Positions 1 to 35,057 of a stretch of 35,057 nt of DNA are shown here, one piece after another (within the stretch, counting starts at the first letter, position 1; each line of letters opens with the position of its first letter). The notes beneath the pieces were generated by a model. The model did no database searches and was not told where the DNA came from. It saw nothing but the letters and a program-made list of their open reading frames with translations. The stretch spans positions 1-35,057 of the forward strand of contig JAAEPW010000963.1 in the NCBI GenBank assembly GCA_024232355.1, in the 5' to 3' direction. The position numbers and the translations under genes were made by a program. The DNA is from Chloroflexota bacterium (GTDB lineage Bacteria > Chloroflexota > Anaerolineae > B4-G1).

Positions 1-106
1 GCAGCATCGCAATGTTCTCGACTATCTCGTTGAAGCCTGTGACGCAGCAAATTGGGGTAGGCAAGCTCCATCCCTACTCCCAGGAGACACTGTGATTGTT
101 GGATAA
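1..106 (+). CDS. IS66-family-like transposase, C-terminal end only
   Basis: The reading frame from base 2 encodes about 34 residues ending in TAA at 104-106. It includes RNVLDYLVEACDAANWG followed by RQAPSLLP. The pattern of S/N-V-L-D-Y-L, then E-A-C, then A-P-S-L-L-P is what I recall from the extreme C-terminus of IS66-family (TnpC) transposases. The gene starts outside the window, so nothing can be said about its catalytic residues or whether it is intact. The family assignment rests on this short tail and on the terminal sequence that follows, so it is moderate. Confidence 0.6.
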   Translation, partial: QHRNVLDYLVEACDAANWGRQAPSLLPGDTVIVG

Positions 107-140
107 GTCATCGGGGGCGTTATACCCCCTGAACGGTTAC
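1..140 (+). mobile_element. Right end of an IS66-like insertion sequence
   Basis: Thirty-four bases after the transposase stop the sequence reads CCCCTGAACGGTTAC, ending at base 140. IS66-family elements commonly end in a GTAA-type inverted repeat, so this is the probable outer boundary. If so, the 8 bases after 140 (actctttt) would be one copy of the target duplication. The left end is outside the window and the duplication cannot be confirmed here. Confidence 0.5.
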
Positions 141-285
141 ACTCTTTTGTGAATTTGCTCAATGAAAAAGTCGTCTTGCGCAACAAAATCTCAATGCGAC
201 GCAATTTACGGCTCCGAGTTTACCATCATTTGCACACAGACTCGAGTTTCTTTATTTCAATATTTTGGTTTTCGGTGCTGATTTG

Positions 286-452
286 TTAACCTTGGCTCTG
301 GGATTTCGCGGGGTCAGTCGTAGACCCTAAAGGTTTTGGTGCAAAATATGACGAAAAATGGCCATTATCTGGCGCAAAACATTGTCTGTGCACAGTCTTG
401 AGCGAAACCTTTAGGGTCTCTCTCCGCAAAGTCCCAGAGAGCCTTAACCTTT
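286..452. repeat. Long imperfect inverted repeat, about 50 bp arms
   Basis: The left arm is 286-337 and the right arm about 404-452. GACCCTAAAGGTTT at 323-336 is exactly complementary to 406-419. The outer parts (ttaaccttggctctgggat on the left, with its counterpart in 431-449 on the right) pair with a few mismatches. The intervening loop is about 65 bp. The RNA would form one long hairpin on either strand. The symmetry suggests a small non-autonomous mobile element, or a terminator-like structure left between the IS end and the next operon. No coding potential is evident in 141-597 apart from this element. Confidence 0.7.
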
Positions 453-597
453 TCGTCTTGTCCGATACTTGCCCGGATTCTGTCTGACCGTATCAATGTC
501 TAAAAGCTTGGTAAAAGGAATTGTAATGGCTTTTGGGGAAAAATACAATTTGATATGGCTGAATGTGCCGAGTTTTTGCAAAATAAGTCCTTTTTCC

Positions 598-626
598 TTC
601 CCAACTCGTACGAACTGTTGTATAAT
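598..626 (+). promoter_or_regulatory. Sigma-70-like promoter for the mutase/meaB operon
   Basis: A perfect -10 box TATAAT (621-626) lies 17 bp after TTCCCA (598-603), which matches the -35 consensus at 4 of 6 positions. The predicted start is near 633. That leaves a leader of about 35 nt containing the AAAGGAG Shine-Dalgarno upstream of the ATG at 669. Confidence 0.65.
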
Positions 627-668
627 CCACCCGAATCCCGAACGACCACAAAAGGAGCCATAAACCAG

Positions 669-1067
669 ATGAGTGAACGACTACGTATTTTGATTGCCAA
701 GCCCGGTCTCGACGGTCACGACCGGGGAGCCAAAGTCATCGCCCGCGCACTGCGAGATGCGGGGATGGAGGTCATTTACGCCGGTTTGCGGCAGACGCCA
801 GAGATGATCGTCGAGGCGGCGCTGCAAGAGGACGTGGATGGAGTGGGCCTGAGCATTCTCTCGGGAGCCCATATGACGCTGGTGCCCCGGGTGCTTGAAG
901 GGCTGCGCGAGGCTGAACTGAGCCACGTCAAAGTCTTTGTCGGCGGCATCATCCCTGACGAGGACGCGCCCGTACTCAAAGAATTGGGAGTAGCCGGTAT
1001 CTTTGGTCCCGGCGCCAATACTCATGAAATAACCGCTTTTGTTCGTCAGCAGTTGACCGAGGCTTGA
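669..1067 (+). CDS. Methylmalonyl-CoA mutase, cobalamin-binding subunit (C-terminal domain protein)
   Basis: The 132-residue protein is a stand-alone B12-binding domain of the methylmalonyl-CoA mutase type, which isomerises methylmalonyl-CoA and succinyl-CoA. It carries the base-off/His-on motif D15-x-H17-x-x-G20 (GLDGHDRG), the second motif GLSILSGAH and the glycine pair in [10 protein letters not shown]. Length and content match the small subunit used where the catalytic TIM-barrel chain is a separate gene. The frame is open further upstream to 555, but I place the start at 669 because AAAGGAG precedes it and homology begins there. It is followed after one base by meaB, the chaperone GTPase of the same enzyme. 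The large mutase subunit is not in this window. Confidence 0.92.
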
Positions 1068-1068
1068 T

Positions 1069-2019
1069 GTGAGAAACGCTTCACATCTAGTCACTAAAAC
1101 TCTAGACGGTGATCGCCGGGCGTTGGCCCGCCTCATTTCGTTGGTCGAGGACGATGGCATCGACGCTCGCACCGCCTTGGCAGCCCTGTATCCCTACACC
1201 GGTCAGGCCCACATCATCGGCGTGACCGGCGCGCCCGGCTCTGGCAAATCTACCCTGGTCAACGAGTTGGCCAAGACGTTGCGCGCCCAAGGCACGACGG
1301 TGGGCATCGTGGCGGTGGACCCCAGCAGCCCGTTCACCGGCGGCGCGATGTTGGGCGACCGGGTGCGCATGTATGACCTGGCCGGAGACCCCGGAGTGTT
1401 CATTCGCAGCATGGCCACGAGGGGCAGCCTGGGCGGACTGGCACGGGCCACCAGTGACGTGGTCAAAGTGCTCGACGCAGCCGGTTTCGACATTGTATTG
1501 GTCGAGACCGTGGGGGCGGGCCAGTCGGAGGTGGACATTGCGCGCGCGGCTCACACCACCATCGTCATCGAAGCGCCGGGGATGGGGGACGAGATGCAGG
1601 CGCTCAAGGCCGGCCTGATGGAGATCGCCGACGTGCTGGTGGTCAACAAAGCGGACCGTCCGGGAGCGGCGAACACGGCCCGCGCGCTCGAGATGGTGAT
1701 CGACCGGAACGCTCGCGGTACAAAAGATGAGACCGTCTGGCGGCCATTGATCTTGCAAACCGTCGCGTTGGACGGGACCGGCGTGTCAGAGGTGCTGGAG
1801 ACCGCCGCCGCGCACCGCGAACATTTGCAAACCTGCGGATTGTGGGTGCAGCGAGAGCAATCACGGGTCGAGACCGAACTGTTCAGCGTGCTCCAGCAAG
1901 AACTGCTCGGCCGGGTGTTGACGCGGGTGGGGGAAGAGCAAATGCAAGCGTGGGTAGCGCGCATCGCGGCGCGAGAGGTAGACGTGTACGCGGCGATGCA
2001 AGCGATCATCGGAGAATAG
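1069..2019 (+). CDS. meaB: Methylmalonyl-CoA mutase-associated GTPase MeaB (ArgK family)
   Basis: MeaB protects and reactivates B12-dependent methylmalonyl-CoA mutase and gates cofactor loading. The 316-residue length is standard for the family. Visible motifs are Walker A GAPGSGKST (54-62), the family-specific segment VDPSSPFTGGAMLGDRVRM, switch II around VETVGAGQSE (from 145) and the guanine-specificity motif NKAD (193-196). The start is GTG at 1069. The ATG overlapping the previous stop is out of frame. The gene is transcribed with the B12-binding subunit, which supports a shared role. The function is well established for the family; the substrate enzyme is inferred from the neighbour. Confidence 0.95.
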   Translation: MRNASHLVTKTLDGDRRALARLISLVEDDGIDARTALAALYPYTGQAHIIGVTGAPGSGKSTLVNELAKTLRAQGTTVGIVAVDPSSPFTGGAMLGDRVRMYDLAGDPGVFIRSMATRGSLGGLARATSDVVKVLDAAGFDIVLVETVGAGQSEVDIARAAHTTIVIEAPGMGDEMQALKAGLMEIADVLVVNKADRPGAANTARALEMVIDRNARGTKDETVWRPLILQTVALDGTGVSEVLETAAAHREHLQTCGLWVQREQSRVETELFSVLQQELLGRVLTRVGEEQMQAWVARIAAREVDVYAAMQAIIGE

Positions 2020-2023
2020 CGTT

Positions 2024-2656
2024 ATGATTCGTCTCTATCTCATCCGCCACGGACAATCCACCTGGAATGCCCAACGTCGCTGGCAAGGCCTATCTGACCC
2101 CCCGCTGGACGACGTGGGCCGGGGGCAGGCTCATCGCTTGGCCGAACGGCTGCAAGGAAATGGACAGAAACTGCTCGCATTGTACGCCAGCCCTTTGCAG
2201 CGGGCGCGGGAGACGGCGGACATTATTGGGGAAGCGGTAGGGGTGTCTGTAGTGTTCGATGATCGGCTCAAGGAGCGCGACGTGGGTGCCTTTACGGGGC
2301 TTACGATAGAACAGGTCGGGGAACAGTACCCCGACGCATTGCGGCGCATGGCGGAAGCCGACGAAAGCTTGGTGATTCCGGGCGAGGAAGACGCCAAATT
2401 ATTTCGCGTCAAGGTGGCGACTTTTTTTGACGAGATCGTGGCGCGGCACGGAGAGGGCCCCATCGGCGTGGTGTCTCACGGCGGCACTTTGGGCGCCTAT
2501 CTCAATCACCTGATCGGGCTGCCCAGCCGGTTCTTTCCCTTTCGCTTTGGCAATACGTCACTGAGCATCGTTGACGTGGACCCGGCGCGACCGCGCATCG
2601 TACTTTTGAACGATATCTGTCACACGCAGGAGAATGGATATGATTATGGGGAATAA
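2024..2656 (+). CDS. Histidine phosphatase family protein (phosphoglycerate mutase-like)
   Basis: This 210-residue protein belongs to the histidine phosphatase superfamily. The phospho-accepting histidine sits in LIRHGQSTWN (R8-H9-G10), and the second catalytic histidine in VSHGGTLGAY (H152). The remaining conserved pieces are the arginine in YASPLQRARETA and the acidic LKERDVGAFTG segment. Members range from cofactor-dependent phosphoglycerate mutase to alpha-ribazole phosphatase CobC and general phosphatases. The length and lack of mutase-specific insertions favour a phosphatase. Given the B12-related genes upstream, a CobC-like role is conceivable but not demonstrated. It starts 4 bases after meaB and its 3' end overlaps the next gene. 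Confidence 0.85.
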   Translation: MIRLYLIRHGQSTWNAQRRWQGLSDPPLDDVGRGQAHRLAERLQGNGQKLLALYASPLQRARETADIIGEAVGVSVVFDDRLKERDVGAFTGLTIEQVGEQYPDALRRMAEADESLVIPGEEDAKLFRVKVATFFDEIVARHGEGPIGVVSHGGTLGAYLNHLIGLPSRFFPFRFGNTSLSIVDVDPARPRIVLLNDICHTQENGYDYGE

Positions 2657-3176
2657 AGTGCGGCTGCGTTCCATCGAGCGGGATGATCTACCGCGTTTTG
2701 TCGCGTGGTTCAACGACCCAGATATACGCCGCCACTTGCTGATGTACTTGCCGATGTCATTGGCACAGGAGGAGCGTTGGTTCGAGAATATGTTGGGACG
2801 GCTGGAACGACAGACGGATGTGCTGTTGGCCATCGAAACCATCGACGGCGTGCACATTGGCAACGTGGGTCTCCATTCCATCGACTGGAAGAACCGTAAC
2901 GCCGAATTCGCTATCGCCATCGGTGAAAAGTCGCACTGGGGACAAGGATATGGTACCGACGCCACCCGAACGATCTTGAATCTGGCATTTGGCGGAATGA
3001 ATCTGCACCGCGTCTATTTGCGGGTGGATACGGACAATCCACGGGGTATTCGGTGCTACGAAAAGGTTGGGTTCCAACGAGAGGGAATTATGCGCCACGT
3101 GGGATTCAGGAAAGGCGTTTACCACGATCAATACCTGATGAGCATCCTAGAATCGGAGTTTGAGATCAATGAATGA
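2640..3176 (+). CDS. GNAT family N-acetyltransferase (RimJ/RimL type)
   Basis: The protein of about 178 residues resembles RimJ/RimL-type acetyltransferases. It starts with VRLRSIERDDLPRFVAWFND, carries the acetyl-CoA pyrophosphate-binding segment GQGYGTDAT, and ends with NPRGIRCYEKVGFQREG followed by a basic C-terminal strand. Three in-frame ATGs exist at 2634, 2640 and 2646. I chose 2640 because AGGAG at 2628-2632 sits 7 bases upstream. It overlaps the end of the phosphatase gene by 17 bases and the start of the PRPP synthetase gene by 8, so translational coupling is likely. The substrate cannot be told from sequence; relatives modify ribosomal proteins, antibiotics or amino acids. Confidence 0.85.
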   Translation: MIMGNKVRLRSIERDDLPRFVAWFNDPDIRRHLLMYLPMSLAQEERWFENMLGRLERQTDVLLAIETIDGVHIGNVGLHSIDWKNRNAEFAIAIGEKSHWGQGYGTDATRTILNLAFGGMNLHRVYLRVDTDNPRGIRCYEKVGFQREGIMRHVGFRKGVYHDQYLMSILESEFEINE

Positions 3177-4143
3177 GATTCGTCACACCTCGCACGGCGA
3201 AATCAAACTGTTTGGTGGTACCGGCTGCCCTGAACTGGCCCAAGAAATTAGCGATTATTTGCAAGTCCCGCTGTCAGGGCGTGACGTGGCTCAATTTGCC
3301 AACGAGAACATCTTTGTGCAATTGCACGAGAGTGTGCGCGGTCAGGATGTCTTTTTGATTCAGACCACATCGTCTCCGGTCAACTATAACGTGATGGAGA
3401 TGTTGATCTTTTTGGACACACTGAAACGGGCATCACCGGACCGGATCACCGTGGTCATCCCGTACCTGGCTTATGCCCGCTCCGACAAAAAAGATCAACC
3501 CCGCGTGCCGATCACGGCTCGGTTGATGGCCGACATGATCGGGGTTGCTGGCGCCGACCGCTACATCACCCTCGATCTGCATGCCGGTCAGATTCAGGGA
3601 TTCTTTAGCATCCCTGGCGACGTGATGACAACCTTTTCGATTCTGTCTGATTACTTTTTCAAGAAAAAACTCGAGGATGCGGTAGTCGTCGCCTCTGATC
3701 TGGGTTTTGCCAAAAAAGCGCGTAACCTGGCATCTGAATTGGACATGCCCCTAGCGCTGGTCGAAAAGCGACGGGTAGCACAAAACACAGAAGCACTCAC
3801 GTTGGTGGGTGATGTGGATGGGCACGACGTGATTGTCGTGGACGACGAGGTGGATACCGGTGGTTCGATATCCAACGCCGTTCGAGTCGTGCAGGAACAC
3901 GGCGCTCGTGATGTCTACATGTGCTTTGCGCACGCTGTCCTTTCGCAGCGAGCGGCAGAGCGGCTACAAGCGCTCGATGTCAAAGAGATTGTGACCACCA
4001 ACTCTATTCCCATCCCGCCGGAAAAGCAATTCTCCAACCTCAAGATTTTGTCTGTTGCCAACCTGTTGGGAGAGGTGATCCGGCGCGTTCACGAGGGCTG
4101 CAGCGTCGGCGAGATGTTTGGGAATTATCGACGCTACAAATAG
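3169..4143 (+). CDS. prs: Ribose-phosphate pyrophosphokinase (PRPP synthetase), divergent
   Basis: The enzyme makes PRPP from ribose 5-phosphate and ATP for nucleotide, histidine and NAD synthesis. The 324-residue length fits. Seen are the metal-binding histidine region DLHAGQIQGFF (H138), the flexible-loop region YARSDKKDQPRVPITA and the PRPP-binding loop VIVVDDEVDTGGSI (from about 221). Each differs from the textbook bacterial forms: YARSDKK in place of YARQDRK, SDLGFAKKAR in place of PDVGGVVRAR, and DEVDTGGS in place of DMIDTAGT. It may therefore belong to a divergent branch with altered regulation. ATG at 3169 follows GGAG at a 10-base distance and overlaps the previous gene. A TTG at 3160 is a less likely start. 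Last gene of the operon. Confidence 0.88.
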   Translation: MNEIRHTSHGEIKLFGGTGCPELAQEISDYLQVPLSGRDVAQFANENIFVQLHESVRGQDVFLIQTTSSPVNYNVMEMLIFLDTLKRASPDRITVVIPYLAYARSDKKDQPRVPITARLMADMIGVAGADRYITLDLHAGQIQGFFSIPGDVMTTFSILSDYFFKKKLEDAVVVASDLGFAKKARNLASELDMPLALVEKRRVAQNTEALTLVGDVDGHDVIVVDDEVDTGGSISNAVRVVQEHGARDVYMCFAHAVLSQRAAERLQALDVKEIVTTNSIPIPPEKQFSNLKILSVANLLGEVIRRVHEGCSVGEMFGNYRRYK

Positions 4144-4149
4144 ATTAGG

Positions 4150-4599
4150 TCAGACGTCGTCGTTATCGCGCTTGGACAGGTAGTGGATGGGCGGGTCGAT
4201 CTCGACGTATCCGACTTGGCGAAACAATGCCAGCGACGCGGGGTTATCGCCCTCGACCAGGACCGCGATCACGTGCATATCTTGTTCTCGCAGCACATTT
4301 TCTGCCGCCGCAATCAGTTGGGCGGCATAACCTTTTCTGCGGTGGTCGGGATCGACCACCAGCCGGTTGATCCACCCCTTGCGACTGTCGTGAGTGGTAG
4401 CGACCGCGCCCACCAATTGACCGCCTGCTCGCAGGCCCAGGATCGTTTGGATGCCGCTGGCGAGTTGCTGAGTAAAGGCGGCGTGACTATCACGCCCCTG
4501 TGGTTTGAGCGAATGCAATCCCGCCCGCTGCCATAATGCCAACAATTCGTCGTAATTGTTCGACTCTAGTCGTTGGATAGAAAGATTCTCTTGTGGCAT
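4150..4599 (-). CDS. GNAT family N-acetyltransferase
   Basis: This 149-residue single-domain acetyltransferase carries the acetyl-CoA binding motif in VVDPDHRRKGYAAQLI (the Q/R-x-x-G-x-G/A signature is RRKGYA). The C-terminal GDNPASLALFRQVGY is typical of the fold. It has the arrangement seen in RimI/YpeA-like proteins, but the substrate is unknown. It is convergent with the PRPP synthetase gene: only 6 bases separate the two stops and I see no hairpin between them, so terminators must lie inside the opposing genes or be Rho-dependent. Downstream of the aminotransferase on the same strand, it is separated from it by about 180 bases of palindromic repeats. Confidence 0.85.
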   Translation of the reverse strand: MPQENLSIQRLESNNYDELLALWQRAGLHSLKPQGRDSHAAFTQQLASGIQTILGLRAGGQLVGAVATTHDSRKGWINRLVVDPDHRRKGYAAQLIAAAENVLREQDMHVIAVLVEGDNPASLALFRQVGYVEIDPPIHYLSKRDNDDV

Positions 4600-4650
4600 A
4601 GTAGCTCCATATTGGTGTGTTTTACGTTCCCAGAATTGGATGTTTCATGC

Positions 4651-4747
4651 TCTCAGCCCTCGTCCCGAGGGCGATTTTGGGTAGAAAATTACCCCAAAAG
4701 TTGATGTTTTGTTGCATGGGCCGCCCCCAGGACGGGGGCTGGAGCGG
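4651..4747. repeat. Palindrome cluster (REP/BIME-like), inverted pair
   Basis: Three hairpins occur in a row. GCCCTCG-TCC-CGAGGGC is at 4656-4672, TTTTGGG...CCCCAAAA at 4675-4699, and GCCCCC-AGGAC-GGGGGC at 4723-4739 followed by TGGAGCGG. The first and third are the same unit in opposite orientations: read on the minus strand, the third begins GCTCCAGCCCCCGTCC, matching GCTCTCAGCCCTCGTCC. The family recurs at 15613-15726 and inside the coding region at 20704-20728. Between two minus-strand genes, it could act as a partial terminator or mRNA stabiliser. Confidence 0.75.
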
Positions 4748-4779
4748 TGACTGAGTAGTACACTCTGTCTTGATGTATT

Positions 4780-5949
4780 TTATGTTTGCGTCTGGTAGTT
4801 ATGCAACGCAGTTCCTAATCGGCGTGCCCCCTCGCGCAACTCGTCAAAAGACAATAGGGTAAAGGATAAACGGCAGTATCGCTCCCCGCCGCCACCGGAA
4901 TAGAATCGAGCGCCGGGCACGTACGACACACCCGCCGCCTCGGCGATGGGTAAGAGGGCAACGCTGTCCACTCCCGGCGGCAGGCGCAGCCAGACAAAAA
5001 AGCCACCCCCAGGACACACCCATTCGCACTCTTCTGGCAGATGGTTCGCCAATGCGTCCAGCAGGATATCTCGTCGCTGCTGGTAGCTGGCACGCAATAC
5101 TTTTATTTGCTCGTTTAGCAATCCCAACTCGATAAAGGCCGCCACCACGTGAGCTGTAAAATGGTTGACGCCGCCACCACTGTCCAACATGCCGCTGCCC
5201 GCACAGCGCTGCACGATTTCGGGCGCGGCCAACATCCAACCCAGCCGCAGTCCCGGTGCGAGCACCTTGGAAAATGATCCCAGTCGCACGATTGGCCCGG
5301 CCAGTATTTGGCTGTAGAGCGTTGGCGGTGGGAGGGAATCGTACCATAGCTCATAGTACGCATCGTCCTCCAATATGGTCAATCCCTCACGTTTGGCTAG
5401 CGTCAATAATGCCCGCCGACGTTCCATCCCCATCGTCAGGCCGGTGGGGTTGTTGAACGTCGGGACGGTGTAGAGCCAACGTGGTTGTTGCCCTTGGTGT
5501 TGGAGCGACGCCAGTTTTTCTTCCAACGCATCCACCCGCAATCCCTCGTCGTCACTGGGAACCGGCACCAACTCTAGCCCGTGATCGCGAAATATGCGCA
5601 GCGCCAGATGGTATACGGGAGATTCGACCAACACCACGTCTCCGGGCTGCGTCAACAGGGTGCTCAGCATATTCAGCGCCTGCGACGTGCTGCCGGTGAT
5701 CATCACCTGCTCCGGCGGCGGCGATATCCCCTCCATGCGATCTAACCGGGCGCATATCTGCTCGATCAAGCAGATCGGCCCCTGCTCGGCCCCATAAGAC
5801 AAGGCTGATGGGCCATCCCGCTCTAACGCCGTTTGGGCTGCCCGCGACAAACCATCTACCGGCAACAGGTCCAAGTCTGGGTGGCCCCAAGTAAATTCGA
5901 TGATTCCGGGACGTAGAAAAAGCTGTACGTTAGATTGTGGGTTTTCCAT
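4780..5949 (-). CDS. PLP-dependent aminotransferase, fold type I (aspartate/2-aminoadipate-like)
   Basis: The 389-residue enzyme resembles the PLP aminotransferases related to 2-aminoadipate transaminase and the MocR catalytic domain. The Schiff-base lysine is K228 in GSFSKVLAPGLRLGW. Cofactor contacts include the TGSTSQALNM phosphate-binding region, NNPTG and ILEDDAYYEL. No N-terminal DNA-binding domain is present, so it is an enzyme rather than a MocR regulator. The frame extends to 6024, but I start at ATG 5949 because a GGAGC ribosome site lies just upstream and the promoter at 5994-6021 would place the transcription start between the two. The substrate is not assignable from sequence. 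Confidence 0.88.
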   Translation of the reverse strand: MENPQSNVQLFLRPGIIEFTWGHPDLDLLPVDGLSRAAQTALERDGPSALSYGAEQGPICLIEQICARLDRMEGISPPPEQVMITGSTSQALNMLSTLLTQPGDVVLVESPVYHLALRIFRDHGLELVPVPSDDEGLRVDALEEKLASLQHQGQQPRWLYTVPTFNNPTGLTMGMERRRALLTLAKREGLTILEDDAYYELWYDSLPPPTLYSQILAGPIVRLGSFSKVLAPGLRLGWMLAAPEIVQRCAGSGMLDSGGGVNHFTAHVVAAFIELGLLNEQIKVLRASYQQRRDILLDALANHLPEECEWVCPGGGFFVWLRLPPGVDSVALLPIAEAAGVSYVPGARFYSGGGGERYCRLSFTLLSFDELREGARRLGTALHNYQTQT

Positions 5950-5993
5950 AGCTGCTCCAATGGACAAAAATAATTGAACAGGAATTTTGACCA

Positions 5994-6021
5994 ATGATAC
6001 ACGACAGAGGGTTAAAGTCAA
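5994..6021 (-). promoter_or_regulatory. Sigma-70-like promoter for the aminotransferase
   Basis: Read on the minus strand, TTGACT (6021-6016) is followed after 16 bp by TATCAT (5999-5994). It points at the aminotransferase start at 5949 and its -35 box lies only 16 bp from the -35 box of the divergent promoter at 6038. Confidence 0.65.
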
Positions 6022-6037
6022 CATTGGGGACTGGCAG

Positions 6038-6066
6038 TTGATGTTTCACACGATTTGTGCTATTAT
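6038..6066 (+). promoter_or_regulatory. Sigma-70-like promoter for the DUF402 gene
   Basis: TTGATG (6038-6043), a 17 bp spacer and TATTAT (6061-6066) form a good promoter, about 55 bp before the TTG start at 6129. It is back-to-back with the aminotransferase promoter, so one regulator bound between them could affect both. Confidence 0.65.
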
Positions 6067-6128
6067 CCTGATCGAACATGTTCCCTATCTCTTGAAGCGT
6101 TCGACAGGCCTATGCCGGAGGTATCGAA

Positions 6129-6779
6129 TTGAAACCAATTTCTCGTTGGAAGCCAGGCGACCCCATTGTTTTTCGGGGAGTATGGCGTCAGAAACTTTGG
6201 TGGGCATTGCCGGTGACAGTGGTGCAGGATAGCCCTAATTTGATCGCGCTGTACTGGCGAGCCGGAAATCCTGACAAGATCCCACGAGAGAAACTGACTC
6301 CCCAGGAATTGTTGTCAATTGAAAAGCCAGATCTCGTCGATAAGGTGTGGAAAGAGACCGACGTGCTCATGCTGTATACACCCGGAGCGGCCCACGCGGT
6401 CTATGTGATGTGGGAAACGGGTCACACAGAGATTCGATGTTGGTATATCGATCTACAGAATCCGCTACACCGGACATCAATCGGTTTCAACACCAGGGAT
6501 CATGTGTTCGATGCTGTGATCAGCTCCGACCGGTCTGAATGGTGGTGGAAGGACGAGGATGAATTCGCCGAGGCAGTGGCAATCGGCTTGTTCTCCACTG
6601 AGGAGGCTCGCGCGATTCGGACGGAAGGAGAGCGCGTCATCGAATTGGTGCGTGCCGATCAACCGCCGTTTTGTGATGGGTGGGAAATGTGGAGGCCCCC
6701 AACCGAGTGGGGGATTCCGGATTTTCCAGCAAATTGGGACAATATAGCTGAACACGATGATGCCAAACCCATTGGGTGA
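6129..6779 (+). CDS. DUF402 domain-containing protein
   Basis: The 216-residue protein shows the DUF402 core: CWYIDLQNPLHRT, then F-D-A-V-I and WWWKDEDEF, with the run of acidic and aromatic residues typical of the family. DUF402 is shared with FomD-like and some nucleotide-phosphate hydrolases that bind divalent metal through the acidic cluster. The substrate here is unknown. The start is TTG at 6129, preceded at proper distance by GGAGG (6116-6120). No ATG upstream has a ribosome site. It is followed by a small STAS-like gene after 36 bases, probably one transcript. Confidence 0.8.
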   Translation: MKPISRWKPGDPIVFRGVWRQKLWWALPVTVVQDSPNLIALYWRAGNPDKIPREKLTPQELLSIEKPDLVDKVWKETDVLMLYTPGAAHAVYVMWETGHTEIRCWYIDLQNPLHRTSIGFNTRDHVFDAVISSDRSEWWWKDEDEFAEAVAIGLFSTEEARAIRTEGERVIELVRADQPPFCDGWEMWRPPTEWGIPDFPANWDNIAEHDDAKPIG

Positions 6780-6815
6780 ACCAACACTGATGGAGCGATC
6801 TGGAGGCGTATAGGT

Positions 6816-7166
6816 ATGGTCACATCAGAACTAAAAGATGGGATTGTGTGGTTGATCGTTGAAGGAGATATGACAGCCCAAGATGTCAGGCGCGAAGCAG
6901 GCAAATGGCTGCCGCGAAAACACGTTTTCAGTGGATTCATCACCGATCTTCGCAGGATGACGACCATCCCCGCTACGATCGAGCAAAAAAAACTGGAAGA
7001 ATGGCGCAAACAGAATAAATCTGGCAAACCCCACGCGCTATTGGGCCGGACGAATGCCCTGGGAGCGTTGATCAAGATTTATGTCCGTTTTACAAAAGCG
7101 GCGGACACGCGATACTTTATGGATCCCAAGGCCGCAGTAACCTGGGTAAGGAACTTTGGTCGGTGA
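6816..7166 (+). CDS. Small hypothetical protein, STAS/SpoIIAA-like
   Basis: This 116-residue protein has the alternating strand-helix pattern of SpoIIAA-like or STAS-like proteins. An initial strand (GIVWLIVEGDMTAQDVRR) leads into a helix, then a strand FSGFITDLRRMT, then IKIYVRFTKAADTRYFMD, and an end segment with AAVTWV. Such proteins often sense or bind small ligands or partner proteins. The assignment rests on fold pattern only. ATG 6816 is preceded by GGAGG at a suitable distance. It lies directly after the DUF402 gene. Confidence 0.65.
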   Translation: MVTSELKDGIVWLIVEGDMTAQDVRREAGKWLPRKHVFSGFITDLRRMTTIPATIEQKKLEEWRKQNKSGKPHALLGRTNALGALIKIYVRFTKAADTRYFMDPKAAVTWVRNFGR

Positions 7167-7182
7167 CGGGGATAGATTGACA

Positions 7183-7488
7183 ATGTCCGAGATCACACCC
7201 TGCCCGTGCCCTCACTGCGAGACACATTCTCTCATTTAGGATGGCATTGTACGTTGGCGGAGTGGACCGCGCCCTCCGCGCTCGTTGGCTGTGCCGCGCG
7301 AGCGATTGGGCTTTTCCCCCCGTGCCGATTTTGACGAGTCGGCCTACTATCATTGTGAAAATTGTGGCACAGAGTTTGTTGACCACATTGTATCATCACA
7401 TGGCCTGTCGAGCTTGCAAGTAGAGGGAGGAGGTCCTTCGTACACATATAACAGGCTCGCGAAAACCTGGCAAAAGCGACGATGGTAA
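7183..7488 (+). pseudogene. Small zinc-ribbon protein interrupted by an in-frame TAG
   Basis: From ATG 7183 the frame encodes 18 residues with the pair C-P-C-P-H-C. It then meets TAG at 7237-7239 and continues in the same frame for 82 codons, with the second pair C-E-N-C in YYHCENCGTEF, to TAA at 7486. Two CxxC pairs on either side of one stop, in one frame, indicate a single zinc-ribbon protein of about 101 residues. The simplest reading is a recent nonsense mutation, since TAG is one change from CAG, AAG, GAG or TGG. Readthrough or a sequencing error are alternatives. A separate downstream gene starting at the TTG at 7285 would have lost half the zinc site. Confidence 0.65.
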
Positions 7489-7511
7489 AGAGTCAAAAGG
7501 AGTCATTCAAT

Positions 7512-8498
7512 ATGACCGCTCTTGTGGAAAACAACCTGAGCAATCTACACGATCTGGAAATCCACGCGGCGCAGGCCGAGATCGTCACCTGGCAGGGACG
7601 CGAGGCGCTGCGACTGGAGAACGGCCTGGCTCTGATCTCTGATCACCAAATGACCGATGCCAGCATAGGGGTATCGATCGGGACGGATGGCCCCGCTTAT
7701 CCCGGTATCGCTTTCCGCGTCGCCGACGTGCTCAACTATGAGTTAGCCTATGCCCAGCCGCACACCAGCGGCGAGTGGGACGCGCTGCAATACGACCCGG
7801 TCTTTCACGGGTCGAACACTTGGCAGGCGCACTTTGGTCTATGCTACCAACGCGCTGCCCAAGTGCCCACCGGGCGCTGGTTCCGGCTGCGGGTAGATTT
7901 TAATGGCAGCCGGGCCGCTGTTTCGGTTGACGGGCAGCCGCCGTTGGTGGTAGAGATGGTGGCATACCCGGCTACGGATGGGCTGTTTGGCCTGTGGACC
8001 TTTCGCTCGGCCTACTTTTGTGACCTGCAAGTCTCAACTTGTGATGGAACAGACATCCCACCCGGGGCAATGCCCCATATCGCCGAGGGCACCGTTGAAT
8101 CCTGGTTCGTGGAAGGGTATGGCGCAGTGACCTGCGAACCGAACGGCGTGCTCAACCTGAACCGCTACCTGCCAGCCGCGTTGGGCAACGTGCGCCTGAC
8201 GCGACGCTTTAAGATGGCTGAGAAAGGGCCAGTGACGTTCGAGTTTGGCTTTAGCGACGCGCTTTCCCTAGAACTGGACGGTCAAACGATCTTTGAAGGT
8301 GAAAAGACATTCAAGGGTTTTGGTGACCGCGCGGCGCGTGGATACGCCGAGTTGGGAGCGCAATCTCTCCAACAGACGTTGTCCCCAGGCACTCACCGTC
8401 TGACCGCAGACTTGAAGGTGAGCGAGGGGTTCGGATGGGGTTTGGCGCTGGCTGCCCACGCAGAGGGTTTGTGCTGGCTGCCAGCAGAACTAGGATAA
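7512..8498 (+). CDS. Hypothetical protein with lectin/glucanase-like (LamG/DUF1080-type) features
   Basis: The 328-residue protein has no signal peptide or membrane segment. Residues about 15-185 look like a concanavalin A-like jelly roll: F-R-V-A-D-V-L-N-Y, then WFRLRVDFNGSRAAVSVDGQP and a terminal YFCDLQV strand. This arrangement is seen in LamG and DUF1080 carbohydrate-binding or -cleaving domains. The C-terminal half (from about 195) is a second beta-rich unit ending in GFGWGLALAAHAEGLCW. The start is set at ATG 7512, which follows AAAGGAG, rather than at ATG 7482, which lacks a ribosome site. Its place before the GTPase and GH31 genes hints at carbohydrate handling, but the function is not established. 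Confidence 0.6.
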   Translation: MTALVENNLSNLHDLEIHAAQAEIVTWQGREALRLENGLALISDHQMTDASIGVSIGTDGPAYPGIAFRVADVLNYELAYAQPHTSGEWDALQYDPVFHGSNTWQAHFGLCYQRAAQVPTGRWFRLRVDFNGSRAAVSVDGQPPLVVEMVAYPATDGLFGLWTFRSAYFCDLQVSTCDGTDIPPGAMPHIAEGTVESWFVEGYGAVTCEPNGVLNLNRYLPAALGNVRLTRRFKMAEKGPVTFEFGFSDALSLELDGQTIFEGEKTFKGFGDRAARGYAELGAQSLQQTLSPGTHRLTADLKVSEGFGWGLALAAHAEGLCWLPAELG

Positions 8499-8508
8499 AA
8501 ATCGTTTG

Positions 8509-8528
8509 TAGCAGGCGCTTTAGCGCCG
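8509..8528. repeat. Short palindrome GGCGCTTTAGCGCC
   Basis: A perfect 14 bp palindrome (8514-8527) in the 46 bp between two plus-strand genes. It is preceded by GTAGCA. A near copy with the same lead-in is at 13354-13373. Confidence 0.6.
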
Positions 8529-8544
8529 AAAGAGGGAACAGGTT

Positions 8545-9552
8545 ATGCCACTCAATCTTCCCCCAGATGCCACTGCGGCAGAGAGAAAATACCGCGCCGC
8601 CCAATCGACCGCGGAAAAGATCACCACGCTTGAGGAATTCATCCGCCTCATTCCTAAACACAAAGGCACCGACAAACTCAGGGCCAGTCTGCGCAAGCGA
8701 CTCTCCAAGCTCAAGGCAGCCGCCCAGACGAAAAAAAAGACTGTCAGCAGGCGGGACTCGGCCTTTAGCATCGATAAAGAAGGCGCGGGACAGGCGGTCC
8801 TCGTCGGTCCGACCAACGTGGGGAAATCCGCCCTGGTGGCGGCTCTGACCAACGCCGCTCCCAAGGTGGCGGCCTCAGCCTACACCACCTGGACCCCCAC
8901 TCCCGGAATGATGATGGTGGATGATGTCCAGGTGCAGTTGGTCGACACACCGCCGCTGGACAAAGAGTATATAAAACCAGAGTTGATGAGCCTGATTCGC
9001 CGGGCGGACCTGATCCTGTTGGTCGTGGACTTGCAAACAGATCCGGTTCAGGAACTGGAGGATACGCTCGCTTTGCTGCAAGAGCACCGCATCGTGCCTC
9101 GCCGCCTGCAAGATCGTTACACCGACCAAAAAGGTTTGACCTTTATCCCCGTATTCGTGCTGGGCAACAAGAACGACGATGAGACCTCGGACGAGAATTT
9201 TGACATTTTTTGCGAGCTGCTCAAAGAAGAGACTGGTGAGAACGAGTGCCCTTTGCTCCCGATCTCTGCCACCACCGGCCGCAACCTGGAACGTATGAGG
9301 GAGGTTGTCTTTGAGCAATTGGAGATCATCCGCGTCTACTCCAAAGCGCCCGGGAAACCCCCCGATCTCAACGCGCCGTTTGTCCTAAAAAAGGGCAGCA
9401 CCGTGGAGGACTTTGCGGCCAAGGTCCACCAGGACTTTTTTCATAGCCTAAAATCGGCCCGGGTTTGGGGCAGCGCTGCTCTATACGATGGTCAGATGGT
9501 GCGACGAGATCACGTCCTGCACGATGGTGACGTGGTGGAATTGCGTATTTAA
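8545..9552 (+). CDS. Obg/DRG-type GTPase with C-terminal TGS domain
   Basis: The 335-residue GTPase starts with a helical, lysine-rich region (1-75). The G domain follows, with G1 GPTNVGKS (around 88-95), G3 DTPPL in place of DTPG, and G4 NKND in VLGNKNDDE. A TGS domain closes the protein (about 270-335: FVLKKGSTVEDFAAKVHQDF and DGDVVELRI). This order matches the DRG branch of the Obg superfamily, proteins that associate with ribosomes or translation factors. The G1 and G4 motifs look functional. ATG 8545 is preceded by GAGGGAACAGG, a plausible ribosome site. DRG-like proteins are universal in archaea and eukaryotes and patchier in bacteria. Confidence 0.85.
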   Translation: MPLNLPPDATAAERKYRAAQSTAEKITTLEEFIRLIPKHKGTDKLRASLRKRLSKLKAAAQTKKKTVSRRDSAFSIDKEGAGQAVLVGPTNVGKSALVAALTNAAPKVAASAYTTWTPTPGMMMVDDVQVQLVDTPPLDKEYIKPELMSLIRRADLILLVVDLQTDPVQELEDTLALLQEHRIVPRRLQDRYTDQKGLTFIPVFVLGNKNDDETSDENFDIFCELLKEETGENECPLLPISATTGRNLERMREVVFEQLEIIRVYSKAPGKPPDLNAPFVLKKGSTVEDFAAKVHQDFFHSLKSARVWGSAALYDGQMVRRDHVLHDGDVVELRI

Positions 9553-9620
9553 GCAAACTGCCGTCTCGCTCGACGCTATGCGGGTTCTACACAGCCTCCG
9601 CAGGAGGGTCAATTTGTTAG

Positions 9621-9640
9621 CTGGGCGGTTCAGCGCCCAG
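9621..9640. repeat. Short palindrome CTGGGCG-6-CGCCCAG
   Basis: Perfect 7 bp arms (9621-9627 and 9634-9640) with a 6-base loop. It lies between the GTPase stop and the GH31 start, preceded by TTAG as in the other short palindromes nearby. It could form a weak hairpin in the mRNA. No U-tract follows. Confidence 0.5.
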
Positions 9641-9666
9641 TGACACCATGTCTGAGGAGGTCAACC

Positions 9667-12174
9667 TTGAAAACTCTGCTTTCACTCTTGAGTGGAATCA
9701 AGATGTTGGGTCTTGCGGTCACGTGGGCCAGCATCATCTATCAAATCCGCCAGAGTTGGTACCGGTTTCGGTTTGCCAAGACGGCTAATGCTTCCAACTC
9801 TCCAACTGCGTCGGACCCCTTGCACCCCGGTCATGTGACGGGACACACGCGCCAAGGACAGAGCACGACCATCACCTGCGCCAACGGTTCTTATGCCCTC
9901 ACCGTTCTCTCTTCCGACCTGGTCCGCGTGCGTTTCCAACCCGCCGACCAGTTGCCCTTTTCCTACGCCATCGCCAAGCCCGACGCCGACTGGCCGCCCT
10001 GCGAATTTGACGTGGTCGACACGGATATGACTGTCGAGATCAGGACCTCGCACCTTACCTGCCGGGTGGATCGAGGAACAGGCCGCCTGGCGTTTCTGGA
10101 CTCGGACGGCAACGTCATCAACGAGGATACGAACGGCGCGAGTACCCACTCCAACGGTGCGGTCGCCTGTCACAAGCGCATCCAACCCGACGAACACTTT
10201 TACGGCCTAGGCGAGCGCACCTTTGGGCTAGACCGGCGCGGGCGCAGGTACGGGACGTGGCACACCGATCCCCAGATCTACCAACTGGAGCAGGACCCGA
10301 TCCACATGTGCATGCCCGTGCTCCTGGGGCTGCACGGCGCGGGGCAGCAAGGGTACGGCATCTTTTTCGACAATACTTTCCGCGGCTATTTCGACCTGGG
10401 CGCGGACGACCCCAACGTTGCCTCCTTTGGTGCGGAGGGGGGCGAGCTGTGTTATTATTTCTTCTACGGCCCGGCCCTGACCGCCGTGGTCGAGCGCTAC
10501 ACCGAGCTGACGGGCCGGATGCAAATGCCGCCGTTATGGACGTTGGGCTACCACCAATGCCGCTGGTCCTACTATCCTGATGCCCGCGTGCGCCAACTGG
10601 CCGCCGACTTTCGTCAGGTTCACCAGGTGCCCTGCGACTGCATCCACCTCGACATTCACTATATGGACGGCTATCGCTGCTTTACGTGGGATGCGGAGCG
10701 CTTTCCCGACCCCGCCGGTCTGATCACCGACCTGCACGAGCAGGGGTTCAAGGTCATCACCATGATCGATCCGGGCATCAAGGCCGACCACAACTATTGG
10801 GTCTGCAAAAGCGGACTGGAACAAGACGTGTTCTGCAAGCTGCCCAACGGCAAGACGTTGTTCAAAGGTCCCGTCTGGCCCGGCGACTGTTATTTTCCCG
10901 ACTTTAGCAATCCCCGCGTGCGGGCGTGGTGGGGCGAGTTGTATCGGGGGCTGATCGATGCCGGTGTGGACGCAGTATGGAACGACATGAACGAACCCGT
11001 CGTTTTTGGCCCGCTGGGCTCGACCTTTCCCGACTTTGTGCAGCACGATATGGAGGGGCGCGGCGGCGACCATCTGGAGGCTCACAATATCTATGGGATG
11101 CAGATGGCGCGGGCGACGGTCGAGGGATGGGCAAAGCTGCGACCCGACGAACGCACGGTTTGCATCACCCGCTCGGGGTGGGCGGGCGTGCAGCGCTACG
11201 CGATGAGCTGGACCGGCGACAACGAGTCGAACTGGGACAGCTTTTGGCTGACGATGCCCATGCTGATGAACCTGGGGCTGTGCGGCCTGGCCAACACCGG
11301 CCCCGACACCGGCGGCTTTGGCGATTTTGCCACGGGCGAACTCTTTACCCGTTGGTTGCAGATGGGCATATTTCTCCCGTTCCTCCGCGCGCACACCTAC
11401 ATCAACAGCCCCGATCAGGAACCCTGGAGCTGGGGCGAGCCTTATCTGACCATCAACCGGCGTTTTCTCGAACTGCGCTACCGGTTGCTGCCCTATCTCT
11501 ATACCACCTTTTGGCAGTGTGCCCAGACCGGTCTGCCCATCCTGCGCCCGATGTTGCTGAATTTCCAGGACGACGCAGCCACCCACGTGCTGGACGATCA
11601 GTTCCTGTGCGGCGATGCTTTCCTGGTCGCGCCGGTGATCGAGGAAGGGGCCATTCGCCGCACCGTCTATCTGCCCGCGGGCGTCTGGTACGATTTTTGG
11701 ACGGACGAAGTGTTTGACAGCCCAGCCCGCATCGAGGTAGACGCGCCGCTGGAGCGATTGCCGCTCTTTGTGCGCGCTGGCTCCGTCGTGCCGATGGGGC
11801 CTGTGATGCAATACGTCGGTGAGCGGACGGTGGACACACTGACTTTGCACGTCTATCCCGGAAACGGCGAAAACAAGTTGTACGAGGACGATGGCCAGAC
11901 TTGGGCCTTTCAGAATGGGGATTACGGGCTAACCCGCTTTACCCTCTCCGTGGACGGGAAATTGCCCTCACGCCTAGATTTGCATCGTCAGACCGAGGGC
12001 CGTTACGAGTCCGACTGTCAGGGTTTTGAGATCGTCATTCACGGCGCGAGCGCGTTGCCCAGTGCTGCCTCTGTTGATGGTCATCCCGTCGAACAATGCA
12101 AACTGGACGATAATGGTCACGCTGTGTGCCTGCAAACCGGACTGTTCGAGCATCTGACCGTCGAGTGGGCATAG
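9667..12174 (+). CDS. Glycoside hydrolase family 31 (alpha-glucosidase/alpha-xylosidase type)
   Basis: The enzyme of about 835 residues is a complete GH31 retaining glycosidase. Its parts are an N-terminal beta-sandwich with FYGLGERTFGLDRRG, a TIM barrel with the catalytic nucleophile D440 in WNDMNEPV and the acid/base D518 in SWTGDNESNW, and the C-terminal beta domains. GH31 enzymes release alpha-linked glucose or xylose from oligosaccharides. The substrate cannot be read from the motifs. I chose TTG 9667 because GAGGAGG (9654-9660) precedes it. GTG at 9640 lacks a ribosome site. The N-terminus (LLSLLSGIKMLGLAVTWASI) is hydrophobic and may anchor the protein to the membrane, which is uncommon in the family. 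Confidence 0.93.
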   Translation: MKTLLSLLSGIKMLGLAVTWASIIYQIRQSWYRFRFAKTANASNSPTASDPLHPGHVTGHTRQGQSTTITCANGSYALTVLSSDLVRVRFQPADQLPFSYAIAKPDADWPPCEFDVVDTDMTVEIRTSHLTCRVDRGTGRLAFLDSDGNVINEDTNGASTHSNGAVACHKRIQPDEHFYGLGERTFGLDRRGRRYGTWHTDPQIYQLEQDPIHMCMPVLLGLHGAGQQGYGIFFDNTFRGYFDLGADDPNVASFGAEGGELCYYFFYGPALTAVVERYTELTGRMQMPPLWTLGYHQCRWSYYPDARVRQLAADFRQVHQVPCDCIHLDIHYMDGYRCFTWDAERFPDPAGLITDLHEQGFKVITMIDPGIKADHNYWVCKSGLEQDVFCKLPNGKTLFKGPVWPGDCYFPDFSNPRVRAWWGELYRGLIDAGVDAVWNDMNEPVVFGPLGSTFPDFVQHDMEGRGGDHLEAHNIYGMQMARATVEGWAKLRPDERTVCITRSGWAGVQRYAMSWTGDNESNWDSFWLTMPMLMNLGLCGLANTGPDTGGFGDFATGELFTRWLQMGIFLPFLRAHTYINSPDQEPWSWGEPYLTINRRFLELRYRLLPYLYTTFWQCAQTGLPILRPMLLNFQDDAATHVLDDQFLCGDAFLVAPVIEEGAIRRTVYLPAGVWYDFWTDEVFDSPARIEVDAPLERLPLFVRAGSVVPMGPVMQYVGERTVDTLTLHVYPGNGENKLYEDDGQTWAFQNGDYGLTRFTLSVDGKLPSRLDLHRQTEGRYESDCQGFEIVIHGASALPSAASVDGHPVEQCKLDDNGHAVCLQTGLFEHLTVEWA

Positions 12175-12221
12175 ACATCGGTTGGGCGGTGAGTCGAAGG
12201 CTGAAACCTAGGATACAACTA

Positions 12222-13019
12222 ATGAAGCACTGGCAATTATTGATGGTGGCAATAGTGGTATTCCTTTCATCTTGCAGCAGTTCCCCGACTGTTCAGTTCC
12301 AGGATGAAAAACTGGAGCGCATGCAACGGTTAGAAGAATCCGCGGCAGAATATGGTGTTTTTCTCAACATTCGGGGCATCTATGCCCTGAACAAAGATGT
12401 TGTTTTATTATTCGGCGATCTCGCTACACGATCAGAGTCTCTGAGGTCTGTGCTTCTACGTTCTGCTGATGGTGGAAAGCATTGGTCTGAAGTAATGCAG
12501 TCCGAAATGGCGAGCGATGTTATCGAAATCGTTTTTGTGGAGAATGGAGAAGGCTGGGCACTTGTCTTGTGGACGGTTACAGGACCAGGGCCAGCATATC
12601 TGTATCACACAACAGATTGGGGTGAGAACTGGCAAAGACTGTCTGAACTTCCTCTCTATGGTTTAGGCGCTCAAAGTTATCCTGTTGGCCTACAGTTTAC
12701 CAATAGTCGGAACGGATATATCAAGATATTGGCCACATCTAGAATGCTTGATGCATTGAGCGAATGCTGTTGTATCTACGAAACAACGGACGCTGGAATA
12801 ACCTGGAACGAAACCAGTAACTGCTTCACAATAGATGACTGTAGATTCAACGAGTCGACAAAATTTGTCGCAGAGGATGGAAGCGAATGGCGAGTCGAAT
12901 CACAGTCGGATGGGACAATACAGATTAACCGGCGTTTGTCGTCAGAAGATGGGTGGACGATAGTCAGTAACATCCCGGCGCGTTTTGAGTACTTGGATGG
13001 AAAGATCGTAGAGCCATAG
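12222..13019 (+). CDS. Lipoprotein with Asp-box (BNR) repeats
   Basis: The 265-residue protein has a lipoprotein signal: MKHWQLLMVAIVVFL followed by the lipobox LSSC, with C19 as the acylation site. The mature part has three Asp-box-like repeats (SADGGKHW, TTDWGENW, TTDAGITW), each S/T-x-D-x-G-x-x-W. This arrangement is seen in beta-propeller proteins related to sialidases and Ycf48-like stability factors. Three repeats in 265 residues suggest a partial propeller, or one with degenerate blades. The start is ATG 12222. The open frame extends upstream to 12126 inside the GH31 gene, but the signal peptide fixes the start. Codons look more A/T-rich than in GH31, consistent with separate origin. 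Confidence 0.8.
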   Translation: MKHWQLLMVAIVVFLSSCSSSPTVQFQDEKLERMQRLEESAAEYGVFLNIRGIYALNKDVVLLFGDLATRSESLRSVLLRSADGGKHWSEVMQSEMASDVIEIVFVENGEGWALVLWTVTGPGPAYLYHTTDWGENWQRLSELPLYGLGAQSYPVGLQFTNSRNGYIKILATSRMLDALSECCCIYETTDAGITWNETSNCFTIDDCRFNESTKFVAEDGSEWRVESQSDGTIQINRRLSSEDGWTIVSNIPARFEYLDGKIVEP

Positions 13020-13304
13020 TCTTTTAGGGGATATTCGCCGCCCAACCCCGCAGCCGCCAAGCGGGTGATGCTAGCCGCTCGACCGCGGGGCAGACAGAAA
13101 TCGGCTAGGAAATGGGAGGATGATTATACCGTGAAAGAGCATCTGACCATCCGCAACTTGCAGCGCATCCTTGAAGAGAAAAACGCTCAGCTTGAGCGCG
13201 ATATCACTGCACGCGTGGTCACGTGACCATCGTCTGCACCGACGTGCAATCGGTTAGCATCACCGGTCTGACCACCGCCCTCAGTGGAACGGCGAACACC
13301 AAAC

Positions 13305-13342
13305 AAGAACACCTGATGCCGTTCATTGCATCAGGTGTTCTT
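13305..13342. terminator. Perfect 15 bp hairpin, possible bidirectional terminator
   Basis: AAGAACACCTGATGC (13305-13319) and its exact complement (13328-13342) are separated by 8 bases. It lies between the plus-strand lipoprotein and the converging minus-strand oxidoreductase. The arms start and end with A/T pairs, giving only short U runs on either strand, so termination efficiency is uncertain. Confidence 0.6.
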
Positions 13343-13353
13343 AACAAGGTTCG

Positions 13354-13373
13354 TAGTGCGCGCTTTAGCGCGT
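13354..13373. repeat. Short palindrome CGCGCTTTAGCGCG
   Basis: GTAGTGCGCGCTTTAGCGCG resembles GTAGCAGGCGCTTTAGCGCC at 8509-8528, with compensating changes that keep the stem. This suggests a small dispersed repeat family rather than chance. Confidence 0.55.
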
Positions 13374-13412
13374 CTTGGCGGCGATGAATCGCTGACTAGG
13401 AACCGGGCATTG

Positions 13413-14441
13413 TCAGGACAATGCCTTTTGGAGGGCCTCCAATTCTGACTCTCCCGGACCAAGCGGCAGGGATACTTTGCCCCCCTGCACCGCCGAACGG
13501 CAAATCCCCATCATGATCTGGAGCCCCTTGAATGCGCTCTCACCGTTGCACGGATGGACCTTTTCGGGATCGTCGAGCCAGTCGGCGATCTCTTGGATGT
13601 AGGGCGGCATATCGTGGGCATAGTCCATACTGCCCGGGCCAGACATCACACCTTTGGGCGTGACAGCACGCCATCCACCACCGGTCAAGGTCTCGGCAAA
13701 ACCCTCGCTGCCCTGTGCCCCGATGCGGCACTTGCGCCACCAATATTCTACCTCGGGCACGTCGGGCGCGCCTTCGCCACACTCGACGATGCCGCGCACG
13801 CCGTTCTCGAATTGGATCAGCCCGGCGATATAGTCCGGCGAGGCGTGCAGGTCCTCGAACTTTTCGACGCCGTCAGCCTGCCCCACGACCCACTCGGCCT
13901 CGGCCTCACCATTGTACCAGCGCACATACTCGACCAGGTGCGTCAGCATGTGCATCATCCAGCCGGTGGCGTGCCCGTACACGGTGTGGACGCGGCCAAT
14001 GGCTCCGCTGGCGATGATCTCTTTGACCTTTTGATAGTGCTCGCCGTAGCGATGCTGGTGGCTGACGACCGACTTGACATCCCCCTCGCGCAGCAGCTTC
14101 ATCATCTCTATCGCCTCGTTGGTCGAGGTGGCGATGGGTTTTTCGTAAGCGACAAGCTGCACGCCCGCTTCAACGCCCGCCCGGATCAACTCTAGCCGGA
14201 CGCTGGGCAACGTGCAAAAGCAAAAGACGTCGGGCTTGGTATCGGCCAGCATCTGCACGGCGTCGGTGTTGGCGTGCGCGACCCCAAACTTGGCCGCGGC
14301 GGCGTCCAGCCGCTCCTGGTCAATGTCGCACAACCCCACGACCTCAAAGCGCGGATTGGCGGCAAAGGTGTCGGCGTGATGCGTGCCGCGCTTGCCCAAC
14401 CCCGCGATGGCGACGGTGTATGTTTTTTGTGTCTCGCCCAT
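13413..14441 (-). CDS. Gfo/Idh/MocA family NAD(P)-dependent oxidoreductase
   Basis: The 342-residue protein has an N-terminal Rossmann domain with the dinucleotide-binding motif VAIAGLGKRGTHHA (residues about 9-22) and the acidic strand end VVGLCDID. The family lysine region is YEKPIATS (standard EKP motif). The C-terminal alpha/beta domain (HTVYGHATGWMMHMLTHLVEY) contains the histidines that bind sugar substrates. Members oxidise or reduce sugars, inositols or nucleotide sugars. The gene follows a DegT-type sugar aminotransferase by three bases, so a pathway to an amino sugar is likely (inference). It starts at ATG 14441. Confidence 0.9.
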   Translation of the reverse strand: MGETQKTYTVAIAGLGKRGTHHADTFAANPRFEVVGLCDIDQERLDAAAAKFGVAHANTDAVQMLADTKPDVFCFCTLPSVRLELIRAGVEAGVQLVAYEKPIATSTNEAIEMMKLLREGDVKSVVSHQHRYGEHYQKVKEIIASGAIGRVHTVYGHATGWMMHMLTHLVEYVRWYNGEAEAEWVVGQADGVEKFEDLHASPDYIAGLIQFENGVRGIVECGEGAPDVPEVEYWWRKCRIGAQGSEGFAETLTGGGWRAVTPKGVMSGPGSMDYAHDMPPYIQEIADWLDDPEKVHPCNGESAFKGLQIMMGICRSAVQGGKVSLPLGPGESELEALQKALS

Positions 14442-14444
14442 CTC

Positions 14445-15548
14445 TTATCCCTCCCAAGCGCGGACGGTGTCAATCACATGGTTGATCTCGTCCTGCGTCA
14501 GTTCTGGGAACATTGGCAAAGAGATGACGCTGGCTGCGTGCTTTTCGGTCAGTGGCAGCGAGACGTCCAGATCGGCGGGATTGCCCCAGGGGTATCCCTC
14601 CTGTTGGTGAATGGCGATGGGATAATGGGTCTTGGCGTCGACCCCTGCGTCGTTGAGGTACTTGAGCATTTCGTCCCGCTTGTCGGTCTCGATGACGTAC
14701 AGGTGGAACACGTGTCGGTATCCGGGTTTTTCGTACGGCAGCTTGAGGCCGGTGTTCTGGAAACCTTCGGTGTACATGTCGGCGATCTCCCGGCGGCGGT
14801 CGCTCCACTCGGTGATTTTCTTTAGCTTGACGCTGAGGACGCCGGCGTGCAGGTCGTCCAGGCGGCTGTTATAGCCCATGGTGTGATACGAGCGCTTGAG
14901 CGATCCGTGGTTGCGCAGCGCGCGGATGCGGTCGACAATGTCATCGCGATTGGTCATGATCGCGCCGCTATCGCCAAAGGTGCCCAGATTCTTTTGGATG
15001 ATAAAGCTCGTGCAAACCGCGTCGCTCAACTCACCGCTCTTAAAGTCAGGACCGGCGGCGTCGATGGATTGCGCCGTGTCTTCAACCACAAACAAATCGT
15101 GCTTTTTGGCAATCTCAGAAATGACGGCCATATCGGTCAGTTGACCATAGAGGTGTACGGGCACGATGGCCTTGGTCTTGTCGGTGATGGCGGCCTCGAT
15201 CTTGGAGGCATCAATATTGCACGTATCCGGTTCGATCTCGACAAAGACCGGTTTGGCACCGACGAACCAGATGGCCTCTGCCGTGGCAAAGAACGTGTTG
15301 GAGACTGTGATGACCTCATCTCCAGGGCCAATGCCCAGTGCGAGGAACACCAACCAGAGAGCGTCGGTGCCAGAGTTGCATCCGATGGCGTTTTTTGTGC
15401 CCCAGTATGCGGTCAATTCCTTCTCAAAGCGTGCCAACGTTGGCCCCTGGACGTACTTGCCGCTTTCGAGAACCTCTAGGATAGCTGCATCAATCTCTTC
15501 CTTCAGGTTGTGATATTGCCTGACGTGACCATAAAATCCAACTTTCAT
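14445..15548 (-). CDS. DegT/DnrJ/EryC1/StrS family sugar aminotransferase
   Basis: The 367-residue PLP enzyme has the pattern of nucleotide-sugar aminotransferases. GCNSGTDALWLVFLAL binds the phosphate, EDTAQSIDA contains the ring-binding aspartate, and the Schiff-base lysine is K186 in FIIQKNLGTFGDSGA. Relatives aminate keto sugars for lipopolysaccharide, glycan or natural product synthesis. The start is ATG 15548, with AAGGAGGAGT just upstream on the minus strand. The frame upstream to 15695 runs through palindromic leader sequence and is not coding. It is the first gene of a two-gene operon with the Gfo/Idh/MocA oxidoreductase. Confidence 0.92.
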   Translation of the reverse strand: MKVGFYGHVRQYHNLKEEIDAAILEVLESGKYVQGPTLARFEKELTAYWGTKNAIGCNSGTDALWLVFLALGIGPGDEVITVSNTFFATAEAIWFVGAKPVFVEIEPDTCNIDASKIEAAITDKTKAIVPVHLYGQLTDMAVISEIAKKHDLFVVEDTAQSIDAAGPDFKSGELSDAVCTSFIIQKNLGTFGDSGAIMTNRDDIVDRIRALRNHGSLKRSYHTMGYNSRLDDLHAGVLSVKLKKITEWSDRRREIADMYTEGFQNTGLKLPYEKPGYRHVFHLYVIETDKRDEMLKYLNDAGVDAKTHYPIAIHQQEGYPWGNPADLDVSLPLTEKHAASVISLPMFPELTQDEINHVIDTVRAWEG

Positions 15549-15612
15549 TGCCTGACTCCTCCTTATAATCATGGGTAAATTGGGAACGATAGAAAGTGTG
15601 TAACTAGTCAAC

Positions 15613-15726
15613 CACTCGCTCCGAGGGGATTGTAATCCCCGATTTGGTGTTGAAATCGGTAGTTTGTTAACAAAAACATCAGTTAACTTGAACAAATCGC
15701 CGGGTTGCAGACCCGGCTGGAGCGGG
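15613..15726. repeat. Palindrome cluster in the aminotransferase leader
   Basis: In order the hairpins are GGGGATT..AATCCCC (15625-15640), CGATTT..AAATCG (15640-15658), a GTTAAC pair around 15665-15687, and CCGGGT..ACCCGG (15700-15716) followed by CTGGAGCGG. The outer units face each other, with CGCTCC before the first and GGAGCGG after the last, exactly the arrangement at 4651-4747. The cluster sits entirely between the promoter at 15751-15778 and the ATG at 15548, so it is transcribed as 5' leader. The rest of 15549-15905 holds the promoter and nothing else recognised. Confidence 0.7.
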
Positions 15727-15750
15727 CTGAACAGTTACGAAAGCGCTTAC

Positions 15751-15778
15751 ATTATACTGGAAAGTAACCACGTGTCAA
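15751..15778 (-). promoter_or_regulatory. Consensus sigma-70 promoter for the sugar aminotransferase operon
   Basis: Read on the minus strand: TTGACA (15778-15773), a 16 bp spacer and TATAAT (15756-15751), both hexamers perfect. Transcription would start near 15744 and give a leader of about 195 nt containing the palindrome cluster. Confidence 0.8.
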
Positions 15779-15905
15779 AAGAACGAATTCCGGGGCCTTG
15801 AATCGTTCAGCGTCCGGCGGCGTTGGGCTTGCCTTCTGGTGTCAATAGTAGTAAGATTGGCGTTGATAGAAACGCTACAATAACCAGATTGAGGAGGTCG
15901 TTCTA

Positions 15906-16946
15906 ATGGATAATCACCTACGTCAAGAAATCTATGAACAACCAGAGGTCTTGACCCGCTTTTTGAAGGGACAAACCGAAACTGCTGCACAGATCGCGGA
16001 CGCAATCCGCACTCGCCAGGCCTGCTATGTGGCCATCGCCGCGCGCGGCACTTCTGATAACGCCGCTCGCTATGCCCAATACCTCTTTGGTGCACTGAAC
16101 CGACTGCCCGTGGCGTTGGCTACTCCATCGTTGTTCAGCATCTATAACACACCGCTCCAAATGTCCAACGCGCTGGTATTGGGTATATCCCAATCCGGTC
16201 AGTCGCCCGACATTGTCTCGGTCGTCGAGTCTGGAAGGCAGCAGGGAGCACTGACTGTGGCCGTGACCAATGAGCCTGTATCTCCACTGGCCCAAGCCGC
16301 CGAATATGTGCTGCCGTTGAATGCCGGCGATGAGCGATCCGTGGCCGCCACCAAGACCTACACCGCGCAACTGGCGGCACTGGCGCTGCTGGCGGTCCAG
16401 TTATCTGGCGACGGAGAGCTGCTAGCCCAACTGCGCCGTATGCCGGAGGCGGTAAAAGGGACGCTGGCGTTGGAGGAACCGATCGCTCAAGTGGCCCAAC
16501 GTTATACATATGCCACCGAGTGCGTCGTGCTGGGGCGGGGCTATAACTATTCCACCGCCTTTGAGATTGCGCTCAAACTGAAAGAACTGACATACATCGT
16601 CACCGAGCCGTACTCTTCAGCAGACTTTCGTCACGGCCCCGTTGCCATCATCGACCGCGGGTTCCCCGCCATCGTCGTCGCGCCGCAGGGCCAGGTCTAT
16701 CCGGATATGCTGGCTCTGACCCGCGAACTGGCCGCCCGCGAGGCCGAGTTGATCACTATCTCTGGACAGGATGAGCTGTTGCAATTAGCCCAGACGCCGC
16801 TGCGACTGCCAGTCACATTGCCAGAGTGGCTCTCGCCGTTCACCTGCATCGTGCCGGGGCAACTGCTGGCGATGCACGTCACGTTGGCCAAGGGCTACGA
16901 TCCCGATCACCCGCGTGGGTTGAAAAAGGTGACAGAGACGCGATGA
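15906..16946 (+). CDS. SIS-domain sugar-phosphate protein (GlmS isomerase-domain/AgaS-like)
   Basis: This 346-residue protein consists of two SIS domains (about 30-170 and 200-330), like the isomerase half of glucosamine-6-phosphate synthase without the glutaminase domain. Key segments are AIAARGTSDNAARYAQYLF, LGISQSGQSPDIVSVVESG (the serine-rich sugar-phosphate loop), VLGRGYNYSTAFEIALKLKE and the terminal DPDHPRGLKKVTET. Proteins of this build act as glucosamine-6-phosphate deaminases (NagB-II type) or related amino sugar isomerases. Which one cannot be settled by sequence reading. ATG 15906 follows GAGGAGG. Its position beside the amino sugar genes supports amino sugar metabolism. Confidence 0.88.
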   Translation: MDNHLRQEIYEQPEVLTRFLKGQTETAAQIADAIRTRQACYVAIAARGTSDNAARYAQYLFGALNRLPVALATPSLFSIYNTPLQMSNALVLGISQSGQSPDIVSVVESGRQQGALTVAVTNEPVSPLAQAAEYVLPLNAGDERSVAATKTYTAQLAALALLAVQLSGDGELLAQLRRMPEAVKGTLALEEPIAQVAQRYTYATECVVLGRGYNYSTAFEIALKLKELTYIVTEPYSSADFRHGPVAIIDRGFPAIVVAPQGQVYPDMLALTRELAAREAELITISGQDELLQLAQTPLRLPVTLPEWLSPFTCIVPGQLLAMHVTLAKGYDPDHPRGLKKVTETR

Positions 16947-17029
16947 GTTGAGGTCATGATTTAGGCTCACGGCACGCCCTCTGTGAGCAGTGCTGAACCC
17001 CTAGAGTTTTCTATCAACAAGGAGGAGAA

Positions 17030-17641
17030 ATGCTAAAATTATGGACACTGCCCGTTGGTGAATATGGGACCAACTGTTATTTACTAACTTGCCCGGACAC
17101 AGGTCGCGGGCTGCTGGTCGATCCGGGCGCAGATGCCAAAGCGATATTGGTGCTGTGCAAGGACTGGCACGTGACCCGCATTCTGCTCACCCACGGTCAC
17201 TATGACCACACCCAGGCGCTGGACGAGGTTCGGACGGCGCTGGAGGCCCCAGTGGGCATCCAGCCCGACGACGCGGCCAAGTTTGGCGTCGAGGCCGACT
17301 TTGAGCTGTGGGATGGTATGAGGCTTGGGGTGGGGCGGCACTTTATCCGATTGGTTCACATTCCCGGTCACACGCCCGGCAGTATGGCGTTGCGCTTTGA
17401 CCAGCGCGCCATCGTGGGGGATGCGACATTCCCTGGAGGGCCCGGTCACACTGCCGACCCCGACGCGCTCCAAACTGCCTTGCTCAGCCTGCAGCGCACC
17501 GTCTTTACCTGGCCCGATGACACGATCTTTCACTCTGGCCACGGCGATCACGGCACTGTGGGGGATGTGCGTCCCGCTTTTCAGGAATTTCTGGCTCGTC
17601 CCCGTTCGGCGGACCTGTGCGGGGACGTGACGTGGAGTTAA
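17030..17641 (+). CDS. Metallo-beta-lactamase-fold hydrolase (glyoxalase II-like)
   Basis: The 203-residue MBL-fold protein has the zinc motif THGHYDHT (H55, H57, D59, H60), then HIPGHTPGSMAL (third histidine) and VGDATFPGG (bridging aspartate). The final histidine is in IFHSGHGDHGTVGDV. The opening LPVGEYGTNCYLL is typical of the glyoxalase II-like subgroup, which hydrolyses thioesters or related small substrates. A spacing of 84 bases from the SIS gene and an AAGGAGGAG ribosome site suggest co-transcription. Substrate not assigned. Confidence 0.88.
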   Translation: MLKLWTLPVGEYGTNCYLLTCPDTGRGLLVDPGADAKAILVLCKDWHVTRILLTHGHYDHTQALDEVRTALEAPVGIQPDDAAKFGVEADFELWDGMRLGVGRHFIRLVHIPGHTPGSMALRFDQRAIVGDATFPGGPGHTADPDALQTALLSLQRTVFTWPDDTIFHSGHGDHGTVGDVRPAFQEFLARPRSADLCGDVTWS

Positions 17642-17654
17642 ATACGATGGGGTC

Positions 17655-17716
17655 GTAGCATAGGGCCTTGTGCCCGCCGTTCGTTTGCAGAACCCGCCCA
17701 CAAGGGGCTATGCTAC
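17655..17716. repeat. Inverted repeat, 18 bp arms
   Basis: GTAGCATAGGGCCTTGTG (17655-17672) pairs with 17699-17716 with two mismatches, around a 26-base loop. It lies just after the MBL gene and just before the terminator hairpin. Confidence 0.6.
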
Positions 17717-17741
17717 AGTCAATTTGATGAGAGGATCAAAA

Positions 17742-17782
17742 ACGCCAGGTGTTGTCGATTTGTTCACACCAACACCTGGCGT
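17742..17782. terminator. Hairpin terminator between convergent genes
   Basis: ACGCCAGGTGTTG (17742-17754) is perfectly complementary to 17770-17782. A T-rich stretch follows on the plus strand (17789-17806), consistent with Rho-independent termination of the MBL transcript. On the minus strand A-rich sequence upstream gives a shorter U-run, so it may also stop the M42 transcript. Confidence 0.75.
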
Positions 17783-17822
17783 GTGCTATATATTTTTTGT
17801 TTTTTCCGCGCTCTGCCTGATT

Positions 17823-18887
17823 CTATGGAGCCAATCCGGCCACGGTCTTTTCATCCAGTTTGGCGATAACGGCCACCAGCAACTGTACCGCCTTGTCGTA
17901 ATCATCCCGGTGGATGATGGATGCGTGGCTATGGATATGACGAGCGGGAACCTCTAGCCCTATGGTCGGCACGCCAGTGCGATGGAGGTGGATCTGTGAG
18001 CCATCAGTTGCGCCGCCAGTCATCGTCGAGAGCTGGAGAGGGATCTTTAACTCTTCTGCCGTCTCGATCACCAGATCGCGGAACTTGAGGTTGGGGATCA
18101 TGCGGGCGTCCATCAAAGAGAGGCCGGGGCCTGCTCCCAATTTGATATCGCACTGCTCCGGCTCGATACCGGGTACATCGCCGCAGATTCCGGCTTCCAG
18201 GACAATGGCTACGTCTGGGTTGATCACCTCAGAGCTGGTCTTGGCGCCACGAGTGCCGACCTCTTCCATTACTGTGGCCACGCCATAGAGTGTATTGGGA
18301 TTAGGTGCTTGCGCAAAGTGGCGCAGCGCATCGACCATCAGAGCTACACCGACCCGATCATCGAACGCTTTGCTCATGTACGATTTGCCATTGGCCATCA
18401 CGTGAAAAGCCGAGGCAGGAATCACGGGATCTCCCAACCGCACACCAGCCTCGACCACTTGTTCTTTCGAGGTAGCGCCGATGTCAATGTACATGTTTTT
18501 CTTTTCTACGATCTTTGTTCGCTCTTTGGCGGGAAGAAGGTGAGGCGGCTTGGCTCCAATGACGCCCGTCAGATCTCCCTTGTGTGTCTTGATGATGACC
18601 TGCTGTCCCAGGAGCACCTGGTCCCACCAACCACCCAGCGGGTGAAACTTGAGAAATCCCTTTTTGGTGATGTGGTGCACCATAAAGCCAATCTCGTCCA
18701 TATGACCGGCCAGCATCACTCGCGGCCCGCTCTCTCCCTGACGGCAGATCACGCTGCCGATGCGGTCCATCTCGACGGTTCCCAGGGGCTCTAGGTATCC
18801 GCGCACGAGATCACGAACCTCGGCCTCGTAGCCCGGAATGCCGTGGGCCTCGGTAAGCGCTTTCAATAGTTCTTGTGTTTGATCCAC
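17823..18887 (-). CDS. M42 family metallopeptidase (aminopeptidase/endoglucanase-like)
   Basis: The 354-residue cytosolic protein matches the M42 family of dinuclear metal aminopeptidases, which usually form large tetrahedral complexes. Metal and catalytic segments are visible: AGHMDEIG (H62 and D64), KAFDDRVG (bridging aspartate), VMEEVGTRGA (general base glutamate and ligand glutamate), GGATDGSQIH and PARHIHSH (last metal histidine). GTG at 18887 is the start, preceded by AGGAG on the minus strand. It is transcribed divergently from fdrA, with a promoter found 55-80 bp upstream. Confidence 0.93.
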   Translation of the reverse strand: MDQTQELLKALTEAHGIPGYEAEVRDLVRGYLEPLGTVEMDRIGSVICRQGESGPRVMLAGHMDEIGFMVHHITKKGFLKFHPLGGWWDQVLLGQQVIIKTHKGDLTGVIGAKPPHLLPAKERTKIVEKKNMYIDIGATSKEQVVEAGVRLGDPVIPASAFHVMANGKSYMSKAFDDRVGVALMVDALRHFAQAPNPNTLYGVATVMEEVGTRGAKTSSEVINPDVAIVLEAGICGDVPGIEPEQCDIKLGAGPGLSLMDARMIPNLKFRDLVIETAEELKIPLQLSTMTGGATDGSQIHLHRTGVPTIGLEVPARHIHSHASIIHRDDYDKAVQLLVAVIAKLDEKTVAGLAP

Positions 18888-18941
18888 TGTATCTCCTATC
18901 CCGCTCTATGGCGGAGTGTTGTGTTATTATGAAACAAGGAA

Positions 18942-18970
18942 ATCATACCTGATTTTAATGGATTTGTCCA
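18942..18970 (-). promoter_or_regulatory. Sigma-70-like promoter for the M42 peptidase
   Basis: Minus-strand TGGACA (18970-18965), a 17 bp spacer and TATGAT (18947-18942). Each hexamer differs from consensus at one position. It is divergent from the fdrA promoter, whose -35 box starts 27 bp away. Confidence 0.65.
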
Positions 18971-18996
18971 GCGATGTCCTGGTACAAAAAAAGTGA

Positions 18997-19025
18997 TTGA
19001 CACTGTTTTGAGCCTGTGCTATACT
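18997..19025 (+). promoter_or_regulatory. Strong sigma-70-like promoter for fdrA
   Basis: A perfect TTGACA (18997-19002), a 17 bp spacer and TATACT (19020-19025). The predicted start near 19032 leaves about 130 nt of leader before fdrA. Confidence 0.78.
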
Positions 19026-19065
19026 CATTTTCGCCACGGGTGAACTTTTAATTATGGCACACTGG

Positions 19066-19090
19066 AGAGTTTATGCGACTCTTTTTTTTT
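19066..19090 (+). terminator. Possible attenuator in the fdrA leader
   Basis: AGAGT (19066-19070) and ACTCT (19078-19082) can pair around a 7-base loop and are followed immediately by eight T (19083-19090). The U-tract is ideal for intrinsic termination but the stem is only 5 bp. A palindrome GTCAA-TTT-TTGAC (19101-19113) follows. Confidence 0.35.
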
Positions 19091-19164
19091 CCAAGAGCGT
19101 GTCAATTTTTGACCTGACAATCGAATAACGTCCACAGCACAGCCAGCATCCTCTAGGAGTTATT

Positions 19165-20913
19165 ATGATGGTAACCAAAGCGGAAATTCGATCTGGAGCT
19201 TATTACGACTCGGTGGTCCTCATGCAGTTGCAGCGATCCCTGGCCGCGCTGCCGGGCGTCCTCGATGCCGGGGTAGTGATGGGGACCGACGCGAACAAAG
19301 ACATCCTGTCCCAAAGCGATTTGTTGGCGACCGAGGCTCAGTCCGCCGCAGCCGATGATTTGATCATTGTGATTCGCGCAGAGGACGCCGCTGCCGCCCA
19401 GGCTGCGTTGGATCAAGTGGACGAACTTCTCACCCGCCGCCGGGGGAGCGTGGACCAAGAGTATCGGCCCAAGAGCCTGGAATCGGCGGCCCAAATGCTG
19501 CCCGATGCCCGATGGGTGCTCATCTCGGTGCCCGGGCGTTACGCGGCGGGCGTTGCGCGCCAGGCATTGGGGTTGGACAAGAACGTGTTCCTCTACAGCG
19601 ACAACGTCTCTGTGGAGGATGAGGTGGCCCTCAAACATTCCGCTGCCGAAAAGGGCTTGCTGGTGATGGGGCCAGACTGCGGCACGGCCATCGTCAACGG
19701 GGTGGGGCTGGGATTTGCCAACCGGGTGCGTCGGGGGGGTATTGGGATAGTCGCCGCGTCGGGCACAGGATTGCAGCAGGTGAGCGCCCGCATTCACCAG
19801 TTGGGCAGCGGCATCACCCATGCCCTAGGCACCGGCGGGCGCGATCTCTCCGAGGCTGTGAGGGCCATGACGGCCCGTCAGGGACTCGATCTACTCAACC
19901 GCGACCCGGAGACGGACGTGATCGTGCTCGTCTCCAAGCCGCCGTCTCCCGCCGTGGCCGACGAGTTGCTCCAGGCCGCCCGAATGACAGACAAGCCTGT
20001 GGTGGTGGACTTTATCGGCTATTCGCCCCCGACTCGTCAGGTGGATAATGTATATTTCGCCAACACCTTTGACGAGACAGCCGAGTTGGCCGTGCAGTTG
20101 GCCGCCTCGACTCCCGATGCGATCTCTGCTCCAGACTTGAACTTGGACCGCTTTGCCGCAGGACAGCAATACCTGCGAGGTCTTTTTTCCGGCGGCACCC
20201 TGGCTTACGAGGCTCTGCTAATTTTGCAGAGCTATGTGCCCACAGTCTATTCCAACGCCCCGTTGAACAAAGACCACCGTTTGTCCAACTCGATGGTCAG
20301 CCAGGCCCACACCATCGTCGATCTGGGCGAGGACGAGTTCACGGTGGGTCGCCTCCACCCAATGATGGACAATGATCTGCGCATCCGGCGATTACGCCAA
20401 GAAGCCGACGATCCTGAGGTCGCCGTTATTTTGCTTGACATAGTGCTGGGCTACGGTGCGCACCCCGACCCAGCGAGCGAACTGGCCCCCGCCATCGCCG
20501 AGGCTTGCGCGCGATCGAAAGAGGCTGGGCGGCACCTAGAGGTGGTTGCCGTCGTGGTGGGCACCGACGAGGACCCCCAGGACTTTGACGCCCAAGTGCA
20601 GCAACTCCAAGCCGCGGGCGCACGAACGGAGGCCAGCAACGATACTGCCGTGCGTTATGTGGGGCGGTTGATTCAGGCTCTTGCTCAGTCCGGGACGAAA
20701 GACGCCCCCGGGACGGGGGCTGCGAGCGTTGGTCGGGTAGATTTGGCTATACTGCATCAACCTCTGGCCGCCATCAATGTGGGACTAGGATCATTCACCG
20801 AGAGCCTAGTTGCGCAAGATGCTCCAGTGATTCAGGTGGACTGGCAGCCCCCTGCTGGCGGCAACGAAAAATTGATGGCGATTTTGGAGCGGATGAAAGG
20901 TACGAGTGGGTAG
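19165..20913 (+). CDS. fdrA: FdrA family protein (acyl-CoA synthetase-like)
   Basis: The 582-residue protein matches FdrA, a relative of succinyl-CoA synthetase alpha chains. Recognisable parts are the N-terminal domain YYDSVVLMQLQ, the region GLLVMGPDCGTAIVNGVGL, the CoA/phosphate-binding GIVAASGTGLQQVSARIHQLG and a second catalytic-like half with LDIVLGYGAHPDPASELA. FdrA is linked to allantoin/oxamate catabolism in enterobacteria and usually sits with DUF1116, DUF2877 and carbamate kinase genes. None of these is present here. Residues from about 525 (INVGLGSFTESL, QVDWQPPAGG) form the short C-terminal tail found in many FdrA proteins. ATG 19165 or 19168 both follow AGGAG. A palindromic repeat is embedded near residue 513. 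Confidence 0.85.
   Translation: MMVTKAEIRSGAYYDSVVLMQLQRSLAALPGVLDAGVVMGTDANKDILSQSDLLATEAQSAAADDLIIVIRAEDAAAAQAALDQVDELLTRRRGSVDQEYRPKSLESAAQMLPDARWVLISVPGRYAAGVARQALGLDKNVFLYSDNVSVEDEVALKHSAAEKGLLVMGPDCGTAIVNGVGLGFANRVRRGGIGIVAASGTGLQQVSARIHQLGSGITHALGTGGRDLSEAVRAMTARQGLDLLNRDPETDVIVLVSKPPSPAVADELLQAARMTDKPVVVDFIGYSPPTRQVDNVYFANTFDETAELAVQLAASTPDAISAPDLNLDRFAAGQQYLRGLFSGGTLAYEALLILQSYVPTVYSNAPLNKDHRLSNSMVSQAHTIVDLGEDEFTVGRLHPMMDNDLRIRRLRQEADDPEVAVILLDIVLGYGAHPDPASELAPAIAEACARSKEAGRHLEVVAVVVGTDEDPQDFDAQVQQLQAAGARTEASNDTAVRYVGRLIQALAQSGTKDAPGTGAASVGRVDLAILHQPLAAINVGLGSFTESLVAQDAPVIQVDWQPPAGGNEKLMAILERMKGTSG
20704..20728. repeat. REP-like palindrome inside the fdrA coding region
   Basis: GCCCCC-GGGAC-GGGGGC (20704-20720) followed by TGCGAGCG differs at only one position in the 17-base core from the intergenic unit at 4723-4739. 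In frame it encodes A-P-G-T-G-A-A-S, in the linker between the main FdrA domains and the C-terminal tail. Confidence 0.7.
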
Positions 20914-21400
20914 ATATTCTGTGTTTGACTATTTCATCTGTCCTCATTGTGAGGCAGAGGTACCAGCAGATGCTCCGGCCTGCCCCCAGTGTGGCTCGGA
21001 CGAGGAGACTGGATGGTCAGAAGGGGCTGACTATGCACATTTGTTTTTATATGACGATGAACCAGAACCCAAGGCTTTGGCTGCTTGGGTTAAACCTCTT
21101 GGAACTGTTCTGACCGCCCTTGCCCTTTCAGTGTTCCTGGCATCCAGTTTACCTTGGGGCGTATACCTGATACCGTTGGTCTTTTTGGTTGTTGGTACGG
21201 TTTACTATGCGACTCGGATTTTTCCGAGAACACGCTACGCTATGCAAAGACGTCTCTACCAAAGTCTTGTTCAAAAAGCCAGAGGAGACGAAAAACTCGT
21301 GGAAAGGTTGATCGAATACGAGCAACAGCGCAGTCCGGGGTTGGACAAGATTCAACTATTGCGGGATGCTGTTGACCGTTGGGAGCATGATCTCAGATAG
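20906..21400 (+). CDS. Zinc-ribbon membrane protein of unknown function
   Basis: The 164-residue protein opens with a double-CxxC zinc ribbon (CPHC at 12-15, CPQC at 26-29). An acidic linker follows, then two hydrophobic segments (about 68-85 and 87-105) and a cytosolic helical tail (RRLYQSLVQKARGDEKLVERLIEYEQQR). This topology, zinc ribbon plus two membrane helices, is common in bacterial proteins of unknown role. GTG 20906 is taken as the start because AAAGG sits 5 bases upstream. It overlaps the fdrA stop by 8 bases, and GTG 20921 is an alternative. It is followed by a copy of the fdrA 3' coding tail, suggesting it was inserted into an fdrA-methyltransferase arrangement. Confidence 0.75.
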   Translation: MGRYSVFDYFICPHCEAEVPADAPACPQCGSDEETGWSEGADYAHLFLYDDEPEPKALAAWVKPLGTVLTALALSVFLASSLPWGVYLIPLVFLVVGTVYYATRIFPRTRYAMQRRLYQSLVQKARGDEKLVERLIEYEQQRSPGLDKIQLLRDAVDRWEHDLR

Positions 21401-21403
21401 AGT

Positions 21404-21442
21404 GAAAAGTTGATGGTGATCCTTGAGCGGATGAAAAGGTAG
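21404..21442 (+). pseudogene. Remnant copy of the fdrA C-terminal coding tail
   Basis: In one frame 21404-21442 encodes EKLMVILERMKR and a stop. The true fdrA end at 20866-20904 encodes EKLMAILERMKGT. Of the twelve codons before this stop, seven are identical, three differ synonymously (aaa/aag, att/atc, ttg/ctt), one gives Ala to Val, and the last differs. The pattern is that of diverged coding sequence, not of a random repeat. Confidence 0.7.
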
Positions 21443-21449
21443 TAGAGAT

Positions 21450-22250
21450 ATGGAGATTCAGGACAAAGTCGGAATTGTCAACGAGCAGCATTGGGAGCGC
21501 ATGGTCGAGGATGGGTGCGGGTTCACTCGCCCGTGGTTGGGTTTGGATCGTGCCATGATTCGCCAATACGTGCAGGGGCAACTGGATCCCGTACCGGAGC
21601 CGTTGATCGGAATGTATCCCGCCAGCGTGTTGGCCGATGTTGAAGGTAAGGACGTCCTGTGCCTGGCGGCGGGTGGGGGACAGCAGTCGGCCGTATTCGG
21701 GTTGCTTGGAGCGCACGTAACCGTAGTAGACCTGACCAAAGGTCAGTTAAAGGGCGATAGGACCGCAGCCGCATATTACGGGTACCGTGTGACTACGATT
21801 CAGGCCGATATGCGCAACCTCTCGCGCATCGACGGTGGATCCTTTGACCTGGTGTATCAGGCCCCCTCGATGGCCTACATCCCGGACGTCCGACAGGTGT
21901 ATACAGAGGTAGCCAGGGTGCTGAGACCCGGCGGGGTGTACCGAGTCTGCTTTAGCAATCCGGCCACCGAGTTTGTGGACTGGAACTCTTGGGATGGAGA
22001 GGGCTACCGAATTACGATGCCGTATGCCGAAAAAGAAGAGCGGCCAGCAAAAGGAGTGGAAGGTTCTATCCAGTTTCGGCATTATATGGCCGACATTTTT
22101 AACGGACTTGTGGCCGTGGGGTTGTCTATTCAGCAGGTTCAAGATGATCCTCAATATTATCTGCCGCAGAATGCACAGGCTCAACCAGGAGGTTGGGCGC
22201 ATTGGTTGACGTATGTGGGTGCGTTTGCTATAGTGGCAAAGAAGGGGTAG
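21450..22250 (+). CDS. Class I SAM-dependent methyltransferase
   Basis: The 266-residue protein has a Rossmann-type methyltransferase core. SAM motif I is DVLCLAAGGGQQSAVFGLLGA (about 69-89, glycine-rich), the acidic residue ending strand 2 is in VTVVDLTKGQL, motif II covers ADMRNLSRIDGGSFDLVYQ, and motif III lies in VARVLRPGGVYRVCFSNP. The substrate is not identifiable; relatives methylate small molecules. ATG 21450 follows AAAAGG at 21434-21439, a sequence that is part of the duplicated fdrA tail, so the tail now supplies its ribosome site. The end of the gene contains the promoter for the next gene. Confidence 0.88.
   Translation: MEIQDKVGIVNEQHWERMVEDGCGFTRPWLGLDRAMIRQYVQGQLDPVPEPLIGMYPASVLADVEGKDVLCLAAGGGQQSAVFGLLGAHVTVVDLTKGQLKGDRTAAAYYGYRVTTIQADMRNLSRIDGGSFDLVYQAPSMAYIPDVRQVYTEVARVLRPGGVYRVCFSNPATEFVDWNSWDGEGYRITMPYAEKEERPAKGVEGSIQFRHYMADIFNGLVAVGLSIQQVQDDPQYYLPQNAQAQPGGWAHWLTYVGAFAIVAKKG
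22206..22234 (+). promoter_or_regulatory. Sigma-70-like promoter for the DUF2293 gene
   Basis: TTGACG (22206-22211), a 17 bp spacer and TATAGT (22229-22234), each one mismatch from consensus. It lies inside the last codons of the methyltransferase gene and about 80 bp before the ATG at 22317. Confidence 0.55.
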
Positions 22251-22316
22251 AGAGCATGCTTGGAATGGACTGTGATCTGCAAACGCCGCAAGAGGCAAAT
22301 GATTAGAGGTGTACGC

Positions 22317-22976
22317 ATGAAGAGAACCAACGACTTGAAAGTATTCATCTCAACTCGGGATGCCTCGTGTGAGGAGTGCGGAGAGGATCTCGGTCGCAAG
22401 GCTTGGATCACGCTCGTCGAAAACAAGGGGGCGCTCTGTTTAAGTTGTGCCGACTTGGATCATTTGGTCTTTCTCCCTGCCGGTGATGCTGCCCTAACCA
22501 GACGAGCACGTAAACATTCGACCTTGATCGCAGTAGTGTTGAGGTGGAGTCGTGCTCGCAAACGGTATGAACGTCAAGGACTGTTGGTAGAAGAAGAAGG
22601 ATTGGGCCAGGCGGAGAAAGAGTGTTTGGCAGATAGTGAGGCGAGAGCAAGGCGAAGGGAGCGAGAAGCCAGAAGGCGAGCAGAATTAGATCAGCAGTAT
22701 GTAGAGCAATTTGAGCAAAAAGTGCGAGATTTGTTTCCGAGATGCCCTGAGGGGAGAGAAAGGCAGATAGCCGAGCACACCTGTCTAAAATACAGCGGAC
22801 GGATTGGTCGAACAAAAGCAGCAAAGCGATTAGATAAAGAGGCAGTGGATTTAGCAGTGGCGGCACACATTCGACATACAGAGACGAGATATGACAAACT
22901 GTTGGTAAGCGGGTATGAGAGGTGGGAAGCGAGGGCTGAGGTAAAATTCCAAGTCGAAGAGATATTGGCAAAGTGA
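22317..22976 (+). CDS. DUF2293 domain protein
   Basis: The 219-residue protein starts with a zinc-binding-like region (CEECGEDL, later CLSCADLDHLVFLPAGD, four cysteines). It continues with a long charged helical stretch rich in Arg and Glu (about 105-155, probably coiled coil) and ends in the DUF2293 domain (FPRCPEGRERQIAEHTC, YSGRIGRTKAAKRLD, then HIRHTETRYD). DUF2293 proteins are widespread in bacteria and fungi with no assigned role. The basic segment and zinc site suggest nucleic-acid contact (inference). ATG 22317 is preceded by AGAGG. An upstream frame to 22260 lacks conserved sequence. Confidence 0.8.
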   Translation: MKRTNDLKVFISTRDASCEECGEDLGRKAWITLVENKGALCLSCADLDHLVFLPAGDAALTRRARKHSTLIAVVLRWSRARKRYERQGLLVEEEGLGQAEKECLADSEARARRREREARRRAELDQQYVEQFEQKVRDLFPRCPEGRERQIAEHTCLKYSGRIGRTKAAKRLDKEAVDLAVAAHIRHTETRYDKLLVSGYERWEARAEVKFQVEEILAK

Positions 22977-23076
22977 AGAGCACTTTGACGAGTGGTTGTA
23001 CAATGAAAGCCTGATCTTGGCTCGTCGGCGAGGGTAGTCCATTTGACCGCTCCAGACAAATACAAAATGGAAGTAA

Positions 23077-24375
23077 ATGATGAAATATGAAACGGTAACA
23101 AATCAAGAAAATGATTCGTCAGGAACGCTTTTTAAGAATGTAAAAATCTTTGATGGCGTGAGCGAAAACCTCAAAGTGGGACAGAATGTTCTTGTTAAAG
23201 GCAATGTCATCAAACAGATCAGCAGCGAACCGATCACTGCTCCCGCTGGCAGCTGTGAGATCGACGGCGAGGGACACGTGTTGATGCCGGGCATCATCAA
23301 CAGTCATTACCATATGGCTGGCGCTGTGCCCACCAAGGTGTTCTTTGACGGCCCGCCAAAGGATTACCGGGTGTTCTGGTACGCCAAGGGTCTGGAAATG
23401 ACATTGATGCAGGGCATCACGACTGTTCGAGATATCGGAGGGAATGATTGGGGAGTCGTTCGAGCTGCTGAGGAAGGACTGATCGATGCTCCACGCATAT
23501 TTGCTTCAGGCGCTCTAATTTGTCAGACAGCCGGACATTTTGATCTCCGTCCAAAAAATATGACCTTGGAAAAATCTGAATTTGTAGGTGATCTGATCGT
23601 GGTGTTTGACGGCATGTCGCTTCTCGCGGACGGGCCGGATGCTGTCAGAAGAGCTGCCCGTGAGTGCTTGCGCCAGGGAGCCACGCAGATCAAGATCGCT
23701 TCTGGCGGGGGTGTGGCCTCGCTGGTTGACCCCATTCATTCCATTCAATTCACTACCGAAGAAGTTCGAGCCGCCGTACAGGTCGCCAAAAACTGGGACA
23801 CTTATGTGGCCACGCACATCTATACTTCCGAGGCCGCGATCCGCGACATTGAAAACGGCGTCATGTCTTTGGAACATGCAAATCTCGTGAATGAAGAGGC
23901 TGTAAAACTTGGCGTGGAAAAAGGTGTATGGTGGTCTCCTCAGACGGTAGTGTACTTGCATCCTCCAACAGATTGGAACGAGACCCAAAAGGCCAAATTA
24001 AAAATCGTGGTGGATGGTCTGAAAAAGACCCTGGCTCTGTTTAAAAAACATAATGCCCAAGTGCTGTACGGAACAGATTGTTTCGGCAATATGGAGGTGC
24101 AGCACCTGGAATTCGAATATCGTTCCCAATTCTTTTCATCGCTGGACATCTTGCGGCAGGCAACGTCCAACGGGGGCAGAGCGCTGCGAATGAGTGGAAA
24201 ATTGTATCCCTATCCTGGAGACCTCGGCGTAATTAAAGAGGGCGCTATGGCCGATATGTTGATCGTAAAAGACAATCCCCTGGACGATGTGACGATACTT
24301 TCACAGTATGAGGAACAACTCTTGCTCATTATGAAGGATGGCAAGGTTTACAAGAACACGCTTTCCGAATCGTGA
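23077..24375 (+). CDS. Amidohydrolase family protein (imidazolonepropionase/prolidase-like)
   Basis: The 432-residue metal-dependent hydrolase has the amidohydrolase core. The first metal pair is H77-Y-H79 in PGIINSHYHM. The likely carbamylated or metal-near lysine is in QIKIASGGG. Further histidines lie in THIYTSEA and LEHANL, and the catalytic aspartate in YGTDCFG. The C-terminal beta unit GVIKEGAMADMLIVKDNPLDD is characteristic. Such enzymes open cyclic amides or cleave C-N bonds. The substrate is unknown. The two consecutive ATGs at 23077 and 23080 are both possible starts. The stop overlaps the upstream region of the nitrilase gene, so the two are translated from one mRNA and may act in one degradation route. 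Confidence 0.9.
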   Translation: MMKYETVTNQENDSSGTLFKNVKIFDGVSENLKVGQNVLVKGNVIKQISSEPITAPAGSCEIDGEGHVLMPGIINSHYHMAGAVPTKVFFDGPPKDYRVFWYAKGLEMTLMQGITTVRDIGGNDWGVVRAAEEGLIDAPRIFASGALICQTAGHFDLRPKNMTLEKSEFVGDLIVVFDGMSLLADGPDAVRRAARECLRQGATQIKIASGGGVASLVDPIHSIQFTTEEVRAAVQVAKNWDTYVATHIYTSEAAIRDIENGVMSLEHANLVNEEAVKLGVEKGVWWSPQTVVYLHPPTDWNETQKAKLKIVVDGLKKTLALFKKHNAQVLYGTDCFGNMEVQHLEFEYRSQFFSSLDILRQATSNGGRALRMSGKLYPYPGDLGVIKEGAMADMLIVKDNPLDDVTILSQYEEQLLLIMKDGKVYKNTLSES

Positions 24376-24392
24376 GCTCGAAAGGAAATGGC

Positions 24393-25259
24393 ATGTCTAA
24401 AGAAAACCCACAGACGCTTCAAATATCTTGTGTGCAGATGCACTGGGCAAAATCCATCGAGTTCAATCTGCAAAGAACGCTGCACTATATCAAAGCGGCG
24501 GCAGAATATGGCAGCCGGGTGGTGATGTTTCCCGAGGCCAACCTGACCAGTTACTATTTTCCATACGTCGTCCAACTATCCTCCCAATCCGTTCAGGCAG
24601 CTCTCGACCAGACTCGTGAGGCGGCGGCAGCGAACGGCATCTGGGTGATCGCCGGTTCGATCCAAAAGACGTCTGACCGGTTCTTGAATCTGGCCCACGT
24701 GATTGACCCAAGTGGGACCATCATCCATGAATACGCCAAGGTCAATATGGCGGGACGGGATGAGAAAAAGTTTTGCCGGGGCGGCGACAAGTTGTCTTTG
24801 TTTGCGATAGATGGGGTCATGTGCACGCTCGTCATCTGCCGCGATGGACGGCATCCCGAGTTGTATCGCGTGCCGGCGATGGCGGGTGCACAAATCCTCT
24901 TTCAACCTTCGTGTAGCTCGGACGAGATCGAAGCCGTGATCTGGAAGCGGACCTCGGGGCGCGCCCAACAGCCGGTTGGCCCAAACACCAAGATATTTCA
25001 TTGTGTAGCCAACACGATTGGACAATCGCCCGATGGAAAACAGACTTCCAGCGGGTGGTCGTACATTCGAGAGCCGAATGGTCTTCCGCTGGCGGAGGCG
25101 GGGCACTATCAGGAAGAGATGATCACAGGAGTGTTGGACCTGGCGCGCGCGGACCGGTCTTATGTACTGGACAGTATGCAGAACCCCCCGTTTCTGCGCA
25201 AATACTGGCAAGAGATGATCGCTGAGGCCAAGGTCAGAGCCGATATAAAACCCGAGTGA
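24393..25259 (+). CDS. Carbon-nitrogen hydrolase (nitrilase superfamily)
   Basis: The 288-residue protein shows the nitrilase catalytic triad: E48 in MFPEANLTSYY, K116 in EYAKVNMAG and C149 in LVICRDGRHPE. The superfamily hydrolyses amides, N-carbamoyl compounds and nitriles. The strand around C149 reads ICRDGRHPEL where many amidases have ICYDLRFPE, so the substrate pocket differs. ATG 24393 is chosen because AAAGGA lies 7 bases upstream. GTG 24372 overlaps the amidohydrolase stop but lacks a ribosome site. With a cyclic amidohydrolase directly upstream, a two-step route, ring opening then hydrolysis of a linear amide or carbamoyl product, is a reasonable inference. Confidence 0.9.
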   Translation: MSKENPQTLQISCVQMHWAKSIEFNLQRTLHYIKAAAEYGSRVVMFPEANLTSYYFPYVVQLSSQSVQAALDQTREAAAANGIWVIAGSIQKTSDRFLNLAHVIDPSGTIIHEYAKVNMAGRDEKKFCRGGDKLSLFAIDGVMCTLVICRDGRHPELYRVPAMAGAQILFQPSCSSDEIEAVIWKRTSGRAQQPVGPNTKIFHCVANTIGQSPDGKQTSSGWSYIREPNGLPLAEAGHYQEEMITGVLDLARADRSYVLDSMQNPPFLRKYWQEMIAEAKVRADIKPE

Positions 25260-25287
25260 GCGGAAGAATAATTGGAGGGGTAAAATA

Positions 25288-26529
25288 ATGCTGAATGACA
25301 TCGATCTCAACGAACTGGCAGCTCATGGACGTTTATTCCAACTGTACGACCAAATGCTCGGTGAAGTGGACGTCGTCAAGGTGTTGCACGCCGCTACCGA
25401 GGTTGTGCGCCAGATACTCAATGCAGAACGCGCCACGATCTATTTGGTGCTCAAGGATACCCAAGAATTAGAGTCGGCGGCCGTCATCGGCAATGTGTCT
25501 CGGACCATCCGCATCCCAATCCGCGAGGACTCTCTTGCCGGTTATTGCGCCCTCACTGGCCGCGCTTTTTTGATTCCCGACGCTTATGGCGATCTCAGCA
25601 GCGTGGACCCTAAACTCCGGTTTGACCGGTCCTGGGATGAAATGAACCAGTTTCGCACGCGTGACGTGATGTGTGCGCCTGCCGTGTTCAAAGGTGAGGT
25701 GATGGGAGTGGCGCAAGTCATCAACAGCAGGGGGGACCCTTTCCAAGAAACTGAATTGCCCCCGTTGGAGAGCGTCTCTGGTTTTGTGGCTTATGCCCTC
25801 TACCACGCGCGGTTGTATGACGAATTGGCGACTCTCAAGGGCCTGGAGAAAGAAAAAGCCGAGTTTATGCGGATCATTGTGCACGAACTCCGGTCGCCGG
25901 TCACGGCCTCCAAGGCACTCGTGACCGCGCTGCGGTACACGACTCGGGAGAACCCGAAACAAGACGAGGTCCTGGCCCGAGTTGAGAATCGAATGAACCA
26001 AATGTTAGGGCTGGTAGAAGATGTCCTGCACCTATCGCGCATCAAGGCGGGAAGACCGTTGGGAGAGATCGCCGTCTGCGATCTGGTCGTCGATACCCGA
26101 GCCACTTGTGAGAATTACTTGGACGAGGCCAAAGCCAAAGGCGTACAGATCGAGGTGGACTTGCCCGAGTCGCCCGTGCCTGTGCGCATTGATCTACAAG
26201 GCTATCATCTCATCATATCCAATCTCGTTTCAAACGCGGTGAAATATACTCCTGCCGGATCGGTCAAGGTTTCGCTGCGGAAAAATCAGCACTGGGCCGT
26301 CCTGCGAGTGGAGGACACCGGTATGGGTATCCCACAAGAGGATATTCCAAAGTTGTTCACCGAGTTCTTTCGGGCTTCTAATGCCCGCAGCAGTAAGATC
26401 AAAGGAACGGGCGTGGGGTTGGCCGGAGTCAAGGAACTGGTTGAACGTTTCGGGGGACAGATGGAGATGGCGAGTCAAGAGAACAAGGGGTCTGTATTCA
26501 CGGTGCGCCTGCTGCTTTATGAGGATTGA
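25288..26529 (+). CDS. GAF-domain sensor histidine kinase
   Basis: The 413-residue protein has an N-terminal GAF domain (about 30-175, cytosolic, no membrane segment). A short coiled linker leads to HisKA with the phosphorylated histidine H199 in IIVHELRSPVTA. The HATPase domain has an N box in IISNLVSNAVKYTPAG, a G1 box in VEDTGMGIPQED and a G2 box in GTGVGLAGVKELVERFGG. No receiver domain and no response regulator gene are adjacent. The ribosome site TTGGAGGGG precedes ATG 25288 at a good distance. It follows the amidohydrolase-nitrilase pair by 28 bases, so it may sense a related metabolite. Confidence 0.93.
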   Translation: MLNDIDLNELAAHGRLFQLYDQMLGEVDVVKVLHAATEVVRQILNAERATIYLVLKDTQELESAAVIGNVSRTIRIPIREDSLAGYCALTGRAFLIPDAYGDLSSVDPKLRFDRSWDEMNQFRTRDVMCAPAVFKGEVMGVAQVINSRGDPFQETELPPLESVSGFVAYALYHARLYDELATLKGLEKEKAEFMRIIVHELRSPVTASKALVTALRYTTRENPKQDEVLARVENRMNQMLGLVEDVLHLSRIKAGRPLGEIAVCDLVVDTRATCENYLDEAKAKGVQIEVDLPESPVPVRIDLQGYHLIISNLVSNAVKYTPAGSVKVSLRKNQHWAVLRVEDTGMGIPQEDIPKLFTEFFRASNARSSKIKGTGVGLAGVKELVERFGGQMEMASQENKGSVFTVRLLLYED

Positions 26530-26543
26530 TGTTTTTATCGTTT

Positions 26544-26574
26544 CCTCCCGCAGGTTACTCAAACCTGCGGGAGG
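26544..26574. terminator. Hairpin terminator after the histidine kinase
   Basis: CCTCCCGCAGGTT (26544-26556) and its perfect complement (26562-26574) form a 13 bp stem with a 5-base loop. It ends the plus-strand operon and lies between convergent genes. The downstream sequence is A/T-rich but not a clean U-tract. Confidence 0.75.
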
Positions 26575-26618
26575 GTGAATAATATATTGACTTGTTGAAC
26601 TCGTTATTCAGTTGCAGA

Positions 26619-26867
26619 TTAGCGCTTGACAAAAAAGCTAACGACAATCAGCACGATCACAGATCCAATCACGGCGGTGAGCAACGTCCCGACGATGCCC
26701 AGGGAAGAAAAGAGACCTCCCAGCAAAAAACCTCCGAGTATCGACCCGATGATGCCAACGACAATGTTGCCGACCAGTCCAAACCCGCCGCCCTTGACGA
26801 GCTTTCCGGCAAGCCAACCCGCAACTGCTCCGATAACCACCCATATAATCACACTTGTGATATTCAT
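26619..26867 (-). CDS. GlsB/YeaQ/YmgE family membrane protein
   Basis: This 82-residue, very hydrophobic glycine-rich protein has three likely membrane segments and the family signature VIIWVVIGAVAGWLAGKLVKG, then GLVGNIVVGIIGSILGG. Members (also called transglycosylase-associated) are linked to stress and envelope responses, but their biochemical role is unknown. ATG 26867 has GAAAGGAG 5-8 bases upstream. The gene is transcribed away from the repeat element at 26935-27091, which carries a possible promoter. Confidence 0.92.
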   Translation of the reverse strand: MNITSVIIWVVIGAVAGWLAGKLVKGGGFGLVGNIVVGIIGSILGGFLLGGLFSSLGIVGTLLTAVIGSVIVLIVVSFFVKR

Positions 26868-26934
26868 TTGTTTCTCCTTTCGTAAATAGTTGTTACGTCA
26901 CCTTTTCGAGTTGCCGCTAATTACGTTGTTCCAA

Positions 26935-27091
26935 GCTGATTGACTGACAAATCCTTTCAGAATCGCAGATGAACACAGACTCACGCAGATAAATGTCGAA
27001 TTTAGCTTGAAAACAATGTGCAATCTGTGTTCATCTGCGTCTATCGGCGGTTATTTATCGTATTTGGCATCTCATAGTTTTGTCAATCAGC
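26935..27091. repeat. Inverted-repeat element, copy A
   Basis: Ends: GCTGATTGACTGACAAA (26935-26951) and TTTGTCAATCAGC (27079-27091) in opposite orientation. The inner palindrome is GATGAACACAGA (26968-26979) and TCTGTGTTCATC (27024-27035). The layout matches copy B at 27776-27895, in the same orientation. The length and terminal symmetry resemble a MITE. No open frame inside. Confidence 0.75.
27057..27086 (-). promoter_or_regulatory. Possible promoter carried by repeat copy A
   Basis: On the minus strand, TTGACA (27086-27081) is part of the repeat end. It is followed after 18 bp by TACGAT (27062-27057). It points at the GlsB-like gene. The -10 box is poor and the copy B equivalent lacks it, so confidence is low. 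Confidence 0.3.
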
Positions 27092-27130
27092 CAGTTGTTC
27101 CAAGTCTAGTTCAGTATTTCCACCTCCTTT

Positions 27131-27742
27131 CTAACGTGCCAGATACTCCTCAATCGCCGCCCCAAGCTCTGCTGGCTCGAAACCAAACGGCCCCAACCCC
27201 GCAGCGTACACCACCCGCCCATCTACTCCCACCAGGTACAATCGCGTGGGCATCGCCGCGTACGCTTTGTTCACCCGGTCGTCCATCTCATCCACGTACG
27301 TTCGAATCCCGTACTCGAGCGCCGCTTTGCAATCCCCTGCCACCGCCCGTCGCTCATCAATGGTCTTGGGGTCGTACACGTCTATGGCTGCTTTGGACCC
27401 CGATGCCTTGAGTGCTAATCCCACTACCCCTCCTCCAAGCCACCAGCCATCCACGGGATGCGCTTCGCGAATATAGATCATCAAGAACTGGACCTGTTCG
27501 TGATACCGCGCGTAGAGATCTTGGAGACTTACAGTCCCCTTGACAAAGGGCGGTCAGGTGAAACTGCCAAAGATCAGCGCTACTGGTTTTTTGCCATTCA
27601 AGTCTGACAGGTGAACGGGGTTCTCGCCATTGATGTCGCGCAGCTCGAAATCTGGTGCCACATCCCCCACTTTGGGTGCCTGGGCGTCCAACTCTGCTTG
27701 CTGGTCCTTGAATTTCTTCCGAAATTGTCTAGCTTTGAACAC
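27131..27742 (-). CDS. Deiodinase-like selenoprotein, in-frame TGA as probable selenocysteine
   Basis: Read as one frame, this gives a 203-residue thioredoxin-fold protein. GTG at 27742 follows AAGGAG. VGDVAPDFELRDING opens the redoxin domain. LIFGSFT is followed by TGA at 27554-27556 (position 63) and then PPFVKG. Residues after the stop, IYIREAHPVDGWW, and later DERRAVAGDCKAAL and YLVGVDGRVVYAAGLGP, continue the same fold. The context GSxT-U-PPF followed by YI-EAHP-DGW is that of iodothyronine deiodinases and their bacterial relatives, where U or C occupies this site. Treating TGA as a true stop would yield a 62-residue stub and an orphan C-terminus. Bacterial members are probably redox enzymes; the substrate is unknown. 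Confidence 0.85.
27523..27539 (-). promoter_or_regulatory. Candidate bacterial SECIS hairpin
   Basis: In the mRNA, 14 nt after the UGA comes GGGGACU, loop GUA, AGUCUCC: a 7 bp stem with one G-U pair. The loop begins with G, 22 nt after the UGA. Bacterial SECIS elements bound by SelB typically put a small G-containing loop some 16-37 nt downstream of the UGA, so position and shape fit. The flanking CUU/AAG could extend the stem. Confidence 0.6.
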
Positions 27743-27775
27743 GGTCTCATCACTCCTTGTTTAACTTGTCCCAAC

Positions 27776-27895
27776 CTTGATTGACTGACAAATCTTTTTA
27801 GAACCGCTGATGAACACAGATAAATGTCGAACTTGAAAATCTGTGTTCATCTGCGTTTAATTTTTTGTGCCTGATACCTCATTAGTTTTGTCAAC
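27776..27895. repeat. Inverted-repeat element, copy B
   Basis: It has the same build as copy A: TTGATTGACTGACAAATC at the left, GATGAACACAGA (27809-27820) and TCTGTGTTCATC (27840-27851) in the middle, and TTTTGTCAACC at the right. It is about 37 bp shorter than copy A. It lies immediately upstream of the deiodinase-like gene, ending the gap to the next methyltransferase gene. Confidence 0.75.
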
Positions 27896-27915
27896 CAACC
27901 CCCACCATCAAAATT

Positions 27916-28593
27916 TCAGAATGCCAATCGCTGTCGTTCGCCCACCGCGCAAAGGCCAATGTTTTGACCCTTAAAGTTCAGGCGAAAAGGATACACCGCG
28001 TGGCCTTTCCTGACCGCATAATCCGCCACGCTCTCCAGCCAATGAACGCCCAACGGAGGGTAGAACGGCTCGTCGATCACACAGCACGGAAACAACACAA
28101 ACCCGCAACCATACTCAGCTGCCGCGTCGATCACCTGGACGTTGCAGCCGTGTGCGTGCATCCCGACCAGCATATCATAGTGGCGGGCCATATTTGCTTG
28201 GAATGCCCGATCTACACGCCGCACTCGCTCGGTGGAGGCAATACGAACGCGCTTTCCGGTGCCAATATCCTTGTACTTGTCCGGCAGCGACTGGCTCACA
28301 GGATCAATCACGACCGCCTGCCACCCGCTCTTTTGCAACAAGTGGGTCAACAATCCCTTGCCGCCCGCAATGTCGGCGATCCGGCAAGGCTCAAAGCGCT
28401 CGACCAGCCAGCGGTGAAAAAGTTGAAACCGAAATTTTTTCATTTTCCGCAGTTCGTTGGTCTTGTGTGCTTCCAATTCTATCAGCCGTGATATGTCTTG
28501 AGCGTGAGTGCAAGAACCGGTAGAATGCTCAGATATTTGTTCCAAGCTCGCGTAGAGTTCTTGTCCAAGTTCCTTGTCTTTGTGTCTAGCCAT
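27916..28593 (-). CDS. Methyltransferase-like protein of unknown specificity
   Basis: The 225-residue protein begins with a charged helical region (1-60). It then shows a SAM-binding-like motif IADIAGGKGLLTHLLQKSG (about 72-90) and the strand-2 acidic end VVIDP. A later half ends in a hydrophobic strand (FVLFPCCVIDEPFYPP) and FRLNFKGQNIGLCAVG. The glycine-rich loop and following acidic residue fit class I methyltransferases, but the usual catalytic NPPY or similar motif is not present. ATG 28593 is the start, preceded by weak ribosome sequence. I cannot name a substrate. Confidence 0.65.
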   Translation of the reverse strand: MARHKDKELGQELYASLEQISEHSTGSCTHAQDISRLIELEAHKTNELRKMKKFRFQLFHRWLVERFEPCRIADIAGGKGLLTHLLQKSGWQAVVIDPVSQSLPDKYKDIGTGKRVRIASTERVRRVDRAFQANMARHYDMLVGMHAHGCNVQVIDAAAEYGCGFVLFPCCVIDEPFYPPLGVHWLESVADYAVRKGHAVYPFRLNFKGQNIGLCAVGERQRLAF

Positions 28594-28652
28594 TTGAGCA
28601 ACAAAATTGCATATTTAGTGATTCTCTTGAAAACGAGTTGAGGTGTAAGGCT

Positions 28653-28717
28653 TTCCCAAATGCCGGTTTAGGTTTCACGGATACTGTTCTTGTTTCTGAA
28701 TGCGCCGCATTTGGGAA
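28653..28717. repeat. Inverted repeat in the gap before the methyltransferase-like gene
   Basis: TTCCCAAATGC (28653-28663) is exactly complementary to 28707-28717, with further weaker pairing outside. The 275 bp gap (28594-28868) otherwise shows no gene except a 14-codon frame at 28819-28863 on the minus strand that starts M-A-K-H-K-E, reminiscent of the M-A-R-H-K-D start of the neighbouring gene. Confidence 0.5.
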
Positions 28718-28868
28718 TGCTTTTTCCTCACTATCAAATGTGGTCAGGCTGAATGATTTGTTAGCCGGACTTTTTTGATTTAGGTTCCCTGCCCCTCAAA
28801 ATCCTCCCAATTGTAACTCTAACCTTGCTCTGTCATATTGGCAATTTCTTTATGTTTGGCCATTTGGA

Positions 28869-29486
28869 CTAGAGAAACCGCCTCAAGAGATCATACGCAA
28901 ACCCGATACAAAAGAACAATTGCACAATTCCCGCCACCAGCGATACGTATCTCAGGTACCGTTGCTGCAAGAACCTCCTGCCATAATGGATCAGGGTTGT
29001 CAAAGTGCTAAAGAATATGGCAACACCGATCAATATCCCCAAACTCAGGAGCAGCCCCTCTGCCAGGGAAGCATCACTGGCCGCCAGGTCCGCACCCATG
29101 ATGCCGGTCCAGAGCAGCAGCACGGCGGGATTCGATATCGTCAGCACGATCCCCGGAACAAAGTGTTTGTTGCCATCCACTTGCCCCTCCAGGTCTACCT
29201 CTGTGCCCGTGAAAAAGTCCCTGATCGAACTGTAGGAGAGATAGGCAAGCACGATGATGCCGAAAAGCGTCAGCAAGGTGTTGAACACCACCGATTCCGT
29301 CAGAAACGAAAGCCCGAACACGACGAGAGCCAGATAGATCACCAGCGCCACGATCACTCCCAGGCAGAATGCGGCGGCGGACCTTGCCCCCTCCCGCGCG
29401 CCTCTTCTGATCACCTCGACGTTCGTCGGACCAACCGGTGCCGTTATGGACAGGCCAAGAATGATACCCCGTATGATTTCGCTCAT
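28869..29486 (-). CDS. LysE family translocator (amino acid exporter)
   Basis: The 205-residue integral membrane protein has about six hydrophobic segments. The family signature at the N-terminus is GIILGLSITAPVGPTNVEVIRRG (the P-G/V-P loop), followed by AAAFCLGVIVALVIYL. A central GIVLTISNPAVLLLW motif is shared by LysE/RhtB exporters. Members export amino acids or other small compounds by proton antiport. The start is taken at ATG 29486. The open frame to 29648 upstream overlaps the preceding gene and is not membrane-like. Last gene of the AOR operon; the exported substrate is unknown. Confidence 0.88.
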   Translation of the reverse strand: MSEIIRGIILGLSITAPVGPTNVEVIRRGAREGARSAAAFCLGVIVALVIYLALVVFGLSFLTESVVFNTLLTLFGIIVLAYLSYSSIRDFFTGTEVDLEGQVDGNKHFVPGIVLTISNPAVLLLWTGIMGADLAASDASLAEGLLLSLGILIGVAIFFSTLTTLIHYGRRFLQQRYLRYVSLVAGIVQLFFCIGFAYDLLRRFL

Positions 29487-29502
29487 GTCACATCTCTTGT
29501 GT

Positions 29503-30216
29503 TCATAGATCAACACCGTTCTTTCCACTCCACGGCTTCCCGGCCACCACCTCTTCGAGAGTATACTCCTTTGCTTCCCATACGTGAGTGACTTGCTGTA
29601 AGAGAATCGCCGGTGTGCTTGTCGACACGCTGTAAAATGAATCTGCAAATGGATTTACCCCAAATTGCTCGAGATACTCGGCAAATAGCTCTCTCGTGAA
29701 TCTGTCTCGCTTCCTTCGAGCTTTGTAGCTATCCACATTCTCAAAGGGAAACACCTCACCGCTCGTGTCAAACACCCAAGGCCCTCCATCATTCATACAC
29801 TCAATTGTCCGACGGTAGCCTAAAGGTTCAGAGCCACCTAGTTCTGGAGGTGCATACACTTCCCAGATATTGGCTGGATACAGCACATTAGGACGAGTTG
29901 AACATACCCGCATCGCCAACACTTTCAGTTGCCGAGCAAGCATTGACATTGCTGGAAATGGATCTGAGCCTTGAATTCCGTTTTGAAAGCAAGCTGTCCA
30001 CTCAGAATGAGTAGATATGTAGAGTCGGCGCATCATGCTCACTGAGAGCGGTAACAGCGACTCAAATGCATCTTCCAAGGAGGATGTTATGTCACCTCTC
30101 TCATACCGGATACCGATTTTATTGTGCCAAATCTGCAAGCCCGCCACAACCTGCTCGGCAGTAGTGTTGATGAGGCCAAAGTTGCAAGTCACTGGATACC
30201 AATCATCAATAACCAT
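29503..30216 (-). CDS. Hypothetical protein, 237 residues
   Basis: I do not recognise a domain. The protein has no signal peptide or membrane segments and looks globular with mixed alpha/beta content. Motif-like stretches include WEVYAPPELGGSEPLGYRR, ECMNDGGPWVFDTSGEVF and FAEYLEQFGVNPFADSFYS. Conserved aromatic and acidic residues could make it an immunity-like or SMI1-type protein, but this is a guess. It starts at ATG 30216 after GAGGAAG and lies 16 bases from the LysE gene and 15 bases from the membrane protein gene, so it is co-transcribed with AOR. Confidence 0.65.
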   Translation of the reverse strand: MVIDDWYPVTCNFGLINTTAEQVVAGLQIWHNKIGIRYERGDITSSLEDAFESLLPLSVSMMRRLYISTHSEWTACFQNGIQGSDPFPAMSMLARQLKVLAMRVCSTRPNVLYPANIWEVYAPPELGGSEPLGYRRTIECMNDGGPWVFDTSGEVFPFENVDSYKARRKRDRFTRELFAEYLEQFGVNPFADSFYSVSTSTPAILLQQVTHVWEAKEYTLEEVVAGKPWSGKNGVDL

Positions 30217-30231
30217 AACTTCCTCAACGCC

Positions 30232-30897
30232 CTAACATAGTGATTCTGCTCCATTTACAGGCAACTCGGCGGCCCGCCGCCACAAGAGCGCACTGATGCA
30301 GATAAACCACACCAACCACCACAGATATGCCACTAATGACAAAGCCGAGACGTATGCCCCCATGATGGCAACCGCGACCAAGACCGTTCCCACGCCGGTC
30401 ACCACCCGGTCCAGTGATTTCTGGCTCCACAGCCCCACTGCGGCTACCGTAGCCGCAGCGTAGGGGATCAAATAGCTGAGTTGACGAACCACTCGCCATC
30501 CCAAATACCAACCCACAGGCACCGATATGCCCTGTCGGTAGCTGTCGATCAAAGCCCAAGCGATCTCGTTCTCGGTAAAATCCAGGATCGGGCCAATCAA
30601 CCCAATGGCGAGGGCCACCCTGCCCAGCAGTTCGTTCCGCGTTCGAACCAGCGCCGCGACGCCCACCCAGCCGACGATCCAGCCGACGATGAATATGCTG
30701 TCGATGGCGTAAAGCGCCGGTAGGATGGCAATGTACCGGTCAAATTTCGTTGAGGACAGCCCCTCTTGGCCCGTCAGGATCTCTTCGGTCGGGTCGGCGA
30801 AACCAAAAGGGGCCACGATCACGGCGATAGCCACCAGCATCAGGACGGACACCGCAGCGCCTATCGCGCCGATACGTAGAACAGAACGAGTATTCAT
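30232..30897 (-). CDS. Hypothetical membrane protein
   Basis: The 221-residue protein has about six hydrophobic helices: residues roughly 8-30, 57-80, 88-105, 135-160, 165-185 and 188-206. It resembles DUF4386-like membrane proteins, which are poorly characterised. There are no catalytic motifs. Its ATG overlaps the AOR stop by four bases (ATGA), a typical translational coupling. It may anchor or serve AOR, but this is only implied by coupling. Confidence 0.7.
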   Translation of the reverse strand: MNTRSVLRIGAIGAAVSVLMLVAIAVIVAPFGFADPTEEILTGQEGLSSTKFDRYIAILPALYAIDSIFIVGWIVGWVGVAALVRTRNELLGRVALAIGLIGPILDFTENEIAWALIDSYRQGISVPVGWYLGWRVVRQLSYLIPYAAATVAAVGLWSQKSLDRVVTGVGTVLVAVAIMGAYVSALSLVAYLWWLVWFICISALLWRRAAELPVNGAESLC

Positions 30898-32765
30898 CCA
30901 CCAATCTCCTCTTGGGCAAATGCTCCCAAACCTAGCTCTTTTATTTTCTCTGCTGTAGGACGTCCACCCTCATCCCATTCCATCGCGTCGTAAAAATCCG
31001 TCACCAACCGCTGAATGTCCACCGTCATGCCCTGCGTGGGGCCGGGGTCGGCGATCCGCTCCTCGACAAACCGAACCGGCAGATCATCGTCGGCCCGGCT
31101 GGCCCCGTGGCGCAGGTTGAACAGATTTTCCAGATTGACGATCCGCTCTCCGGCCAGGAGCAGAGATTCCACATCCAGGTCCCAACCGGTCAATAGCGCA
31201 CTCAGGGCCGCCTCGTTCTCCAGGCTGAAATCGCTGATCACCGACAGGACGGGTACCTTGCAGATGCCCAGCGCATCAAGAACGGCCGAGACGATCATTG
31301 ATCGTTTGACCAACTGCCCCTTGCCCTCTGTCGCGAAACGGTTCACGGATTCTTCCGTGCCAAACCACTCGCGCCCTTGTTCCGGCCCCCAGCGATACTC
31401 GGGCGCGGCGTACACGCTGGTGAAATCGCCGCCCCGGGTCGAGACCGCATAGCCCAGCGCGCTTCCCATCAGGCCACGGGGATCGTAGGCGGTCAATTCT
31501 AGCCCTTTGCTGTGATGGGCAAACGTCTCGGCCCCCTTCCCGATGGTCTGGGCAGCCCGCCGCACACCCTCGGCCAGCACCGCGCCCAAGCCCTCCCGGC
31601 AAGCGATGCGTTTGATCATTTCCTCCATCGCCTCGGCGTTGCCCCAGGTCAACTCGATCCCGCCGGTATCCTCCGAGGAGAGGATGCCCCGCTGGAAAAG
31701 CTCCATCGCAAAGGCCAACACGCCGCCCACAGAGATGACGTCCAGCCCCAGTGTCCCGGTCAGGTTGTAGAGATAGAGCACCGCCTCTGGGTCGTCCAGC
31801 CCGCACTTGGCCCCCAGGTTGATGATCGGCTCAATGTCGGGCCGCTCGCCGCGCGTGCCTGCGTATGGCCCCTCATTGATCTCGATCTCGGCCTTGCAGT
31901 GCACGGGGCAGCGATGGCAGGTTCGGGATCGGGTCACATAGTCGATCAACCGGCTGCCGTCGATCCGATCCGCGCCCTCAAAGTGCACTTGCTGATAGTT
32001 TCGGGTGGCCAACACGCCGAATTCGTTGGCCCAATTGACAAAGTTGGTGTTGCTAAAGCGAGCGTACGTCTCGTAGCGGGGCGAGTTGCGGATTCTGCGC
32101 GCGTATTCGCGCACGCCTTGCCGGACAGCCTCGTCGCTCTCTTGGCGTCCCTTTTTCCCGCGCACCGCAATCGCTTTGAGGTTCTTGGACCCCATCACCG
32201 CGCCCATTCCGGTCCGACCGGCGGCGCGCCGGGTCCCAGTCATAATGCACGCATAGCGCACCAGATTTTCGCCGCCAATGCCAATGACGGCCAGTCTCAC
32301 CGCTTTCCCCAGCTCGGCTTGAAGCGACTCGGTGACCACACGTGGGTCCATTCCCCACAATTGGCTCGCATCCCCAAGTTCGACCCGGTCACCATCGATC
32401 CACAACGTCACCGGACGCCGGGCGCGGCCCCGAATGAGCAGCGTCTGGATACCGGCGGCTCGAAGCTCGGCCCCAAAGTAGCCGCCGACGCTGGAACTCC
32501 CCAACAGGCCGGTCAGCGGTGAGCGCGCGCCAACGTGCAGTCGAGAAGATGACGGAGCCGGGGTACCCGTAAGCAACCCGCAACTGAACAGCAAGACATT
32601 GTCCGGCCCCAGCGGATCGACCCCTGCCCCCACGTGCTGGGCCAGGAACCAGGCGTTGGCCCCGCGCCCCCCCAGAAACTGCCGCACGGGGGTTGCCGGG
32701 AAATCCTCCACCTGAATCTCTTCCGTTGTCAGATTGACTGTCAACAACTTGCCTATGGAATGCAT
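30894..32765 (-). CDS. Aldehyde:ferredoxin oxidoreductase family (tungsten/molybdenum pterin enzyme)
   Basis: The 623-residue protein is a full-length AOR-family oxidoreductase. GGRGANAWFL opens the first domain. The [4Fe-4S] ligands are C283, C286, C290 (CHRCPVHC) and C502 in LGICKVPV. The pterin-binding segments are GRTGMGAVMGSKNLKAIAVRG and YDPRGLMGSALGYAVSTRGGD. These enzymes oxidise aldehydes or reduce carboxylates, coupled to ferredoxin, using tungsten or molybdenum bis-pterin. ATG 32765 follows AAGGAGG. The genes downstream are in one operon. A ferredoxin partner and tungstate transporter are not in view. Confidence 0.93.
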   Translation of the reverse strand: MHSIGKLLTVNLTTEEIQVEDFPATPVRQFLGGRGANAWFLAQHVGAGVDPLGPDNVLLFSCGLLTGTPAPSSSRLHVGARSPLTGLLGSSSVGGYFGAELRAAGIQTLLIRGRARRPVTLWIDGDRVELGDASQLWGMDPRVVTESLQAELGKAVRLAVIGIGGENLVRYACIMTGTRRAAGRTGMGAVMGSKNLKAIAVRGKKGRQESDEAVRQGVREYARRIRNSPRYETYARFSNTNFVNWANEFGVLATRNYQQVHFEGADRIDGSRLIDYVTRSRTCHRCPVHCKAEIEINEGPYAGTRGERPDIEPIINLGAKCGLDDPEAVLYLYNLTGTLGLDVISVGGVLAFAMELFQRGILSSEDTGGIELTWGNAEAMEEMIKRIACREGLGAVLAEGVRRAAQTIGKGAETFAHHSKGLELTAYDPRGLMGSALGYAVSTRGGDFTSVYAAPEYRWGPEQGREWFGTEESVNRFATEGKGQLVKRSMIVSAVLDALGICKVPVLSVISDFSLENEAALSALLTGWDLDVESLLLAGERIVNLENLFNLRHGASRADDDLPVRFVEERIADPGPTQGMTVDIQRLVTDFYDAMEWDEGGRPTAEKIKELGLGAFAQEEIGG

Positions 32766-32781
32766 TCATACCCTCCTTTTG

Positions 32782-32931
32782 CTACCGGACACTTTTCACA
32801 TACGAGTGGGATATGTTAATTTTTTGCCACGAATTGCACGAATTTTCACAAATTTTTCTCTCCACATTCGGTGCAACCTTCGGTTGCCTTAATTCGTGCA
32901 ATTCGTGGCTAAAGAAAAAAGTGTCCGGTAG
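32782..32931. repeat. Nested inverted-repeat element, about 150 bp, upstream of AOR
   Basis: Outer arms: CTACCGGACACTTTT (32782-32796) and its exact complement (32917-32931). Inner arms: GCCACGAATTGCACGAATT (32826-32844) and its exact complement (32891-32909). A short GCAACC..GGTTGC hairpin is at 32873-32887. The element lies right before the AOR ribosome site, so the AOR mRNA leader may fold through it if the promoter is upstream. The structure fits a MITE-like element. Confidence 0.8.
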
Positions 32932-32979
32932 TGAAACTCTCCTAGCTGCCGGCTACCAAGAAACAGCTTTCTGAAAAAG

Positions 32980-33039
32980 GCCCAAAACCCCGCCCCTGCT
33001 GTTTCTCGCAAAATGAAGAACACTAAAGGGGTTTTGGGC
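32980..33039 (-). terminator. Hairpin after the transporter gene
   Basis: GCCCAAAACCCC (32980-32991) and GGGGTTTTGGGC (33028-33039) are perfect complements around a 36-base loop. It sits 12 bases past the transporter stop on the minus strand. On the minus strand a U-rich stretch follows (complement of 32973-32978), so termination is plausible despite the long loop. Confidence 0.55.
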
Positions 33040-33051
33040 GCTATTCAGTTC

Positions 33052-35057
33052 TCATGGAGCAAGAGGCCAAAAGATGGGAGCCGTCAGCACCACCACGATC
33101 AGCACTACCAAAGTGAGTGGTGCGCCCACTTTGGCATAATCGGAAAAGCGATAGCCGCCAGGTCCCATGATCAACACGTTGGCCGGGTGACCGACCGGCA
33201 GCAAGAAACTGGCAGAAGTGGAAAAGGCCACCACCATTGCTGCCGTGTACGGAGAGATGGACATGTCGCCAGCGATGTTAAAGGCGATGGGCGCCATCAG
33301 CACTGCCACGGCGTGGGTGGGAATGACTTGGGCGGCCAAGGCGGTCACGACGAACAGCCCGACAAGCACGGCCAGTGGTCCCAATTGACCTACCACGGTC
33401 ACCATACTCTCGGCCAGAAAGCGGGCGGCACCGCTTTGCTCCATAGCTATGCCCAGGGGCAGCATACCGGCGATGAGAAAGACGGCCTTCCACTCGATAT
33501 AGTGGTAGGCTTCCTCCATATTCAGACAGCCGGTCAGAACCATCAATGTAGCGCCCATAACGGCCGCGATGGGGATGGTCAACCAGCCGAGTGTGACGGT
33601 TAGCAGGACGGTCGCCATCACCAGAGCGGCCACTGGGGCCTTGTTTCGCCGTATTGTCTCTTGAGCCTCTTCGGCCAGCACCAGGAAATCGGACTCGCGC
33701 CCCAGCACATTCAGTTTTTCGCGCGGGCCATAAAGCAAAAGGGCATCGCCAAAGCGTAAAGGCATATCGCGCAGGTCAGAGCGATACGATTGTCCGTGCC
33801 GCCACAGGGCCAGCACGTTCATGCCGTATTTCTCACGAAAGTGTATCTGGCGCAGTGTCTGGCCCACCAGCTTTGTATGTGGAGAGAGTACGATCTCTAC
33901 CAGACCAATCCGCTCCGACTCTAGGGCATTTTCCAGATCGGCCAGTTCTGGCGGCAGATCGCGCTCGATCTTTAGGTTCTGCAAGCCACGCATCGTGAGC
34001 AGTTCCTCGACGTTGCCCATAACCAACAGCGTATCTCTGGCAGCGATCCTCTCGTCTGGCCCAGGCGCTAGATGGGGTATCTCTTGGCGAATGATGCCCA
34101 GCACCATCAGTCCAAAACCATCACCCAGCCGAGTCTCGACCAACGTCTGGCCGACCATTGTCGAATCTTTGGGTACGCGCGCGGCGAATAATTGCTCAGA
34201 TAGCGGGGGTATCGCGGATGATTCGGTGTCACATTCGGCCAGATTGAGATATTGTCTCAGGGCATCTATCTGTGCGCGGGGACCCTGGCAAAAGAGCCTG
34301 TCATTTTGGCATAAAGGCTCGTCTTGCAAGTTTTCCACTTGCAGGGCCCCATCGCGGTATAAAGCCAGGACATTGACTCCAAAGCGTCGCCGAAAGTCAA
34401 CCTGACTCAGCGTCTGGCCTGGCAACTCGGAGCACGATGTAATGTCTACCCCAGCGACGTCAATCTCTGCCGAGATCAGGTCTTGGGCATCCAGCCCCTG
34501 GGTTTCGATAATCAGGTTTGGGTGTTCTCCCAGTTCGGTCAAATGATGGCTGCGCCCCTCAATTAACAATCTGTCGCCAGAATAGAGCGTCTCGTCTGGT
34601 TTTGGTGACAGGATATTACGGCCATTGCGAATGATGAGGACGACATTTAGCCCCAGGGCCGCGCCCAACCGGCTTTGGATCAGTGTTCTACCGGCCAACG
34701 CCGAGTCCTGCGGCACGCGCACGACGAACAAGCGCTCGCTCAAGTCATAAAATTGGTCCAGGTCGGCCATATCCCAGTCTGACGACTCGCGGACCAACTC
34801 TCGCGCCGGCAAGAGACGGCGTCCTAGCAACGCCATATAAGCCACGCCGGATAACATAACGACGAGACCCAGCGGTGTGTAATCGAACATGCGAAAGGGT
34901 TGCAGACCATAATCACGTAGAGCCATACTGACCAACAGGTTGGGGGGTGTACCGATGAGAGTGTTCAAGCCGCCCAGGAGCGAGCCAAAGGCGAGGGGGA
35001 TCAAAAGCTTTGAGGGCGAGCGATTCGTGCGCCGGGCAATGTTCACCACCACCGGCA
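33052..35057 (-). CDS. SLC13/DASS-type anion transporter with four RCK_C domains (N-terminus cut)
   Basis: The frame runs through the window edge (the first in-view codons read P-V-V-V-N). About 667 residues are visible. The membrane part has FGSLLGGLNTLIGTPPNLLV, the family's substrate-sodium site. A long cytosolic insert with four TrkA-C (RCK_C)-like units follows (each with a V-G-x-T-L or L-x-G-x-T-L core: LAGRTL, LPGQTL, MVGQTL, LVGQTL). The second membrane half contains GMLPLGIAMEQSGAA and VIPTHAVAVLM. Such proteins carry sulphate, phosphate or dicarboxylates. The RCK_C units could bind ligand to regulate transport. Substrate not assigned. The hairpin after the stop probably terminates it. 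Confidence 0.88.
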   Translation of the reverse strand, partial: PVVVNIARRTNRSPSKLLIPLAFGSLLGGLNTLIGTPPNLLVSMALRDYGLQPFRMFDYTPLGLVVMLSGVAYMALLGRRLLPARELVRESSDWDMADLDQFYDLSERLFVVRVPQDSALAGRTLIQSRLGAALGLNVVLIIRNGRNILSPKPDETLYSGDRLLIEGRSHHLTELGEHPNLIIETQGLDAQDLISAEIDVAGVDITSCSELPGQTLSQVDFRRRFGVNVLALYRDGALQVENLQDEPLCQNDRLFCQGPRAQIDALRQYLNLAECDTESSAIPPLSEQLFAARVPKDSTMVGQTLVETRLGDGFGLMVLGIIRQEIPHLAPGPDERIAARDTLLVMGNVEELLTMRGLQNLKIERDLPPELADLENALESERIGLVEIVLSPHTKLVGQTLRQIHFREKYGMNVLALWRHGQSYRSDLRDMPLRFGDALLLYGPREKLNVLGRESDFLVLAEEAQETIRRNKAPVAALVMATVLLTVTLGWLTIPIAAVMGATLMVLTGCLNMEEAYHYIEWKAVFLIAGMLPLGIAMEQSGAARFLAESMVTVVGQLGPLAVLVGLFVVTALAAQVIPTHAVAVLMAPIAFNIAGDMSISPYTAAMVVAFSTSASFLLPVGHPANVLIMGPGGYRFSDYAKVGAPLTLVVLIVVVLTAPIFWPLAP

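Follow-up and report, generated by a model that had tools for sequence, protein, structure and literature searches.

A 35,057-nucleotide contig assigned to a Chloroflexota bacterium (here called the window) carries two open frames separated by a single TGA, which raises the question whether they are the halves of a broken gene or one gene in which UGA encodes selenocysteine (Sec). The initial annotation had joined the two frames, which lie in the same phase, and placed the product in the T4_deiodinase family. We verified the coordinates and the presence of exactly one internal stop, and the family assignment held. The gene begins at a GTG codon, and the sole stop within its frame is the UGA at codon 63, inside the stretch GSFT-U-PPF. 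The read-through protein matched Pfam PF00837 (T4_deiodinase) over residues 4-200 with an E-value of 2e-28 and a score of 99.7 bits, well over the cut-off of 27; Redoxin and AhpC-TSA matched it more weakly. An AlphaFold2 model of this protein reached a pLDDT of 93.1 and a pTM of 0.90. The two frames most probably form a single intact gene that encodes a thioredoxin-fold, deiodinase-like selenoprotein, and we estimate a probability of about 0.88 that its product is a Sec-containing, deiodinase-like redox enzyme. Note that no tRNA was detected in the window by ARAGORN, that Rfam returned nothing over positions 26900-28000 up to an E-value of 1, and that a promoter and terminator scan gave no more signals than shuffled sequence.

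Table 1. Positions of the deiodinase-like gene, its proposed functional elements and its surroundings in the window.
Feature	Position	Strand	Basis or remark
Deiodinase-like gene	27742-27131	minus	203 residues with UGA read through; one frame
Likely ribosome-binding site, AAGGAG	27758-27753	minus	10 bases upstream of the start; seen by eye in the sequence
Internal stop TGA, codon 63, putatively read as Sec63	27556-27554	minus	TGA in 77 of 79 readable relatives
Candidate bacterial SECIS-like hairpin, GGGGACT-GTA-AGTCTCC	27539-27523	minus	Covariation and codon choice
IYIREAHPVDGWW motif, with His95 at the place of DIO3 His202	27478-27440	minus	Alignment to DIO3 and DIO2
Cys138 codon TGC, proposed resolving cysteine	27331-27329	minus	C138 in 158 of 173 UGA members
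Terminal stop TAG	27133-27131	minus	Translation
Methyltransferase-like ORF	28593-27916		Reading of the translation; flanks the gene
Small hydrophobic ORF	26867-26619		Reading of the translation; flanks the gene on the other side
Palindromic repeat, two direct copies of ~125-155 bases	26937-27092 and 27778-27900		Flank the gene

We analyzed the conservation of codon 63 by a genome scan that found 128 relatives, and the 80 best of them served as our loci. Among these best 80 of 128, the closest relatives of the gene were in Chloroflexota metagenome-assembled genomes (MAGs). Most of the 80 records were titled Chloroflexi or Anaerolineae, the other titles including Poribacteria, Latescibacterota, Planctomycetes, Neomarinimicrobiota and Deltaproteobacteria. 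The homologous codon was TGA in 77 of 79 readable loci; the remaining locus, L074, starts downstream of the site. One of the two exceptions, L073 (Opitutaceae), has TGC (Cys). The other, L058, aligned as TTG, yet contains a TGA in the upstream frame just ahead of a frameshift. A frameshift was also present in L070. In the close relative L002 (8001-8609), a second in-frame TGA occupies the position of Trp101, and this copy may be decaying or mis-sequenced. Separately, the divergent relative L125 (in genome G064, 1450-2034; 49% identity) reads TVF for PPF after the UGA and EAHARDAWW for EAHPVDGWW, and perhaps represents a paralogous group. A scan of viral contigs yielded no relative, and plasmids gave a single distant match (23.9% identity, Mycolicibacterium).

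Matches were also sought in three draws of genomes. In 199 genomes of one class there were 12 matches: all 10 that scored over 70 bits held exactly one internal TGA, and the 2 near the cut-off held one and two. In 400 genomes of the phylum to which that class belongs, 8 of 11 matches held one TGA, and the 3 without, all divergent (<53 bits), carried Cys, Ser or Gly there. The third draw took 294 genomes from the phylum to which a MAG titled Pirellulaceae belongs; 95 of them matched, giving 122 matches in all. One TGA was present in 109 of these matches and none in 13, of which 2 begin late in the model and may miss the site. Seven of the 13 were examined, and TGC was found in L147, L153, L161, L195, L211 and L220, and within an odd motif in L231. 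Predicted Cys forms thus exist but are a minority of the family. Neither TAA nor TAG was noted within any of the matches listed from the three draws, and TGG was never seen at the site in the DNA of any relative that was read.

A bacterial SECIS element would lie close behind the UGA. In the window, the stem of a candidate hairpin starts 14 bases downstream of the UGA. Folded alone, this hairpin was little better than shuffled sequence (z of -0.66 to -1.63 at four lengths), and because single-sequence thermodynamics is unconvincing, the case for it rests on covariation. The alignment used, A3, comprised the window and 64 of the 80 loci (65 sequences, 62 distinct); L058, L060, L063, L064, L066-L069, L071-L075 and L078-L080 were left out, the site being unreadable or Cys, or the hairpin being in another register or unclear. 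In the six-pair stem, 90.3% of cells were paired and 23 cells were altered on both sides. The covariation score was 0.248, compared to 0.050-0.140 for slid partners. None of 500 shuffles reached the observed score, paired percentage or number of changed cells, while 86 of 500 attained the observed count of pairs with both sides altered. The outermost pair is poorly kept, not forming in 30 of the 62 distinct sequences.

Codon choice in the stem was counted in those 63 of 78 UGA sequences in which one of the two facing codons is for Thr or Ala and the other for Ser or Arg, kinship being ignored. Where the first codon was Thr (ACN), the partner Ser or Arg codon ended in T in 42 of 42 cases; where it was Ala (GCN), the partner ended in C in 16 of 21 and in T, giving a G-U pair, in 5 of 21. 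Ser in the hairpin was encoded 50 times, by AGT (39) or AGC (11) and never by TCN, although TCN accounts for 55% of Ser codons in the remainder of these genes. Likewise, Leu in the hairpin was CTC in 55 of 63, compared to 21% elsewhere in these genes. In a distant group (L066-L069, L071, L072, L078-L080) the best hairpin lies ~3 bases closer to the UGA. These data support a hairpin that keeps its pairing through compensatory changes, as would be expected of a bacterial SECIS element.

The Sec machinery was sought in the genomes behind the 80 loci, SelB and tRNA-Sec in 50 of them and SelA and SelD in 22 of these 50. SelB was over the cut-off in 41 of 50 genomes. A tRNA-Sec scored above 60 bits in 44 of 50 (45 of 50 by the Rfam cut-off of 47), the 60-bit threshold being chosen to lie above the second matches in these genomes, which score up to 58.9 bits. 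Of 14 named controls, 2 responded at stricter E-values, E. coli and M. jannaschii. SelA was present in 18 of 22 genomes and SelD above the cut-off in 16 of 22, and in all 16 a SelD match contains one TGA of its own. In G048, the genome of the Cys relative L073, neither SelA nor SelB over the cut-off was found, SelD gave a partial match below the cut-off, and the tRNA-Sec match reached only 51.2 bits, which is over the Rfam cut-off yet within the range of second matches. G048 was one of four genomes with neither SelB over the cut-off nor tRNA-Sec above 60 bits, the others being G017, G031 and G042. G017 and G042 contain SelD with one TGA and are therefore likely to be incomplete MAGs. In the 199-genome draw, tRNA-Sec was present in 7 and SelB in 8 of the 10 strong carriers, the figures for the whole draw being 147 and 160 of 199. 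Sec genes were thus not commoner in carriers than in the draw as a whole and, the trait being common in this class, co-occurrence within it tells nothing. Note that, with the Sec trait so common in this class (that of G016), many of its other selenoproteins are probably mis-annotated.

The conserved UGA, the covarying hairpin, the Sec genes of the relatives and a Cys homologue whose genome gave neither SelA nor, over the thresholds used, SelB or tRNA-Sec together support the initial proposal of Sec at the deiodinase catalytic position. Its expectation that homologues carry Sec or Cys at position 63 agrees with TGA in 77 of 79 loci and TGC in L073. We consider it very likely that UGA 63 is decoded as Sec by SelB and tRNA-Sec, guided by the hairpin downstream. 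A pseudogene, in which a nonsense mutation or sequencing error had split the gene at its active site by chance, is extremely improbable: a few relatives do show damage (the frameshifts of L058 and L070, the second TGA of L002), but the same codon is TGA across many phyla while the rest of the frame is intact. A chance nonsense mutation, already judged unlikely in the initial annotation, is refuted by this conservation, including that in 10 of 10 strong matches of the 199-genome draw. A changed genetic code, with UGA read as Trp or Cys in a protein without selenium, would account for the Trp that stands at the site in database homologues. However, TGA is an ordinary terminator in the window, ending 16 of 31 non-overlapping ORFs of at least 110 residues (one of the 16 being an antisense ORF over the deiodinase-like gene), and it also ends many of the homologous genes themselves. 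With the codon never TGG, and the hairpin and the Sec genes of relatives fitting Sec, a changed code is highly improbable. UGA as Trp was rejected specifically on the TGA terminators and the lack of TGG at the site in the DNA that was read.

The initial annotation had also forecast that automatic annotation would yield two fragments. This was right in kind: of the 1699 database homologues that passed the threshold 120 were listed, and 105 of these 120 start after the UGA site; for 88 of the 105, the alignment begins at residue 71. The remaining 15 (P0001-P0015) span the site, all with Trp. They sit on contigs of which the longest measure 676 to 1837 bases. Because no DNA read has TGG at the site, the Trp is probably an artefact of a gene finder using a translation table with TGA as Trp. 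Searches for Sec or Cys forms would miss these 15 homologues.

We compared the protein with structures of known function. By profile and by fold, the nearest solved chains were animal DIO3 and DIO2, followed in structure by AhpE, named a 1-Cys peroxiredoxin. The window protein shares with animal DIO1-3 the thioredoxin/peroxiredoxin-type fold and the stretches GSxTUPPF and IYIxEAHPxDGW, as aligned to DIO3 and DIO2. In alignment A2 (the window and 55 loci), Glu93, Ala94, His95 and Pro96 were present in 56 of 56 sequences. The peroxiredoxin active-site motif is PxxxTxxC. It is absent from the window protein, where residues 56-63 read LIFGSFTU, and deiodinases clearly outscore AhpE and other peroxiredoxins as a match. 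The protein also differs from the animal enzymes. DIO1 and DIO3 have a Cys two residues before Sec (U-2), where the window protein has Phe61, and the distal Cys239 of DIO3 corresponds to Ile146 in the profile alignment. The N-terminal helix, as read from sequence and model, is full of charged residues, unlike the animal membrane anchor. Finally, the putative SECIS is of bacterial type and lies inside the coding region, unlike that of animal deiodinases, and while these act on iodothyronines, the window protein has no known iodothyronine substrate.

A second conserved cysteine lies 75 residues after Sec. In the profile alignment, C138, which lies on a helix predicted by AlphaFold2 (128-142), is matched to Leu in DIO3 as well as in DIO2. 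C138 was present in 158 of 173 distinct UGA members, a count made without the frameshifted L058 and L070, five duplicates and rows lacking TGA at the site, and with a Planctomycetota set of 100 of the 122 matches, nearly all top-scoring. Of the 15 members without C138, 14 had another Cys in residues 58-151: C61 in 4, C66 in 3, and C132, C139 or C121 in 7. Only L046 had neither C138 nor another core Cys. Among the 158 with C138, 26 had a further core Cys. C61 or C66 occurred in 0 of 158 members with C138 and in 7 of 15 without (Fisher p of 7.9e-9, ignoring kinship); C132, C139 and C121 are less telling, since some of the 158 members also carry them. A quick tree required at least 7 changes of C138. 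On this tree, independent pairs favoured a swap of cysteines by 3.1 to 0.0, but were too few for significance (median p of 0.25). At U-2, Tyr or Phe was found in 155 of 180 UGA rows, and at U+3, Cys in 3 of 173 members. We infer that C138 may be a resolving cysteine that is able to move. The family may consist of two-residue redox enzymes whose resolving Cys has moved repeatedly, being C138 in most, at U-2 in few (the position used by animal DIO1 and DIO3) and at U+3 in others, a reading to which we give somewhat less than even odds.

The catalytic cycle would most likely be peroxiredoxin-like. The selenolate of Sec63 would attack an oxidized substrate, for which a peroxide is our best, though tentative, guess from fold and chemistry. 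Cys138 would then resolve the intermediate to an internal selenenylsulfide, a step we regard as slightly favoured, and thioredoxin or a small thiol would reduce it. Alternatively, Sec63 might be recycled directly by an outside thiol, with Cys138 being structural. L046 would be in line with such a one-residue enzyme, as would the proximity of AhpE in structure and the finding, in the accessible text of PMC9141512, that mutating the distal Cys of animal DIO1 had no detected effect. We consider this rather unlikely in view of C138 in 158 of 173 members and of the other core Cys in 14 of the 15 lacking it. The protein could also catalyse reductive dehalogenation proper, as the animal enzymes do, with iodinated or brominated aromatics as substrates, given that its nearest relatives of known function are animal deiodinases and that both stretches are shared with them. 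Against this, thyroid hormone is not expected in bacteria (as argued in the accessible part of PMC1088965) and no recurring neighbour in the clustering of neighbour families points to halogenated compounds, making such an activity improbable. The peroxiredoxin-like cycle with Sec63 and Cys138 is the scheme we prefer.

Neighbouring genes were clustered across 80 contexts (the window and 79 loci, with up to 6 kb taken on each side). No widely recurring neighbour or operon emerged, and the two largest clusters were antisense ORFs over the deiodinase-like gene itself. What we take to be a glycine/sarcosine reductase selenoprotein B-like protein is encoded nearby in 7 of 80 contexts (L004, L014, L017, L019, L039, L042, L070). 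A presumed phosphofructokinase-like gene lies directly upstream in L023, L026, L029, L030, L035 and L065, followed in L026, L029, L030 and L065 by what are presumably HypA- and HypF-like (hydrogenase maturation) genes. The two repeat copies flanking the gene in the window share blocks of 43, 22, 21 and 18 bases that are 89-95% identical. Allowing up to 2 mismatches, the window contains their 16-base core 4 times (0.04 expected); as an exact match, the core occurs in 0 of 120 loci. The repeat looks like a small mobile or REP-type element.

Bacterial deiodinase-like selenoproteins are not new. According to the accessible portions of the sources, Sec and Cys forms with a bacterial SECIS were reported in 2005 from the Sargasso Sea (PMC1088965), a further count followed in 2008 (PMC2398784) and a fusion to an EF-hand domain in 2021 (PMC9402790), and reviews of 2022 (PMC9312934) and 2026 (PMC13188914) list the family with the motif UxxC. 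With the 2005 family, as far as its accessible text describes it, the window gene shares the PF00837 match, the predicted active-site Sec (UGA), a hairpin directly after the UGA and a bacterial host. The UxxC of the reviews is absent: the window protein reads UPPF, with no Cys at U+3, and has the conserved C138 75 residues after Sec. We do not count UxxC as defining, because the older table (in the accessible part of PMC2398784) gives no motif for the family. The window gene belongs to this already known family. Chloroflexi are not named in the accessible text of PMC2398784, PMC9312934, PMC13188914 or PMC9402790. Among the literature matches listed, in a search covering few subscription journals and parts of the texts, none described a Chloroflexi or Planctomycetes member of the family or a resolving cysteine in it. 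The conserved C138 and its swap may be the part of this work that is new.

In conclusion, the family tends to be cut by gene finders and so is easily overlooked, even though it was matched in 95 of 294 genomes of one phylum. Its correct reading gives soluble-looking bacterial relatives of the deiodinases. The proposal of a resolving cysteine is testable and bears on both the mechanism and the origin of deiodinases. If the resolving cysteine has indeed moved repeatedly, the bacterial majority would provide soluble models of the distal cysteine, so far unexplained in the animal enzymes, and of the role of the deiodinase fold before thyroid hormone.
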